Below are positions 1 to 64,000 of a stretch of DNA of 64,000 nucleotides, one piece after another. The translations under genes were made by a program, and so were the position numbers. The stretch's first letter is position 1. Every line of letters begins with the position of its first letter. Source of the stretch: Chromatiales bacterium (lineage in GTDB: Bacteria > Pseudomonadota > Gammaproteobacteria > SpSt-1174); contig JABURS010000043.1 of assembly GCA_014762505.1 (NCBI GenBank), forward strand, positions 1-64,000. Direction: 5' to 3'. Under the pieces are notes generated by a model, which saw only the letters and a program-made list of their open reading frames with translations, was not told where the DNA came from and did not search any database.

Positions 1-510
1 TCAAGCAGGCAAGTGATTCTACTTTTGGGTTGTCTACTTGACGGGGAAGCTTACGACATCATGACCATCTCCTGGACGATGGTGATGGACTTCACCCCGC
101 GCTTCGCCATCACCACCGGGGAATGGAATTACTCGTACCGGGCGCTGGAGAACACCCGCGAGTGCGTGATCGCGATCCCCACTGTGGACATGCTGGATAC
201 GGTGGTGGGTATTGGCACCTGCTCGGGGGAGGACACCGACAAGTTCGCGCGCTTCGGGCTGACGCCGGTGCCGGCCAGGGAGGTTGGCGCACCGCTCATC
301 GGGGAGTGCATCGCCAACATCGCGTGCAAGGTGGTCGATATCGTCGAACGGCACAACATCGTGGTGCTGGATGCCGTGGCCGCCTGGGTCGATCACGCGC
401 GCAAGGAGCGGCGCACCCTGCATGCGGTGGGCGACGGGACCTTCATCGCCGATGGCCGCAGGTATGACCGCCGTAAGATGATGGCGTCGAAGCTGCCGCC
501 CGGGGTCTAG
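1..510 (+). CDS. Flavin reductase-like protein (5' end outside window)
   Basis: The frame is open from the first base, so the N-terminus probably lies outside the window; GTG at 13 is only an internal candidate. The visible part reads MTISWTMVMDFTPRFAITT, then IAIPTVDMLDTVVGIGTCSG and a tail ending in KLPPGV. This matches the FMN-binding split-barrel (flavin reductase / DIM6-NTAB) family, whose members bind FMN and often reduce it with NAD(P)H. The segment before MTISW fits the family poorly, so the immediate 5' part may be divergent or damaged. The following gene is convergent. The specific substrate is unknown. Confidence 0.75.
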   Translation, partial: SSRQVILLLGCLLDGEAYDIMTISWTMVMDFTPRFAITTGEWNYSYRALENTRECVIAIPTVDMLDTVVGIGTCSGEDTDKFARFGLTPVPAREVGAPLIGECIANIACKVVDIVERHNIVVLDAVAAWVDHARKERRTLHAVGDGTFIADGRRYDRRKMMASKLPPGV

Positions 511-583
511 TGCGAGAGGGCGGTGCCTGAAGCGGTTGGCGGCCCCGATCGCCCCGGGGCTCCGCTCGCCGTGAGAAACACGC

Positions 584-599
584 CAGGCCGTCTGGCCTG
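584..599. terminator. Short hairpin between convergent genes
   Basis: CAGGCC-GTCT-GGCCTG forms a 6-bp stem between the convergent flavin reductase and ERCC4-nuclease genes. There is no strong T-run on either side, so termination activity is only possible. Confidence 0.3.
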
Positions 600-630
600 A
601 CGCTTTGTTACAGCGCCTCGGTTGCCGTCT

Positions 631-1275
631 TCAGCCCTTCGCCCCGTAATCCAGGACTTCCGCGATCCGCTCGGCCGTCTCCCGGTCGATCCCTTCCACC
701 TGTGCGAGTGCATCGGCATCCGCGTCCAGGACCTGGCGGGCGCTGCCGAAGTGCTTGAGCAGGACCTTGGCGCGGTCGGGGTCGATGTTGGGGAGGCTGG
801 CGAGCAGGTAGAGCTGGGCATCCAGGCGGATGGTGGGCTTGCCGGCGCGTTCGCCGGTCTCCGGCCCCTGCAGGGCGGCGAGGCCGAGCAGGTAGACCAG
901 CATGCCGCTGTTGTCGGCATCGGGGCTCGGCAGGATGGACACGCCGTGGTCGATGACCATCATGGACAGGGCGCGGTGCACGTCCAGGGCCTGCTGGTGG
1001 AAGCGGGCGGTGTAGAGGTCGCCCTCCACGATGTACACCACGCGTTCGTGCTGGCTGCGGAGCTTGGCCACCTTGGCCCAGAGGCTCTTGTCCACCACGC
1101 TCAGGATGAGGTCGGTGGCGGACTTGCGCTCGACGATCACATCACCGGGCAGCAGGTAGTCGCCCAGGTCCATCTCGACGAATTCCAGGCTGACGCCCTC
1201 CAGGCCCTCCAGGCGCTGGATGATCTTGCCCTTCTCGCGGGTATCGACCCGGATGTGCAGTTGCGGGGTGTTCAT
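631..1275 (-). CDS. ERCC4/XPF-type nuclease with C-terminal helix-hairpin-helix
   Basis: A 214-residue protein starting at MNTPQLHIRVDTREK; GGGAG lies just before this ATG, so the longer upstream frame was rejected. The N-terminal half carries the XPF/MUS81 nuclease signature: DTREK, GDYLLPGD and VERKSATD (the ERKx3D metal-binding motif). The C-terminal roughly 60 residues look like tandem helix-hairpin-helix DNA-binding motifs (LLASLPNIDPDRAKVLLKHF, then VEGIDRETAERIAEVL). Related archaeal and eukaryotic enzymes cut branched DNA. Bacterial stand-alone versions are little studied, so a role in structure-specific repair is an inference. It appears monocistronic. Confidence 0.85.
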   Translation of the reverse strand: MNTPQLHIRVDTREKGKIIQRLEGLEGVSLEFVEMDLGDYLLPGDVIVERKSATDLILSVVDKSLWAKVAKLRSQHERVVYIVEGDLYTARFHQQALDVHRALSMMVIDHGVSILPSPDADNSGMLVYLLGLAALQGPETGERAGKPTIRLDAQLYLLASLPNIDPDRAKVLLKHFGSARQVLDADADALAQVEGIDRETAERIAEVLDYGAKG

Positions 1276-1458
1276 GGTGGCTCCCTGTGTAGTGTCCGTG
1301 CCCATGCTGGCACGGACGCGGCCGGGCAAACACCGAGAAAGCGTAGGGTTGGTCGGGGGGCTGGAGCAGGCGACACCGCCGGGCAGGCTGGATACGTCGC
1401 GTGCGAGACGTTCGGCTGATGGATTGCGTCGTCGCGTGTTAGTGGCGAGAGACGGCCG

Positions 1459-1752
1459 TTATGCCGCGTCGAATTCGATGGGCTCGATGTCGTCGAGGCG
1501 CACGTGCTGGCGTGCTATCCACAGGTCGTAGCGGTCCTGCATTTCCAGCCAGCTCTCGGGCGAGCGGCCCAGCGCCCTGGACAGGCGCAGGGCCATTTCC
1601 GGACTGATGCCACTGCTGCCCTTGAGCACGCGCGTGAGCGTGGAGGCGGAGATGCCGAGCCGCTGCGCAAGCTGGCGCGCGCTCAGGCCGAACGGTTCGA
1701 GATAGACCTCGCGGATGAATTCGCCGGGATGCGGCGGGTTGTGCATGACCAT
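1459..1752 (-). CDS. higA: HigA-family antitoxin
   Basis: A 97-residue XRE-type helix-turn-helix protein. It begins MVMHNPPHPGEFIREVYLEP, the hallmark HigA/VapI N-terminus, followed by the HTH (LSARQLAQRLGISASTLTRVLKG). Its ATG overlaps the toxin stop by one base (TGATG), the usual coupling of the higBA operon. It should neutralise HigB and repress the operon promoter. An alternative start is the second Met, two codons in. The antitoxin is intact while the toxin upstream is frameshifted. Confidence 0.92.
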   Translation of the reverse strand: MVMHNPPHPGEFIREVYLEPFGLSARQLAQRLGISASTLTRVLKGSSGISPEMALRLSRALGRSPESWLEMQDRYDLWIARQHVRLDDIEPIEFDAA

Positions 1753-2031
1753 CAGTGATAATCCTCGTAGTCCAGCAAGTAGGCGTTACCGTCACGAAAT
1801 TCGAAGGTGAGGCGCCAGTTGCCATTTACCCGGACAGACCAGCGATGACCGGCCCGGCCGTGCAGGCGATGGAGCCGGAAACCGGGTACATCCATGTCAT
1901 CGATCGTCTGCGCCGTATCCAGCGCGGCGAGCAGCATGCGCAGACGCCGGGCATGCACGGGCTGTATGCCGTGCCGTGCTGCCGGTCAGGTAGAACCGAT
2001 GCAATCCCTTGTGGCGGAACGACTTGATCAT
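1752..2031 (-). pseudogene. higB: HigB toxin with a single-base frameshift
   Basis: From ATG at 2031 the frame reads MIKSFRHKGLHRFYLTGSTA, a normal HigB/RelE-type start, then runs out of frame. The rest of the toxin (GIQPVHARRLRMLLAALDTA to WRLTFEFRDGNAYLLDYEDYH) continues one base over and ends at the HigA start. The span is 280 nt, exactly one base more than the 279 needed for a standard 92-residue HigB. The extra base falls in the short repeat ACGGCACGGC (about 1966-1976). HigB is a ribosome-dependent mRNA interferase. Here it is probably inactive unless the base is a sequencing error or ribosomal slippage occurs. A 68-residue fragment could still start at an internal Met. Confidence 0.85.
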
Positions 2032-2330
2032 GGGCGGAGTATAGCGTGTTGCGCACCACGCAACAACCGGGGATCAATGACCAGAACCGTCGTTGATAAC
2101 GTCTCATACCCAGGCGGCAGGGCGTCGTGAATTCAGCACTGAGGCGTAAGGCCTTGTCAGCCAGGATTTGATGTGCCGCCGCGAGTACACCGTCTTCACT
2201 CGACGATCTGCACCTGGGTCTATGCGGCACGACTGGCTGGAGACGTGAAAATGCCGGGCGGTGCCGGCCCTGGGGGGTGGATGGTATATAGTAGTGGCCC
2301 AAGACCATCCGACCCCATCAGGGAGCCGCC
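2032..2330. other. Intergenic region with higBA promoter
   Basis: About 300 bases between the divergent higB and PH-domain genes. It holds the palindrome listed separately and the start region of both genes. I see no other ORF or RNA structure in it. Confidence 0.5.
2047..2065. promoter_or_regulatory. Candidate HigA operator palindrome
   Basis: TGTTGCG-CACCA-CGCAACA is a perfect 7-bp inverted repeat centred about 25 bases upstream of the higB start. Antitoxins of this family repress their own operon by binding palindromes at the promoter, so this is the natural HigA site (inference). Confidence 0.5.
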
Positions 2331-2711
2331 ATGAGTGATCTGTATGCCGCCCATCCGGTGATGTTCAAGAACAACCCGCTCGGTTTTATCGTCTCGCTGA
2401 TCCTGGTGCCGGTGGGCATCGGCATCCTGATCCTGCTGGTGTGGCACCTGAAGAACAAGTCGACCAGGCTGACGGTGACGGAGTCCGAGATCCTGTTCGA
2501 GAAGGGCCTGCTGAGCAAGGATCGCTCGGAGGTGAGCGTGGGCAGTGTGCGCACGATACGCGTGAAGCAGTCGTTCTTCGACCGCATCTTCGGCGTGGGC
2601 CGGGTGGAGATCTTCACGGCCGGCGACAGCCCGGAGATCGTGGCCAACGGCCTGCCGGACCCGAACCGGGTGCGGGAGCTGATCAAGCTGCGGCAGAACC
2701 GCGAGGCCTGA
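2331..2711 (+). CDS. Membrane-anchored bacterial PH-domain (YdbS-like) protein
   Basis: A 126-residue protein with one clear hydrophobic segment (residues about 18-39) followed by KSTRLTVTESEILFEKGLLSK, a sequence typical of the bPH2/YdbS (PF03703) fold. That fold is a cytoplasmic beta-domain behind a membrane anchor. AGGGAGCCGCC precedes the ATG. It is two bases upstream of the next membrane-protein gene, so the two are probably co-transcribed. No enzymatic activity is known for the family. Confidence 0.7.
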   Translation: MSDLYAAHPVMFKNNPLGFIVSLILVPVGIGILILLVWHLKNKSTRLTVTESEILFEKGLLSKDRSEVSVGSVRTIRVKQSFFDRIFGVGRVEIFTAGDSPEIVANGLPDPNRVRELIKLRQNREA

Positions 2712-2713
2712 GC

Positions 2714-3028
2714 ATGGTGGGCGAAGAGGACCGCAAGGACCGGAACGAGTCGCGGCGCATCGCCATCGCGCTGATCGCCCTGGTGGTGATCGTCGGCGTG
2801 GCCATGCTGCTGATGCTGCCGGCACTGTCGGAGATCGCGGCGGTGCATTTCTCACCGGGCCTGGGGCTGAAGGAGTCGGCCGTGATCTCCTTCTTCGTCA
2901 CGGCCATCCTGCTGATCGTGTTCGCCGTGGCCTCGGGCGATGGCCTGCTGGGCGAGCTGCAGTTCATCCTCGGCGGGTTCTTCCTGTTCTTCGTCATCAT
3001 CTGGCTGCTGCTGGCCTGGATCTTCTGA
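2714..3028 (+). CDS. Small integral membrane protein, unknown function
   Basis: 104 residues starting [15 protein letters not shown], a charged cytoplasmic head, then three hydrophobic segments (about 16-36, 50-70 and 80-104); the last ends at the C-terminus ([13 protein letters not shown]). The start was chosen because it follows the PH-domain stop by two bases with GAGG upstream; the open frame extends further back but overlaps that gene. Function is not recognised. Operon position suggests it works with the PH-domain protein. Confidence 0.65.
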
Positions 3029-3047
3029 ACACGTTCCAACACCCCCT

Positions 3048-3368
3048 ATGAACTGGACACTGCTCTTCCTCGCCGGCCTGTTCGAGGTCGGCTGGGCCAT
3101 CGGCCTGAAATACACCGAGGGCTTCACGCGGCTGTGGCCGTCGGTGTGGACGGTGCTGGCGATGATAGCGAGCTTCTGGCTGCTGGCCCTGGCCATGAAG
3201 CAGCTGCCGGTGGGGACGGCCTATGCCGTCTGGGTGGGCGTGGGTGCGGTGGGCACCGTGATTCTCGGTATCGTGCTGTTCAACGAGCCGTTGAATACCG
3301 GGCGGATGATCAGCATCGGGCTGATCGTGGCGGGCATCGTCGGCCTGAAGCTCGCGAGCCATGGATGA
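3048..3368 (+). CDS. gdx: SMR-family exporter, SugE/Gdx type
   Basis: 106 residues with four transmembrane helices. It starts [20 protein letters not shown]; the Glu in the first helix (E13) is the conserved proton/substrate-coupling residue of small multidrug resistance proteins. The motif [13 protein letters not shown] and the helix-3 segment [14 protein letters not shown] are typical of the Gdx (SugE) subgroup, which exports guanidinium in exchange for protons. No guanidine riboswitch is visible in the 20-base gap upstream. Notable because a guanidine-type catabolic cluster lies at 40-54 kb. Confidence 0.88.
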
Positions 3369-3372
3369 AGTC

Positions 3373-3392
3373 GCAAGTTACAAGTTGCAAGT
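3373..3392. repeat. Short CAAGTT-type tandem repeat
   Basis: GCAAGTTACAAGTTGCAAGT consists of three imperfect copies of a CAAGTT unit between the gdx stop and the next gene. It resembles the short repetitive scars seen at the edge of the four-helix-bundle gene near 55.2 kb; the relationship is speculative. Confidence 0.4.
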
Positions 3393-3417
3393 CGGGCGTA
3401 TGACGAGGAGATAGGCA

Positions 3418-3759
3418 GTGAGTGAGCTACCCAGGTGTCCACGATGTGGATCGGAATATACCTATGAAGATGGGGCCATGTACGTGTGTCCGGAATGCGG
3501 GCACGAGTGGTCTCGTGATGCGGCGGGTGAGGCGAGCGAGGACGTACGCGTGGTGCGTGATGCGAACGGCAACGCGCTGGCAGATGGCGATACCGTCACG
3601 GTGATCAAGGACCTGAAGGTGAAGGGCTCCTCGCTGGTGGTGAAGGTCGGGACCAAGGTGAAGAACATCCGCCTGGTCGAGGGCGACCACGACATCGATT
3701 GCCGGATCGACGGCATCGGTGCCATGCAGCTCAAGTCGGCGTTCGTCAGGAAGGCCTAG
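3418..3759 (+). CDS. yjdM: Zinc-ribbon protein YjdM (PhnA family)
   Basis: 113 residues from a GTG preceded by GAGGAG. The N-terminus holds a four-cysteine zinc ribbon ([25 protein letters not shown]). The rest is the PhnA/YjdM domain ([20 protein letters not shown], then [20 protein letters not shown]). Family length is about 110 residues. Despite the historical name it is not phosphonoacetate hydrolase; its role is unclear. It is a single gene with no obvious partner. Confidence 0.88.
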
Positions 3760-3859
3760 TCGGCAGGCGGTGTTCCTTTCGGCAAGCCGGCGTGGCGTAA
3801 AGTCGCTGGCTTGTCTATAGAAGACACTACCAGTGGTTACGTGAGGCAAGGACAGGGTC

Positions 3860-5587
3860 ATGGATACGACTTCGATGGAAAAACTGCTCGCCCCCGGCTG
3901 GGTGGAGGCGGCGGGGCATCGTCGCTGGTGGCTGGCCGCCGTGGTCGTGGTGTTGCTGCTGGCGGCGGCCGGTCTGGTCTACGCAACGGGGGGCACCCGT
4001 TACGCCTATCTCCACCTGATGTATGTGCCGATCATTCTCGCAGCCGTCGTCTTCGGCGTGCGGGGCGGGATACTCGCCGGCCTGGTGGCCGGTTTGCTCG
4101 TCGGCCCCTTCATGCCGATACACGTGGAGAGCGGGCTGCAGCAGTCGCTGGTGAACTGGCTCTCGCGCATGGCGGCGTTTGTCGGTATCGGCGCCTTCGC
4201 CGGCTGGCTTGCGGGGCGCCTGCTGCGCGAGGTGCGTCGCCTGCGCTGGGCGATGACGCATGACATGGACACGGGGCTCGCCAATCGGCGGGCGCTGTCG
4301 CAGGACCTGCGGCCGCTGCTGGTAAGCGAGGCCGACGGCCAGGGCGTGTACCTGATGGTGCTGCGCCTGGAGAATCTCACCGAGATCCTGAACACCCTGG
4401 GTTATCCGGTCGGCAACAGCCTGTTGCGCAACGTGGCGCAACGACTGCGGGACAGCCTGCCCCAGGTGACACGCGTCTACCACGTCAGCGGCAACCGCCT
4501 GGCGGCACTGATCCCGGTGGAGGGCGACACCTCGCATCCGGGGGTGCTGGCCGAGCAGGTGCTGCGTGCCATGCGTACCTCGTTTCCGGCCGGCGGCCTC
4601 AACGTGCATGCGGCCGTGAGCGTGGGCATGGCGCACCTGCACGATGCGGAGGGCGATCCGGATGCGCTCATCCGCCGCGCCGATATCGCCCTGTATTCCG
4701 GGCAGCACCGGGGCATGCGCTATGCGCTCTATGACATCCACACCGACCGCACCAGCCGCGCGAATCTCGCCCTGATGGGTGAGCTGCTGGGGGCCATACG
4801 CGACAATCACCTGCAGCTCCATTACCAGCCAAAGCTCAACCTGCGGACGGGTGAGATCGACGGGGTGGAGGCACTGGTGCGCTGGCGTCACCCCTCGCGC
4901 GGGATGGTGCCGCCGGGCGATTTCATCGGCAACGTGGAGAACACCGATCTGATCTCGCCGCTGTCGCGCTGGGTGGTGGAGGAGGCGATTGCGCAACAGG
5001 CCCGCTGGCAGGCGGCGGGGTTCTGCCTCGACATGGCGGTGAATGTCTCGGTGAAGAACCTGCACAACGAGTGGCTGCTCGGGGTGATCGATGAGACCCT
5101 GAAGGCGCATGGGCTGGCACCCGACACCCTGCAGCTGGAGGTGACGGAATCGGCGATCATGGAGGATGCCGACACCGTGATCGACTGCCTGCGCGGCGTA
5201 CGCAGCCGGGGCATGGGTCTGTCCATCGACGACTTCGGTACGGGTTATTCCTCGCTGTCCTATCTGCACGAGATCCCGGCGGACACCGTGAAGATCGATC
5301 GTTCCTTCGTCTCGCGCATGCTGGAGAACCGCCGCATCGGCCGTATCGTCGAGTCGACGATTGCGCTGTCGCACTATCTCAACATGCAGGTGGTGGCCGA
5401 GGGCGTGGAGAGCCAGGCGGAGCTGGATGCCCTGGCCGCGCACGGCTGTGATACGGCCCAGGGGTTCTTCGTGGCGCGGCCGATGGAGGCCCGGGCGTTG
5501 GAACAGTGGCTCCAGGCGGCCGCCTGGCCCAGGCCCGCCAACCTGGCACGGGTGCAACAGGTGTGGACACCGCGCGTCGAGTCCTGA
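3860..5587 (+). CDS. Membrane EAL phosphodiesterase with degenerate GGDEF domain
   Basis: 575 residues. The N-terminal part (about 25-120) has several hydrophobic helices. A GGDEF-fold domain follows (about 130-290), but its active-site loop reads SGNRL near residue 210 instead of GGDEF, so cyclase activity is unlikely. The EAL domain (about 315-560) looks intact: EALVRW near 337, IDDFGTGYSSLSYL, DTVKIDRSF and VVAEGVES. It should therefore hydrolyse c-di-GMP, with the degenerate domain perhaps as a GTP or regulatory module. It stands alone and ends at a strong bidirectional terminator. Confidence 0.88.
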   Translation: MDTTSMEKLLAPGWVEAAGHRRWWLAAVVVVLLLAAAGLVYATGGTRYAYLHLMYVPIILAAVVFGVRGGILAGLVAGLLVGPFMPIHVESGLQQSLVNWLSRMAAFVGIGAFAGWLAGRLLREVRRLRWAMTHDMDTGLANRRALSQDLRPLLVSEADGQGVYLMVLRLENLTEILNTLGYPVGNSLLRNVAQRLRDSLPQVTRVYHVSGNRLAALIPVEGDTSHPGVLAEQVLRAMRTSFPAGGLNVHAAVSVGMAHLHDAEGDPDALIRRADIALYSGQHRGMRYALYDIHTDRTSRANLALMGELLGAIRDNHLQLHYQPKLNLRTGEIDGVEALVRWRHPSRGMVPPGDFIGNVENTDLISPLSRWVVEEAIAQQARWQAAGFCLDMAVNVSVKNLHNEWLLGVIDETLKAHGLAPDTLQLEVTESAIMEDADTVIDCLRGVRSRGMGLSIDDFGTGYSSLSYLHEIPADTVKIDRSFVSRMLENRRIGRIVESTIALSHYLNMQVVAEGVESQAELDALAAHGCDTAQGFFVARPMEARALEQWLQAAAWPRPANLARVQQVWTPRVES

Positions 5588-5618
5588 GTCTGTTGCCGGG
5601 TCACGCCGGTCGGAGATG

Positions 5619-5649
5619 AAAAAGGCCCGCGCATTGCGCGGGCCTTTTT
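5619..5649. terminator. Bidirectional intrinsic terminator
   Basis: A 14-bp perfect stem (AAAAAGGCCCGCGC / GCGCGGGCCTTTTT) with loop ATT, A-run on the left and T-run on the right. It lies between the convergent EAL gene and ectC and can serve both strands. Confidence 0.92.
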
Positions 5650-5679
5650 ATGCCGGTTACCCCGGTATGTACGCCAGCC

Positions 5680-6078
5680 TCAGTCGTCCAGCGTCATCAG
5701 CGGGTAGACGCCGTTCTCGTCGTGCGTCTCGGGGCCCACCACCGGCGGGTTGAAGACGCAGATCATGCGCATGTCCTTGCGCGCACGCAGGTAGTGGCGC
5801 TCGTGGCCATTCAGCGCGTACAGGGTGCCGTCGCTGATCTGGGTGGTGACGCCGTTGTCGAGGTCCTCGATCTCGCCTTCACCCGCCACGCAGTACACGG
5901 CCTCGAGGTGGTTGGCGTAGTGGATGTAGGTCTCGGTGCCGGCACGGATGATGGTGTCGTGCATGGAGAAGCCCATGCCGTCGCCGGCCAGCAGCAGACG
6001 ACGGCTGACCCAGTTGCCGTTCTCGGCCTCGACGTCGCGGTCGGTACCAATGATCTCGTTCAGGCGTCGAATGATCAC
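5680..6078 (-). CDS. ectC: L-ectoine synthase
   Basis: 132 residues, the usual EctC length. It closes N-gamma-acetyl-diaminobutyrate to ectoine, the last step of synthesis of this compatible solute. Cupin-type motifs are visible: YIHYANHLEAVYCVAGEGEI (metal-binding Glu/His region), DGTLYALNGHERHYLRA and RMICVFNPPVVGPETHDENG. Its ATG overlaps the ectB stop by four bases (ATGA). It is the last gene of ectABC. No ectD hydroxylase or dedicated aspartokinase follows. Confidence 0.97.
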   Translation of the reverse strand: MIIRRLNEIIGTDRDVEAENGNWVSRRLLLAGDGMGFSMHDTIIRAGTETYIHYANHLEAVYCVAGEGEIEDLDNGVTTQISDGTLYALNGHERHYLRARKDMRMICVFNPPVVGPETHDENGVYPLMTLDD

Positions 6079-7346
6079 GCAGCCTCCTTGTCGAATTTGT
6101 CCACGGTGGCCTTCACGGCCTCTTCCAGCAGTTTCAGGCCCTCGGTGAGTTCCTGCTCGCTGATGGTGAGCGGAGCGAGGAACTTGAGCACGTGGTCGCT
6201 GGCACCAGCGGTCTCGGCCAGCAGGCCGCGCAGGAAGCCCTGGTGCGAGACCTCGCTGCAGAAGCCCTCCACCTGGGATTCCAGGCCCCAGATCATGCCG
6301 AGCCCGCGGGCGTCGCAGATGTACTTGGGGTACTTCGCCTGCAGGGCCCTGAAGGCCTCGCCGACGCGCTCGCCCTTGGCGCGGATCTCCTTGCTGAAGT
6401 CGTCGGTCTTCCAGCGTTCGAGCGCGGTGGCGCCGGCGATGAAGGCCAGGCTATTGCCGCGGAAGGTGCCGGTGTGCTCGCCCGGTTCCCACTGGTCGAT
6501 CTCGGGGCGCATCAGCACGATGGACATGGGCAGGCCGGTACCGATGGACTTCGACAGCGTGATGATGTCCGGCTTGATGCCGGCGCGTTCGAAGCTGAAG
6601 AAGTCGCCGGTGCGGCCATTGCCCACCTGGATGTCGTCGATGATGAGCAGGATGTCCTTCTCCTGGCAGAGCTGCGAGAGCTTCTGCAGCCACTTCACGC
6701 TGGCGATGTTGATGCCGCCCTCGCCCTGGATGGTCTCGACGATGACCGCCGCCGGCAGGTCGAAGCCGGAGCTGCCGTCCTCCAGGTAGTGACGCATCAT
6801 GTCCACGCTGTCCATGTCGTGGTCGAAGTAGTTGTCGTAGGGCAGCTTGTTGACGTTGAGCGGCACGCCGTAATAGTTGTCGTGATAGAACTCGTTGCCG
6901 GTCACCGCCAGTGCGCCCAGGGTGTGGCCATGATAGGCGTTGGTGAAGGCGATGACGTTGGAGCGCTCCTTCACCTTGCGCGCGAGCTTGAGCGCGGTTT
7001 CCACCGCGTTGGTGCCGGTGGGGCCGACAAACTGGATCTTGTACTCCATGTCGCGCGGCTTGAGGATGGTCTCCTGGAAGGCGACGATGAAGTCGTGCTT
7101 GGCCTTGGTGGCCTTGTCCAGCGCGTTGGTGATGCCGTCGTTCTGGATGTACTCGATCAGCGCGGCCTTCACCGCCGGGTCGTTATGCCCGTAGTTGAGC
7201 GAACCGGCGCCACCGAAGAAGTCGATGTAGGCCTTGCCCTTGTCGTCCATGATGGTGGCGTTGGTCGCGGTGGTGAAGATGGTCGGGAACGAGCGGATGT
7301 AACCGCGCACGTTCGACTCGTATTGTTCGAAAATTCCGATGTCCAT
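6075..7346 (-). CDS. ectB: Diaminobutyrate--2-oxoglutarate transaminase
   Basis: 423 residues, class-III PLP aminotransferase. It converts aspartate semialdehyde and glutamate to 2,4-diaminobutyrate, the first committed step of ectoine synthesis. Visible signatures are DFFGGAGSLNYGHNDPAVK, the PLP phosphate region GPTGTNAVETALKLARKVK, IIDDIQVGNGRTGDFFSFE and the PLP-lysine segment ITLSKSIGTGLPMS. It lies 16 bases after ectA and overlaps ectC. Confidence 0.97.
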   Translation of the reverse strand: MDIGIFEQYESNVRGYIRSFPTIFTTATNATIMDDKGKAYIDFFGGAGSLNYGHNDPAVKAALIEYIQNDGITNALDKATKAKHDFIVAFQETILKPRDMEYKIQFVGPTGTNAVETALKLARKVKERSNVIAFTNAYHGHTLGALAVTGNEFYHDNYYGVPLNVNKLPYDNYFDHDMDSVDMMRHYLEDGSSGFDLPAAVIVETIQGEGGINIASVKWLQKLSQLCQEKDILLIIDDIQVGNGRTGDFFSFERAGIKPDIITLSKSIGTGLPMSIVLMRPEIDQWEPGEHTGTFRGNSLAFIAGATALERWKTDDFSKEIRAKGERVGEAFRALQAKYPKYICDARGLGMIWGLESQVEGFCSEVSHQGFLRGLLAETAGASDHVLKFLAPLTISEQELTEGLKLLEEAVKATVDKFDKEAA

Positions 7347-7362
7347 GGTGGTCTCCCGGTCT

Positions 7363-7839
7363 TTATTTCAAATTCATCGAATACAGTAGTTCGGGTTCGT
7401 GCGAGGCGCCCAGGTGGTCCTCGGTGAGGTAGGGCTGCGTCTCGAGCGTGGTACCGAGGCGTTCGGCCCAGCGCTGGAACAGGGCCTGCGAGGCCTTGTT
7501 CGAGGGCGAGATCGTGAGCTCGATGCGCCGGATCTCGCTGAAGAAGGGGCGTTGCTCGTATGCCTGCAGCATGGCCGAGGCCACACCCTGCCCGCGCGCG
7601 CTGGCGTCCACGCCGATCTGCCAGACGAACAGGGTGTCGGGCCGGGCAGGCAGGCGGTAGGCGGAGACGAAGCCGATGAGCTGGCCGTCGCGTTCGGCGA
7701 CCACGCAGGTATCGCGGAAGTGGTCGGCCAGCAGGAAGTAGAGATAGGCCGAGTTGAGGTCCAGGGTCTTGCTGTCCCGGATGAGCTGATGGATCGACTT
7801 GCCGTCCTCTTTGGACGGCGGTCTGTAGGTGATGGTCAT
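7363..7839 (-). CDS. ectA: Diaminobutyrate acetyltransferase
   Basis: 158-residue GNAT protein that acetylates 2,4-diaminobutyrate with acetyl-CoA. The acetyl-CoA motif region is VDASARGQGVASAMLQAYE, and LDLNSAYLYFLLADHFRDTC is typical of EctA. It is the first gene of ectABC. A long structured leader lies between its start and the putative promoter (see the RNA at 7870-7977), so expression may be controlled in the leader as well as by transcription. Confidence 0.96.
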   Translation of the reverse strand: MTITYRPPSKEDGKSIHQLIRDSKTLDLNSAYLYFLLADHFRDTCVVAERDGQLIGFVSAYRLPARPDTLFVWQIGVDASARGQGVASAMLQAYEQRPFFSEIRRIELTISPSNKASQALFQRWAERLGTTLETQPYLTEDHLGASHEPELLYSMNLK

Positions 7840-7869
7840 GTCGGATGATCTCGTCAGCCGTCGACAGGG

Positions 7870-7977
7870 GGTGTCCCTGCAAATCCCATTATGAATCAGG
7901 CGGCAAGCGCCGGATTGATAGTGGGATTTCGCCCTCGGCTGGAGAGTAGCCCTCCTTTACGGTTTCAGGAAAGCACC
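7870..7977 (-). ncRNA. Structured leader of ectABC, candidate riboswitch
   Basis: Read on the ectA strand, the RNA closes with an interrupted P1: GGUG (7974-7977) with CACC (7870-7873), and CCUG (7966-7969) with CAGG (7876-7879). Inside are a hairpin GGAG-GGCUACU-CUCC (7941-7955) and a long arm AAAUCCCA/UGGGAUUU (7922-7929 with 7881-7888) capped by AAUC-GGCG/CGCC-GAUU. Purine-rich single-stranded joints such as GAAACCGUAAA separate the stems, which is a riboswitch-like layout. It ends about 30 bases before the ectA start. My best guess is the Na+-I (DUF1646) class, which is known upstream of osmolyte genes, but I cannot confirm the consensus by eye. Confidence 0.65.
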
Positions 7978-7979
7978 AA

Positions 7980-7985
7980 AGTATA
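7980..7985 (-). promoter_or_regulatory. ectA: Candidate -10 element for ectABC
   Basis: TATACT on the minus strand differs from TATAAT by one base and would start transcription close to the 5' edge of the structured leader. The -35 region (TTGGCC, 18 bases upstream) is weak, so the exact start is uncertain. Confidence 0.4.
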
Positions 7986-8114
7986 CCACAGCCGGCCGGG
8001 GGCGGCCAACGTAACCTGCTGATCAATAAGGAAAACTGGCCGTGAGAGGTGGCGCAACCCCGCATGCGGCAAGGCTTTGCGGGGTGTTTCGGGGTATGGC
8101 GGCGGAGGCGGTGC

Positions 8115-8459
8115 TCAGTTGTCCGCGAGCCGGACGTCGGCCTGGCCGGTGTCGCGGTCGATGCAGAGCAGCACCTCGCAGTACTCGGTGTTCTCGTCCG
8201 TCGGCGTGGGGTCGTCGGCACAGGCGCAGCCGGCGGTGATGCTGGTGTAGAACAGGCCCGCCCGCACGACGATGGCCTCGTCGGTCGCCTGCGTGCCGAT
8301 GATCATCGCGCCGAGCCTGTCGTCGCGCGCGGCGTTGCCCGTGCGCAGGCCCTGTTGCAGGGGGAGTTCGTCCAGGCCGAGCCCCTCCAGGGCCTGCTTC
8401 AGCCGGGTGCCGAAGTCCGGGGTGCCATAGGCCGCCAGGGCGTGCGAGAGGTCGATCAT
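8115..8459 (-). CDS. Conserved hypothetical protein with Cys pair
   Basis: 114 residues, acidic and soluble, no signal peptide or membrane segment. The middle contains VVRAGLFYTSITAGCACADDP with a C-x-C pair, followed by NTEYCEVLLCIDRDTGQA. It looks like a small conserved proteobacterial family without assigned function. It stands alone upstream of the large GGDEF-EAL gene on the same strand, 55 bases apart in the direction of reading. Confidence 0.6.
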   Translation of the reverse strand: MIDLSHALAAYGTPDFGTRLKQALEGLGLDELPLQQGLRTGNAARDDRLGAMIIGTQATDEAIVVRAGLFYTSITAGCACADDPTPTDENTEYCEVLLCIDRDTGQADVRLADN

Positions 8460-8514
8460 CGGTGGTCTGCTGCCGGGGTCATGCCGGCAAGACTGGTGCG
8501 GCCGGGTACGACTG

Positions 8515-11500
8515 TCAATCCTGCGCCCATTCGCTGCTCAGCGCGGCACTGCTCTCGAGGAACTTCAGCAGGTCCTCCATCGGCATGGGGCGGGCGAAGT
8601 AATAGCCCTGGTACAGGTCGCAGCCCTGGCTGGCGAGAAAGTCCAGCTGCGGGCGGGTCTCGATGCCTTCGGCCACCACGGTCAGACCCAGGTGATGCGC
8701 CATGTTGATGATGCTCACGGTGATGGCGGCATCGTCCGGGTCGTTGTTGATCTCCTGGACGAAGGAGCGGTCGATCTTGATCTTGCCGATCGGCAGTGAC
8801 TTCAGGTAGCTGAGGCTGGAGAAGCCGGTGCCGAAGTCGTCGATGGCAACGCTCACACCCATCTCCCTGAGTTCGGTGAGGATGCGGATGGCGTGCTGGG
8901 CATCGTCCATCAGGATGCCTTCGGTGAGCTCCATTTCCAGGCGTTGTGCCGCGAGGCCGGTTTCCTTCAGGGTGCGACGCACGATGTCGAGGAAATTCGG
9001 GCGATGGAACTGCATGGGCGAGAGGTTGACCGCCATCTGGTAGTCGCCGCGCTGGTTGAGCATGGCGGCATCGATGCAGGCCTGGCGCAGGATCCAGTTG
9101 CTCAGCGGGATGATCTGGCCGGTGTGCTCGGCCAGCGGGATGAACTCCGCCGGCGACATGTAGCCATGCGTCGGATGCTGCCAGCGAACCAGGGCCTCGA
9201 AGCCGTGCAGGCGGCCATCGCCACGGCGCACGATCGGCTGGTAGTGCATCTCGAAGCGCTGACGGTCGATGGCGTCCTGCAGCTCGTTGCGCAGGGAGAC
9301 GCGACGGCTGAGCCGGGCGTTGATGTCGTCCGTATACCACTGATGCTGGTTATGGCCGAGCTGCTTGGCCTTGTACATGGCCATGTCGGCCTGCTGGATG
9401 AGGATGCCCGGGTCCTCCTCGCTGCCGTCGCTGGCGGTGACGCCGATGCTCGCGGTGATGAAGATCTCCTTCTCTCCCGCCCGGTAGGGTTTGGCCAGTG
9501 CGTCGAGGATACGCTCGATGACGCTCTCGGTATCGGTGGGCCTTTCCAGGTCGGGCAGCAGGGCCACGAACTCGTCGCCGCCGAAGCGGGCGACGGTGTC
9601 GCCGGGACGCAGCACGTCCGAGAGGCGCCGGCCGATCTCGACCAGCAGGCGGTCGCCCACGGCGTGGCCGAGGCTGTCGTTGATGGGCTTGAAGCCGTCC
9701 ATGTCGATGAACAGCAGGGCGAGGTAATGCCCGCTGCGCGAGGCGAGCTGGCATTGCTGGACCAGCCGGTCCTGGAACAGCGAGCGGTTGGGCAGCCCGG
9801 TGAGCACGTCGTGGCTGGCCTGGTAGGCCAGCTGGCTTTCCTGTTCGCGCTGTTCGGAGATGTCGTTCTGCACGCCGATGAAGTGCGTGGTGATGCCCTT
9901 GTCATTGCGCACCGGGGAGATGTGCAGGTCGTTCCAGAAGGGCGTGCCGTCCTTGCGGTAGTTGCGCAGCGTGACGTGTACTTCGCTGTGCTTGCGCAGG
10001 GCCTTGCGGATACGGTCCACCGATTTGCGCTCGGTGCCTATGCCCTGCAGGAAGCGGCAGTTCCTGCCCAGCGTCTCGGCCGAGCTGTAGCCGGTGATGC
10101 GCTCGAAGGCGGGGTTCACGTAGACGATGGGCATGTCGGGCTTGAGGGCATCGACGATCACCACCCCGTTGATGCTGGACTCGACACTGCGGCGCAGGAT
10201 CTCGAGCTGCTCCTGTTGCTGCTTGCGCTCGGTGATGTCCTTGGCGATGCCGTAGACGCCGACGATGCGATCATCGACGAATATCGGCAGGTTGGTGATA
10301 TCGAGGATGCGTGGCCGGCCGTCGATGGGCCGGGTGTGCAGCTCGTAGCGCTGGGGCCTGCCCTCGCAGGCCTGCCGGAAGTGTTGCAGCGTGGTCTCGA
10401 TGTCCTCGCTGCTGACGAGTTTGGCGAAGTGCTGGCCGATGACGTCGGCCTCGGACAGATTCAGCGCGTCGAACAGGGCCTGGTTGGCGCTGGTGAAGTG
10501 TCCCTCCAGATCGAAGGAATACACCAGGTCCGGGTTGTGCGCGAACAGCGAGCGATAGCGCTGTTCGCTCGCGGCCAGCTGCTTGCGGTCGCAATGCCGT
10601 TCGATGGCCAGGGCGACCAGGGCGCTGGTCTGTTCGATCAGGTAGCGCTCGCGTGCATCGGGCTCACCCGGTTGTTGCCGGTACACGGCGAAGGTGCCGA
10701 GCGCCTGGCCCTGGCTGTTGAGCAGGGGATAGGACCAGCAGGCCGCCAGGCCGGCGTCGGCGGCAATCTGCTGGAAGCCCTCCCAGCGCGGGTCGGTGGC
10801 GATCTCGGCGCAGATCACGGGCTGGCGTTGCCAGGCGGCGCTGCCGCAGGTGCCCTTGTCGGGCGCCATCGGGATGCGATGCGTGGCCGCCCGGTAGTCG
10901 GCCGGCAGGCTGGCGCCGGCGGCCAGGGTCAGGGTCTGCGCCTCGTCCTCGTCCACCAGCATCACGGAACACAGGGTGCCGGGCAGCTGCTGTTCGACCA
11001 GCTGGCAGGCGGCCTCCAGGGTCTGCGTGAGCGGCTGGCCCCGCAGCATCATGGCCTGGATGTCCTGGGTGCGGGCCAGGTAGTGCTGGGCGCCCTGCAG
11101 GGTGCGCTGGCGGTCGAGGGCCAGGCGGCTGACCTGGGTGGACATGATGAGCAGGAAGCTGAACATGAAGCCGATGAAGGCCATCAGCAGGCGCAGGCGC
11201 GCGGCCTCCAGCAGCTGTGTCCTGTCCTGCAGGTAGACGAGATGCAGGAGCCGGGGCCCGGCTGCCAGCGTCATCTCGCGCGAGGTGATCAGGAGCTGGC
11301 CCGCGTCGTCATCGACGGGGCTGGCCGACAACGGCTGGTCATCGGCCAGGGTCTCTACCCGGAAGGGCGCGGCCTCCAGCAGGTTGCGCGAGGCGAGCAG
11401 GGTGCTGATGTCGAAGACGCCGAGCAGGATGGCATCGTCGCTGCCGGGGATCTCCAGCGGCACGCGTATGAGGGCGACCACGGACGGGGCGACGTCCGCC

Positions 11501-12495
11501 AGGGCCGGCGGAACATACAGTTCGTGGCCATCGGCGGGGGTGGTCAGCCAGTCCTGGATGGCCGGTTGTTGCAGCAGCAGCGCCGGGGTGACCGGGTTGT
11601 CCTCCCGCGTGCGCTGCCAGGCGATCTGTCCCTGCCTTTCGAGCAGGGCGAGGGCCTCGATACTGTCGATGTCGCGCAGATAGGTCTCGACATCGCGCGT
11701 GCGCTGTTCCCCGTTGATGCCCTGCACCGCCCAGCGGTCGGCCATGCGCTGCAGCAACAGCAGGTGCTGGATGATCAGCTCCTCGGTATGCGCAGCGATG
11801 TTGGCCGCAAGCTGCGTGCCCTGTTCGCGCAGTTCGGCGTTGTGCTGCGCGCTCAGCTGGAACCAGAGTAGCGAGGTGAGCAGCACGCCCAGCACACCCA
11901 CCCCCATGGCCCCGGTCTGTAGCCGGCTGCGGGCGGCGCCGTCGCGGGTACGGATCAGCGCGATGGCCAGGCCGGTAGCGGCCGTGAAGAGGCTGGCCAT
12001 GGTGGCGGCCGGCGGGTGCAGGGCGAGCCATTGCGAGGTATCGGTCACCCAGTGGCTGGCGAGCAGCAGGCCGCCGACGAGGAACAGTACCCAGCCGACC
12101 GTCTGCCAGAGCCTGCGCGTGACGGACCCGCCCAGGCCGAGCAGGAGGAGCGTGCCGATCGAGCCGAAGACGACGGCCATGGGTGCCGAGACCTTCATCA
12201 GGCTGGCGCCGCTCCAGGCCGTCGGGTCCACCAGGCAATGGGAGGCGATCAACAGCAGCAGCAGGCCCGCCGTCATGCGCAGCCAGGCATGGCCCTGCTG
12301 GGTGGCGATCAGCCCCAGCCCGACCAGCAGGGCCGCCGCGGCCCCGGAGGGCGTGATCACGGCATGCAGCGGCAGCTGCGTGGCGGCCGTGAGGCCGTCG
12401 ATCAGGCCCAGGGCCCCGAGCGCCACCGTGGCCGCCATCACCACCAGCAGGTAGGACTGGCGCGCGATCTCGCGCAGTTCATGCGGGAGGGTCAT
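8515..12495 (-). CDS. Multi-sensor GGDEF-EAL protein (c-di-GMP cyclase/phosphodiesterase)
   Basis: 1326 residues, very large for the family. The N-terminus has about six to seven membrane helices (to residue about 215), then an extracytoplasmic sensor (about 220-425) and another helix (about 430-450). A GAF domain follows (about 475-630; CGSAAWQRQPVICAEIATDP), then two PAS domains (about 640-760 and 765-885; GIGTERKSVDRI). An intact GGDEF (RFGGDEFVALLP near 972) and an intact EAL domain (GFEALVRWQHP near 1100; IDDFGTGFSSLSYL) end the protein. Both catalytic motifs are present, so it may be bifunctional. The signal sensed is unknown. It is monocistronic. Confidence 0.9.
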   Translation of the reverse strand: MTLPHELREIARQSYLLVVMAATVALGALGLIDGLTAATQLPLHAVITPSGAAAALLVGLGLIATQQGHAWLRMTAGLLLLLIASHCLVDPTAWSGASLMKVSAPMAVVFGSIGTLLLLGLGGSVTRRLWQTVGWVLFLVGGLLLASHWVTDTSQWLALHPPAATMASLFTAATGLAIALIRTRDGAARSRLQTGAMGVGVLGVLLTSLLWFQLSAQHNAELREQGTQLAANIAAHTEELIIQHLLLLQRMADRWAVQGINGEQRTRDVETYLRDIDSIEALALLERQGQIAWQRTREDNPVTPALLLQQPAIQDWLTTPADGHELYVPPALADVAPSVVALIRVPLEIPGSDDAILLGVFDISTLLASRNLLEAAPFRVETLADDQPLSASPVDDDAGQLLITSREMTLAAGPRLLHLVYLQDRTQLLEAARLRLLMAFIGFMFSFLLIMSTQVSRLALDRQRTLQGAQHYLARTQDIQAMMLRGQPLTQTLEAACQLVEQQLPGTLCSVMLVDEDEAQTLTLAAGASLPADYRAATHRIPMAPDKGTCGSAAWQRQPVICAEIATDPRWEGFQQIAADAGLAACWSYPLLNSQGQALGTFAVYRQQPGEPDARERYLIEQTSALVALAIERHCDRKQLAASEQRYRSLFAHNPDLVYSFDLEGHFTSANQALFDALNLSEADVIGQHFAKLVSSEDIETTLQHFRQACEGRPQRYELHTRPIDGRPRILDITNLPIFVDDRIVGVYGIAKDITERKQQQEQLEILRRSVESSINGVVIVDALKPDMPIVYVNPAFERITGYSSAETLGRNCRFLQGIGTERKSVDRIRKALRKHSEVHVTLRNYRKDGTPFWNDLHISPVRNDKGITTHFIGVQNDISEQREQESQLAYQASHDVLTGLPNRSLFQDRLVQQCQLASRSGHYLALLFIDMDGFKPINDSLGHAVGDRLLVEIGRRLSDVLRPGDTVARFGGDEFVALLPDLERPTDTESVIERILDALAKPYRAGEKEIFITASIGVTASDGSEEDPGILIQQADMAMYKAKQLGHNQHQWYTDDINARLSRRVSLRNELQDAIDRQRFEMHYQPIVRRGDGRLHGFEALVRWQHPTHGYMSPAEFIPLAEHTGQIIPLSNWILRQACIDAAMLNQRGDYQMAVNLSPMQFHRPNFLDIVRRTLKETGLAAQRLEMELTEGILMDDAQHAIRILTELREMGVSVAIDDFGTGFSSLSYLKSLPIGKIKIDRSFVQEINNDPDDAAITVSIINMAHHLGLTVVAEGIETRPQLDFLASQGCDLYQGYYFARPMPMEDLLKFLESSAALSSEWAQD

Positions 12496-12876
12496 GGGCT
12501 GCCCTGCGGCAGGTGGCGAAGGCGCGTGGTGTCGGCGTAGCAGGAAGGTCGTGTCATGCGGGTCCGTGTGCGTGATTCTTTAGTATGGGATGCCGTCCGT
12601 TTCTGCGCCATTCCCGACTATAGCCCACGGTCTTTGCACTGATGGCCGGTAGCCGGCCCAGTGACGAGAAATGTTAAGCAGCGCATATCTTCCGCATTAT
12701 GCGGGTCTGTTCCGCGTGCGTTCCTGGGGCTTCCTGCCGTCCGTCTTCAAAAACCCACCTTCCGTCAGTCCGGCCGGTTCGGCGATAAAGACCATAAAAA
12801 AATCATGTGTTAATAACCACAAGAATAATAAAGGCATTACGCGATGCCACAACGCCACGCCAACGGAGTCCACTGC
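12496..12876. other. Intergenic region between divergent genes
   Basis: About 380 bases separating the divergent GGDEF-EAL and chemotaxis-receptor genes; it becomes AT-rich near 12780-12840. It must hold both promoters. GGCGATAA at about 12780 resembles a flagellar sigma-28 -10 box, but no matching -35 is seen at the right distance. No ORF or RNA structure is convincing. Confidence 0.4.
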
Positions 12877-14460
12877 ATGAAGAAGAACCTGCCCGTCACG
12901 GGGGTGGAGTACGTCTTCCCGCCCCACGCGAATATCCTGTCCACCACCGACCTCAAGGGGGCCGTAAGCTATGTCAACGACGACTTCGTCGAGGTCAGCG
13001 GCTTCGAGGAGGACGAGTTGCTCGGTCGCAACCACAACATCGTGCGCCACCCGGACATGCCGCCGGCCGCCTTCGCCGATCTGTGGTCGCACATGAAGTC
13101 GGGCCGGCCCTGGATGGGTCTGGTGAAGAACCGGCGCAAGAACGGCGATCACTACTGGGTTGATGCCTACGTCACGCCCATCAACGAGGGCGGGGAGGTG
13201 GTGGAGTACCAGTCCGTGCGCACTCTGCCCGACCGGCGTCACGTCGAACGGGCCGAGCGGCTCTATGCCCGGCTGATGCAGGGGCGTCCGCCGCGCTGGC
13301 TGAAGCGGCGCCCGCTGGGCATGCGCACGAAGTTCCTCGCCTTCGTCGCCGCCGCACTGATGCCGAGCATCGCCGTGGCCGTGGCCTCGCCCCTGCCGTT
13401 GCCCGTGGTGCTGGGGGCGGCCGGGCTGTCGCTGGCCGGGGCGGGTCTGATCGCGCATTACCTGATGACGCCGATCTGCCGGGCCATCGCGCAGACGCAG
13501 TCCCTGGTGGACAACAAGCTCATGCGCTGGGTGTACAGCGGCCGCCTGGACGAGGTCGGCCAGCTGAGCCTGGCCATCAAGATGATGAACTCGGAGGCCG
13601 GCGCCATCGTCGGCCGTATCGGCGATTCGGCGCGGGTGCTGGGCGAGGCGGTGGACGGCCTGGAGAAGGACGTGGCCCTGACCCGTGACGGCGTGCGCCA
13701 GCAGGACGAGCAGACCCAGCAGGTGGCGGCGGCCATGAACGAGATGGTGGCGAGTATCCAGGAGGTGACGCGCAACGCCTGCGAGGCGGCGGGTGCGGCC
13801 GACGAGGCCAGCCAGCGAGCGGATGCCGGGCGTGACGTGGTGGAGGCCACCATCGCGGAGATCCGTCACCTGGCCGACGACGTCGAGCAGGCGGCCAATG
13901 CCATGCAGGGGCTGGCCCGCGAGAGCGAGAACATCGGCGGAATCCTCGACGTGATCCGCGGGATCGCCGAGCAGACCAACCTGCTGGCGCTGAACGCCGC
14001 CATCGAGGCGGCCCGTGCCGGCGAGCAGGGTCGCGGCTTTGCCGTGGTGGCCGACGAGGTGCGTACCCTGGCCAGTCGCACCCAGGACTCCACCCAGCAG
14101 ATCCAGGGCATGATCGAGCGCCTGCAGCAGGGCACGGCAGATGCCGTGGCCGTGATGGAGCAGGGTCGCAGCCGTGCCCAGGGAACGGTCGGGCAGGTGG
14201 CCGAGGCCGGGGCCGCGCTGGCCGCCATCACCCAGGCCGTGAACCGCATCAACGACATGAACACCCAGATCGCCAGCGCCTCGGAACAGCAGACCGCCGT
14301 GGCCGAGGAGATCAATCGCAGCATCACGGCCATCAGCGGGATCGCCCGCAGCACGGCGGACTGCGTGCAGCATACCGCCGCCACGGCAGAGAAACTGGGT
14401 GACATGGCCCGGCGCATGCGCCTGCTCACCGAGGGGTTTCGCAAGCAGCGCCAGGGATAG
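12877..14460 (+). CDS. Aer-like PAS methyl-accepting chemotaxis protein
   Basis: 527 residues. The start at [20 protein letters not shown] was chosen for the GGAG upstream and the fit to the PAS domain. Residues about 1-120 are an Aer-type PAS domain ([40 protein letters not shown]), normally FAD-binding and redox/energy-sensing. Two closely spaced hydrophobic segments (about 150-200) anchor it with no periplasmic sensor. The C-terminus is a signalling coiled coil with the hairpin tip [20 protein letters not shown]. It should report energy or redox state to CheA. No che genes are nearby. Confidence 0.93.
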
Positions 14461-14493
14461 ACGGTCAAGTATCGAGCGCCGGCCTGCCGGGCC

Positions 14494-17298
14494 TCAGCCC
14501 GCCAGCATGGCGCGATTGCGGCCCGCGTCCTTGGCCCGGTACAGGGCCCGGTCGGCCCTGCGCAACAGCTCGTCCAGGGTGTCGCCCTCGCGATAGCTCG
14601 CCACACCCAGGCTGATCGTAACCTGTTCCACCGGGGCAAAAGTGGTGTCGGCTATCGACCGGCGCAGGGTCTCGGCAAGCTGTAGTGCCCCCGGTTCGTC
14701 TGTCTCGGGCAGCAGGATCACGAATTCCTCGCCGCCCCAGCGTCCCGGCAGGTCGCTGTCACGCAGACGTTCGCTGAAGACGTTACCCAGCTGGCGCAGT
14801 ACGGCATCTCCAATGTCATGGCCATGGGCGTCGTTGATTGCCTTGAAGCCGTCGATGTCGAGCAGGGCCAGGCTAAAGGGCCGACCGTAGCGTTGCGCCC
14901 GGCCGATCTCCAGTTCGAGCAGCGACTCGAGCTTGCGACGGTTGTACAGGCCGGTGAGCAGGTCGTGCGTGGCCTGGTGTTCCAGTTCCTGCTCCAGGCG
15001 CTGGCGTGCCAGGGCCCCGCCGATCAGGTCGGCGGCCACCTGCAGCAGCTTGATGTCGGCGGCCGGCCAGAGGCGATCCGTTTCGACGGCCGCCAGTACC
15101 AGCACGGACTGCAGGCGGCCGTCGCGCAGGATCGGCAATGCCAGGATGGAACCGGTGCCGCCGGCACGCAGGAGATCGCGCTCCAGGGGGCGGATCGTCT
15201 CGCTGTCGGTCAGGATCACGGCCTCGCCGCGGTTCAGGGGGGCGAGATAGGGCATGGCCCCTTCGGCGGGCACCCGGAAGTCCGGTGCGCGCGGCGGGAT
15301 GCCCGGAGCACACCATTGTTCCCGCAGACGCAGGTCGGCTAGGGGGGTCAGCTCGAGCAGCACGCAGCGGCTGGCCTGCATGAAGGCGCCGATGCGCGCC
15401 ATGGCGCCAGCGATGGCGGTATCCGTCTCCCTGGCCTCGCCGGCCAGGAGTGCAAGGGAGATGCCGCGTACCAGTTCTTCCAGTGCCGTCTGGCGCTGCA
15501 GCAGCGTTTCGGTCTGTTTGCGCTCGATGGCCAGGCTGGCCAGATCCACGGCCACACGCAGGCGGTCGAGGTCATCCGGTCCCGGGGTGCGTGGTTCGCG
15601 GTGATAGATGGCGAAGGTGCCGAGTACCTGGCCACTGGTCGAGCAGATCGGTTCGGACCAGCAGGCGCGCAGGTTGGCCGCACGGGCCACGTCCTGGTAG
15701 CCGGCCCAGTTCGGGTGGCTGAGCACGTCTTCCACCACCACGCGCCGCCCGGTGGCGGCCGCCGCGCCGCAGGAGCCGACGTCCTCGCGCACCGGCAGAC
15801 CGTCGATGGCTGCTGTGTAGTCCGCCGGCAGGCTGGGGGCGGCACCGTGGTGCAGCTGGGTACCCTGTGGGTCGATCAGCAGGATGGAGCAGATGGATTC
15901 CGGGTCCTCGTCCTCGATGGAGCGCACGATGCGTCGCAGCAGGGCCTCGAGCGGCTCGTTGGCCACCAGGGCGGCGAGGATCTCGCTGCGGTGCTGGTCG
16001 CGCAGCTTGGCGAGCTTGCGGGCGGTGATGTCGATGGAGCTGGAGACGATGCGGGGCTCGCCGCCGATGGTGACCTGTTGCAGGAAGACGTCTTCCCAGA
16101 GCTGCTCCCCGTTGAGGCGGCGCGTGAGCCACTCGAAGCGCTGCGGCCCTTCCTCGCGCGTGCGGGCGAACCAGCGTTCGACGTCGGCCAGGGAGTAGGG
16201 CGGGCCGGCCCAGACCGATTCGTCCTCGAAGGCCGCAAGATTGAGTGCGTCGATGTCGGGCATGCCGTAGGTCTGCAGTGCACGCTGGTTGGCCTCCAGC
16301 ACCCGGGCCGTATACGGGTCGTGCACCATGACGGCCACGGCGGAGTTGTCGAACAGGGCGCGGAACTGGGCGCCGCGTTCGCGCAGCTCCCGGGTGCGCG
16401 CCAGCAGGTGCTGCTCCAGGCGTGCCCGCTGGGTCTGCAGTCCGCGCAGATGGGCGCCGAGAAAGAGCAGCATCAGCCCCAGCACCGTGGCCGCCACCAG
16501 CGGCAGGAGCCAGCGCGGGGCGACCTCGAACGTCTCGGTATGGGTCCAGCGATGGACGATGCGCGCCAGTTCCTCGGGTGGCAGGGCGGCGATGGCGCGG
16601 TCGATCTCGGCGAGCAGGGCGGCCTCTCCCTTGGGCACCGCGGCGACCAGCTGCTGGGCGTACAGCACCTCGATCACGTGGAAGGCGTCCGGTGTGGCTT
16701 GGCGGTCGAGCAGGTAGCGGCCCACGGGATAGTCGGCGGCGAAGGCCCTGACCTCGCCGGCCACGGCGGCCGCGACCAGGTCGGCGTTGTTGGGGTAGTC
16801 GTGCAACGACAGGTCCGGATACCGGCCCTGCAGGAACTCGCGCTCGTAACTGCCGGCGACCACGCCGACGGCCCCGATGCCCGGATCATCCAGCGTGGTG
16901 GGCCCGGTTTCGGTGGCGACGAAGACCACGGCCTCCATGGGCAGCAGCGGTCGCGAAAAATCCAGGAAGGCCGAGCGTTCGGGCGAGGGGAAGAGACCGC
17001 CATGCACCATGGCCCGGCCGTCGCGCAGCTGCTCGATGCTCTGTGGCCAGTCGGCCAGGCGGAACTCGACGGGACGCCCCAGCTCCTCGCCCAGCCGGCG
17101 CCACAGGTCCACCAGCAGGCCCTGGGGTTCGCCCTGCCGGTCGCGATAGGCCAGCGGGGGCCAGGCGTGGTCCTGGGAGATGACGAGGGGGGCGGGCCCT
17201 GGCGGGGCTTCGGCCAGCGCGCCGAGCGGTGCGAGCAGCAGGCCGGGCAGCAGCAGCGGCAGGAGCCGGGAGGCGAGGCGCGTGAGCAGGCGGATCAT
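14494..17298 (-). CDS. Periplasmic-binding-sensor diguanylate cyclase (SBP-PAS-GAF-GAF-GGDEF)
   Basis: 934 residues from MIRLLTRLASRLLP, the start of a signal sequence. A solute-binding type-3 domain follows (about 33-270; PLVISQDHAWPPLAYRDRQG, WPQSIEQLRDGRAMVHGGLF), a sensor for amino-acid-like ligands. Then come a membrane helix (about 280-298), PAS (about 325-450), two GAF domains (about 455-600 and 625-755) and GGDEF (RWGGEEFVILLPE near 855). The GGEEF motif is intact, so c-di-GMP synthesis is expected in response to an external ligand. The stop faces the chemotaxis receptor gene. Confidence 0.9.
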   Translation of the reverse strand: MIRLLTRLASRLLPLLLPGLLLAPLGALAEAPPGPAPLVISQDHAWPPLAYRDRQGEPQGLLVDLWRRLGEELGRPVEFRLADWPQSIEQLRDGRAMVHGGLFPSPERSAFLDFSRPLLPMEAVVFVATETGPTTLDDPGIGAVGVVAGSYEREFLQGRYPDLSLHDYPNNADLVAAAVAGEVRAFAADYPVGRYLLDRQATPDAFHVIEVLYAQQLVAAVPKGEAALLAEIDRAIAALPPEELARIVHRWTHTETFEVAPRWLLPLVAATVLGLMLLFLGAHLRGLQTQRARLEQHLLARTRELRERGAQFRALFDNSAVAVMVHDPYTARVLEANQRALQTYGMPDIDALNLAAFEDESVWAGPPYSLADVERWFARTREEGPQRFEWLTRRLNGEQLWEDVFLQQVTIGGEPRIVSSSIDITARKLAKLRDQHRSEILAALVANEPLEALLRRIVRSIEDEDPESICSILLIDPQGTQLHHGAAPSLPADYTAAIDGLPVREDVGSCGAAAATGRRVVVEDVLSHPNWAGYQDVARAANLRACWSEPICSTSGQVLGTFAIYHREPRTPGPDDLDRLRVAVDLASLAIERKQTETLLQRQTALEELVRGISLALLAGEARETDTAIAGAMARIGAFMQASRCVLLELTPLADLRLREQWCAPGIPPRAPDFRVPAEGAMPYLAPLNRGEAVILTDSETIRPLERDLLRAGGTGSILALPILRDGRLQSVLVLAAVETDRLWPAADIKLLQVAADLIGGALARQRLEQELEHQATHDLLTGLYNRRKLESLLELEIGRAQRYGRPFSLALLDIDGFKAINDAHGHDIGDAVLRQLGNVFSERLRDSDLPGRWGGEEFVILLPETDEPGALQLAETLRRSIADTTFAPVEQVTISLGVASYREGDTLDELLRRADRALYRAKDAGRNRAMLAG

Positions 17299-17361
17299 GC
17301 GACCGATTCTACGTCGCGGATGCCGGTCGGACCATGCTTTCAAGCAGGTACTTGATTGAGG

Positions 17362-18048
17362 TCAGAGATCGAGTTCGGCCACCAGCGGCAGGTGGTCGGA
17401 GGCGACGCGCGCGGCGGGGCTGTCGTGCACGTGGATGGCGTCGATGACCTCCAGGGGCTTCACCCACAGGCGGTCCAGGGCGAACCAGGGGCGGTGGGCC
17501 GGGAAGGTGGCGGGGGCCGGCAGGCGGCCGAAGACGCGCCGCAGCCAGCGCAGCGGCCGGCCCCAGAGGAACCACTCGTTGAGGTCGCCGAGCAGGATGC
17601 GCACCTCGGCATCGTCGGCCTCGAGCAGCGGCAGCAGTTGCCGGATCTGGGCGCGGCGCTCGCCGGGCCGCAGGCCGAGGTGGGTGGCGACGAGGCGGAG
17701 GTCGACCTGGTTGTGGGTGAGGGCGAGCTCGATGGCGCCGCGCGGTTCACGCCCTGGCACGCTGAGGTCGTGACGGCTGATGCCGGCCACCGGCAGGCGG
17801 GTGAGCACGGCATTGCCGTAGTGGCCGCGCGCGTCGGTGAAGGTGACACCATCGATGGCGTGTGCACCCAGTGCCTCGGCCAGGGTGTCGAGCAGGTGGC
17901 CCGGGGTGTCGGCATGAAAGCCCACCTCCTGCAGGGCCACGATGTCGGCATCGATCTCCCGCAGCACGCGGGCGATGCGCAGGGCATCCTCCCGGCCATC
18001 GCGGCCGATGGCGCGATGGATGTTGTAGCTCGCGATGCGCAGGCTCAT
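17362..18048 (-). CDS. Endonuclease/exonuclease/phosphatase-family hydrolase
   Basis: 228 residues of the EEP fold. Visible motifs are LRIASYNIHRAIG (metal-site Asn), DADIVALQEVGF (catalytic Glu), ILLGDLNEWF (Asp/Asn pair) and a final ASDHLPLVAELDL (the SDHLP motif). It lacks a signal peptide. Its start overlaps the end of the upstream phospholipase D-VTT gene by four bases, so the two are translationally coupled. This EEP/PLD pairing suggests a lipid or phosphodiester substrate, but DNA is not excluded. Confidence 0.85.
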   Translation of the reverse strand: MSLRIASYNIHRAIGRDGREDALRIARVLREIDADIVALQEVGFHADTPGHLLDTLAEALGAHAIDGVTFTDARGHYGNAVLTRLPVAGISRHDLSVPGREPRGAIELALTHNQVDLRLVATHLGLRPGERRAQIRQLLPLLEADDAEVRILLGDLNEWFLWGRPLRWLRRVFGRLPAPATFPAHRPWFALDRLWVKPLEVIDAIHVHDSPAARVASDHLPLVAELDL

Positions 18049-20195
18049 GCGCCGGCGGTGTCCCCGTCTTCCCCGTTCCCGCCACGCTTGCGCCGGAGCC
18101 AGTAGCGCAGCCCGGCCATGGCCAGGATCACCACGCCGATGGCCACCAGCAGGATGAGGATCTGCGTGGGCGTGGGGTCGCGCAGCGAGGCGACGATGCG
18201 GTCGGCGAGAAAGGCCGTGGCCGCCACGCCCGGCAGCAGGCCGATGAGGCTGCCGATGGCGAAGTCGCGCAGGCGGATGTCGGAGACCCCGGCGATGACG
18301 TTGATCACCGAGAACGGCGCCACCGGGATGATGCGCAGGGCGATGGTGGTGAGCAGGCCGCGTCGTCCCAGGGTGCGGCTGATGCGGTGCACCCGGCCGC
18401 CGGCGAGTTGTGCGACCGCATCGCGTCCGAGCAGGTGGCCGATTCCGTAGGTGACCAGTGCCGAGATCTCAGCGCCGACCAGGGAGTAGATGGCCCCGGT
18501 CCAGGCACCGAAGACCATCACGGTGACGATGAACATGAGCGTGATCGGCACCACGGCGAGCCCGGCCAGCACATAGGCGCCGATCACCAGCAGGGGGGTG
18601 AAGGGGCGCTCGTCGATCCAGCGCCCGACATCGGCCAGCCGGTCCACGTCCAGCCAGTCGCCCACCGGAGTCCAGCGCCACAGGGCGGCGAGTGTCAGCA
18701 CGCCGGCGATCAGCAGCCCGATCTTGAGGAAATGCCCCCAGGCCGGGGTCTGCTGGTCCGGGTCGACGATCTGGTCGAAGAGCTCCTGCGGCGAGACGGG
18801 CTTTTCGGGGTCGAGCAGGGCGGCGTCGGGTACCCATTCGTCCACCTCGGCGGGGACCCCGGCATCCAGCGGTTGCAGCGTGCGTTCACCGCCGCGCAGG
18901 GACTCGATGGCCGCGATCAGGCCGTCGTGTTCCGCCTCGGCCGTGGCGAGTGCGTCCACGGATACGCCCAGGTGCTCGGCCAGCAGGCGCCGGCGGAAGG
19001 CGGCGATGGGCTCGCCCAGGTCGCGCTCCTCCGTGGAGGCGACGGCGAGGTCGCATTCGGAATCGAGCCCCATGGAGCGGTTGCTCAGATTGGAGGAGGC
19101 CACGCGGGCGAAGGCATCGTCGATGACCATCACCTTGGCGTGCACCATGAGCGAGACCGGCGGCTCGCTGGAGAGGCGCGCGTAGTACACGCGCAGGCGG
19201 TCGTGCCGGTCGGCCTCGTGCAGGTCCCGCAGCACGCGCCCGCGCAGCACGTCCATGGTGTGCTGTTCCAGCCAGCCGCCGGTCTGCTCGGGCATCACCA
19301 GTACCACCTCGGGGCCGTCGGGCTCGCGCAGGCGTTCGGCCAGGGCCTCGGCCATGCGGTGCGAGCTGAAGTACTGGTTCTCGATGTAGAGGAAGCGCTG
19401 GGCGGCGGCGATGCTGTCGAGATACAGCCGTTCCACCTCGCGGATCTCGCCGCGGTCGCGGTAGGCGGGCAGGCTGCGGGCGATGGCCACGTCGAGGCTG
19501 GTGAGGCTGGGCTGCACGCTGGGTGGCCAGGGGTCGTGGTCGGCACCGCGCGGCTCGACCGGGTCGGCCTCGCCGCCGGCGAAACGCCAGCGTTCGCGCG
19601 CCAGTTCGCCGAGCCGGGCGGCGGCCTCGCCGTCCACCAGCATCTGCACGTCGTGAAACGGGGGGTAGGGCTTGCCGTCCGGGTCGAGGCGGCGCGGGTC
19701 ATCCGGCCGGTGCTCGCTGGTGTCCCAGCGCCACTTGCTGATGTCCAGCCCGCCGGAGAAGGCGATGGCATCGTCCACCACCACGATCTTCTGGTGCTGC
19801 GAGGCGCCCAGCGGGTGCTCCCCGTCCAGGCAGAAGTGCACGCGGTCGTGGGAGCGCCAGCGCAGCTTGTAGCGCGGGAAGAACTCGCGCTCCAGTGCAT
19901 AGATCATCGCGAAGTCCCAGCTCAGGATGTAGACGTGCAGGTCGGGACGTTCGGCCGCCACGGCATCGAGCAGGGCGCCGAGGGTGACGGGGTAGCCGTC
20001 GTCCGGCGGGGTGTCGTCGCGCACCAGGCGCAGTTCGCTGTGGATGTCCCAGCCGACGATGAAGACGGCGTGGCGCGCGCGAATAATGGCCTCGCGTATG
20101 GCGCGGTAGTAGTCGGCACCGTCGATGACGAAGGCGGCGCGGTGGGCGTGTGCGAGGTGCCAGCAGTTGCGCCCGGGGGCCAGTAGCGTGTCCAT
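18045..20195 (-). CDS. Phospholipase D-like protein fused to VTT membrane domain
   Basis: 716 residues. The N-terminal half is a two-domain PLD/cardiolipin-synthase-like enzyme with two HKD motifs: SQHQKIVVVDDAIAFSGG and MVHAKVMVIDDAFARVASSN. After a linker (about 450-495) the C-terminal third has about six hydrophobic helices of the VTT/SNARE-associated (DedA-like, PF09335) type, with GAEISALVTYGIGHLLGRD and VIAGVSDIRLRDFAIGSLIG. VTT/DedA proteins include lipid scramblases. A single chain that makes or cleaves phosphodiesters and sits in the membrane fits phospholipid remodelling (inference). It is followed by the overlapping EEP hydrolase. Confidence 0.88.
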   Translation of the reverse strand: MDTLLAPGRNCWHLAHAHRAAFVIDGADYYRAIREAIIRARHAVFIVGWDIHSELRLVRDDTPPDDGYPVTLGALLDAVAAERPDLHVYILSWDFAMIYALEREFFPRYKLRWRSHDRVHFCLDGEHPLGASQHQKIVVVDDAIAFSGGLDISKWRWDTSEHRPDDPRRLDPDGKPYPPFHDVQMLVDGEAAARLGELARERWRFAGGEADPVEPRGADHDPWPPSVQPSLTSLDVAIARSLPAYRDRGEIREVERLYLDSIAAAQRFLYIENQYFSSHRMAEALAERLREPDGPEVVLVMPEQTGGWLEQHTMDVLRGRVLRDLHEADRHDRLRVYYARLSSEPPVSLMVHAKVMVIDDAFARVASSNLSNRSMGLDSECDLAVASTEERDLGEPIAAFRRRLLAEHLGVSVDALATAEAEHDGLIAAIESLRGGERTLQPLDAGVPAEVDEWVPDAALLDPEKPVSPQELFDQIVDPDQQTPAWGHFLKIGLLIAGVLTLAALWRWTPVGDWLDVDRLADVGRWIDERPFTPLLVIGAYVLAGLAVVPITLMFIVTVMVFGAWTGAIYSLVGAEISALVTYGIGHLLGRDAVAQLAGGRVHRISRTLGRRGLLTTIALRIIPVAPFSVINVIAGVSDIRLRDFAIGSLIGLLPGVAATAFLADRIVASLRDPTPTQILILLVAIGVVILAMAGLRYWLRRKRGGNGEDGDTAGA

Positions 20196-20281
20196 GCATC
20201 ACCCGCCGGCTTGCGCCCGGCAGGCCCGTGTGGGTGGCCCTTCAGAGTAGCGCAATCGCGTCGACGCTGCAGCGCGGGGGC

Positions 20282-20929
20282 TTATTTGTAGAGCAGGATG
20301 CCGACGTAGTGCGCGGCGCTGCCGGCCAGCACGAACAGGTGCCAGATGCCGTGGGCCCCCGGGCGCCAGTGGGAGAGGATGTAAAAGCCGATGCCGCCGG
20401 TATAGAGCAGCCCGCCGGCCAGCATCCAGGCAAAGCCCGTGGGACTGATCCGCTCGAGCAGGGGGTCCAGGGCGACGATGATGCACCAGCCCATGATCAC
20501 GTAGATCAGCACCGGCACGATGCGCGGCCCGCGCCGGAACAGGGCGTCGTAGACCATGCCGAAGATCGCCAGTCCCCAGGTCAGGCCGAACAGCCACCAG
20601 CCCCAGGCGGTGTCGCGCAGCGCGGCCAGGGTGAAAGGCGTGTAGGTGCCGGCGATGAGCAGGTAGATGGCCTGGTGGTCGAGGATCTGGAAGACCCGTT
20701 TGGGTTTGCCGTCCAGGCCGTGGTAGAGGGCCGAGATCAGGTAGAGGGTGAAGAGCGTGAAGCCATACACCGAGAAGGCGATGATCTCGCGCGCGTAGCC
20801 GTCGAGGCTGGCGAAGACGATGAGCACCACGGCGGCGGGGAAGGCGAGTGCGGCGCCGATGAGATGACTGATGGTGTTGAAGCGCTCGGCGCGCCGCGCG
20901 GCGGCCGCGCGCTCAGTGACTGGATGCAT
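20282..20929 (-). CDS. PAQR / hemolysin III family membrane protein
   Basis: 215 residues with seven hydrophobic helices. Family motifs are FNTISHLIGAALAFPAAVVL near the start, SALYHGLDGKPKRVFQILDH (conserved Ser and His) and a C-terminal LSHWRPGAHGIWHLFVLAGS with the paired histidines. This is the YqfA/hemolysin III group, related to adiponectin receptors with a metal-dependent hydrolase core. The name hemolysin is historical. Its start overlaps the end of the GIY-YIG gene by 17 bases. Confidence 0.92.
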   Translation of the reverse strand: MHPVTERAAAARRAERFNTISHLIGAALAFPAAVVLIVFASLDGYAREIIAFSVYGFTLFTLYLISALYHGLDGKPKRVFQILDHQAIYLLIAGTYTPFTLAALRDTAWGWWLFGLTWGLAIFGMVYDALFRRGPRIVPVLIYVIMGWCIIVALDPLLERISPTGFAWMLAGGLLYTGGIGFYILSHWRPGAHGIWHLFVLAGSAAHYVGILLYK

Positions 20930-21188
20930 GGGTGGCCGTCCGTTCGATCAGGGTCAGTTTGGCAACGCGGGAGAGGCGCTTGATGGCCGCCTCGCGCTGG
21001 CAGGCGCTGGCGCGGTTTGCCGCCGTCTCGACGTGGGCGAGGATGACGGGCCGGCGACTGGCCGTGTAGCGCGCCCCACCCGGCAGCTCGCCGTTGTGCT
21101 CGCGCAGGCGGCGGTCCACGTCCACCGTCACGCCGGTGTAGAGGCTGCCGTCGGCGCAGCGCAGGATGTATACGCACCAGCCGCTCAC
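20913..21188 (-). CDS. GIY-YIG domain protein (YhbQ-like)
   Basis: 91 residues from a GTG that overlaps the truC stop (GTGA). It is a single GIY-YIG domain: WCVYILRCADGSLYTGVTVD carries the two half motifs, DRRLREHNG the catalytic-region Arg and CQREAAIKRLS the Glu. The domain is nuclease-like; stand-alone members of the UPF0213/YhbQ type have unclear DNA roles. It is coupled to truC upstream and hemolysin III downstream. Confidence 0.88.
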   Translation of the reverse strand: MSGWCVYILRCADGSLYTGVTVDVDRRLREHNGELPGGARYTASRRPVILAHVETAANRASACQREAAIKRLSRVAKLTLIERTATHASSH

Positions 21189-21958
21189 GCGCAGGCCTCC
21201 CAGCCCAGCCGGTCCAGTACCTGGCGGAAGTCCGCCGCGAGCGGCGCCTCGATGGCGAGCGGCGCGCCCGTGTGCGGGTGGGCGAGCGCCAGGCCGGTGG
21301 CCGCCAGCAGCAGGCGGTGGGAGTCGAGCTGCTCGCGGAAGAAGCGGTTGTGGCGGCCGTCGCCGTGGGTGGTGTCGCCCACCACGGGATGGAAGATGTG
21401 CTTCATGTGACGGCGGATCTGGTGCTTGCGGCCGGTCTCCGGGGTCAGGCGCAGCAGCGAGTAACGCGCCGTGGGGTAGCGGCCCACGGCATGGGGCAGC
21501 TCCACGGTGGCCAGGCGCCGCCAGGGTGTGACGGCCGGCTGGGCGGCCTTGTCCGGGTCGGCCAGCGCGTCGGTCATGCGGTCCTGTTCCTCGCGCAGGG
21601 CATAGTCGATCACGCCGGCCTCCGGTGTGTGCCCGCGTACCACGGCGAGGTAGGTCTTCTGCACCGCGCCTGCGGTGAAGGCCGCGGTGAGCCGCCGGGC
21701 GGTCTCCGGGTCGAGCGCGAACAGCAGCGCGCCCGAGGTGGGCTTGTCCAGGCGATGCACGGGGTAGACGCGCCGGCCGATGCGGTCGCGCACCAGCTGC
21801 AGGGCGAAGCGCGTCTCGCGCCGGTCGATCAGGCTGCGGTGCACGAGCAGACCGGCCGGCTTGTGCACGGCCACCAGCCAGTCGTCCTGGAAGAGGATGT
21901 CGGGTTCGGTCACGGGCGTCGTGGGGGTCAGTAACCCCGCCGCGGTAAAGGTTGCCAT
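21185..21958 (-). CDS. truC: tRNA pseudouridine(65) synthase
   Basis: 257 residues from MATFTAAGLLTP; an upstream in-frame Met would add 20 residues unlike the family. The RluA-family core is clear: DILFQDDWLVAVHKPAGLLVHRS, the catalytic-Asp motif VYPVHRLDKPTSGALLF, TGRKHQIRRHMKHIFHPVVG and DTTHGDGRHN. Close similarity in motif order to E. coli TruC, including the PVVGDTTHGD region, supports position 65 of tRNA as target. It is divergent from glcD. Confidence 0.88.
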   Translation of the reverse strand: MATFTAAGLLTPTTPVTEPDILFQDDWLVAVHKPAGLLVHRSLIDRRETRFALQLVRDRIGRRVYPVHRLDKPTSGALLFALDPETARRLTAAFTAGAVQKTYLAVVRGHTPEAGVIDYALREEQDRMTDALADPDKAAQPAVTPWRRLATVELPHAVGRYPTARYSLLRLTPETGRKHQIRRHMKHIFHPVVGDTTHGDGRHNRFFREQLDSHRLLLAATGLALAHPHTGAPLAIEAPLAADFRQVLDRLGWEACA

Positions 21959-22063
21959 CCGCGCCGGGGTCGGCCAAAGTGAAGTCTTTATGGTCGGTCG
22001 CCACCGGTTTCGTTGCAACCGCTATGCTTGCGACAGGTCCGGGTGATCCGAGTACGACGAGCC

Positions 22064-23557
22064 ATGCATCACGACCACACAGACGAATTTCCCACGCCCG
22101 CCATCGACAAGCCCGCTCTGGTGCGCCGCTTGCGCGAGCTCCTGCCGGCCGAGGCGGTGCTCTCGACGGAGGAGGACCTGCGTCCCTACGAGTGCGACGG
22201 GCTGTCGGCCTATCGCCGCCTGCCGATGGTGGCCGTCCTGCCCGGGACCGTGGACCAGGTGCAGGCCATCCTGCGGCTCTGCCACCAGTACAACGTGCCG
22301 GTGGTGGCGCGCGGGGCGGGCACGGGGCTCTCCGGCGGCGCGCTGCCCTTCGAGCAGGGGCTGCTGCTGAGCCTGGCGAAATTCTCGCAGATCCTCGAGA
22401 TCGACACCACGCGGCGCACGGCCCGTGTGCAGCCCGGCGTACGCAACCTCGCCATCTCCCAGGCGGTGGAGGAGTTCGGGCTGTACTACGCCCCCGACCC
22501 CTCCTCGCAGATCGCCTGCACCATCGGCGGCAACGTGGCCGAGAACTCGGGCGGCGTACACTGCCTCAAGTACGGTCTCACGGTGCACAACATCCAGAAG
22601 CTCAAGGTGGTGACCATCGACGGCGAGCTGCTGGAGATCGGCGGCGACGGCCTGGACAGCCCGGGCTACGACCTGCTCGCGCTGTTGACCGGCTCCGAGG
22701 GCATGCTGGCCGTGATCGTCGAGGTGACGGTGAAGCTGCTGCCCCGGCCCGAGCGCGCCCAGGTGCTGCTGGCCGCCTTCGACGACGTGGTGAAGGCGGG
22801 CGCGGCGGTGGGCAACATCATCGCCGCCGGCATCATCCCCGCAGGCCTGGAGATGATGGACCGGCTCGCCATCCAGGCCGCCGAGGACTTCGTGCACGCG
22901 GGCTACCCGCGCGATGCCGAGGCCATCCTGCTCTGCGAGCTCGACGGCACCAACGAGGAGGTCTCGGAGCACATCTTCGCCGTGCGCCAGATCCTGAAGC
23001 AAAGCGGCGCCACCGAGGTGCGCACCGCACGTGATGACGCCGAGCGCCTGACCTTCTGGAAGGGCCGCAAGGCCGCCTTCCCCGCCGTGGGCCGCATCTC
23101 GCCCGACTACTACTGCATGGACGGCACCATCCCGCGCAAGCGGCTGCCCGAGGTGCTCAAGCGCATGGCCGAGCTCTCGCAGGAATATGACTTGGCCGTG
23201 GCCAACGTCTTCCACGCCGGCGACGGCAACCTGCACCCGCTCATCCTCTACGATGCCAACCAGCCGGGCGAGCTCGAACGTACCGAGGAATTCGGCGGCC
23301 GGATCCTGGAGCTCTGTGTCGAGGTGGGCGGCACCATCACCGGCGAACACGGCGTGGGCATGGAGAAGATCAACCAGATGTGCGTGCAGTTCGATGCCCT
23401 GGAGCTGACCCAGTTTCATGCCATCAAGCACGCCTTCGACCCCGAGGGCCTGCTGAATCCGGGCAAGGCCGTGCCCACGCTGCATCGCTGCGCCGAGTTC
23501 GGCGCCATGCACGTGCACCGCGGCGAGCTGCCCTTCCCCGAGCTGGAGCGTTTCTGA
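22064..23557 (+). CDS. glcD: Glycolate oxidase FAD-binding subunit GlcD
   Basis: 497 residues. It oxidises glycolate to glyoxylate using FAD, together with GlcE and GlcF. The FAD_binding_4 domain (about 40-220) shows VPVVARGAGTGLSGGALPF and SSQIACTIGGNVAENSGGVH. The C-terminal FAD-linked oxidase domain ends with NVFHAGDGNLHPLILYD and GEHGVGMEKINQM. The start at MHHDHTDEF was chosen because the extra upstream residues are atypical. It is the first gene of glcDEF; the stop overlaps glcE by one base. Confidence 0.95.
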   Translation: MHHDHTDEFPTPAIDKPALVRRLRELLPAEAVLSTEEDLRPYECDGLSAYRRLPMVAVLPGTVDQVQAILRLCHQYNVPVVARGAGTGLSGGALPFEQGLLLSLAKFSQILEIDTTRRTARVQPGVRNLAISQAVEEFGLYYAPDPSSQIACTIGGNVAENSGGVHCLKYGLTVHNIQKLKVVTIDGELLEIGGDGLDSPGYDLLALLTGSEGMLAVIVEVTVKLLPRPERAQVLLAAFDDVVKAGAAVGNIIAAGIIPAGLEMMDRLAIQAAEDFVHAGYPRDAEAILLCELDGTNEEVSEHIFAVRQILKQSGATEVRTARDDAERLTFWKGRKAAFPAVGRISPDYYCMDGTIPRKRLPEVLKRMAELSQEYDLAVANVFHAGDGNLHPLILYDANQPGELERTEEFGGRILELCVEVGGTITGEHGVGMEKINQMCVQFDALELTQFHAIKHAFDPEGLLNPGKAVPTLHRCAEFGAMHVHRGELPFPELERF

Positions 23558-24624
23558 TGGACGATCGCTCGGCCGAATTGCGCGACCAGGTGCGGGCCGC
23601 CGCCGCGGACGGGACGCCGCTGCGCATCGTCGGCGGCGACACCAAGCACTTCCTCGGGCGGGCGACGCCGGGCGAGGCGCTGGCCACGGCCGGGCATCGC
23701 GGCATCGTGCACTACGAGCCCACCGAACTCGTCGTCACCGCCCGCGCGGGCACGCCGCTGGCCGAGATCGACGCGGCCCTGGCCGAGCACAACCAGATCC
23801 TGGGCTTCGAGCCGCCGCACCTGGGCGCGGGCGCCACCGTGGGCGGCACCGTGGCCTGCAACCTCTCCGGGCCGCGCCGCGCCTACGCCGGTGCGGCGCG
23901 CGACTTCGTGCTGGGGACGAAGGTGCTGAACGGCCGCGGCGAGATCCTCTCCTTCGGCGGCGAGGTGATGAAGAACGTGGCGGGCTACGACGTCTCGCGC
24001 CTGATGGCCGGGGCCATGGGCACGCTGGGCGTGCTGCTCGAGGTCTCGCTGCGCGTGATCCCGCGCCCCGAAACGCACATCACCCTGGCGCGCAGGACCA
24101 CGGACCAGGAGGCCCTGTTCCTGCTGCATCGCTGGGCCGGGCGGCAGCTGCCCATCACCGCCACCTGTTTTCACGGCGACACCTTGTATGTTCGCCTCTG
24201 CGGCACGCCCAAGGGGGTGGCGGCGGCACGCCAGCGCGTGGGCGGGGAGCTCGTCGAGGACAGCGCCGGCTTCTGGCACAAGCTGCGCGAGCAGCGCCAC
24301 GCCTTCTTCACGGCGAAGCGGCCGATCTGGCGGCTGTCGGTGGCCTCGGACGCCCCGCCGGGCGAGATCGATGGCAAGTGGCTCTACGAGTGGGGCGGGG
24401 CGCAGCGCTGGCTGGTGAGCGACGCCCCGGCCGAGGAGATCCGTGCCTGGGCGCGGGCCGCCGGCGGTCACGCCACGCTGGTGCACAACCGGCCGGCGGG
24501 CGCCGAGACCGGCGAGATCTTCCAGCCCCTGGCCCCGGGGCTGCTGGCGCTGCACCGTCGCCTCAAGGCCGCCTTCGATCCGGCGGGCATCCTCAACCCC
24601 GGCCGCCTGTACGCGGAGCTGTAG
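23557..24624 (+). CDS. glcE: Glycolate oxidase subunit GlcE
   Basis: 355 residues, a shorter FAD-binding paralogue of GlcD. Its N-terminal FAD_binding_4 domain contains GFEPPHLGAGATVGGTVACN and FGGEVMKNVAGYDVSRLMAG. It ends AAFDPAGILNPGRLYAEL, the usual family end. The ATG overlaps the glcD stop (TGATG), so translation is coupled. It is required with GlcD and GlcF for activity in E. coli. Confidence 0.95.
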   Translation: MDDRSAELRDQVRAAAADGTPLRIVGGDTKHFLGRATPGEALATAGHRGIVHYEPTELVVTARAGTPLAEIDAALAEHNQILGFEPPHLGAGATVGGTVACNLSGPRRAYAGAARDFVLGTKVLNGRGEILSFGGEVMKNVAGYDVSRLMAGAMGTLGVLLEVSLRVIPRPETHITLARRTTDQEALFLLHRWAGRQLPITATCFHGDTLYVRLCGTPKGVAAARQRVGGELVEDSAGFWHKLREQRHAFFTAKRPIWRLSVASDAPPGEIDGKWLYEWGGAQRWLVSDAPAEEIRAWARAAGGHATLVHNRPAGAETGEIFQPLAPGLLALHRRLKAAFDPAGILNPGRLYAEL

Positions 24625-24626
24625 GC

Positions 24627-25850
24627 ATGCAGACGCAGATCAGCGCCAGGTACCGCGACACCCGCCAGGGCCTGGAGGCCGAGCGTATCCTGCGCGCCTG
24701 CGTGCACTGCGGCTTCTGCACCGCCACCTGCCCGACCTACCAGCTGCTGGGTGACGAGCTCGACGGCCCGCGCGGGCGCATCTATCTCATCAAGCAGCTG
24801 CTCGAGGGCGGCGCGGTGAGCGCGAAGACGCAGACCCACCTCGACCGCTGCCTGACCTGCCGCTCCTGCGAGACCACCTGCCCCTCCGGCGTGCAGTACG
24901 GCCGGCTGGTGGACATCGGCCGCGAGCTGGTCGAGGCCGAGGTGCCGCGCCCGGCGGGCGCGCGGCTCACGCGCAGGCTGCTGCGCAAGCTGCTCCCCTA
25001 CCCGGCGCGCTTCGCCCCGCTGCTGGCCCTGGGCCGGCTGACGCGTCCGCTGCTGCCCGCGGCGCTGCGCCGCAAGGTGCCGGTCGCCCAGTCGGCGGGC
25101 GCGCGTCCCGCCTCCGGGCATGCCCGCCGGATGCTGGTGCTGGAGGGCTGCGCCCAGAGCGTGGCCACGCCCGCCACCAATGCCGCCACCGCACGCGTGC
25201 TCGACCGGCTAGGCATCACGCTGGTCACGCCGCAGGGCGCGGGCTGCTGCGGGGCGGTGAGCCAGCACCTGGCCGCCCCGGCCGAGGCGCTGGGGTTCGT
25301 GCGCCGCAATATCGATGCCTGGTGGCCGCACATCGAGGCGGGGGCCGAGGCGATCATCATCACCGCCAGCGGCTGCGGGGCGATGGTGAAGGAGTATGCC
25401 CACCTGCTGAAGGACGACCCGGACTACGCCGACAGGGCCGCGCGCGTCACGGCGCTGGCGAAGGACATCGCCGAGGTGCTGCGCGACGAGCCGCTGCCGA
25501 AGGAGCGCCTGAAGCCACAGCGGCGCAGGATCGCCTTCCAGAGCCCCTGCACCCTGCAGCACGGTCAGCAACTCGCCGGCGTGGTCGAGGGCATACTGAC
25601 CCGCGCGGGCTTCAGCCTCACCCCCGTGGCCGACGCCCACCTGTGCTGCGGCTCGGCCGGCACCTATTCCATCCTCCAGCCCGGGCTGTCGCAGCAGCTG
25701 CGCGACAACAAGCTCGCGGCGCTCGGCAAGGGCGCGCCCGAGGTCATCGCCACGGCCAATATCGGCTGCCAGCTGCACCTGGCCACCGGCACCGATACGC
25801 CCGTGCGGCACTGGATCGAGCTGCTGGACGAGGCCTTCGCGGACCGCTAG
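24627..25850 (+). CDS. glcF: Glycolate oxidase iron-sulfur subunit GlcF
   Basis: 407 residues. Two 4Fe-4S ferredoxin-like motifs are seen in the N-terminal part: CVHCGFCTATCPTY and CLTCRSCETTCPSG. Two cysteine-rich CCG domains follow (GAGCCGAVSQHLA, then LCCGSAGTYSIL), as in heterodisulfide-reductase-like electron carriers. It passes electrons from GlcD/E to the quinone pool. It begins two bases after glcE. No glcG or glcC regulator is present here. Confidence 0.95.
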   Translation: MQTQISARYRDTRQGLEAERILRACVHCGFCTATCPTYQLLGDELDGPRGRIYLIKQLLEGGAVSAKTQTHLDRCLTCRSCETTCPSGVQYGRLVDIGRELVEAEVPRPAGARLTRRLLRKLLPYPARFAPLLALGRLTRPLLPAALRRKVPVAQSAGARPASGHARRMLVLEGCAQSVATPATNAATARVLDRLGITLVTPQGAGCCGAVSQHLAAPAEALGFVRRNIDAWWPHIEAGAEAIIITASGCGAMVKEYAHLLKDDPDYADRAARVTALAKDIAEVLRDEPLPKERLKPQRRRIAFQSPCTLQHGQQLAGVVEGILTRAGFSLTPVADAHLCCGSAGTYSILQPGLSQQLRDNKLAALGKGAPEVIATANIGCQLHLATGTDTPVRHWIELLDEAFADR

Positions 25851-26013
25851 CCGGGCGGGCCGAGGCGCTGCCCGGACAGGCGGTGGCCCCGGCGGTCCCA
25901 TTCTCCCGCCCCAGCTGCTATCTTTTCTCTGGGGTCCACCTCCCCGTCAACACATAAACGATAAGAACTGCGGCCGCGCACAAGGCCCGGCTGCTTCCCA
26001 AAGGAGGTTACTG

Positions 26014-27132
26014 ATGAGCGATTTCCGCGATACCCGTTCCGGCTCGCGCCGCAAGTTCCTGAAGGGACTGGCCGCCGCTGGCGGGGCCACCGTCCTCGGT
26101 GCGCCTTTCATAAGCAGTGCCCAGGCCGCCCAGGGACATACCTGGAAGGTCCAGTCCGTCTGGGACGCCGGCACCACCGGCTACGCCCTGTTCGAGAACT
26201 GGTGCAACAGCATCAAGGAGAAGTCGGGCGGCGAGCTCGACATCAAGCCCTTCGCCGCCAAGGCGGTGGCCGCCGACAACAACGCGCTGTTCGACGCCGT
26301 GCGTTCCGGCGTGCTGCAGGGCATGAACCCCTTCACCCTCTACTGGCCCGGCAAGATCCCGGCCAGCGTGTTTCTCTCCTCCTATCCGCTCGGCCCGGAT
26401 CAGCCGGCGCAGTGGGACACCATGCACTACGGCCTGGGCATGCTGCAGATGGCGCGCGAGATCTATGCCAAGTTCGGCCTGATGTTCGTCGGCCCCATCC
26501 AGCACGATGCCAACATCATCCACTCGAAGAAGCCGGTGAACTCGGTGGAAGACCTCAAGGGCATGAAGATCCGCCTGCCGGGCGGCATGGTGGCCGAGGT
26601 GTTCCAGCAGTTCGGCGTCTCCACCGTCTCGCTGCCGGGCTCGGACATCTTCCCCGCGCTGGAGAAAGGCACCATCGACGCCGCCGACTACGTCGGCCCG
26701 GCGGTGAACTACGACCTCGGCTTCCACCAGGTGACGGACTACATCCTGTTCGGCCCGCCCGGCACCATGTCGATCTACCAGCCCTGCGACGTGATGGACC
26801 TGACGGTGAACATGCGCGCCTGGAAGGCCCTGTCGCCGAAGATGCAGGAGTTCGTCGAGGAGCAGGTGTACATCTACTCGCGCGATCACTACAACGGCAT
26901 CCAGAAGAAGAACATCGAGGCCATGGGCAAGTTCAAGGCCGCCGGCAACACGGTCTCGCGCCTCAGTGCCGAGGACGTGGACAAGTTCCGCGCCGCCGCG
27001 ATCCCGATCTGGTTCAAGTGGGCGAAGAAGGACGCCGACGCCGCACGCGTGTTCAAGCTGCAGCTCGACTACATGATGAACGAGACCATGGGCTACGTGA
27101 CGCCGGAGGACATCAAGGGCTACAGCCTCTGA
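26014..27132 (+). CDS. TRAP transporter solute-binding protein (DctP type, Tat signal)
   Basis: 372 residues with an excellent AAGGAGG ribosome site. The N-terminus holds a twin-arginine signal (SRRKFLKGLAAAGGATVLG) with cleavage expected after AQA. The mature part is a DctP-like periplasmic receptor (WKVQSVWDAGTTGYALFENW, MKIRLPGGMVAEVFQQFG with the carboxylate-binding Arg). It sits between glcDEF and glcB, so glycolate or another 2-hydroxy acid is the likely ligand (inference). Confidence 0.92.
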   Translation: MSDFRDTRSGSRRKFLKGLAAAGGATVLGAPFISSAQAAQGHTWKVQSVWDAGTTGYALFENWCNSIKEKSGGELDIKPFAAKAVAADNNALFDAVRSGVLQGMNPFTLYWPGKIPASVFLSSYPLGPDQPAQWDTMHYGLGMLQMAREIYAKFGLMFVGPIQHDANIIHSKKPVNSVEDLKGMKIRLPGGMVAEVFQQFGVSTVSLPGSDIFPALEKGTIDAADYVGPAVNYDLGFHQVTDYILFGPPGTMSIYQPCDVMDLTVNMRAWKALSPKMQEFVEEQVYIYSRDHYNGIQKKNIEAMGKFKAAGNTVSRLSAEDVDKFRAAAIPIWFKWAKKDADAARVFKLQLDYMMNETMGYVTPEDIKGYSL

Positions 27133-27155
27133 TCGGCGACAGGGTCCTCATCCGG

Positions 27156-27182
27156 GGCGGGCGGCGATCATCGCCGCCCGCC
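27156..27182 (+). other. Strong stem-loop between receptor and permease genes
   Basis: GGCGGGCGGCGAT-C-ATCGCCGCCCGCC is a perfect 13-bp inverted repeat with almost no loop on paper, 25 bases after the receptor stop. No T-run follows. In binding-protein operons such hairpins stabilise the upstream mRNA and give more receptor than permease; that is the likely role. Confidence 0.75.
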
Positions 27183-27213
27183 TTCTCCTAAAGTTACGCG
27201 GAGTCGGTTACAC

Positions 27214-27912
27214 ATGTCCGATCTGGAAGGCTTCGGTTTTGTCATGCCCCACTGGTTGTACTGGGGCTGGCTGGCCATCATGCCGTTGGCGATGATCTGG
27301 CTGGCAAAACGTCACGAGAAGAAACACCCACCCTTATCCCCCACACCTGACGAGAATCTCGCGCAGGAACTGCTCGCCACGGAAGATCCCACCCGGGACT
27401 GGCCCGGCAACTGGTTCACGAAATCCATCGACTGGCTGAGCAACGCCACCGGGATCTTCGTCGCGTTCTGGACCGTGAACGCGGTGATCTTCTACTTCTT
27501 CGAGGTGGTGATGCGCTACCTCTTCAACATGCCGACCATCTGGGTGCACGAGGGCTCCTACCTGCTGTTCGGCATGCAGTACCTGCTGGCCGGGGCCTAT
27601 GCCCTGCTGCACGGCGCGCATGTGCGGGTCGACATCCTGTACGTGAAGTTTCCGCTGCGCGCCCGCGTCGGCGTGGACATCTTCACCTCCGTCTTCTTCT
27701 TCATCTTCGCCGTGGCGCTGATGGGGACTTCGTTCCGTTTCTTCATGGATTCCTACAACATGAGTGAAGTCACCATGGAGACCTGGGGCATCCAGCACTG
27801 GCCGGTGAAGGGCATGATGCTGCTGGGTTCGATCCTGATCCTGCTGGCCGGGTTCTCCAAGCTGGTCAAGGACATCGTCCTCTTCCACAAGCTGGGGAGG
27901 GCGCGCGCATGA
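27214..27912 (+). CDS. TRAP transporter small permease (DctQ type)
   Basis: 232 residues with an N-terminal hydrophobic segment plus four further helices. The DctQ core begins around residue 80: WTVNAVIFYFFEVVMRYLFN, then GSYLLFGMQYLLAGAYALLHGAHVRVDIL. The conserved HVRVD motif is present. A charged cytoplasmic stretch of about 50 residues precedes the core, longer than in classic DctQ. The stop overlaps the large-permease start by four bases. Confidence 0.92.
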   Translation: MSDLEGFGFVMPHWLYWGWLAIMPLAMIWLAKRHEKKHPPLSPTPDENLAQELLATEDPTRDWPGNWFTKSIDWLSNATGIFVAFWTVNAVIFYFFEVVMRYLFNMPTIWVHEGSYLLFGMQYLLAGAYALLHGAHVRVDILYVKFPLRARVGVDIFTSVFFFIFAVALMGTSFRFFMDSYNMSEVTMETWGIQHWPVKGMMLLGSILILLAGFSKLVKDIVLFHKLGRARA

Positions 27913-29435
27913 GCCAGTCCATGGCCGCACCCACGCCGGGCAGCCGTATCGGCACCTGGCTGACCTATGCGCTCACGCTGCTGGCGGTCTTCGTCGTCGG
28001 CGTCGAGATCATCAACATCCTGTTCTACGATCCCTGGGGCGAGGAGGTCTTCCTGTTCCGCTCGGCCGGCATGCTGGCCGGCGTGGACATCGCCACCCTC
28101 ACCTGGATCATGTTCGGCAGCCTGTTCGTGCTGCTGATGCTGGGCCTGCCGCTGGCCTTCGTCACCGGTGGGCTCGGGGTGGTGTTCATCTACCTGGTCG
28201 GTGACCAGCTGATGCTCAACATCATCCCCACGCGCATCTTCCCGATGATGACCAACTCGGACCTGGCCGCCATCCCGCTGTTCATCTTCATGGCCGCAAT
28301 GCTGGAGCGGGCCGGGCTCATCGAGGAGATGTTCGACGTGGTCTACAAGTGGATGGGCGGGCTCAACGGCGGTCTGGCCGCGGCCACCATCCTCGCCTCC
28401 ACGATACTCGCCGCCATGGTCGGCGTGATCGGCGCGGCGGTGGTGACCATGGGCATCATCGCCCTGCCGGCCATGCTCAGGCGCAAGTACGATCCGAAGA
28501 TCGCGCTGGGCTCGATCATGGCCGGCGGCACGCTCGGCATCCTCATCCCGCCGTCGATCCTGGCGATCCTCTATGCGGTGGTGGCGCAGCAGTCGGTGGG
28601 CGAGCTGTATCTCGGTTCGGTGCTGCCGGGCCTGATGCTCTCCGGGCTCTACATCGCCTACGTGCTGTTCCGCAGCTGGAAGAACCCCAAGCTCGGGCCG
28701 GCCCTGCCGGTCGAGGAGCGAGTGGGCATGGGCGAGAAGATTCGACTGCTGTCGCGCCTGACCGCGCCGCTGGTGCTGGTGTTCCTGGTGCTGGGCCTGC
28801 TGTTCGGCGGCATCGCCACCCCGGTGGAGGCCGCCGGCATCGGTTCCTTCGGCGCGATCGTGGTGGCCATGATGCACCGGCGCTTCAATATCCTCGCCCT
28901 GCGCGAGGCCTCGGTGACCACGGTGAAGGCCACGGCCATGGTGCTGTGGATCATCTTCGGTGCCTCGGTCTTTGTCGGCTTCTACATCCTGCAGGGCGGG
29001 CAGACCTTCATTACCGAGACCCTGCTGGGTACCGGGCTGTCGGCCTACGGCATCCTGTTCCTGATGATGGTGCTGCTGGTGATCCTGGGCATGTTCCTCG
29101 ACTGGGTGGGCATCCTGCTGCTGGCCGTGCCGATCTTCGTGCCCATCATCCGCGCGCTCACCTTCGACGGGCTGTTCGGCCTGCCGGGGCCGGATGCGGA
29201 TGCCGTGGTGCTGTGGTTCGGCGTGCTGTACCTGGTCAACATGCAGATGTCGTTCCTCAGCCCGCCCTTCGGCTATGCCCTGTTCTACATCCGCGGCGTC
29301 TGCCCGCCGGATATCAGCATGGCCACGATCTTCCGCTCGGCGCTGGTCTTCCTCGGCCTGCAGACCTTCGGTCTGGTGCTGGTGATCCTGTTCCCGGCGC
29401 TGGCCACCTGGTTGCCGAGCCTGGTGTATGGTTAG
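27909..29435 (+). CDS. TRAP transporter large permease (DctM type)
   Basis: 508 residues with about 13 hydrophobic helices. Typical DctM segments are [60 protein letters not shown] and the C-terminal [20 protein letters not shown]. It drives sodium-coupled uptake with the small permease and receptor. It is about 80 residues longer than classic DctM because of an extra N-terminal helix. glcB follows 38 bases later, probably in the same operon. Confidence 0.94.
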
Positions 29436-29473
29436 AGACGTCCGACAAGGTCGGCTCTTCGGAGGTGATGATC

Positions 29474-31654
29474 ATGAGTGACGCACGCATCGACATCGCC
29501 GGCCTGCAGGTCGCCCGTTCCCTGTTCGATTTCATCGGGCAGGAGGCGGCGCCGGGTACGGGCATCGACCCGGGTGCCTTCTGGCAGGCACTGGCGGATC
29601 TGCATCGGGGTTTCGCCCCGCGCAACCGCGAGCTGCTTGCGCGCCGGGACGCCCTGCAGCAACAGCTCGATGCCTGGCACCGTGAGCGGCGCGGCCAGCC
29701 ACATGATGCCGCGGCCTATCGCGCCTTCCTCGAGGACATCGGCTACCTGTTGCCGGAGGGCGAGGACTTTCGCATCACCACCGGGAACGTGGACCCGGAG
29801 ATCGCCGAGGTGGCCGGGCCGCAGCTGGTGGTGCCGGTGAACAATGCGCGTTATGCGCTCAATGCCGCCAATGCCCGCTGGGGCAGTCTGTACGATGCGC
29901 TCTACGGCACCGACGTGCTGCCCGAGGACGAGGGCGCCACGCGCGGCACGCGCTACAACCCGCTGCGCGGCGCGAAGGTGATCGAGGCGGCCCGGGCCTT
30001 CCTGGACGAGACCATTCCGCTGGCCCGGGGGCGACACGCCGAGGTCCTGGCCTATGACCTGCGCGACAACGTCCTGCGTGTCACGCTGACCAGCGGTGCG
30101 CACACAGGACTGGCGGACCCGGGGCAGCTGGCAGGCTATCGGCACGAGGATGGCCGTCTGACCACCCTGCTGTTCCGGCACCACGGCCTGCACATCGAGC
30201 TGCAGTTGGCCACCGATCTCGAGCCCCACGAGGTGCGGCCGGTGGCCATCCGGGACGTGATCCTCGAATCGGCCCTCACGACCATCCAGGACTGCGAGGA
30301 CTCGGTGGCGGCGGTGGATGCGCAGGACAAGGTGGCCGTCTACCGCAACTGGCTGGGCCTGATGAAGGGCACGCTGGAGGCGAGTTTCGAGAAGGGCGGC
30401 CGGCCGGTGGTGCGGCGTCTCGCACCCGACCGCAGCTACACCGCACCCGGCGGGCGGACCATCACCCTGCCGGGCCGCAGCCTCATGCTGGTGCGCAACG
30501 TCGGCCATCTCATGACCATCGACGCCGTGCAGGATGCCGACGGCGAGCCCGTCTTCGAGGGCATGCTGGATCTCATGGTCACGGCCCTCTGCGCCCTGCA
30601 CGACCTGCGGGGTGACGGGGAGCTGAACAACAGCCGCAGCGGCAGCATGTACATCGTCAAGCCGAAGATGCACGGGCCGGAGGAGGTCGCCTTTGCCGTG
30701 GAACTCTTCGCCGCCGCCGAGGCGGCCCTGGGGCTGGCGCCCAACACGCTCAAGATCGGCATCATGGACGAGGAGCGGCGTACCACGCTCAATCTCCGGG
30801 AGTGCATCCGCGCCGCCCGCGAGCGGGTGATCTTCATCAACACGGGCTTTCTGGATCGCACCGGCGACGAGATCCACAGCTCCATGGAGGCCGGGCCGAT
30901 GCTTGGCAAGGCCCGCATGAAACAGTCCACCTGGCTCACCGCCTACGAGGACTGGAACGTGGACACGGGGCTGGCCTGCGGCTTTCGCGGCCGGGCGCAG
31001 ATCGGCAAGGGCATGTGGACCATGCCCGACGAGATGAAGGCCATGGTCGAGACCAAGGTCGGTCACCCCCGGGCCGGCGCGAACTGCGCCTGGGTGCCCT
31101 CGCCCACCGCGGCCACCCTGCACGCCATGCACTATCACCGCGTGGATGTGGCCGCCCGCCAGACCGAACTGCTGAAGGGCGGGCGACGCGCCACGCGCGA
31201 CGACCTGCTCGCCATCCCGGTGGTGGCGCAGCCCGACTGGCCGGCCGAGGAGATCCGTGCCGAGCTCGACAATGCCTGCCAGGGCATCCTCGGCTACGTG
31301 GTGCGCTGGATCGACCAGGGTATCGGCGCCTCCAAGGTGCCGGACATCAACCACGTCGGCCTGATGGAGGACCGCGCGACCCTGCGCATATCGAGTCAGT
31401 TGCTGGCCAACTGGTTGCATCACGGAGTGGTGAGCGAGGAGGAGGTGATGGACGGGCTGCGGCGCATGGCGCTGCTGGTCGATGAACAGAATGCCACCGA
31501 CGTGCACTATGCCCGACTGGCCCCGGGCCATGACGGCATCGCCTTCCAGGCGGCGCGCGACCTGATCTTCCAGGGGCGGGAATCGCCCAACGGCTACACC
31601 GAGCCGCTGCTGCATGCCCACCGGCGGGCGCTCAAGGCCGCCGTCCAGGGGTAG
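29474..31654 (+). CDS. glcB: Malate synthase G
   Basis: 726 residues, matching the usual 720-730. It condenses glyoxylate with acetyl-CoA to malate, consuming the product of GlcDEF. Recognisable segments are [78 protein letters not shown] and [20 protein letters not shown]. The start at MSDARID has GGAGG at the best spacing; a Met two codons earlier is possible. Together with the preceding genes this makes a self-contained glycolate-to-malate module with its own transporter. Confidence 0.96.
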
Positions 31655-31661
31655 GCGGGCC

Positions 31662-32081
31662 TCAGTCCAGGCCGCGGACCCGGCCGCGCAGCTGCTTGGT
31701 CCTGCCGCGCTGCGTCTTCTCATCCATGCGCTTGCGTTTGGCCGCCTTGCCGGGCCGGGTGGGCAGGCGCTTCTTCTGCACCTCTGCCACCGCCTGGACC
31801 AGCGCCTGCAGGCGCGCCAGGGCATCCTCCCTGTTCTTCTCCTGGGTGCGGAAGCGCTGCGCCTTGATCACCACCACGCCGTCGCCGGTGATGCGCCGGT
31901 CCCGCAGGGCCAGCAGACGCTCCTTGTAGAACTCGGGCAGTGACGAGGCGCGGATGTCGAAGCGCAGGTGGATGGCGGTGGCGACCTTGTTGACGTTCTG
32001 TCCGCCGGCGCCCTGAGCGCGCACGGCGGTGAGCTCGATCTCGTCGTCAGGCAGGGATACGTTGCGGGAGATGACCAGCAT
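31662..32081 (-). CDS. arfB: Ribosome-rescue hydrolase ArfB (YaeJ)
   Basis: 139 residues. It carries the GGQ peptidyl-tRNA hydrolysis motif ([20 protein letters not shown]) and a long basic C-terminal tail ([29 protein letters not shown]) that enters the empty mRNA channel of stalled ribosomes. It lacks the codon-recognition domains of RF1/RF2, and the length matches ArfB. It is convergent with glcB, seven bases apart. Confidence 0.94.
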
Positions 32082-32133
32082 GGTGGCAGGGTAACATGCC
32101 GGCTGGGGGAACCGGCGGCGGCTGGCGGTATCT

Positions 32134-32153
32134 ATATTAGAGTTTTCTAATAT
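32134..32153. promoter_or_regulatory. Palindromic operator, BigR/SqrR/YgaV-like
   Basis: ATATTAGA-GTTT-TCTAATAT is a perfect 8-bp dyad, AT-rich in a GC-rich background, 57 bases before the DUF2892 gene. Persulfide-sensing ArsR-family repressors (BigR, SqrR, YgaV) bind AT-rich dyads of this type and control YgaP/DUF2892 genes. No such regulator lies next to it, so it would act in trans. Confidence 0.65.
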
Positions 32154-32210
32154 GTTATTCTGGCCGCATCCCGGGTCTCGGCCCGAATCGCATCTCTGGA
32201 GGCAACACCA

Positions 32211-32414
32211 ATGACCATCGACCGCATCGTCATGATCTTCGCCGGCACCGTGATCCTGGTGAGCCTGGCGCTCTCCCAGCTGCACTCCGTCCACTGGCTG
32301 TGGCTCACGGCCTTTGCCGGCTTCAACCTGATCCAGTCCGCCATCACCGGCTTCTGCCCGCCGGCCATCCTGCTGAAGAAGCTGGGCTTCAAGCCGGGTT
32401 CCAGTTTCAAGTAA
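32211..32414 (+). CDS. DUF2892 (YgaP transmembrane-domain) protein
   Basis: 67 residues with two membrane helices. It begins [20 protein letters not shown] and has the family hallmark [20 protein letters not shown] with the conserved Cys, then [10 protein letters not shown]. It is the membrane half of YgaP without the rhodanese domain. TCTGGAGGC precedes the start. Together with the upstream palindrome this suggests a role in reactive-sulfur handling, fitting the fccAB genes nearby. A strong terminator follows. Confidence 0.85.
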
Positions 32415-32450
32415 ACCGCGCTTCGGCCTGGCGGCCGGCGTAGTCAGCAG

Positions 32451-32475
32451 CGGGGCGGAGACGCCCCGTTTTTTT
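32451..32475 (+). terminator. Intrinsic terminator after DUF2892 gene
   Basis: CGGGGCG-GAGA-CGCCCCG followed by seven T residues: a compact 7-bp GC stem with a stable tetraloop and a T-run. Confidence 0.92.
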
Positions 32476-32569
32476 ATGCCCAATCCACAGGGCGGCGCGG
32501 CCCACGGCCGCCATCCAAACCAGGTGATGGCGGGCGTCCGATGATGGTTACGGCGGGTCGCGGCCCGCC

Positions 32570-33763
32570 CTAGGTGGCGACGCGGTTGCGGCCGGCCTTC
32601 TTGGCCCGGTAGAGGGCCTTGTCGGCGGCCTTGATCACCGCCTGGGGGTCGCGGGCGTGCTCGCCGGGTTCGGCGGCGCCGATGCTGATGGTGATCGGCA
32701 CCTGCCGGTCGCTACCCCTGACCTTCTTTTCCCCCTTCCGCTTCGGCCGGTTCCTGCCGCGCACGGTAAACGGTGCATCGGCAATGGCCGCGCGCAGGCG
32801 CTCGAGCTGGGGCAGGGCATCTTCCGCCCGGCGCCCGGCGAACAGCACCGTGAATTCCTCCCCGCCATAGCGGAAGGGCTTGCCGCCGCCCTTCACCCCC
32901 TTCAGGCGTGCCGCGACCATCTTCAACACCTCGTCACCGACGTCGTGGCCGTAGGTGTCGTTGAATTTCTTGAAGTGGTCCACGTCCAGCATGGCAATGG
33001 TGTAGCGGCCGCCGAGCTTGAGCAGGGCCTGGTTCAGGGCGCGGCGGCCGGGCAGACCGGTGAGCTCGTCACGGTAGGCCATGAAGTGCGAGACCTCGAG
33101 CAGGGCGATGACGAGGATGAGCACAGCGGTCGCGAAGCCGGTGGCCAGCAGGCCGTCGACGGGCGCGGCGAGCAGGACGTAGAGCATGGTGGCCAGTGCC
33201 CAGAACAGGCCGTATTCCATGGCATTGCGCTGGCGCAGGCCCTGGATGGCGGTGACGGCCAGGGCCAGACCGAAGGCGAGCAGTGCCGGTTGCCCCAGGC
33301 GCAGGGCGTCGAGTGCGGGCAGTGGCAGGAGGGCATGGCCGAAGCCATGTAGCCAGTCGAGCCGCTGGCCGTACAGCAGCATCCAGAGACCGGCGACCTG
33401 GGCGGCGATGACGGCCCAGCGCAGCAGGCCATGCCAGGTGAAGATGCCGCGTTCCTTGAGCAGGGCGATGACGGCGATGTTCAGCGGCAGCAGCACGGTG
33501 ATGGCGTGACGCAGCAACGAGTCGCCGGCATGCAGCGCGATGCCGGCGACGGCGACGACCACGGTGGCGAAGACCAGGCGGCTGCGGTCGAAGCGCCAGC
33601 CCAGCAGCAGGGCAATGATCACGACCGTGGCGGGGTAGACGCCCTCCAGGTGGGCGAGCCTGGGCGAGACATCCGGGTGTCCGGCGGCGATCAGCTGCAG
33701 GAGAAAGAGCAGGCCGCCAGGAAGCAGGAAGGCGGTCAGGCCGCGTAGCAGGGAGAGGGACAC
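32570..33763 (-). CDS. Membrane diguanylate cyclase
   Basis: 397 residues from a GTG ([17 protein letters not shown]) with GGAG seven bases upstream; a longer frame to 33832 adds a basic stretch and is less likely. About eight hydrophobic helices fill residues 8-210. The GGDEF domain (about 225-395) has [34 protein letters not shown] and [15 protein letters not shown]. An unusual basic insertion ([20 protein letters not shown]) lies in its last third. The intact GGEEF predicts c-di-GMP synthesis. It is divergent from the next GGDEF gene. Confidence 0.88.
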
Positions 33764-33924
33764 TCGGTACTCCGGTGGTGAACGCGGACCAAGCTTAGCG
33801 CGAATCCGGCGCCGCGTGCGAACGCTGCACATACCCTCGCCGGGCCATCTCCGGTAGAGTGGTCGGCGGGGGGCGATCCGCCGTGGGCGCCAGAGTCGAA
33901 GAAGAAGAGTCGCATGGAATTCGC

Positions 33925-35721
33925 ATGATTACCGGGCGCAGGATCAGCAGGCGATTCCGCTCCTGGATGCTGTTCTTTCTGTTGCTGCCGGCCACGGGCA
34001 TGGCGGTCATGGATGCCACGGCCCCCCATGTGAGCATCGGCAAGGGTGTGTTGGTGCTCGATGACCGCGAGCGCGCGTTCGACTTCGAGGACGTGGAGCA
34101 GGGCACGGTATCCGCGGCATTTCGCCCGCTGGAGACGGACGTGCCGAGTTTCGGCTTTGCCAACACGGCGGTGTGGCTGCATTTCGAACTGGTGAATGCA
34201 GGCCCCGGGGCACTCGACCGGCTGCTGGTGGTGGAGTGCTCCTGGCTGGATGCCCTGACCCTGTGGGTGAGAGGCCCCGACGGCGATCTCCTGCGCCAGC
34301 ACTTCGGCGACACCCTGCCCTACGGCGAGCGCAGCTACGACCACCCGCTGCCGGTGTTTCGTCTCACGCTGCCACCCGGTACCAGCACGCTGTACCTGCG
34401 CGCCGAGGCGCGTGACCCGCTGCTGGTGCCCGTCGATCTCTGGGAGCCCGAGGCCTTCGCCCGGCAGGATCGCTGGACGTCGTTCTACTACGGCGTGTTC
34501 TACGGCGCCATTGCCATCATGGCGTTGTACAACCTGTTTCTCTTCCTGTTCCTGCGCGACCGGCCGTATCTCTTCTATGTGCTGTATCTCGCGGCCTTTC
34601 TCGTCATGAACCTCACCTACAACGGGTTCACCTATGCGCTGGTCTGGCGCGACTCGCCGGAGTGGGTGAACTGGTTGCACCCCATCACCATCTACCTGTT
34701 CCAGATCACCGGCGTGCTGTTCGCGATCCACTTTCTCGGCACGCGGCTGCGCAATCCGTATCTGCACCGTTTCCTGCTGGCGTTTCTCGCCGTGCTGGTC
34801 CTGGCCCTGCTGGGCTCGTGGGTGCTCGGCGGCTATTACACGCATGTCTCGCTGTCGATCGCACTTGTGGTCACCTACACCCTGACCGTGGTCGTGGCCG
34901 GCCTGCTGTCCTGGTACCGGGGCAATCGTGCCGCGCGCTTCTTCATCGTCGGCAGTTTTTCCTCGCTGGTGGGGGCGAGCATCACCGCACTGGTCGTGGC
35001 CGGGGTGCTGCCCTATCACTTCGCGACCTACCGTGCAGTGGAGTTCGGCATGATGCTGGACGTCACCCTGCTCGCGATGGCCCTGGCGGACCGCTACAAC
35101 CTCATGCGCCAGGAGCGGGACCGGGTAGAGGCCCGCTACCGGGATTCGCTGGCGCAGACCAAACAGACACTCGAACAGGAGGTCGCCATACGTACGCAGG
35201 AACTGCGTACCGCCAAGGAACGGGCGGAAAACCTGGCACGGACCGACGAACTCACCGGCATCAACAATCGGCGCGCCTTCTACGACTATGGCATGCGCGC
35301 GCTGGAGATCGCGCATCGCCATCGGCACCCGGTCTCGCTGCTGATGATGGATCTCGATCACTTCAAGGAGATCAACGACAGCTTCGGCCACGCGGCCGGC
35401 GACGCCCTGCTCGTGGCCGTGAGCGAGATCGTGCGCGAGGCGGTGCGTGGCACGGACATCCTCGGGCGGCTGGGCGGCGAGGAATTCGGTATCGTGCTGC
35501 CGCATACGGAGCTCGGTGCCGCCCGCGACCTCGCCGAAAAGCTGCGCGCCACCATTGCCCGCCTGGATTTGCGGCACGAGGGGGAGTTTCTCTCCGTGAC
35601 GGCCAGCATCGGCGTGGCCGAGTGCCGCTATGACGACAACCTGGATACGCTCATCTCGCGTGCCGACACGGCGCTCTACGCGGCCAAGCGCGAGGGCCGA
35701 AACCGCGTGGTCTGTGCGTGA
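33925..35721 (+). CDS. 7TMR-DISM diguanylate cyclase
   Basis: 598 residues from MITGRRISRRFRSWMLF, a signal-like N-terminus. The extracytoplasmic 7TMR-DISMED2 domain (about 40-190; NTAVWLHFELVNAGPGALDR) is thought to bind carbohydrates or related ligands. Seven membrane helices follow (about 195-395; FYYGVFYGAIAIMALYNLFL), then a coiled coil (about 400-450) and GGDEF (LGGEEFGIVLPHTE near 517). The catalytic motif is intact. Its 5' end faces another cyclase gene, so two c-di-GMP producers share this divergent intergenic stretch. Confidence 0.9.
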   Translation: MITGRRISRRFRSWMLFFLLLPATGMAVMDATAPHVSIGKGVLVLDDRERAFDFEDVEQGTVSAAFRPLETDVPSFGFANTAVWLHFELVNAGPGALDRLLVVECSWLDALTLWVRGPDGDLLRQHFGDTLPYGERSYDHPLPVFRLTLPPGTSTLYLRAEARDPLLVPVDLWEPEAFARQDRWTSFYYGVFYGAIAIMALYNLFLFLFLRDRPYLFYVLYLAAFLVMNLTYNGFTYALVWRDSPEWVNWLHPITIYLFQITGVLFAIHFLGTRLRNPYLHRFLLAFLAVLVLALLGSWVLGGYYTHVSLSIALVVTYTLTVVVAGLLSWYRGNRAARFFIVGSFSSLVGASITALVVAGVLPYHFATYRAVEFGMMLDVTLLAMALADRYNLMRQERDRVEARYRDSLAQTKQTLEQEVAIRTQELRTAKERAENLARTDELTGINNRRAFYDYGMRALEIAHRHRHPVSLLMMDLDHFKEINDSFGHAAGDALLVAVSEIVREAVRGTDILGRLGGEEFGIVLPHTELGAARDLAEKLRATIARLDLRHEGEFLSVTASIGVAECRYDDNLDTLISRADTALYAAKREGRNRVVCA

Positions 35722-35787
35722 TCTTGTCGGCACTGCCGGCATGGGCAATGCTCTGCATCGTGTCAGTAATCCTCGAGGAGAGACCCT

Positions 35788-36252
35788 ATGCTTGAAGTCA
35801 ATCAGATGGCCCCGGGCTTTGCCGCCGCCACTGCCGCCGGCAGGACGATATCGCTCGACGACTTTCGGGGGCGCAAGTCCGTGGTGCTGTATTTCTACCC
35901 CAAGGACGACACGCCCGGTTGCACCATCGAGGCGAACCAGTTCACCGCCCTGGCCGATGCTTTTGCCGCGGCCGACAGCATCGTGATCGGGGTGAGCCGG
36001 GATTCCTGCGAGAGTCACCAGGCCTTCATCGACAAGTTCGGCCTCAAGGTCGAGCTGCTCGCCGATACCGACGGGCGGATCTGCGAGGCCTATGGCGTGT
36101 GGCAGGAGAAGGAAAAGCAGGGCGTGAAAAAAATGGGTATCGTGCGTTCAACCTTCATAATAGACAGGATGGGGCATCTTGCCTGTGTAGAGTATGGTGT
36201 CGACCCCGAAGGCCACGCCCAGAAAATACTCGAAAGAGTCAGGACGATATAG
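35788..36252 (+). CDS. bcp: Peroxiredoxin, Bcp/PrxQ family
   Basis: 154 residues. The peroxidatic cysteine is C45 in YPKDDTPGCT. The usual second cysteine five residues on is Asn here (TIEANQF), so the alpha-2 disulfide cannot form. C74 (SRDSCESH) is at a position where alpha-3-type PrxQ enzymes keep their resolving cysteine. It reduces peroxides using thioredoxin. CGAGGAGAG precedes the ATG. Confidence 0.92.
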   Translation: MLEVNQMAPGFAAATAAGRTISLDDFRGRKSVVLYFYPKDDTPGCTIEANQFTALADAFAAADSIVIGVSRDSCESHQAFIDKFGLKVELLADTDGRICEAYGVWQEKEKQGVKKMGIVRSTFIIDRMGHLACVEYGVDPEGHAQKILERVRTI

Positions 36253-36373
36253 CGCGGTCATTGCGGGGATGATGGCAGCAATGTGAGGACGACGATACTG
36301 GTGGGGATCGCGTAGCTGCCGCGCGACTTCTACACTCAGGGTAAGCCTGCCGACGGACCAGGAGGTGCTGCTC

Positions 36374-36883
36374 ATGAATACGCCCGTCCTGAAAACCTGT
36401 TTTCTCGTCCTGTTGCTGTTCTTGCCAGTGGCTGCGCTGGCCACCGACAAGTCGACCATGCAGTTTTTCGACATCACCCAGACCGTGGTGCGTGTGCCGC
36501 TGGCCGACGGCGTGAATGCCGACGACGCCATCGAAGCGTTACGTTCGCGCGCGGTGCAGTACAACATGAAGCTGGTGGCCCACCAGCCGCTATCGAAGGA
36601 ACTCGCCGCGCGCGGAATCGATTCGGGGCGTCTGGAGATCTTCCAGTTCTGCAATCCCGCTGATGCGTACCGTATGGTCCAGTACAACCCGGTCTTCGCC
36701 GCCTACATGCCCTGCCGGATTGCGCTGGTCGAGGATCAGGATGGCAAGTTCTGGTTGATGATGATCGACCTGGACATGCTCATCGACAATGCCGAGCTGC
36801 CACCGGAGCTCAAGTCCATAGCCAACCGAATCAACGACACCCTGATGTCGATGATGGAGGCGGCGGCCGAGGGTGCATTCTAG
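36374..36883 (+). CDS. DUF302 protein with signal peptide
   Basis: 169 residues from MNTPVLKTCFLVLLLFL with GGAGG eight bases upstream. The signal peptide ends near ALA-TDK. The mature part is the DUF302 fold (QTVVRVPLADGVNADDAIEA, KLVAHQPLSKEL, LEIFQFCNPADAYRMVQYNP, YMPCRIALVEDQDGKFWL) with two cysteines. DUF302 proteins are common in sulfur-oxidising proteobacteria; their function is unknown. It is likely periplasmic. Confidence 0.82.
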   Translation: MNTPVLKTCFLVLLLFLPVAALATDKSTMQFFDITQTVVRVPLADGVNADDAIEALRSRAVQYNMKLVAHQPLSKELAARGIDSGRLEIFQFCNPADAYRMVQYNPVFAAYMPCRIALVEDQDGKFWLMMIDLDMLIDNAELPPELKSIANRINDTLMSMMEAAAEGAF

Positions 36884-36974
36884 ACTGGCATATCTCGCGG
36901 TTGATGAATTTCAATGTCCACGTGGCCTATGCGAAGCATATTGTTCCTACATGCATCGCCTAGCAGGAGGCCTC

Positions 36975-37292
36975 ATGAGAGCCTTTGAAGGAGACGAAGA
37001 AGCACGGCAGATTCTGCGCACAGAGCGATTCCTACCAGAGGATCCTCGGAGCGAACACGTCGTAGTGTGGCGTACTTTTCGAAATGAGGATCAGGCGGTG
37101 GAGTTTTCTCGCCATATCCTGCTCGAGGATGGGCAGCGCGTAATCGGTGGCTGTGGCCGCGACGATGTCGGTGCCTACCACTGGATCGGGGTGGAAGTCG
37201 ACGACATCGAGAAATGGGGGCATCCGGGCGCCATCCAGCTCTGCGACCCTCTCGATGCAGACGACCCAAGGGGGCAGGGACGCAAGCTCTGA
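36975..37292 (+). CDS. Unknown protein, first of a tandem paralogue pair
   Basis: 105 residues from MRAFEGDEEARQILRTERFL, with AGGAGG before the ATG; the frame extends upstream but without a site. It is acidic and soluble, no signal peptide. It ends DPRGQGRKL. The core EDQAVEFSRHILLEDGQRVI and GGCG are shared with the gene at 37491. I do not recognise the family. The 90 bases upstream have lower GC than the surroundings. Confidence 0.7.
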   Translation: MRAFEGDEEARQILRTERFLPEDPRSEHVVVWRTFRNEDQAVEFSRHILLEDGQRVIGGCGRDDVGAYHWIGVEVDDIEKWGHPGAIQLCDPLDADDPRGQGRKL

Positions 37293-37490
37293 CTGCATGT
37301 TCCGCGGCAAGTCAGGACAATGCGAATGGGATCTTCTGGCACATCTGGGGAGCGTGGTGGACGCCCGATGATTCCCTGCTGGAAGATGGTGGAGGCACTG
37401 GCCTGAAAAGACCGCCTGGCGACCGTGGTTTCTTGAGCTTCGTGCCGGCCGCGTTAGGGTGAAGACAGAATCCAAACCGCAGGAGGCCCG

Positions 37491-37808
37491 ATGAAATCAT
37501 TCGAGGGAGACAACGAAGCACGCCGTATCCTGGCGCAATCGCGACCGCTGCCGCAGGACGCCAGAGCCGAGCGCGTCGTGCTGTGGAAGGCGTTTCGCAA
37601 CGAAGACCAGGCGCTCGAGTACTCGCGCCACATCCTGCTGGAGGATGGCCAGCGCGTGGTCGGCGGTTGCGGCGAGGACGACATGGGCTGGTACTGCTGG
37701 CTCGGCATCGAGGTCGACGACATCGAAGCCTGGGGCAACTCGCAGGCCATCCAGCTGGTCGACCCGTTGGAGGCCGATGACCCGCGGGGGCAGGGGCGGA
37801 ATTTGTGA
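37491..37808 (+). CDS. Unknown protein, second of a tandem paralogue pair
   Basis: 105 residues, identical in length to the gene at 36975 and alignable without gaps: MKSFEGDNEARRILAQSRPL, FRNEDQALEYSRHILLEDGQ, RVVGGCGEDDMGWYCWLGIE and VDDIEAWG, ending DPRGQGRNL. It has its own ribosome site (GCAGGAGG). An invariant Cys and several Trp/Asp residues could form a small binding site. The pair arose by local duplication with about 200 bases between copies. Function is unknown. Confidence 0.7.
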   Translation: MKSFEGDNEARRILAQSRPLPQDARAERVVLWKAFRNEDQALEYSRHILLEDGQRVVGGCGEDDMGWYCWLGIEVDDIEAWGNSQAIQLVDPLEADDPRGQGRNL

Positions 37809-37868
37809 GTAGCAAGTAGTGAGGCGTTAGTCGTTTTACGCCTATCTTCTCACTCCTCCCTCCTCACG

Positions 37869-37917
37869 CCCCGACAAGAAAAAGGCCGCGCAATGCGCGG
37901 CCTTTTTCTTGTCGGGG
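37869..37917. terminator. Very long perfect bidirectional terminator hairpin
   Basis: A 23-bp uninterrupted stem: CCCCGACAAGAAAAAGGCC plus GCGC, loop AAT, then the exact complement. It contains the GGCC/T-run design of an intrinsic terminator on both strands and separates the convergent paralogue and fccB genes. Confidence 0.9.
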
Positions 37918-37928
37918 AGAGATCCCCG

Positions 37929-39221
37929 TCAGCCCCAGATGTCCTGGGTGATGCTCGCGTACCAGCCGCGGGCGTAGTCGGCCTCCTGCTGGCGGAACTG
38001 CGGGCCGGCATCGGCAGGGCTCACGCCACCGGCACCTTCCACGCCCTTGATGCCGCCATCCGTGTAGTGATACACGGCGGCCACCGAGATGCCGTAGTCG
38101 GGACCGACCAGGCTGTAGCAGGTGTTGACGTGGGAGGGCGTGATCATCGGCTGTTCCTGGAGACCCAGCACGATGGCCGCTGCCGCGATCTTGCCCTGGC
38201 TGTTGGCCGAGTGGCCGGACTTGGGCATGGCGCCGGCGACGCTGGCATCGCCGATGACGTGAATGCCGGGATGGATGGTCGACTCGAAGGTCTCCTGGTT
38301 CACCGGGCACCAGCCGTCGTCGTTGGTGAGGCCTGCCACATGCGCGATGGCCCCGGCCTTCTGCCGCGGGATGAAGTTCAGCACGTCGGCCTTGAACGAG
38401 TTCAGGCCGCCATCGGAATAGGCGGTGCGCGTGTTGACGTCCACGCGGTCCACCATGCCGCCCTGCGAGCCCGGCACCCATTCGATCATGTCGCCATAGA
38501 GCGCCTTCCAGCCGGCCTGGAACAGGCCCTGCTTGGAGAAGTTGTCCTTGGCATCCAGGATCAGCACCTTGGAGCGCGGTTTGTGCTGCTTGAGGTAGTG
38601 GGCCACCATGCCGGCACGCTCGTAGGGCCCGGGCGGGCAGCGGAACGGATTGCCGGGGGCGCACATGACGAACACCCCGCCGTCGTCCATGGCCTCGAGC
38701 TGGCTGCGCAGGATGCGGGTCTGCTCGCCGGCCTTCCAGGCATGGGGAATGGCGCTGGCGGTGGAGGCGTCCAGGCCCTCGACGGTCTCCCAGCGGAAGT
38801 CGATGCCGGGGGAGACCACCAGGCGGTCGTAGGACAGGGTGTCGCCGCTGCCCAGCGTGACCGTGCGGGCCGCCGGGTCGACGGCGGTGGCGCTGTCCTG
38901 CACGATGGTCACACCGTAGGTCGTCTTCAGCGCATCGTAGGTCTGCACGATGTCGTCCATCTCGCCCAGGCCGCCGAGCACCCAGTTGCTGCCGAAGCAG
39001 GTGGTGTAACTGGCACTGGGTTCGATCAGCGTGACGTCGAGGCCGGCGTCGAAGCGCTTGAGGTACTTGGCGCAGGTGGCACCACCCGGACCGCCGCCGA
39101 TGATGACAATGCGGGCCTTGCCGCCACTGCCGTTCTTGCCGCAGCCGGACAGGCCGAACAGCCCGAGGGCGCTGCCGGCGCCGACGGTCTTGAGAAAGCT
39201 TCTGCGTGAGATATGCGTCAT
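37929..39221 (-). CDS. fccB: Flavocytochrome c sulfide dehydrogenase, flavoprotein subunit
   Basis: 430 residues with a Tat signal (SRRSFLKTVGAG). The FAD-binding motif is ARIVIIGGGPGGATCAKYLK. Redox cysteines are seen in YTTCFGSNWVLGG and NDDGWCPVNQETFES, matching the active-site pair of FccB. The C-terminal FCSD flavin-binding domain contains VNTCYSLVGPDYGISVAAVY. It oxidises sulfide in the periplasm and passes electrons to the cytochrome subunit encoded 11 bases upstream in the same operon. This is strong evidence of sulfide oxidation. Confidence 0.94.
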   Translation of the reverse strand: MTHISRRSFLKTVGAGSALGLFGLSGCGKNGSGGKARIVIIGGGPGGATCAKYLKRFDAGLDVTLIEPSASYTTCFGSNWVLGGLGEMDDIVQTYDALKTTYGVTIVQDSATAVDPAARTVTLGSGDTLSYDRLVVSPGIDFRWETVEGLDASTASAIPHAWKAGEQTRILRSQLEAMDDGGVFVMCAPGNPFRCPPGPYERAGMVAHYLKQHKPRSKVLILDAKDNFSKQGLFQAGWKALYGDMIEWVPGSQGGMVDRVDVNTRTAYSDGGLNSFKADVLNFIPRQKAGAIAHVAGLTNDDGWCPVNQETFESTIHPGIHVIGDASVAGAMPKSGHSANSQGKIAAAAIVLGLQEQPMITPSHVNTCYSLVGPDYGISVAAVYHYTDGGIKGVEGAGGVSPADAGPQFRQQEADYARGWYASITQDIWG

Positions 39222-39232
39222 GCCGGTCCCCT

Positions 39233-39547
39233 TTATTTCAGCGTGCCGAGGTATTCGGCGAGGAGACGGATCTCCTCGTCGGTATAGCCCTTCGCGTGGC
39301 GGTTCATCACCGTGGCCGCGCGCGAGCCGTCACGAAAGCCCTTGAGCTGGCGTTCGATCACCTCGGCCGGGTAGCCGTTGATGGGGGGGATGGCGCCGGG
39401 GCTCTTGCCGTCGGTGCCGTGGCAGGCGAAGCAGGTGCTGGCGAGTATCTGGCCGCGCGAGATCTCCGCGCTGGCCGTGAGGGGCAGGGCGGCGATGCCG
39501 GCAAGCAGGATGCAGATCGCCCCTCCCTTGTGTAGCCGATGTGTCAT
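39233..39547 (-). CDS. fccA: Flavocytochrome c cytochrome subunit, single haem
   Basis: 104 residues with a Sec signal ending near ASA. One haem-binding motif C39-FA-CH43, then GTDGKSPGAIPPINGYPAEV and a likely axial Met in AATVMNRHAKGYTDEEI. It is half the size of the dihaem FccA of Allochromatium, so this belongs to the monohaem type. It accepts electrons from FccB, and gene order (cytochrome first) matches fccAB operons. Confidence 0.88.
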   Translation of the reverse strand: MTHRLHKGGAICILLAGIAALPLTASAEISRGQILASTCFACHGTDGKSPGAIPPINGYPAEVIERQLKGFRDGSRAATVMNRHAKGYTDEEIRLLAEYLGTLK

Positions 39548-39655
39548 GGACTTCCTCCTTCAATATGCAAGCGTTGAGTGCCGGCCTGACGGGCGGCGGC
39601 GTGCTGTTATGGTTATGTCTCCCTCGCAGGGGAGTATGGTCCAGGAAAGTGGTCT

Positions 39656-39678
39656 CTGCCGGTGAAAATCACCGGCAG
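39656..39678. terminator. Hairpin between atzF and fccA
   Basis: CTGCCGGTGA-AAA-TCACCGGCAG, a perfect 10-bp stem 45 bases beyond the atzF stop. No clear T-run follows on the minus strand, so termination of the nitrogen cluster here is plausible but not certain. Confidence 0.45.
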
Positions 39679-39722
39679 CACCAGATGCAGATTAGCGCGA
39701 AAGACTTAAATATTGAAGGGTT

Positions 39723-41534
39723 TTAGCGGGCCGATCCGGGTGTGCGGGAGAGGTAGCTGCGCCAGCCGCCCTGCGCGGTGATGTCTTCTGCCCTGGAGAT
39801 GGCGTAGGACTCGCACAGAAACCCCGCGACCTGCTCGCCATCGGCCAGTTCCACGCGCCCGATGCCCAGGGGGGCGGGAATCCCGTCCACGAAGCTGCCG
39901 AAGTGTTCGGCAGGCAGTTCCCACACCTCCACCTCGATCGGGGCCCCGTCTCCCGCACGCACCAGGCCAGGACGGTAGGGCGGCCCCCCGGGCAGGGCAT
40001 AGAACCGGTAGTCGGGGCTGGTGAGGGTGCGCCGGACCAGCCGGCCACCGCGTTCGGTGAGTTGGTGGTTGAGCGGTAGCCCTTCCATGTGTGCGCCACA
40101 GACCGCCACCCGAATCCGGCCGTTGTCGCGGGCCGGGCCGTCGACCTGCGGGGGCAGTGGATGCGGTGTCGCGCCCATGGTCTGCACCGTGGCGCGTTGC
40201 AGGCGGTCGCCCAGCGGCAGCAACGCGGCGTCACCGAAGGCCGGCGCGATCAGGGTCACGCCGAAGGGCAGGCCGTCGGCCTGGAATCCCGCGGGCACCG
40301 CCAGGGCGGCGAGGTCCAGCAGGTTCATGAAGTTGGTGTAATAGCCGAGGTTGGCGTTGAGCCGGATGGGATCGGCATTCACCGCCTCGATGGGGTAGAT
40401 CGTGCCGGCGGTGGGGGTGACGATGACGTCTACCGCGCGCCAGGCGGCCTCGGCCGCGCGGCGGTAGTCCATCAGGCGGTACTGTGCGGCAAAGGCATCG
40501 GTGGCCATGGGTTTCGCGCCGCCGGCGATGATGGTACGGGTCACGTCCATGAGGGCCTCGGGGGCCTCGTCGATCAGGGGCTGAGCGGCCAGGTAGCGCT
40601 CGGTCACCCAGGGTCCCTCGTAGAGCAGGCGGGCGGCCTCGAGGAAGGGGGCGAAGTCGATCTCCACCGGTGTGCCACCGAGTCCCTCCAGGTGCGCGAC
40701 GGCCTCGGCGAACAGCCGTTGCGCCTCGGTGTTGCCGAAGAATTCGAGCTGGTCGGGACGCGGCACACCGAAGCGGAAGGCATGGGTATCGAAGTCATGG
40801 GGGAAGTCCGGCGCCGGGCGGGCGTAGGCGTCTTGCACGTCGAATTTCGCGGTGACCTGCAAGACCTTCCGGGCGTCGGCCACGTTGAGCGCGAAGATCG
40901 AAACCGTATCGAGCGTGCGACAGGCCGGCACCACCCCGCTGGCGGAGAGCAGGCCGCGCGTGGGTTTGACCCCCACCAGGTTGTTGAAGGCGGCCGGCAC
41001 GCGTCCCGAGCCGGCCGTGTCGGTGCCGAGCGAGAAGCTCACCATGCCGGTGGCCACCGTCACCGCGGAACCGGCGCTGGAACCGCCGGAGATGTAGCGG
41101 GGGTCGAAGGCATTCTGGCAGGCGCCGTAGGGCGAGCGCGTGCCCACCAGGCCGGTGGCGAACTGGTCGAGGTTGGTCTTGCCGATCGGTATGGCCCCGG
41201 CGGCGATGAGGCAGTCGACCACGAAGGCGCTCTTCTGTGCCTGGTAGGCGAAGGCCGGGCAGGCGGCGGTGGTGGGCGCCCCCTTGAGGTCGATGTTGTC
41301 CTTGATGGCGAAGGGGATGCCGTAGAGCGGCAGCGTTTCGGGCGAATGGCCCTCGAGGCTGTCGGCATAGCCCTGCAGCTCCTCGCGAGAGAGGCGGTGG
41401 ATCCATTCATTGCGGTCCGGCTGCGCGGCGATGCGCTCGAGCAGCACGTCGACGAGGTCGCGGGGAGTGAGCGTGCCCTCGCGGTAGGCGGCGTGCAGTG
41501 AGGCGATGTCCAGGCTGAGCTGTGCGTGGTTCAT
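39723..41534 (-). CDS. atzF: Allophanate hydrolase
   Basis: 603 residues; start at MNHAQLSLDIASLHAAYREG. The N-terminal amidase-signature domain has the Ser-cisSer-Lys elements: FAIKDNIDLKGAPTTAACPA, YISGGSSAGSAVTVATGMVS and LGTDTAGSGRVPAAFNNLVG. The C-terminal roughly 130 residues form the second AtzF domain (VAVCGAHMEGLPLNHQLTER, YALPGGPPYRPGLVR). The pair converts allophanate to ammonia and CO2. It lies 28 bases after the carboxylase gene and supplies the last step of urea or guanidine breakdown. Confidence 0.94.
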   Translation of the reverse strand: MNHAQLSLDIASLHAAYREGTLTPRDLVDVLLERIAAQPDRNEWIHRLSREELQGYADSLEGHSPETLPLYGIPFAIKDNIDLKGAPTTAACPAFAYQAQKSAFVVDCLIAAGAIPIGKTNLDQFATGLVGTRSPYGACQNAFDPRYISGGSSAGSAVTVATGMVSFSLGTDTAGSGRVPAAFNNLVGVKPTRGLLSASGVVPACRTLDTVSIFALNVADARKVLQVTAKFDVQDAYARPAPDFPHDFDTHAFRFGVPRPDQLEFFGNTEAQRLFAEAVAHLEGLGGTPVEIDFAPFLEAARLLYEGPWVTERYLAAQPLIDEAPEALMDVTRTIIAGGAKPMATDAFAAQYRLMDYRRAAEAAWRAVDVIVTPTAGTIYPIEAVNADPIRLNANLGYYTNFMNLLDLAALAVPAGFQADGLPFGVTLIAPAFGDAALLPLGDRLQRATVQTMGATPHPLPPQVDGPARDNGRIRVAVCGAHMEGLPLNHQLTERGGRLVRRTLTSPDYRFYALPGGPPYRPGLVRAGDGAPIEVEVWELPAEHFGSFVDGIPAPLGIGRVELADGEQVAGFLCESYAISRAEDITAQGGWRSYLSRTPGSAR

Positions 41535-41562
41535 GGGTGTTTCCCGTGTCGAGGTTCGCGAA

Positions 41563-44500
41563 TCATTCACTGGCAAGTTCGATGAGGATCATGGCCTGAC
41601 CGGCGTGGACGGCGCTCCCGGCCGTACAGAGGATCTCGCGGATCACCCCTTCCTCGTCCGCCTCGATGGGGATCTCCATCTTCATGGCCTCCACGACGAG
41701 GAGCAGGTCGCCCGGCGCGACCTTGTCGCCGGCACGTGCCGTGATCTCCCACACGCTGCCGGTGACGGGCGAGGCAACGGCGATGCAGCCCGGCGGGATG
41801 TCGAAGGGGGCGTCGGAAGCCGATTCCTCGTCCGGCAGTGCGTCGACGTGCTCGGCCTGGCCGGCCTGCTTCCAGCGCTCGCGCTCGGCCTCGAAGGCCG
41901 CCTGCTGCGTCTGCTTGAAGGCGGCGATGCTGTCCGCGTTGTCCTGCAGGAAGCGGTTGTAGTCGCCGAGCTTGAGCGTGGTCTCCTCGATCTTCAGGTT
42001 GAAGCGGCCCTGCACGAAGTCTTTGCGCATCTGCGTGAGCTCCTCGTGGCTCACGGGATAGAAGCGTAACTGGTCGAAGAAGCGCAGCAGCCATTGCCTG
42101 CCGTCGGTGAAGTCCCGCGTCTGCCTGTAGCGGTTCCACATCTGCACCGTGCGGCCGACGAACTGGTAGCCGCCGGGCCCTTCCATGCCGTACACGCACA
42201 GGTAGGCCCCGCCGATGCCCACGGCGTTCTCCGGCGTCCAGGTGCGCGCCGGGTTGTACTTGGTGGTGACCAGGCGATGCCGGGGGTCCAGCGGCGTGGC
42301 CACCGGCGCACCCAAGTAGACGTCCCCCAGCCCCATCACCAGGTAGCTCGCGTTGACGAGGATGTCCTTCACATCCTCGATGCGTTCCAGCCCGTTGATG
42401 CGACGGATGAACTCGATGTTGCTCGGGCACCAGGGCGCGTCGGGCCGTACCGATTGCATGTACTTGTCGATGGCCAGCCGGGTGGAGGGGTCGTCCCAGG
42501 ACAGCGGCAGGTGCACGATGCGGCTGGGAACCTCCATCTCCTCGATCGGCGGCAGTTCGTCCTCGGCGCGCCGGAGGATATGCAATAGCGCGTCCTGGCT
42601 GATGACGCGACTGTCGTAGTGGATCTGCAGGGAGCGGATGCCGGGCGTGAGATCGACGAGGCCGTCGATGGTCTGCGCACGCATCCATTCCATGAGCGCG
42701 TGCACGCGAAAACGCAGATTGAGGTCGAGTACCAGTTCGCCGTACTCGACCAGCAGGTACTTGTCGCCGGCCTGGCGGTAGCAGACGCCCACGTGACCCG
42801 CGTCGGGTTCGGCGCGAAAGAGGATCGGTGTGGCATCCCGGCCGGGCGTGCAGGTCGTGGGTGTCGAGGCTGGGGCCTCGACGCGCTGCGCAATCGACAT
42901 GTCCTGTGCCTGCTCCAGTACGTTGGCCGTGGGGATGTCGATACAGTGGAAGCGTACCGTGTCGCCGGGCGCGAGCTGGCCCATCTTCCACAGCTCGGCC
43001 TGCACGATGGTGACCGGACAGACGAAGCCGCCGAGGCTGGGGCCGTCCGGGCCGAGGATCACGGGCATGTCGCCGGTGAAGTCCACTGCGCCGATGGCAT
43101 AGGCGTTGTCGTGGATGTTGGACGGGTGCAGCCCGGCCTCGCCACCGTCCTCACGTGCCCACGCGGGCTTCGGCCCGATCAGGCGCACGCCCGTGCGGCT
43201 GGAGTTGTAGTGCACCTCCCAGTCGGTGGAGAAGAAGGTCGCGATGTCGTCGTCGGTGAAGAAATCCGGCGCGCCGTGCGGGCCGTAGGTCACCTGGATT
43301 TCCCAGTGCCGGTCGTAGCGCGGGATGAGTCCGGCCGGGATCGCCCGTGCCGGTTCGCCATTCCTCGCCGAGCCGTTCAGGCGCAGCACGTCGCCGACCT
43401 GCAGCGTGCGCCCGCCGTGCCCGCCGAACTGACCCAGCGTGAAGGTGGACTTGCTGCCCATGTAGTCCGGCACGTCGAAGCCGCCCCGCACGGCCAGGTA
43501 GCTGCGGCTGCCGCTGCCGGTGATGCCGCGCAGTTTCAGCGTGCTGCCGGCCTTCACCTCGATCGGCTGCCAGTAGTCGATGTCCTCGCCGTCGAGCTGG
43601 GCCTTCATCTGCGCGCCGGCGAGCGCGATCACGGCGTCGGTGTTGAAGCGCAGCGTGGGTCCGGTGACGGTGAGCTCCAGTGCGGCCGTGCCCTCGGCAT
43701 TGCCCACGGCACGGTTGGCGAGCCGGAAGGCGAGGTGATCCATCGGTCCCGAGGGTGGGACGCCGATGTCCCAGTAGCCGGTGCGTCCCGGGTAGTCCTG
43801 GATCGTGGACTGGGTGCCGGGCGCGAGCACCTCGATGGTGGCTGGCCGGTAGGCGAAGCCGTCGAGATAGCGCGTGTAGTGCGCGGCGCGGGTGAAGATG
43901 TCGTCGCGCAGGATGGCGCGCAGGTAGGGCAGGTTGGACTCGATGCCATGCAGTGAGGTCTCGTCCAGCGCATCGAGCAGCCTGTCGATCGCCTCGGCGC
44001 GATCGCGGCCGCGGGTGATGATCTTCGCCACCATCGGGTCGTAGTAGGGCGGGATCGATGAACCCTGCTCCACCCAGGTGTCGACACGTGCCCCGGGCGG
44101 GAAGCGCATCTCGGTGAGCACGCCGCTGGCCGGCTGGAACTGCTTGCCGGGATCTTCGGCGTAGAGCCGCACCTGTACGGCCGCACCCTGTGGCGCGTGC
44201 CGGTAGTCCAGCAGGAACGCATTCTCTCCGGCAGCCTGGCGCAGCATCCACTCGACGAGATCGACGCCCGTGACCTCCTCCGTGACCCCGTGTTCCACCT
44301 GCAGGCGGGTGTTCACCTCCAGGAAGTAGAACTCGCCCGTCTTCGTGTCGAAGACATATTCCACCGTGCCGGCGGACTGGTAGTTGACGGCCTGTCCGAG
44401 GCGCACCGCCGCCTCCATCAGCTGTGCACGCAGGCGATAGCTGATGCCGGGCGCGGGCGTCTCCTCGATCACCTTCTGGTTGCGGCGTTGCACGGAGCAG

Positions 44501-45180
44501 TCGCGCTCGCCGAGCGCGACCACATTGCCCTGCCCGTCACCGAAGATCTGTACCTCGATGTGACGCGCGTACTCGACGTATTTTTCGAGAAAGATGCCGC
44601 CCTGGCTGAAGTTGTTACGGCTCAGGCGCTCGACGGAATGAAAGGCCTCCTCGAGTTGCTCCTCGCCGTGGCAGAGCTGCATGCCGATGCCGCCACCCCC
44701 CGCCGTGCTCTTCAGCATCACCGGATAGCCGATGCGCAGAGCCTCGCGTTTGGCGTGGGTGGCATCGTCGAGCAGACCCGTGCCGGGCAGCAGCGGCACC
44801 TGGTTCTCGGCGGCCAGGTGCCGCGCCTTGTGCTTGAGACCGAAGTCGCGCATCTGCACTGGTGTCGGCCCGATGAAAGCGATGCCGTTCGCCGCACAGG
44901 CCTCGGCGAAGTCTGCATTCTCGCTGAGGAAGCCGTAGCCCGGATGGATGGCCTGTGCGCCGGTGGCGCGCGCGGCCTCGAGGATCCGGGCCTGATCGAG
45001 ATAGCTCTGGTTAGCCGGCGCCGGGCCGATGCACACGGCCTCGTCGGCCTGGGCGACGTGCAGCGAGTGCGCATCGGCCTCGGAGTACACCGCCACCGAC
45101 TGGATGCCCATGCGTCGGAGGGTGCGGATGATGCGGCAGGCAATCGCGCCGCGGTTCGCTATCAGTACCTTGTTGAACAT
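41563..45180 (-). CDS. Urea/guanidine carboxylase, biotin-dependent
   Basis: 1205 residues, the full bacterial urea carboxylase architecture. Biotin carboxylase (about 1-450; [38 protein letters not shown]), AHS2/KipA domain (about 460-770; [20 protein letters not shown]), AHS1/KipI domain (about 800-1000) and biotinyl domain with EAMKME (biotin Lys 1167). Enzymes next to paired DUF1989 genes have been shown to prefer guanidine, giving carboxyguanidine. The two DUF1989 genes here support guanidine, but urea cannot be excluded from sequence alone. A perfect GTATTAC dyad lies 157 bases upstream. Confidence 0.93.
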
Positions 45181-45336
45181 CGTCAGTCGTGACCACGGGC
45201 CCGCGCCAGCGCAGGTGTCCGTCGGTGCACATCACTCCCTGGTCGTGCCGGGCCGTCCCGGCGTGCTGGCCAAGGCCCCGGGGGTCGTCCCGCGAGGCGC
45301 GTCTTGCCAATACCGGAGCAAATCTCGGGCCAGGCC

Positions 45337-45364
45337 GTATTACCCGATGCGTGTTGCGTAATAC
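45337..45364. promoter_or_regulatory. GTATTAC-N14-GTAATAC operator, site A (perfect)
   Basis: GTATTAC and GTAATAC are separated by 14 bases (equivalently GTATTA-N16-TAATAC). The 16-base spacing equals that of the E. coli NikR operator GTATGA-N16-TCATAC, with a changed half-site. The site lies upstream of the carboxylase-atzF operon. The NikR-like protein encoded at 48225 is the natural candidate to bind it. Confidence 0.8.
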
Positions 45365-45485
45365 GGCGACGCGGCAGGCCAGATGATGGCACGCATGCAC
45401 CGCAACGGGGCGATTCCGCTCACGTCTGCCAGCACGTGGTGCGTGGCCTGTCGTCAGCCGTGTTCCGGTGCAGGCGGTCGACTGC

Positions 45486-45501
45486 GGGCATGGAAGTTGC
45501 T
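45486..45501 (+). promoter_or_regulatory. Candidate sigma-54 promoter for the second binding protein
   Basis: GGGCAT-GGAAG-TTGCT keeps the GG and GC dinucleotides of the -24/-12 consensus at the required 10-base spacing, with two mismatches in the -24 box. It ends seven bases before operator site B, the same geometry as the strong promoter at 53847. Confidence 0.4.
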
Positions 45502-45508
45502 GAGTCGC

Positions 45509-45536
45509 GTATTACGGTCGCCCGGTTTGGTATTAA
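45509..45536. promoter_or_regulatory. GTATTAC-type operator, site B (one altered half)
   Basis: GTATTAC-N14-GTATTAA: one perfect half-site and one variant at the same 16-base spacing, 48 bases before the binding-protein gene at 45585. The variant half TATTAA is the same variant found at site D (48161), which argues for a real family of sites. Confidence 0.7.
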
Positions 45537-45584
45537 CGCCGACGGGGCGAGACCGATATAACCAACAGATCAGGAGCGATCACC

Positions 45585-46655
45585 ATGTCTGGCCCCCGCA
45601 AGCGTTGTTACTTTCTGCTCGTGAACGTGCTCGTCGTTCTCGTCCTGCTGGCGCCGCCGGCCATGGCCAGGGAGCGTTTCAAGGTGGCCTGGACGCTGTA
45701 TGTCGGCTGGATGCCCTGGGAGCTGGCGCGGGCCGAAGGTATCGTGGACAAATGGGCCGCGCGTTACGGCATCGAGATCGAGGTGGTGCAGGTGGCCGAG
45801 TACATCGACTCCATCGAGCGTTTCGCCGCCGGCGAGTTCGATGCCTGCACCATGACCAACATCGATGCGCTCACCCTGCCTGCCGCCATGGGCACGGATT
45901 CCACCGCGTTGATCGTGGGTGACTTCTCCAATGGCAACGATGCCGTGGTGCTGAAGCGCCGGGACGACCTGCGGGCCATCAAGGGCCTGGAGGTCGGTCT
46001 GGTGCAGTACTCCGTTTCCCATTACCTGCTGCATCGCGCACTGGGTTCGGTCGGGCTGCGCGAGACCGACATCCGGCTCAAGGATACCTCGGACGCGGTC
46101 ATCGATATGGCGTTTGCCATGACCGACATGCAGGCCATCGCGACCTGGAATCCGCAGCTCAACCTGGTGATGGGACTGCTCGAATCGAACAAGGTGTTCG
46201 ACTCCAGCCAGATTCCCGGTGAGATCATCGACCTCACCGTGGTGAATACGCGCACCTTGCAGGAGAATCCGGACCTCGGCCGGGCCCTGGTGGGCGCCTG
46301 GTACGAGACCATGGCGCTGATGTCGCGCCAGGACAGCGTGGGTCGCAATGCGCGCGCCTACATGGGCGAGGCATCGGGTTCGCACCTGGTCGGCTACGAA
46401 TCGCAGCTCGCCTCCACCCGCATGTTCTATGACGCCGGTGAGGCGACGCGCTTCGCGACCGATCGTGCCCTGGTCGAGACCATGGACAAGGTGCGCCGCT
46501 TCTCGGCCGAGGCGGGCCTGCTCGACAGCCCGGAGACGGTCGGCATCGCGTTTCCGGATGGCAGCGTGCTGGGTAACCGGGACAACATCAAGTTGCGTTT
46601 CGACAATCGCTACATGCAGCTGGCGGCCGACGATGCGCTGCTGGAGCCGCGCTGA
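45585..46655 (+). CDS. ABC transporter substrate-binding protein, nitrate/taurine-like (second copy)
   Basis: 356 residues with a signal peptide ending AMA-RERF. The mature protein is an NMT1/SsuA-type receptor (WTLYVGWMPWELARAEGIVD, FDACTMTNIDALTLPAAMGT, IVGDFSNGNDAVVLKRRDDL) closely resembling the binding protein at 52817 ([25 protein letters not shown]). Members next to urea carboxylase genes are annotated as putative urea transporters; guanidine is equally possible here. It has its own promoter region with operator B and no permease of its own, so it probably shares the permease and ATPase at 50863-52768. Confidence 0.85.
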   Translation: MSGPRKRCYFLLVNVLVVLVLLAPPAMARERFKVAWTLYVGWMPWELARAEGIVDKWAARYGIEIEVVQVAEYIDSIERFAAGEFDACTMTNIDALTLPAAMGTDSTALIVGDFSNGNDAVVLKRRDDLRAIKGLEVGLVQYSVSHYLLHRALGSVGLRETDIRLKDTSDAVIDMAFAMTDMQAIATWNPQLNLVMGLLESNKVFDSSQIPGEIIDLTVVNTRTLQENPDLGRALVGAWYETMALMSRQDSVGRNARAYMGEASGSHLVGYESQLASTRMFYDAGEATRFATDRALVETMDKVRRFSAEAGLLDSPETVGIAFPDGSVLGNRDNIKLRFDNRYMQLAADDALLEPR

Positions 46656-46687
46656 TCGGCGACGGCGGTAACGTCTGGGCCTGAACG

Positions 46688-46717
46688 CAGACCGCCCCTG
46701 ATGTCAGGGGCGGTCTG
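46688..46717. terminator. Hairpin terminator between convergent units
   Basis: CAGACCGCCCCTGA-TG-TCAGGGGCGGTCTG, a perfect 14-bp stem between the convergent binding-protein and cgdB genes. There is no long T-run, but the position and stability fit bidirectional termination. Confidence 0.7.
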
Positions 46718-46741
46718 GCATGAGCATGTCGTGAAACGGGG

Positions 46742-47386
46742 TCAATCCCAGATCATGACTTCAACCGGTGTGGGGTTGTAGGCGTTGCAGGGGTTGTTGA
46801 GCTGTGGGCAGTTGGAGATGAGGATCATCACGTCCATCTCGGCCCGCATCTCCACGTAGCGGCCGGCGGCCGAGATACCGTCCTCGAACCGGAGCCCGCC
46901 TTCCGGGGTGACCGGCACGTTCATGAAGAAATTGATGTTCGAGGAAAGGTCGCGCTTGCCCATGCCATGGTCGAAGTGGGCCAGGGCCATGAGGAAGCTG
47001 TCGCGGCAGCTATGCATGTGGTGCTTGTCCAGCGCGTAGCGCACGGTGTTGCTCTCGGCCGAACAGGCGCCGCCGATGGTGTCGTGACGGCCGCAGGTGT
47101 CGGCGGTGATGGTGAGCATCACGTTGCCCTCGTTCGACAGCAGCTGCGTGCCGGTGGTGAGGTAGATGTTGCCCTGGTTGCGGATGGTGTCGTTGGCGCT
47201 GTAGCGCTCTTCCAGGTCGTTGGCGTTGTAGAACAGGGTGTCCACGGCCTGGTTGCCCTCGAGGTCGAGGATGCGAACGGTCTGGCCCTTCTTCACGACG
47301 TGCATGAAGGGCTCGCCGGCCGGCACAACCTCGCTGAAGATCGCCTGGCTGGCATCCAGGCTGCTTTCCACCAGTTGGGTACTCAT
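46742..47386 (-). CDS. cgdB: Carboxyguanidine deiminase subunit / urea amidolyase associated protein 2
   Basis: 214 residues of the DUF1989 family. Characteristic stretches are [40 protein letters not shown] and [20 protein letters not shown]. The cysteines and histidines of the TADTCGRHD motif probably bind a metal. In characterised guanidine degraders the two DUF1989 proteins form CgdAB, which deiminates carboxyguanidine to allophanate. It follows its partner gene by 17 bases with AAGGAG upstream. The assignment to A or B subunit is by resemblance only. Confidence 0.85.
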
Positions 47387-47403
47387 GTCGATGTCTCCTT
47401 GGT

Positions 47404-48138
47404 TCAGCCGAGCGGATACAGGCGTTCGGTGTTGATGAACGCACGCTGGTTCTGTTCGCAGTGGTTGCGGCAGGCGTCGTCAGGGCCGGGTTTCTCGGAG
47501 CGCCAGGCGGTGAGGTTCACGTCCTGCGGTGCGTATGCCGGGTTGGGGTCGAGCGGGTGCTGGCAGGTGGAGAGCGCCACCAGACAGTCCATCTCGAATC
47601 GCAGGTCGATGTGACTGCCCGCCTTCGAGTTGTTCGGCACGAACTGCATGTCGCCCGCGTCACTGACCACGATCTTGCTGAACAGGTTGAGGTTCGAGAC
47701 CAGGTCGCGGCGGCCGAGACCGTACTTGCCCAGCTCGTTGATCAGGCTATCGTAGCCGTTGCGGTGGTAGGCATTTCGGTGTTCCTGGTAGCGCGCCTCG
47801 CCGTACTTGACCTTCACCATCTTCGCGTTGGACACGCCGCCAATGGTATCGTGCCAGCCGCAGCTGTCAGACGTGATCGAACACATCACGCGGCCCATGT
47901 CGCTGTAGCAGACGTTGCCGGTGGTGAGGAAGGCCGTGTGCTGTCCCTTGAGCGTGTCGGCCATGTTGTAGCGCTCGCCGCGATCTTCCCAGTTGTAGAG
48001 CAGCATGGCGACGTTGGCCCCGCCGTTCACGTCGGTGAGACGCAGCGTGGTGCCGCGGCGCATCACCCCGGACCAGTGCGCACCACCGGGAACCAGTTCA
48101 TCCCAGAGGACCCGGCTGCTGTCGAGTGATTGAGTCAT
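47404..48138 (-). CDS. cgdA: Carboxyguanidine deiminase subunit / urea amidolyase associated protein 1
   Basis: 244 residues from [20 protein letters not shown] with AGGAGAG upstream; the longer frame would run through the operator. Same DUF1989 fold as the downstream gene: [52 protein letters not shown]. The C-terminus adds a Cys-containing tail ([20 protein letters not shown]) absent from the partner. It probably forms a heteromer with it. Operator site D lies 23 bases upstream, directly in the promoter position. Confidence 0.85.
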
Positions 48139-48160
48139 GTCGTTCTCTCCTGATGCGTCG

Positions 48161-48188
48161 TTAATACGAAAGTTCGTTCTGGTAATAC
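48161..48188. promoter_or_regulatory. GTATTAC-type operator, site D (one altered half)
   Basis: Read on the minus strand it is GTATTAC-N14-GTATTAA, the same form as site B. It sits between the NikR-like gene and cgdA, immediately upstream of the cgdA ribosome site, so it gives the deiminase pair its own controlled promoter. Confidence 0.7.
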
Positions 48189-48224
48189 CGCCAGGGCGAG
48201 GTTTTCCGTCCGGCACAAAGTCAC

Positions 48225-48683
48225 TCAGCCCGCCTTGCGCGCTGGCGGCTGGTGCACCTGCGGAATCAGCGTGGTGGTCAGCTCCAGCTTGCCCGAGATC
48301 ACGCCCCGGTTGGTGATCATCCGGTCGGCGATCTGTTGCAGGCGCGAGGCCGGCCCCTGGACGAGGATCACCTCCATGGTCTGCGAGTGCATGAGGTGCA
48401 CGTGCAGCGAGCTGATGACCTCATCGACGTGTTCGTGCTGCAGGTCGGCGAGTATCTTCTGCAGGCGTGGGGTCGAGTGGTCGTAGAGCAGGGTGATGGT
48501 GCCGGCCATAACCTCGTTGCCCAGCTCCCGCTTGTGCGCCACCACCTCGTGGCTGATCATCTCGGAGATGGCGGCCGAGCGGCTCTCGTAGCCGCGCGCA
48601 ATCACCATGTCGTCGAGCTGGTTGAGGAGCATCTCCGGCAGGGAGATGCTCACCCGGCTCACGCCACCTTGTCCCTTGATCAT
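48225..48683 (-). CDS. NikR-like ribbon-helix-helix regulator lacking the nickel cysteine
   Basis: 152 residues from MIKGQGGVSRVSISLPE with AGGAGAG upstream. N-terminal ribbon-helix-helix (SRVSISLPEMLLNQLDDMVI; R10 and S12 align with E. coli NikR R3 and T5, which contact DNA), then the ACT-like C domain. Of the four NikR nickel ligands, H83, H94 and H96 are kept (LQHEHVDEV, SLHVHLMHSQT) but the cysteine (C95 in E. coli) is T102. It may use a different metal or sense another ligand. It is encoded inside the cluster whose promoters carry NikR-spaced dyads, so it is very probably the cluster regulator. Confidence 0.85.
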   Translation of the reverse strand: MIKGQGGVSRVSISLPEMLLNQLDDMVIARGYESRSAAISEMISHEVVAHKRELGNEVMAGTITLLYDHSTPRLQKILADLQHEHVDEVISSLHVHLMHSQTMEVILVQGPASRLQQIADRMITNRGVISGKLELTTTLIPQVHQPPARKAG

Positions 48684-48714
48684 GTTTCTCTCCTGGCCAT
48701 TTCGTTTCGCCTGC

Positions 48715-50076
48715 CTAGAACAGGTGGCTGTAGCGTTCGATTTCCCAGGCAGAGATGGTCTGGTGATACGAGACCCACTCTGCACGCTTGTACTTGATGA
48801 ACTCGTCGCGCAGTTCCTGGCCCAGGGCCTCGATGACGAAGGGGTCGGCCTCGAAGGCGTCGATCGCCTCCGACAGGTTCTTCGGCAGGAACTCGATGCC
48901 GCGCGCCTCGCGCTCGGCATCGGTGAGCGCGTAGAGGTTGTCCTCCTGCGGCCGCCCTGGATCAATGCCTTCGCGGATGCCTTCAAGGCCGGCGGCCAGG
49001 GCGAGCGTGGCGGCGAGATAAGGGTTCACCGCGCCGTCGGCGTTGCGCGATTCGCAGCGCCCGCCGCCCATGGGCACGCGGATGGAGTTGGTGCGATTGT
49101 TCGAACCGAAGGAGTTGAACACCGGTGCCCAGGTGAAGTAGGGCATGTCACCCTGGCGTACCAGGCGCTTGTAGCTGTTCACCGTGGGGGCGAAGGCCGC
49201 ACACAGCGCCTTGCCGTGCTTGATGATGCCGCCGATGAAGTGGTAGCCGATATCGGTGAGGCCGAGACCGCGCGGGTCGTCCTTCGGGTCGCAGGCGAAG
49301 ACGTTCTCGCCGGTCTCGAGGTCGTACAGCGACATGTTGAAGTGCGCGCCATTGCCGGTCTTGTCGGCAAAGGGCTTGGGCATGAAGGTCGCGACCAGCC
49401 CCTCCTGCTTCGCGTACTCCTTGGCCATCAGACGCAGGAAGGTGAAGCGGTCGCAGGTGGTGAGGCCGTCGGCGTACATGAAGTCGAACTCGTACTGGCC
49501 GTTGGCGTCCTCGTGGTCGAAGGAATAGAGATCCCAGCCCAGCGCGTTGACGGTGGTGGCCATCTTGTCCAGCCAGGTGAACTGGTCGAGGAAGCCGCGT
49601 GCGTCGTAGCAGGGCTTGGTCAGCTTGTCATCGGGGTTGGGCACCTCGAGCGAGCCGTCCTCCTTCTGGCGCAGCACAAATACCTCGGCCTCGATGCCGA
49701 GGTTGAAGCCGAAGCCCATCTCGGCCGCCTTCGCCATCATGTTCTTCAGTGCGACGCGGGTGTTGAGCGGGTAGGGTTCGCCCTTGAAGTGATTGTCCGC
49801 CGGCATCCATGCCATCTCCGGCTGCCACGGCAGCTGGATGATGTGGTCGAGGTCCGGCACCGAGGCGATCTCGTCGTCGTTCGGCGCCTGGCCGAGGCCG
49901 TCCAGGGCATAACCGGTGTAGAGTTCGGAGCCGTGGGCCATGTGGGCCAGGTGGTCGATGGGGACGACCTTGCCCTTGGGTACGCCGTGTATGTCGACGT
50001 AGGCACCGAGGCAGTACTTCACGCCCTTGGACTTGAGCTGGTCCTGAATCTTTTTGATCTCTGCATCGGTCTTCAT
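48715..50076 (-). CDS. Glutamine synthetase-like ligase (GlnT / gamma-glutamylamide synthetase type)
   Basis: 453 residues. The GS catalytic domain is clear: [17 protein letters not shown] (metal Glu), [32 protein letters not shown] and [20 protein letters not shown]. Sequence style ([20 protein letters not shown]) fits the GlnT / type III annotated group, which also contains gamma-glutamylmethylamide synthetase. It could assimilate released ammonia or ligate an amine derived from the imported substrate to glutamate. It begins one base after the amidohydrolase gene. No classical GlnA adenylylation site is evident. Confidence 0.88.
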
Positions 50077-50077
50077 G

Positions 50078-50863
50078 TCAGGCCTTTCGTTCGTTCGGTT
50101 GTACGGGTTCGAAATAGGAATGGGGGAGCGGAGGCTCCTCGTCCATGCCGCGCGTTACCAGGGACGAGAGGTCCTCCACCATCCAGGCGTAAAGGATCTC
50201 GCCCTGTTCCCTGGTCGCCTGGCTGGGGAAGCCGGTGACGCCGTTGGTGCTGGTACGGTTCACGGGATGGGCGAAGACGCTGCCCGTCGTGCGGTCCGGG
50301 TCGTCGGCCTCGGTGATCTTTTCCTCTCGCACCATGTGCGGGGCGATGGCCAGCATTAGCGCGGTCTCGGCGGCGTTGGCGTGCCAGTCGCCGGCGTCGG
50401 CGAAGTGCTGTTCGCGTACGCGTGCGCTCACCGCCGGGGTGTTGATCAGGGCAATCATCAGGTCGTCGTGCGCGGCGCGCAGCATCTCGAGCCCGCAACG
50501 CAGCGGCGCCTCGTTGGTGACATGCCCATTGACCAGAAACAGGCGTTTGAAGCCGGAGGCATGCACCCAGTCGCCGATGTCCTTGATGACGTCGATGAGC
50601 GTCTTCGGGTTCAGCGCGATGGTGCCGGGCCAGCGTTTCGAGTGGCCGATGGAGCAGCCATAGGGCAAGGCCGGCAGCAGGGCCGCCCCGGTGTTGGTGG
50701 CCACGTCGCGGCACAGCCGTCCCGCGATTTCGGCATCCATGCCGCAGCCGAGGTGCGGGCCGTGCTGTTCGGTCGCACCCACCGGCAGGATCGCCGCGTC
50801 GATGCCCTTGACGGGCAGCGCACCGATCTCTTCCCAGGTCATCTGGTACCAGTCGTTCAGCAT
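50078..50863 (-). CDS. Creatininase-family amidohydrolase
   Basis: 261 residues. Creatininase fold with metal-binding motifs [20 protein letters not shown] (Glu, His, Asp) and [20 protein letters not shown] (His, Glu), then [15 protein letters not shown]. The family includes creatinine amidohydrolase and cyclic-amide hydrolases acting on guanidino or lactam compounds. Its start overlaps the ATPase stop by one base (TGATG). In this setting it may release a guanidine-type compound from a larger imported precursor; the substrate is unknown. Confidence 0.85.
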
Positions 50864-51783
50864 CAGTAGACGGACTCCACGTCGGCATCCACCGGCACCA
50901 TGCGCACCATGTTGAGATGGTCGCCGTTGATGCCCGGTTCCGCTTCTGCCTGCGGGGGGTGGATGAGTTGTTCCAGCCGGCGACGGGTGGCCAGGAACTC
51001 CGGGCTCAGGAACTGCTCCGGGGTACGTGGGTGCGGCACCGGCACCTCGATCAGTTCCTGCACCTCGCCCGGATGGGCCTTGAGCACCAGGATGCGGTCG
51101 GCCAGGTACACGGCCTCGTCGAGGTCGTGGGTGATGAAGAGGATGGTGACGTCGATGTTCTTCCAGATCTCGAGCAGGTAGGCCTGCATCTTGGCCCGCG
51201 TCTGTGCGTCGAGTGCGCCGAAGGGTTCGTCCATGAGCAGGATGCGCGGCTGGTTGGCCAGGGCCCGTGCGATGGCCACGCGCTGTTTCATGCCGCCCGA
51301 GAGTTGGTGCGGATAGGCATTGGCGAATTTGGACAGGCCGACGAGATCGATCCACTGCATGGCCTCGTCCTCGCTGGCCACGCGCCCGCGACCGGCCATC
51401 TCCAGGCCGAACATCACGTTCTTCTTCACCGTGCGCCAGGGAAACAGCGTGTAGCCCTGGAACACCATGCCGCGATCCGGCCCCGGGCCCTTCACCGGCC
51501 TGCCGTCCAGCAGCACCTCGCCGCTGCTCTGCTCCTCCAGCCCCGCCAGGGTGCGGATGAGCGTGGACTTGCCGCATCCCGAGGGGCCGATCACGCAGAC
51601 GAACTCGCGCTTGTGGGTCTGGAAGCTGATGTCCTTCAATGCCGTCACGCGACCCTGGGGGCTGTCGAACTCCTTGGTGAGGTTGTTCACCTCGAGGATG
51701 ACGGGCCGTTTTTTCAGTCGTGAGAAGCGATCGGCCACTTCGGGCGACTGGTCGAGATAGCTCGGCAGGGCTAGCGGTTTCAT
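50863..51783 (-). CDS. ABC transporter ATP-binding protein, nitrate/taurine type
   Basis: 306 residues from [20 protein letters not shown]; a GTG 30 bases upstream that overlaps the permease gene is an alternative start. All ATPase motifs are present: Walker [10 protein letters not shown], signature [15 protein letters not shown], Walker [14 protein letters not shown] and the switch His in [14 protein letters not shown]. It energises the permease encoded 22 bases upstream. The C-terminal extension of about 50 residues is unremarkable. Confidence 0.93.
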
Positions 51784-51805
51784 GGAGTTCTCGCTCGTCT
51801 GCTGT

Positions 51806-52768
51806 TCAGGCACGGGCGCCGTGGCGCTGCCAGGGAAAGATGCGTCGGCCGAGCCAGGCGAGGATCAGGTCGGTGGTCAGCCCGATGATCCCGATGATGA
51901 TGATGGCGGCGTAGACGTTGTCGAAGTTCTTGTATCGCGCCTGCTGGGTGATGAACCAGGTGATGCCCGAGCTGGTGCCGATCATCTCGGCCACGATCAG
52001 GTAGGTCCACGCCCAGCCGAGCAGGATGCGCATGTCGCGGTAGACATCGGTGATGATGCCGGGCAGTACGACCTTGAACAGCAGGGCAACGTTCTTCGCG
52101 CCCAGGGTCATGGCTGCCTCGAGCAGGGCCGGGTCGAGCTTGCGCGTGGTGTTGGAGATCACCAGCACCTGCTGGAAGAAGGTGCCGATGAAGATGATGG
52201 CGATCTTCGGTGCATCGTGGATACCGAGGATCGCGACCGCCAGTGCGCCGAACGCGGGTGCGGGCAGGTAGCGGAAGAATTCGATAAAGGGTTCGTTGAG
52301 GCGCGAGACCACGTCGTAGGTCCCGGCCAGGATGCCGAGCGGCACGCCGATCAGCGAGGAGAGAAAGAAGCCCCAGAAGATGACCTGGATACTGTCGGCC
52401 AGGCTTTCATGTAACCATTGCTCGTTGCGCCGTTCCGGCGGCGTGGTGAAGGCCGTGTAGAGTGCAGTGGCCACCTCGTGCGGCGCCGGCAGGTAGATGG
52501 GATTGGTGCGCCGACCCTCGGGCGGCGTCAGCCCTTCGGTGCGCATGGCCTCGAGTTCGCGCTCGAAGACCTCGCGATCGACCTGCATGCCCTCCCTGAA
52601 GTAGGAGACATCGCCGGGTTCGATCACCTCGACCTTGGGGTGCCAGAGGAATGGCAGGTAACTCACGAGCGCCCAGACCAGCAACGGAATGAGGAAGCTC
52701 AGCACGGCCAGGACTGTCCGTCGTCGCGGGTTCAGTTCCTTGCGCACGGCAAACCATGCCTCGCTCAT
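51806..52768 (-). CDS. ABC transporter permease, nitrate/taurine type
   Basis: 320 residues. An N-terminal helix (about 18-36) is followed by a long extracytoplasmic loop (about 40-110) and five further helices. The inner-membrane coupling motif reads [20 protein letters not shown]. The long loop after helix 1 is larger than in TauC/SsuC and is typical of the putative urea/guanidine subset. It is part of the six-gene minus-strand unit beginning with the binding protein at 53797. Confidence 0.92.
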
Positions 52769-52816
52769 GTCCTACCTCTCTCCGCTTGCTGGTCCGGGGT
52801 TTCGTGTGATGTCGGT

Positions 52817-53797
52817 CTACAGCGCGTCGGTGATCGTGGCGTCGATGTAGTCGTCGATCGGCTGCGGGTCCTTGTAGACCTCGTTGGCGACGTTGAACTC
52901 GTCGGAGAGCTTCGAGGAACCGTAGAGCGAGTCGAAGCCGTCGGTCTTCTCGAAGAAGCTGCGCGCTTCGTCCAGGGTGAGGATTTTGGTGCCTTCGATG
53001 AAGGTCTCGTACTCGGCCGGCTCGAGGCCCACGCGCGAGGCCATGATGCGCACGGCGTCGTCGCGGGTCTTCGGATCATTGATGTAATCGACCACGCGGT
53101 ACCAGACCCGGGCGACCTTGATCCATTCGTCGCGGTTGGCTGCGAGGCTGGAGGGCGAGACGGCCAGCACGTCGTAGATCAGCCCCGGCTCGTCGGCGCT
53201 GCTGTAGACGGCTGTGGCACCCGGCACCATCTGCAGTGCCATGCCCGAGTTCGGCTGCCAGGCGACGATGGCGTCCACGTCACCCGAGGCGAGCACCTGA
53301 GGCGTCTCGTTGGTGGGCACGTTCACGAGTTCCACGTCGGCCTCGCTCATGCCGTTTTCCTGGAGCGCATTGAGCAGCAGCAGGTGACCAACGAAGCCGA
53401 TCTCCACGCCCACCTTCTTGCCCTTGAGATCCTTGACGGAATCGATGCCGGGAGCGGCCACGACCATGTCGTTGCCGTTGGAGTAGTCGTTGATCAGGAT
53501 CATCACGTTGCGTGCGCCGGTGGCACCGGTGACGAGGGCGTCGCCATTGGTCATGGCCACGGCATCGAGCTGACCGGCGGCGAAGGCATCCATGGAGGCG
53601 ACGTAGTCGAACCATTCGAACTGCACGTCGACGCCGGCCTCCTTGAACCACTGTTTCTCGATGGCGACCTCCCAGGCTACCCAGCCGGGCCAGTCGCTGT
53701 AGCCGATCTTGAGCGGTTCGGCCAGGGCCTGGGCGGACATGCCCAGCATGGCGACGCCGGCCAGGGCGCCGAGCATTTTCTTGAGCGGATTTTTCAT
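52817..53797 (-). CDS. ABC transporter substrate-binding protein, nitrate/taurine-like
   Basis: 326 residues with a Sec signal (cleavage after ALA). The receptor core contains [60 protein letters not shown] and [16 protein letters not shown]. It is first in the operon: binding protein, permease, ATPase, creatininase-like, GS-like, NikR-like. It is a paralogue of the protein at 45585. A sigma-54 promoter and a perfect operator lie just upstream, so uptake is the step most directly controlled. Confidence 0.9.
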
Positions 53798-53812
53798 GGT
53801 GCGGCCTCTTCG

Positions 53813-53840
53813 GTATTACCGTTGGTGAATCGGGTAATAC
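53813..53840. promoter_or_regulatory. GTATTAC-N14-GTAATAC operator, site C (perfect)
   Basis: A perfect copy of the dyad, 16 bases before the first gene of the transporter-regulator operon. It starts six bases downstream of the -12 box of a sigma-54 promoter, so it covers the expected transcription start. Bound regulator would block initiation. Confidence 0.82.
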
Positions 53841-53846
53841 GAACAG

Positions 53847-53862
53847 AGCAACGCCTGTGCCA
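53847..53862 (-). promoter_or_regulatory. Sigma-54 promoter of the ABC-transporter operon
   Basis: On the minus strand TGGCAC-AGGCG-TTGCT matches the -24/-12 consensus TGGCAC-N5-TTGCW exactly. Sigma-54 with NtrC is the classical nitrogen-limitation switch, which suits a nitrogen-scavenging operon. No activator site was identified. Confidence 0.75.
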
Positions 53863-53994
53863 GATATGGCCGGATACGCGCTAAGCGACTGTTAATACGT
53901 GGGATTGTGCCGACTGCGGAGGCCGGCTGTGGGCGTGCGCCGCCCCGTGCTGGTGCAGGGTTGCTTGTGGCAGACCCTTATTGGGGCAGGACGC

Positions 53995-55233
53995 CTAGCG
54001 GGCCGCCGGGTCGGGCAGGCGGAAGGAGAGCAGGGCCGCGAGCAGCACGAAGCCGGCCGATGCCCAGAGTGCGCCTGCAAGGCCGGCCGTCTGGTAGAGC
54101 ACGCCGGAGAGCACGGTACCGGTGAGTCGGCCGCCGGCGTTGGCCATGTAATAGAAGCCGACGTTCATGGCGACGCGGTCGTGATCGGCGTAGGCGAGGA
54201 TGAGGTAGGAGTGCACGGCCGAGTTGAGTGCGAACAACAGGCCGAAGATGGCGAGGCCCACGATGAGCACCGTAGCCGGGTCCCAGCCCTGCAGCAGTGC
54301 CAGGGCGATGCCGGCAGGGGCGAGCAGCAGCGCCGCCGCGCTGAGACGCGCCGTATTGCCGGTCGGGCCCCGGCCGTGGTGACTGCGGCGCAGCAGGCGT
54401 GGCGCACTGGCCTGCACCGCCCCGTAGCCGATGATCCACAGAGCGAAGAAGCTACCGATGGCCATGTGGTCCCAGCCGAGCACGGCGGAGAGATAAACGG
54501 GCAGGGCGACGACGAACCAGATGTCGCGCGCACCGAAGAGGAAGAAGCGCGCGGCCGACAGCCAGTTGATGGCCGGGGTGTTGGAGAAGACCTGCGTGAA
54601 TTTCGCACGGGCCTTCATCCTGCCTACGCCACTTGGCAACAGCGCGGCGGTGAGCAGCAGCACGAGGAAGAGGAGGCCCGCCAGCAGCGCCAGCGCACCG
54701 CGAAAGCCGATCAGCTGCAGCAGCGCTGCACCGACGAAGAAGCCTGCCCCCTTGAGTGCGTTCTTCGAGCCCGTGAGCAGGGCCACCCAGCGGAAGAGCT
54801 TCGACTCGTTGTCCGGTCCGCCTTCGTGCGCGATGGCCTTCACCGAGGCCTTGGCCGACATCTTGTTGAGGTCCTTGGCAATGCCCGACAGGGCCTGCGC
54901 GGCCATCACGTAGGCCACCGACAGCCAGGGGTCGGGAACGGTGAGCATCAGCAGGGCCAGCACCTGCAGGGCCATGCCGATGTGCATGGTCAGGTTGAGG
55001 CCGATGCGCGCGCCCAGCCAGCCGCCCACCAGGTTGGTGACGATGCCGAAGAACTCGTAGAACAGGAACAGCATCGCCACCTCGAACGGCGAATAACCGA
55101 GCTGGTGGAAGTACAGCACCACCAGCATGCGGATCGCGCCGTCGGTGATGGTGAAGCCCCAATAACCGCCGGTCACTACCAGGTAGTGGAAGAGTGAAGT
55201 TTGAAGTTTAAAGTTTGAAAGAAAGTGCATCAT
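53995..55233 (-). CDS. arsJ: Organoarsenical efflux MFS transporter ArsJ
   Basis: 412 residues, 11-12 helices. ArsJ signatures are GYWGFTITDGAIRMLVVLYF, FYEFFGIVTNLVGGWLGARI and GIAKDLNKMSAKASVKAIAH. It exports 1-arseno-3-phosphoglycerate made by the linked GAPDH, giving arsenate resistance. The first residues (MMHFLSNFKLQTSLFH) are not ArsJ-like; they are encoded by the inverted repeat beside the four-helix-bundle gene. That gene overlaps arsJ by four bases. The start may therefore have been rebuilt by an insertion. Confidence 0.92.
   Translation of the reverse strand: MMHFLSNFKLQTSLFHYLVVTGGYWGFTITDGAIRMLVVLYFHQLGYSPFEVAMLFLFYEFFGIVTNLVGGWLGARIGLNLTMHIGMALQVLALLMLTVPDPWLSVAYVMAAQALSGIAKDLNKMSAKASVKAIAHEGGPDNESKLFRWVALLTGSKNALKGAGFFVGAALLQLIGFRGALALLAGLLFLVLLLTAALLPSGVGRMKARAKFTQVFSNTPAINWLSAARFFLFGARDIWFVVALPVYLSAVLGWDHMAIGSFFALWIIGYGAVQASAPRLLRRSHHGRGPTGNTARLSAAALLLAPAGIALALLQGWDPATVLIVGLAIFGLLFALNSAVHSYLILAYADHDRVAMNVGFYYMANAGGRLTGTVLSGVLYQTAGLAGALWASAGFVLLAALLSFRLPDPAAR
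55189..55207 (+). repeat. Left inverted repeat of the four-helix-bundle element
   Basis: GAAGAGTGAAGTTTGAAGT, with a perfect reverse complement at 55601-55619. It lies within the first codons of arsJ and is extended by further AAGTTTGAA-like units up to about 55220. Confidence 0.85.
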
Positions 55234-55583
55234 GTCATGCCGCGCATTTTACGGATGATTGTGGTGAGAATGGCGATCAGTTCGTTGCACTCGTTTTGCA
55301 GTTCGACCAATCGTGTTTCTGCCACGAGGTCGGTTGCGGCCATCAGGCGCAGCCAGTAATGCGTCTCGCGTGCCTCCTTGCACGCAATGCTGTATTTGCT
55401 GATGAAGTCAGCCTCGCTCTGTGCTGCCTGACCTTCTTCTATGTTGGCTCCGATCGATGTGCCGGAACGAAGCAGCTGCGAGGCAAGCGTTCTTGAAGCC
55501 CCTGGCCGCTTGTCCAGCAACTGGCAGAGGCGCACGATGCGCGTGGCAAACTCGAAGCTCCTTTTCGGCAAATCAGATTTCAC
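55230..55583 (-). CDS. Four-helix-bundle (23S rRNA intervening-sequence type) protein
   Basis: 117 residues from a GTG with AAGGAG eight bases upstream; a TTG 24 bases earlier lies in the repeat. The family core is plain: LPKRSFEFATRIVRLCQLLD, LRSGTSIGANIEEGQAAQSE and SIACKEARETHYWLRLMAAT. Relatives are encoded in 23S rRNA intervening sequences and as accessory (Avd-like) proteins; their function is unsettled. It sits between GAPDH and arsJ, flanked by 19-bp inverted repeats, and has no arsenic role that I know of. It looks like an insertion into the operon. Confidence 0.9.
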   Translation of the reverse strand: MKSDLPKRSFEFATRIVRLCQLLDKRPGASRTLASQLLRSGTSIGANIEEGQAAQSEADFISKYSIACKEARETHYWLRLMAATDLVAETRLVELQNECNELIAILTTIIRKMRGMT

Positions 55584-55600
55584 TTCCTTGTCTCCTTCAG

Positions 55601-55619
55601 ACTTCAAACTTCACTCTTC
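55601..55619 (-). repeat. Right inverted repeat of the four-helix-bundle element
   Basis: The exact reverse complement of 55189-55207. It encodes the last residues and the stop of the GAPDH gene (SLKSEV then TGA). Confidence 0.85.
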
Positions 55620-56614
55620 AAACTTCGCGCTACGTGTCGCGCGAGCTCCATCATGCGGTTCACGTAGCCCCATTCGTTGTCGTACCAGGCCAGCACCTTC
55701 ACCTGGGTGCCGTCGATGACCATGGTGGAGGGGGCGTCGACGATGGAGCTGCGTGGGTCATCCTTGTAGTCGATGGAGACCAGCGGACGCTCCTCGTAGC
55801 CGAGGATCCCGGCGAGCGGCCCGTCCGCCGCCTCGCGGAAATAGCCGTTCACCTCCTCGGCCGTGACCCTGCGCGCGGCCTCGAAGACGAAGTCGGTGAG
55901 CGAGGCGTTGAGCAGTGGCACGCGCACGGCCAGGCCGTTGAGCTTGCCTTCCAGCTCGGGAAAGATCTTCGTGATCGCCTTGGCCGAGCCGGTGCTGGTC
56001 GGGATGAGCGACTGGCCGCAGGCCCGCGCACGGCGCAGGTCCTTGTGGCCCTTGTCGACGATGGTCTGGGTGTTGGTGATGTCGTGGATGGTCGTCATCG
56101 TACCGTGGCGGATGCCGATCTTTTCGTGCATCACCTTGACCACTGGCGCCAGGCAGTTGGTGGTGCAGGAGGCGGCCGTGAGCAGGTGATGCGTTGTCGG
56201 ATCGTAGGCATCGTGGTTGACGCCGTAGACGATGTTGAGCGCACCTTCGACCGGGGCGGCGACGATGACCTTCTTCACGCCCTGGTCGAAATAGGCCTGG
56301 AGCTGCTCGGGCTTGCGGAACCGGCCGGTGGCCTCGATGACGAGGTCGCAGTCCGACCAGTCGGTGTCGGCAATCGTTGTATTTCGTGTGTAGGCGATGG
56401 GCTTGCTGTCAATGACGAGGGCGTCGCCTTCACCGGAGCAATCGTGCGGCCAGCGGCCGTGCACCGAGTCGAAGACCAGCAGATGCGCCGAGCCCGCCGC
56501 GTCCGTCGCGATCTCGTTGATGCGCGCGATGTCCAGTTCGTCGAAGTCCCAGCCCGCGCGCAGGCCGAGCCGTCCCATGCGGCCGAAACCGTTGATGCCG
56601 ATACGTGTCGTCAT
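55604..56614 (-). CDS. ArsJ-associated glyceraldehyde-3-phosphate dehydrogenase
   Basis: 336 residues from [20 protein letters not shown]. The active-site cysteine is in [20 protein letters not shown]; the NAD-binding start and [18 protein letters not shown] end are typical of GAPDH. Next to arsJ, such enzymes form the unstable 1-arseno-3-phosphoglycerate from arsenate for export. The last residues (SLKSEV) come from the flanking repeat of the four-helix-bundle element, so the natural C-terminus has been replaced. Confidence 0.93.
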
Positions 56615-56688
56615 GTCAGAAATCCGAAGGTTGAAAGCCCGACGCAAAGCATGCGCCCGTGTTGTTTAAACCTGGTGAAGAACACCGG

Positions 56689-56919
56689 TTACAGCCAGGC
56701 GTCGACCTGGTCGCGCGAGGGGACACCGCCAGCGTGCACCACCTTGCCGTCGACCACCACGCCCGGCGTGGACATCACGCCGAAGCTCATGATCTGGCCG
56801 ATGTCTTCCACCTTTTCCAGCTCGATCTCCACTCCCCGGGCGCGGGCGGCCTCATCGATGAGCGTTAGGGTGGCCTTGCAGTTGGCGCAGCCGGTGCCCA
56901 GTACCTTTATATTCTTCAT
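56689..56919 (-). CDS. Small thioredoxin-like redox protein
   Basis: 76 residues, thioredoxin_3 / redox-active disulfide protein 2 family. It starts MKNIKVLGTGCANCKATLTL with the C11-x-x-C14 pair; the cis-Pro region is MSTPGVVVDGKVVHAGGVPS. In ars and permease operons such proteins are thought to supply thiols or shuttle metalloids. It lies between arsM and GAPDH on the same strand. Confidence 0.88.
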   Translation of the reverse strand: MKNIKVLGTGCANCKATLTLIDEAARARGVEIELEKVEDIGQIMSFGVMSTPGVVVDGKVVHAGGVPSRDQVDAWL

Positions 56920-56937
56920 GTCTGCTTCCTCCGGTGT

Positions 56938-57726
56938 TCAGGCCGGCTTGACGGCCTCGATGCTTGCGGATACGACGTAGTCCTCGACGCGGCGTCCCGG
57001 TGCCCAGTGGCGGATGAATTCACGGCTCTCATCCTTCGGCTGGATACGGATGTCCGCGAAGCCGGCTGACGCGAGCATGGCTTCCAGGTCGTCGATGAGG
57101 GATGCGCCGGCCATGCAGCCGGTATAGAGGGCCAGGTCCTGTCGTGCCGTTTCGGACAGCTTGGCCGTGGCCACGATGTCGCTGATGGCCAGTCGCCCGC
57201 CCGCTTTGAGCACGCGGAATGCCTCGCGAAAGACCTGCGCCTTGTCGGGCGAGAGGTTGATCACGCAGTTGGAGATGATGGCATCGATGCTGTCGTCGGC
57301 CACTGGCAGATGCTCGATCTCGCCGAGGCGGAACTCGACGTTGCGGTAGTCGCCCTTGTGTGCGTTCTCGCGGGCGCGGCTGAGCATCTCCGGTGTCATG
57401 TCGACACCGATCACGCGGCCCGACCCGCCCACGGCGCGGGCGGCGAGAAAGCAGTCGAAACCCGCGCCGCTGCCCAGGTCCAGGATGGTCTCGCCGGGTT
57501 GGAGGGCGGCGATGGCCTGTGGGTTGCCGCAGCCCAGACCGAGATCCGCGCCTTCCGGAGCGGCAGCCAGTTCCGTGTCGGAATAGCCGAGGCGGGCGGA
57601 TGCTCCGGTGCCGACCACGGGGTCACAGCAGTTGCTGCCCGTGCAGCAACCGTTGCCGCCCTGGGCGACCTGGCCGTAAGTCTCGCGGACGACACCGCGG
57701 ATCTTTTCCTGATCGGTGCTCTGCAT
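56938..57726 (-). CDS. arsM: Arsenite S-adenosylmethionine methyltransferase
   Basis: 262 residues from MQSTDQEKIRGVVRETYGQV; the open frame runs further upstream but through the neighbouring gene. The N-terminal cysteine cluster NGCCTGSNCCDP and the SAM-binding motif ILDLGSGAGFDCFLAARAVG are visible, with VISNCVINLSPDKAQVFREA holding a further arsenic-binding Cys. It methylates As(III) to volatile or less retained species. A short Cys-rich gene precedes it. Confidence 0.93.
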   Translation of the reverse strand: MQSTDQEKIRGVVRETYGQVAQGGNGCCTGSNCCDPVVGTGASARLGYSDTELAAAPEGADLGLGCGNPQAIAALQPGETILDLGSGAGFDCFLAARAVGGSGRVIGVDMTPEMLSRARENAHKGDYRNVEFRLGEIEHLPVADDSIDAIISNCVINLSPDKAQVFREAFRVLKAGGRLAISDIVATAKLSETARQDLALYTGCMAGASLIDDLEAMLASAGFADIRIQPKDESREFIRHWAPGRRVEDYVVSASIEAVKPA

Positions 57727-57760
57727 GTTTGTTTCTCCGTTGTGTACTGTGTCGGCGCGT

Positions 57761-58060
57761 TCAGCAGCAGGACTGTCCGCTGGCTGCGGTGCCGCAACAG
57801 CTACCGGTGCTGGTCGTGGCCGGCGCGGCAAGCTGTCCCTCGGCCGCCTCCTCGTCGAAGATGGCATCGAGTTTGTCACCCGCCTCGTCGCGGATGTGAC
57901 GCGCGACCTCGATCACGGTGTCGATCTGGTGCTCCGGGATGCCGAGTTCGCGCAGGCGCGCGAGCTGGCAGAGGCCCTTGCTCGGGTGGTTGGAGGCGAT
58001 CGAGGCCGCGAGCGAGACCATGGCGACGATGGAGGGATGCAGCTGCGGTTGCGTGGTCAT
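57761..58060 (-). CDS. Small protein with cysteine-rich tail, unknown
   Basis: 99 residues from MTTQPQLHPSIVAMVSLAAS. The helical body (IASNHPSKGLCQLARLRELG, HQIDTVIEVARHIRDEAGDK) recalls carboxymuconolactone-decarboxylase-like helices seen in ars operons. The C-terminus ends SCCGTAASGQSCC, two vicinal cysteine pairs suited to bind As(III) or a metal. Its ATG overlaps the permease stop (ATGA). Metallochaperone or sensor roles are guesses. Confidence 0.75.
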   Translation of the reverse strand: MTTQPQLHPSIVAMVSLAASIASNHPSKGLCQLARLRELGIPEHQIDTVIEVARHIRDEAGDKLDAIFDEEAAEGQLAAPATTSTGSCCGTAASGQSCC

Positions 58061-59031
58061 GGCAGAATCTCCTCGGGGATGAACAGATTGAAGCCCCAGC
58101 CGACCAGGATGAAGGCCACGGCCAGGATGAGGACGAACAGGCCGAGCGCCGGCCAGCGCACGACCTTGCGCAGGATCAGCAGCTCGGGGACGGACAGGGC
58201 GGCGACACTCATCATGAAGGCGAGCGTGGTACCCACGGCCACGCCCTTGCCGAGCATGGCCTCGGCCACCGGGATGACGCCGGTGGCATTGGAATAGAGC
58301 GGTACGCCGAGGATCACGGCCATGGGCACGGCCAGCCAGTTGTTGCCGCTGCCCAGATTCTCGACCACCCAGTCCTCGGGCACGTAGCCGTGGAACAGGG
58401 CGCCGATGGCGATGCCTGCGATGATCCACTTCCAGATGCGCCGCACGATCTCGCGCACCTCGCCCATGGCGTAACGGTGGCGGCCGAGCAGGCTGCTGTC
58501 CGGCTCGGCAGCGGCCACTTCGCCCATCCGGATCTTCCAGACGTACTCCTCCACCCAGCGTTCCGAGCGCGCCGCGTCCATGATCATGCCGCCGATGTAG
58601 GCGACGATGAGTCCGGCCAGCACGTAGAGCAGGGCGATCTCCCAGCCGAGGATGCCGATGAGGATGACCACGGCCACCTCGTTGATCATCGGGCTGGCGA
58701 TGAGGAAGGAGAAGGTGACCCCCAGCGGCACGCCGGCCTCGACGAAGCCGATGAACAGTGGCACGGACGAGCAGGAGCAGAAGGGCGTGACCGCGCCGAG
58801 CAGGATGGCGAGGATGCGCGCCAGCCATTTCGGCTTGCCGCGCACGTAGGCGCGTACCCGTTCGGGGGTGAACAGCGCGCGCAACAGGCCCATCACGTAG
58901 ATCACGACCACGAGCAGCGCGAAGATCTTCGCGATGTCCATGACGAAGAACTGCAGGGCCGCGCCGAAGGCGGTTCCCGGCGACAGGCCCAGCAGGTCGA
59001 AGACGAGCAGGTTGGCGAGCGCGTCGAACAC
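58057..59031 (-). CDS. ArsP-type permease (PF03773)
   Basis: 324 residues with about eight to nine helices. The permease signature AVTPFCSCSSVPLFIGFVEA carries the paired cysteines typical of the family, followed by FLIASPMINEVAVVILIGIL. A second Asn-containing segment, VPLYSNATGVIPVAEAMLGK, lies in the second half. Relatives (ArsP) export trivalent organoarsenicals, which would complement ArsM in the same operon. It is coupled by overlap to the Cys-rich gene. Confidence 0.88.
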   Translation of the reverse strand: MFDALANLLVFDLLGLSPGTAFGAALQFFVMDIAKIFALLVVVIYVMGLLRALFTPERVRAYVRGKPKWLARILAILLGAVTPFCSCSSVPLFIGFVEAGVPLGVTFSFLIASPMINEVAVVILIGILGWEIALLYVLAGLIVAYIGGMIMDAARSERWVEEYVWKIRMGEVAAAEPDSSLLGRHRYAMGEVREIVRRIWKWIIAGIAIGALFHGYVPEDWVVENLGSGNNWLAVPMAVILGVPLYSNATGVIPVAEAMLGKGVAVGTTLAFMMSVAALSVPELLILRKVVRWPALGLFVLILAVAFILVGWGFNLFIPEEILP

Positions 59032-59035
59032 GGGC

Positions 59036-59977
59036 TTACATGGCCTCGAACTGCAGGTAGGTGCGGTTCATGTTGGCGCGGTGCAGCGAGTCGAAGTGCT
59101 CGAGGTGCCGGAAGTCCGGGTGCCCGGCGTGGCGCGCGATCACGTCGGCCATGGATTCCATCTCCCGGGCCGCGGCACCCACCACGTCCACCAGGAAGTC
59201 GTAGTAGTCGCCCGTGTCGCGGCGGGCCGTGGCCAGGTCCGTCACGTGACCGTGGCCGGGGACCACGTGCTCGGGCGCCAGGGCCTCCATGGCCTCGAAG
59301 GCGGCCTGCGCCTTCTGCATGTCGGACCAGTCGTGCACGGAGAGCATGCGGTCGACGTAGACGAGGTCGCCGGTGAAGACTGTCTTCTCGCCCGGGATCC
59401 ACAGCATGGCGTCGCCCGGGAAATGCGCATCGGTGTAGCTCAGCACCAGATCCATGCCGCCGAAGGTCAGCGTGACCGTATCGCCCTCGATACGGGTGGT
59501 GGCCGGCAGCGGCTCGGTGCCCGCCAGGCGCTCACCGAGGAAGCGTTCCAGCGTCTGCATGTGGCGGTCGGCGAAGCGCTCCTGGGTCTGGGCGGTGCGC
59601 GCCAGGGCGATGATTTCGGCGCCCTGTCCGGCAAAATGGGCATTGCCCAGCCAGCGGTGGTCCTGGCTGCCGATGTTGATCACCCACTTCACCGGCTGCG
59701 ATGTCACCCTCGCGATGGCGGCCTCGAGCTGCTGCGCGCCGAGCTTGCTCGCACCCGAGTCGATCAGGATCACGCCCTCGTCCGTCACGATGAAACCCAG
59801 GTTGTTGTTGAGCCCGTCGTTCTCCGGGCTGCGCTGGTCCAGCGGGCCGACGATGGCGTAGACATTGCCGCTGACCTTCTCCGCCACGGGGGTGTAGGCC
59901 AGCGCCGGCCCGGCCGCGAGCAACAGCAGCGGGAGCAGGAAGCGGGTCAGGTATCGGATGGTTCGGTTCATCTTCAT
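59036..59977 (-). CDS. Exported MBL-fold protein with altered metal motif
   Basis: 313 residues with a Sec signal (LLLLAAGPALA). MBL fold: VTDEGVILIDSGASKLGAQQ, FPGDAMLWIPGEKTVFTGDL, VPGHGHVTDLATARRD. The canonical HxHxDH motif is replaced by NIGSQDHRWLGN, so the first two histidines are missing and only the DH is kept. The later His (GHGH, FTGDL Asp) remain. It may hold one metal ion or be non-hydrolytic. It sits second in the ars operon, directly before the permease; its role there is unknown. Confidence 0.82.
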   Translation of the reverse strand: MKMNRTIRYLTRFLLPLLLLAAGPALAYTPVAEKVSGNVYAIVGPLDQRSPENDGLNNNLGFIVTDEGVILIDSGASKLGAQQLEAAIARVTSQPVKWVINIGSQDHRWLGNAHFAGQGAEIIALARTAQTQERFADRHMQTLERFLGERLAGTEPLPATTRIEGDTVTLTFGGMDLVLSYTDAHFPGDAMLWIPGEKTVFTGDLVYVDRMLSVHDWSDMQKAQAAFEAMEALAPEHVVPGHGHVTDLATARRDTGDYYDFLVDVVGAAAREMESMADVIARHAGHPDFRHLEHFDSLHRANMNRTYLQFEAM

Positions 59978-60019
59978 CTCTCCTGTGGCGAAATCGGGTG
60001 TCTGCCTGCCAGCGGGTAT

Positions 60020-60370
60020 TCAGGCGCAGCAGGCCGCGCCCGGGCGGTTGGGCATGGTGGCCAGCGCCTGGCGATCCTCGGCGAAGGGCGCCTGGGTCTT
60101 TACGCCCGCCGCGGTCTGCGTGATCACCCCGTGCACCCAGGCCGGGAGGTCGGGGTGCAGGCGGTAATACACCCAGAGCCCTGCCTTGCGGTCCTGCACG
60201 ATCCCGGCCTTGCGCAGGTTGCCGAGGTGGTGCGAGACCTTGGGCTGGGGCAGGCCGAGGGCGTGGGTGAACTCGCAGACGCAGAGTTCGTCCTGCCCGG
60301 CCAGCAGGACGATGCAGCGCAGCCGTGTTTCATCGGCCAGGGCGCGCAGGTATCGATCAGCGGTTGCCAT
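60020..60370 (-). CDS. arsR: ArsR-family arsenic repressor
   Basis: 116 residues. Winged helix with ADETRLRCIVLLAGQDELCV and LPQPKVSHHLGNLRKAGIV. The As(III)-binding pair is C30-V-C32 in ELCVCEF, as in E. coli ArsR; an additional CC pair (114-115) ends the protein. It is first gene of the leftward ars operon and should autorepress through the dyad at 60385-60416. Arsenite or antimonite would relieve repression. Confidence 0.95.
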   Translation of the reverse strand: MATADRYLRALADETRLRCIVLLAGQDELCVCEFTHALGLPQPKVSHHLGNLRKAGIVQDRKAGLWVYYRLHPDLPAWVHGVITQTAAGVKTQAPFAEDRQALATMPNRPGAACCA

Positions 60371-60373
60371 ACA

Positions 60374-60427
60374 ATATCGACCTTTTTAGATATAGTCTCG
60401 TGCGAGTATATCTAAACTGATCGATAT
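60374..60427. promoter_or_regulatory. Nested palindromic ArsR operator
   Basis: TTTAGATATA (60385-60394) and TATATCTAAA (60407-60416) form a perfect 10-bp dyad, the classical ArsR type. Outside it ATATCGA (60374-60380) pairs with TCGATAT (60421-60427). The inner dyad lies 15 bases before the arsR start, so it overlaps the promoter. Confidence 0.85.
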
Positions 60428-60453
60428 GGCAAGCGTGCCGGCGGGTGAGGGCC

Positions 60454-61341
60454 TCAGGTGTCGCAACCGCGCGGCGGGTGGTCGCCGTTGTGGGGCTGGA
60501 GCGTGACGTGGTCGATGCCGAAGTCCTCCCCCGCGAGCTGCGTGAGGCGGCGGGCGAGCGCGGGCCATTGGTTGACGTCGTCCACGCGCACGTGGGCGCT
60601 CAAGGCCACGCGGCCGGCGGAGAGCTGCCAGATGTGCAGGTCGTAGACCTCGCGCACGCCCTCGATACCGGCCAGTCTGCGGCGCACCGCCTCCAGGTCC
60701 AGTGAGAAGGGCACGCCGTCGAGCAGGCTGTGCAGCGATTCGCGCAGCAGGCGCAGGCTGGAGAACAGGATCAGGGCGGCGATGAGCATGGCGAGCAGGG
60801 GGTCGACGGGCGTCCAGCCGGTGAAGGTGATGACCACGCCCGAGATCAGGGCGGCCACCGAACCGAGCAGGTCGCCCATGACGTGCAGCAGCGCCCCGCG
60901 CACGTTGATGTTCTCGTGCTCGCCCATCAGCATCCAGGCGACGACGATATTCACCACCAGGCCGATGGTCGCGACGATCATGACTGCCTGGCCGGTGACC
61001 GGCCGCGGTTCCAGTAGCCGGCCGACAGCCGAGGCGGCGATGCCGGCCACGAGGGCGATCATGAGCAGGGCGTTGAACAGCGCGGCGAGGATCTCCACCC
61101 GGCCGAGACCGTAACTGTGGCGCCTGGACGGGGGACGATGGGCCAGCCAGGCGGCCAGCGCGGCCAGCCCCAGGGCCGAGGCATCGGTGAGCATGTGGCC
61201 GGCGTCGCTGATGAGCGCCAGCGAGTTGGCCCACAGCCCGCCGACGACCTCGACCCCGGCGAACCCGAGCGTGAACAGCACGGCAAGGCCCAGGCGTTTG
61301 CCCGAGCGGTCGTGCGCGTGGCCGTGATGATGGTCACCCAT
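60454..61341 (-). CDS. Cation diffusion facilitator metal exporter (CzcD-like)
   Basis: 295 residues, six helices. The N-terminus is His-rich (MGDHHHGHAHDRSGKR). Metal-site residues are seen in SLALISDAGHMLTDASALGL (D-x-x-x-D pattern with His) and ALLHVMGDLLGSVAALISGV (H-x-x-x-D). The cytoplasmic C-domain contains YDLHIWQLSAGRVALSAHVR. It exports Zn2+ or similar ions by proton exchange. It faces away from arsR and is not part of that operon. Confidence 0.93.
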   Translation of the reverse strand: MGDHHHGHAHDRSGKRLGLAVLFTLGFAGVEVVGGLWANSLALISDAGHMLTDASALGLAALAAWLAHRPPSRRHSYGLGRVEILAALFNALLMIALVAGIAASAVGRLLEPRPVTGQAVMIVATIGLVVNIVVAWMLMGEHENINVRGALLHVMGDLLGSVAALISGVVITFTGWTPVDPLLAMLIAALILFSSLRLLRESLHSLLDGVPFSLDLEAVRRRLAGIEGVREVYDLHIWQLSAGRVALSAHVRVDDVNQWPALARRLTQLAGEDFGIDHVTLQPHNGDHPPRGCDT

Positions 61342-61498
61342 GGCCTAACGATAGCGGATGTGATCCGCCGGGGTAACGCGCGTGAGGGGGCAGACGGCAG
61401 CGGCGGACGAGGCCCCAGGTCTCCTCGCGGGGCCGCAGGGGTATGGCCTCGAGGTCTTCTCTGCAGGCAAGCCTCTGCGAAAAGCCCCGGTCTTCAGC

Positions 61499-62404
61499 TC
61501 AGGAAAACGGTGTCTGCTCCGGCTCCGCCTCGGCGGGACTCGTCGCGCGCGTGGCCTCGATCAGGGTCGCAGCGAAGATCAGGGTCGCGCCGAACCATTC
61601 CATCGGTTCCAGTCGTTCCCCGGCGATGAGCATGGCGCTGCCTACCGCGGTGACCAGTTCCATGACGATCAGGATCGAGGCGCGCCCCGCCTCCATGTGG
61701 GTGACCCCCCACTGGGTGGCGGCGGTGGCCGCCATCAGCCAGATGCCGCCGTAGGCCGCTACCCAGAGCGTGTCCGGCACGAACAGCACCGTTTCCGGCT
61801 GTACGCCGGCGGCGAGCAACAGGGCGCCCATGCCGAAGCCGCCGAGCATCATGGCGGTGAGCTTGCTCGGCACCGGCACGTGCTGGTCGGCACGGAAGAC
61901 GAGGTTGTTGCCGGCCAGTCCCATGCCGGCGGTGAGGGCCATGACGTCCACCCAGGTGATCGCGCCCTTGAGGGCCTCCACGCCGCCGAGCACGAAAAAT
62001 GCGCCGGTCAGCGCCAGGGCCACGGCGAGCCAGCGGGCGAGATCGATGCGCTCGCCGAGGAAGATGCGGCCGCCGAGCACGCCCCAGGCAGGCAGGAGAT
62101 AGAAGAGCACCATCACCCGCACCACCTCGCCGTAGATCATGGCCATGGCAAAGGCGAGGTTGGCATAGCCGCCGATCAGTGCGACGAGAATCAGGGGCGT
62201 GCGCCGGTCCAACCATTGGGCGCGCTGCCGGTAGAGGGCGGGCAGCAGCAGGAGTCCGGCCGTGCCGAAGGCGATGGTGGTCACGGCCACGCCCTCGAAG
62301 CCCAGGCCGTTGAGCCACTTGAGCGGCAGCCAGGTGAGCCCCCACAGCACGGAGCCAGTGAGCAGCACGATGATGGGCAGATGTGCGGGCGGCGGCGTAC
62401 GCAT
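61499..62404 (-). CDS. EamA/DMT-family transporter
   Basis: 301 residues with ten predicted helices in two EamA repeats: LTGSVLWGLTWLPLKWLNGL at the start and MTALTAGMGLAGNNLVFRAD-type sequence midway. The last helix ends with a short acidic tail. Drug/metabolite transporters of this kind export amino acids or metabolites; the substrate cannot be told. It starts 32 bases after the stop of the gene upstream on the same strand. Confidence 0.85.
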   Translation of the reverse strand: MRTPPPAHLPIIVLLTGSVLWGLTWLPLKWLNGLGFEGVAVTTIAFGTAGLLLLPALYRQRAQWLDRRTPLILVALIGGYANLAFAMAMIYGEVVRVMVLFYLLPAWGVLGGRIFLGERIDLARWLAVALALTGAFFVLGGVEALKGAITWVDVMALTAGMGLAGNNLVFRADQHVPVPSKLTAMMLGGFGMGALLLAAGVQPETVLFVPDTLWVAAYGGIWLMAATAATQWGVTHMEAGRASILIVMELVTAVGSAMLIAGERLEPMEWFGATLIFAATLIEATRATSPAEAEPEQTPFS

Positions 62405-62436
62405 GAGGACCTCGGTCTGGAAGCGTGGCCGCTATG

Positions 62437-63285
62437 CTAGCAGCTTGCCGCCATGAACTGCGCGAAGTGGGTGCGTTCGGTCTCGGCCATCCATAGGTTG
62501 AGCTCGTCGAGGTCGGCCACCGGCACCTGGCTGAAGGGCAGGTGGTGGAGATAACCGTCGGGACCGAACTCGGGCGTCATGGTGGCCACCTCGAACCCGC
62601 GGTCCCGCATGGCGCGCCACACAATGGTCCACCAGCGCTGGTGGGCCTGCAGGGCCTCGGCGTATTCGGGTGCTGCGGGGTGCGGGACCTGCGGACCCTG
62701 GTCATAGCCCACGCGGGCATGGATGTGGCGCACCTGGGGGGCAATGGCCTCGATCACGTCGAGCTCCGTGTCCATCAGGCGTTCGCAGACCACGCACCAG
62801 TGGCTGAAATCCACGGTCAGCTGCATGTCAGGCAGGGCCATGGCGATGCGATGCGTGGTCCAGGGGTTGAAGAGCGAGCGGCTGCGGTGGGTCTCGAAGC
62901 TGATGGGCAGCTCGAGGTCAGCGGCAAGGTCCATTGCAGAGCCAAGGAAGTCGATGCTCTGCGATTCCGCCCAGGCGTCGCAGCCGGCCAGGGAGGTGAT
63001 GAAGCGCGGGTCGAGTTCGCGGCTCCGGGACAGGCGCTGCCCGAGCGAGGCGAGGTGCTCGGCGGGCGAGGCATGGCGGTCGGGCACGTAGCCGCCGGCC
63101 GTGCAGATCTCGGCGATGTAGTCGAGGCCATGCGTGGCCAGGGCCCGCCTGAACCGGCGCCGCTCGTCGGCGTCCTCGGGGGCCGGGCCCTCGATCCCGT
63201 CGAAGCCGGCGGCCGCGGCCGCCTCCACCGCTCCCACGTAGTCGCCGTCTAAGCCCCAGAGTGTCTTGTAGAGTTTCAGCTGCAT
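62437..63285 (-). CDS. Sugar phosphate isomerase/epimerase-like TIM barrel
   Basis: 282 residues of the AP-endonuclease-2 / xylose-isomerase-like fold. Visible strands and metal-site residues: AAAAGFDGIEGPAPEDADER, LPISFETHRSRSLFNPWTTH (Glu, His), MQLTVDFSHWCVVCERLMDT (Asp, His), VRHIHARVGYDQGPQVPHPA (His) and VATMTPEFGPDGY (Glu). A metal-dependent isomerase or epimerase is expected; the sugar is unknown. It lies nine bases after the desaturase gene. Confidence 0.85.
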   Translation of the reverse strand: MQLKLYKTLWGLDGDYVGAVEAAAAAGFDGIEGPAPEDADERRRFRRALATHGLDYIAEICTAGGYVPDRHASPAEHLASLGQRLSRSRELDPRFITSLAGCDAWAESQSIDFLGSAMDLAADLELPISFETHRSRSLFNPWTTHRIAMALPDMQLTVDFSHWCVVCERLMDTELDVIEAIAPQVRHIHARVGYDQGPQVPHPAAPEYAEALQAHQRWWTIVWRAMRDRGFEVATMTPEFGPDGYLHHLPFSQVPVADLDELNLWMAETERTHFAQFMAASC

Positions 63286-63294
63286 GGCAGGGGC

Positions 63295-64000
63295 TCAGTG
63301 GGCGGTGAGGAAGGAGACGCCGACCACGCCGATGAACCCGGCCGGATCGGTGATGCGGCCATCGGGATCGTCGGCGTTGAGCACGCGGGCCACGCGGTGG
63401 CGGTGATAGGAGGCCAGCAGGCGGCTCACGGGCAGTACGCGGTCGGTCAGATAATCGCCGTAGAGCTGCCGGTGCAGGGCAGGCAGGCGGTACCATGGCT
63501 CGGTGGGTCGCGCGTGATGGGCGTTGTGGTAACCGAAATTGAGCGTCAGCAGGTTGAGCCACGGGTGGCGTGTCGATACCAGGTTGGAGTAGGTGTTGCG
63601 TTCCTCGTGGGCACGATCGAAGCGGACCTGAGCTGCGTCGCGGTCCCCTTCCAGCGTCTCGAACAGCGGGTAGGTGTGCTGGTGCACGTCCATGAAGCGC
63701 AACACGTGCAGGAACAGCAGGTACGCCAGTCCATGGAACAGCAGGGCCCAGGGGCTGACGGCGGCCAGCAGGGCGAAGAACAGGACGCGCGAGGCGAGCA
63801 CCAGGACTACCCGGCGGCGGTTCGGGCGCCGGTTCGGCAGGACGAAGGGCAGGATCAGCACCAGCGCGTGCATCAGCAGGTCCACCGCCGGGACGTAGGT
63901 CCATTCCAGTGCCTGGATGGTGCGCAGCAGGCCCGGGTGGCGGTGCAGATGTCCGCGGAAGTCGAAGGCCACGATGTCGGCCCGGTCGACGTGGTGGCGA
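63295..64000 (-). CDS. Fatty acid desaturase (N-terminus outside window)
   Basis: The frame is open to the window edge, so the 5' end is missing; the visible part is about 235 residues. Near the edge it reads HHVDRADIVAFDFRGHLHRH. Later VHQHTYPLFET and LLTLNFGYHNAHHARPTEPW supply further histidine boxes of membrane di-iron desaturases. At least two membrane segments are present. It probably introduces double bonds or hydroxylates acyl chains or related lipids. Confidence 0.85.
   Translation of the reverse strand, partial: RHHVDRADIVAFDFRGHLHRHPGLLRTIQALEWTYVPAVDLLMHALVLILPFVLPNRRPNRRRVVLVLASRVLFFALLAAVSPWALLFHGLAYLLFLHVLRFMDVHQHTYPLFETLEGDRDAAQVRFDRAHEERNTYSNLVSTRHPWLNLLTLNFGYHNAHHARPTEPWYRLPALHRQLYGDYLTDRVLPVSRLLASYHRHRVARVLNADDPDGRITDPAGFIGVVGVSFLTAH

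Follow-up and report, generated by a model that had tools for sequence, protein, structure and literature searches.

The window, a 64,000-nucleotide stretch of a Chromatiales bacterium (contig JABURS010000043.1), carries the ectoine genes on its minus strand, in the order ectA, ectB, ectC. The first gene, ectA, encodes a diaminobutyrate acetyltransferase of the GNAT type (158 aa, 7363-7839, ATG at 7839); its start is supported by the alignments of its homologues, which begin at residue 1. Downstream lie ectB, a class III aminotransferase (6075-7346), and ectC, the ectoine synthase (5680-6078, Pfam Ectoine_synth match). On the other side, the ectA promoter adjoins a minus-strand gene for a 114-aa protein (8115-8459) that is conserved in the sister species and has no Pfam match, and a terminator-like repeat (8057-8085) is located 3' of this gene (8459-8115). 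Two GGDEF-EAL (c-di-GMP) proteins, encoded at 3860-5587 on the plus strand and at 12495-8515 on the minus strand, enclose the ect operon together with one small gene.

A sigma-70-like promoter, TTGGCC-18-TATACT with a TG before the -10 (extended -10), is present upstream of ectA at 7980-8009 on the minus strand. The pattern was found once where 0.1 occurrences are expected by chance, and the promoter is real-looking in its sequence. The sequence-only reading had placed its structured segment just downstream of a candidate -10 box, a position borne out by this extended -10 promoter. Because the promoter lies at 8009-7980, transcription is predicted to start near 7973, giving an inferred ectABC leader of about 133 nt. 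Further upstream, and partly overlapping the -35, a 28-nt block (TTCCTTATTGATCAGCAGGTTACGTTGG, 8006-8033, minus strand) shows 0 mismatches against the sister species and occurs once per genome in both species. This block is a candidate transcription factor site (operator) or UP element for ectABC; searching three genomes of the family with it disclosed no regulon sharing the block. An intrinsic terminator or attenuator in the leader was rejected, since no intrinsic terminator is found within 7780-8200.

Within the leader, about 110 nt 5' of the ectA AUG, there is a near-perfect Shine-Dalgarno sequence, UAAAGGAGG (7951-7959, minus strand), which is identical at 9 of 9 positions in the sister species. 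Its pairing with the anti-Shine-Dalgarno is calculated at -12.1/-11.6 kcal/mol, against -3.0 kcal/mol for the very weak ribosome-binding site of ectA itself and -7.4 for the fair one of ectB. The core AAGGAGG occurs seven times in the 64 kb (both strands), and the chance of finding it in a 140-nt leader is 0.4-1%. Three of the seven occurrences, that of ectC among them, have a start codon 4-6 nt downstream; none is found within 16 nt behind the leader copy. A leader peptide was rejected, because neither species has an ATG, GTG, TTG, CTG, ATT, ATC or ATA at 2-15 nt from this orphan Shine-Dalgarno. The start-less Shine-Dalgarno is the single odd feature in an otherwise ordinary kind of element. 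It is also what is left of the conserved-looking purine-rich joints described previously: this motif is kept, but the remainder is poorly conserved, reading GAGGGCG in the window and GACAGCA in the sister species.

The ectA leader contains a strong, conserved hairpin (P3, 7881-7929, minus strand). Each arm is 22 nt long (7881-7902 and 7908-7929); the two are complementary at 86% of their positions, carry three conserved 1x1 mismatches and enclose a 5-nt loop, and the hairpin occupies about +44 to +92 of the predicted transcript. Folded alone, P3 reaches -20.1 kcal/mol, compared with -8.5 +/- 2.6 for shuffled sequences (z -4.5; 0 of 200). When the 64 kb were scanned for inverted repeats with 22-nt arms, no more than 3 mismatches and a 3-11 nt loop, the matches were the ectA-leader site and one terminator, and first-order random windows (n=60) gave 0 matches at the same mismatch limit. 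Allowing up to 4 mismatches with a short loop yields three sites, namely the ectA leader, 37866-37920 and 60374-60427. The repeat at 37866-37920, long, nearly perfect and bearing A and T tracts, is an intrinsic terminator for both directions; related copies occur elsewhere in the genome. The long near-palindrome at 60365-60430 is A+T-rich, with arms TTGCCATA...TATGGCAA and TTTAGATATA...TATATCTAAA, and does not itself look like an obvious terminator. P3 is single-copy in the genome. A repetitive element (REP/MITE, mobile repeat) was rejected for the leader element on the basis of one copy per genome, and a phage or plasmid origin because the sole match is a 21-nt chance hit.

The element is carried by only one other species, belonging to the same genus, among the three genomes examined in the family. 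Between these two species the hairpin is identical at 47 of 49 positions, and the rest of the leader at about 71%. Changes are rarer in the hairpin (2/49) than in the remaining leader (27/94, Fisher p 0.0003) and than at the four-fold sites of ectA (14/79, p 0.03), so that the hairpin (7881-7929) appears to be under constraint. The sequence-only reading had proposed looking for compensatory changes among the ectA leaders of relatives. Two species could be aligned, and each of the 28 proposed pairs can form in either of them: 26 are invariant, two carry one-sided changes and remain paired as G-U, and none changes on both sides.

The strand opposite P3 folds about as well or better, as expected for a near-palindrome, and folding alone therefore cannot distinguish a functional RNA from a functional DNA. 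The 49-bp inverted repeat could be a DNA operator, at which a dimeric regulator would block transcription downstream of the start, leaving the RNA hairpin incidental; this is judged rather unlikely. Besides the folding of the opposite strand, an operator would fit the two-fold symmetric arms, whose 47/49 conservation includes the mismatches and goes beyond the need of an RNA stem, and the second conserved block at the -35. EctR1/CosR-type control acts on ect promoter DNA. It resembles the situation in the ectA leader in being a local control of ectABC, but the palindrome studied here lies inside the predicted transcript and not in promoter DNA. In a reference listed in PMC5924519, EctR1, a known regulator of ectoine, appears as a transcriptional regulator. 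However, 49 bp is long for such a site and +44 to +92 an unusual place for it, no second half-site occurs in the genome (at most 3 mismatches over 21 nt), and an operator leaves the orphan Shine-Dalgarno unexplained.

Beyond the genus, a covariance model built from the two leaders found nothing in a sample of 369 genomes of the class and 398 of the phylum searched with strict filters, and with the same model the element is absent from 43 other loci with ectA relatives. In the other genome of the family (G001) no close ectA is present; the best match there (E 7e-7) shows 31% identity over residues 34-145. A homologous element in the ectA leaders of Halothiobacillaceae was rejected, as none was found there. 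These leaders (loci L015, L017-L022 and L043; ~1459-1491) harbor a short hairpin of another kind, CCUG-CGCG...CGCG-CAGG, which is highly conserved, lies between promoter and start and shows 0 two-sided changes in 8 sequences. The ectA leader of locus L016 has yet another hairpin, closed by ACUCGG/CCGAGU. The presence of unrelated hairpins without covariation in the leaders of the nearest ectA relatives would be compatible with a passive role, in which P3 either lends stability to the ectABC transcript or serves as the mark of an RNase site, with no regulatory effect. Such a role, also suggested by a strong stem that is independent of partners, is possible though on the whole unlikely: a pure stability stem need not retain its sequence, its mismatches or a start-less Shine-Dalgarno.

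How the remainder of the leader folds around P3 is less clear-cut. According to the sequence-only reading, a 108-base segment (7870-7977) closes on itself. The helix GGUG/CACC does close the isolated 108-mer (z -2.8), but not the full leader, where the state closed by it reaches -49.7 against -55.8 for the best fold, about 6 kcal/mol costlier; these bases are also absent from the sister species, and this closing helix was rejected on both grounds. With regard to the two internal stems of that reading, only the large hairpin is robust; other pairings compete with the small stem, GGAG/CUCC. A small side hairpin (P4, GCAGGG/CCCUGU, 7864-7880, minus strand) differs in sequence in the sister species, and a GGG/CCC stem forms there as well. 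In the window, folding predicts that GCUUUCCU sequesters the orphan Shine-Dalgarno most of the time (P 0.96), a pairing that is not preserved in the sister species. The helix GCUUUCCU/AGGAGGGC was rejected because it is strong in the window and weak in the sister species.

A different closing helix, P1, can be proposed for both species. Its 5' strand, CUCUCCAGCCG, is located at 7936-7946 and its 3' strand, CGGCUGACGAG, at 7850-7860, both on the minus strand; the 3' strand holds the only Shine-Dalgarno-like bases (GAG) near the ectA start. The strands of the two species, summarized as CUCUCCrGCCG and CGGCUGmCGAG, are able to pair around the main hairpin, which would then fall between the orphan Shine-Dalgarno and the ribosome-binding site of ectA. 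The predicted probability of P1 is about 0.5 in the window and 0.83 in the sister species, and consensus folding of the two species closes P1 around the hairpin. Nevertheless, P1 is marginal against chance: 25 of 500 column shuffles are equally good (p ~0.05 by energy), and 79 of 500 by helix length. Competing pairings that would expose or hide the ribosome-binding site are predicted in both species, with the significance of P1 at about 0.05.

A salt-sensing riboswitch had been suggested as a possibility for this leader. The Rfam covariance search gave no credible family match to the leader: no family reaches its gathering score there, none matches the sister locus either, and the sole match at E <= 10 is a chance-level one on the opposite strand inside ectA (7795-7824). 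The search itself works, as it recovers a Guanidine-II riboswitch in the same window (RF01068, 32.6 bits, 45248-45296, minus strand). The latter sits, in a textbook arrangement, immediately upstream of a 1205-aa gene (45180-41563); the product resembles a biotin-dependent urea/guanidine carboxylase, an identity judged by eye.

Na+-I riboswitches (DUF1646 motif, RF03071) are likewise leader RNAs placed before stress genes. The suggestion that they control osmotic-stress genes is right in that some members control osmolyte genes, with dapB, ablA and eam among those named (PMC9337991), but the word ectoine is absent from the main text of that paper. Gene context is the only thing that speaks for a Na+-I riboswitch in the ectA leader. 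Unlike this class, the leader has no match to the covariance model (none to RF03071 at E <= 10), no terminator (though a terminator is just one of the possible expression platforms), and a distribution limited to a single genus; with the cut-off at 40.5 bits, RF03071 scores at best 13.2 bits (E 5.4) in the whole genome, a chance-level hit on another contig. The leader is thus almost certainly not a Na+-I riboswitch, a reading that the Rfam model, as far as it goes, refutes, and salt sensing by the ectA leader is unsupported speculation.

A riboswitch of a new class, other than Na+-I, sensing an ion or an osmolyte would agree with the osmolyte biosynthesis genes downstream, with the precedent of Na+-I control, and with the competing pairings around the Shine-Dalgarno, which would make a suitable expression platform. 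It is nonetheless very improbable. In addition to the missing Rfam family, the element is confined to one genus, whereas riboswitch classes are usually widespread, and its conserved part is mostly helix, with no large conserved unpaired pocket. The sequence-only reading had itself named the joint lack of covariation and of an Rfam match as what would refute it, and, as far as the data allow, neither was found. What stands from it is a structured RNA in the ectABC leader, in the form of the hairpin at 7881-7929; a match to a known riboswitch class and support for salt sensing are both lacking.

The explanation preferred here, though only tentatively and at somewhat less than an even chance, is that the segment forms part of a structured leader, about 133 nt long, at the 5' end of the ectABC mRNA, and that this leader influences the translation of ectA in cis. 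Such a leader would probably be a genus-specific translation control element. Formation of P1 would fold away the approximately 85-100 nt that separate the orphan Shine-Dalgarno from the ectA start, placing the Shine-Dalgarno effectively about 14 nt from the AUG (4 + 10 unpaired nt). From there it may load ribosomes directly or serve as a standby site. Pairing of the Shine-Dalgarno with CUCUCC or CUUUCC would instead hide it, and ectA translation would drop. If any input tips this balance, it might be ions, temperature, a protein or an sRNA. The effective spacing of 14 nt exceeds the ideal, which is a point against this mode of delivery, and the opposite sign is also conceivable, in that P1 would hide the weak GAG and thereby lower translation. 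The fullest version, in which the folded junction carries the start-less Shine-Dalgarno across some 100 nt to the ectA start while intracellular ions or osmolytes shift the fold and so switch on ectoine synthesis at translation, is improbable.

A translational leader of this kind has relatives among known systems. In the phage T4 gene 38-type start, a hairpin brings the Shine-Dalgarno near the AUG. The proposal for the ectA leader likewise joins these two elements across a folded spacer, but this spacer is far longer and a multi-helix junction would be needed. Structured 5' UTRs that rely on Shine-Dalgarno masking or on an upstream standby site (PMC3936740, standby model) also have a structured region that separates a ribosome-binding stretch from the start codon. 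In contrast to these, the upstream stretch of the ectA leader is a full-strength Shine-Dalgarno, whereas hardly any such stretch exists close to the start codon. New here are the conserved start-less Shine-Dalgarno, the very weak ribosome-binding site of ectA and, possibly, the closing helix P1.

The control of ectoine synthesis has been described almost entirely at the level of transcription; a large review from 2018 contains one remark on possible post-transcriptional effects and mentions neither riboswitches nor untranslated regions (PMC5924519). Because the ectA leader is confined to one genus, its general importance is limited. If the reading is true, the orphan Shine-Dalgarno in a conserved leader would nevertheless offer a concrete example, readily open to experiment, of an osmolyte pathway controlled at translation.
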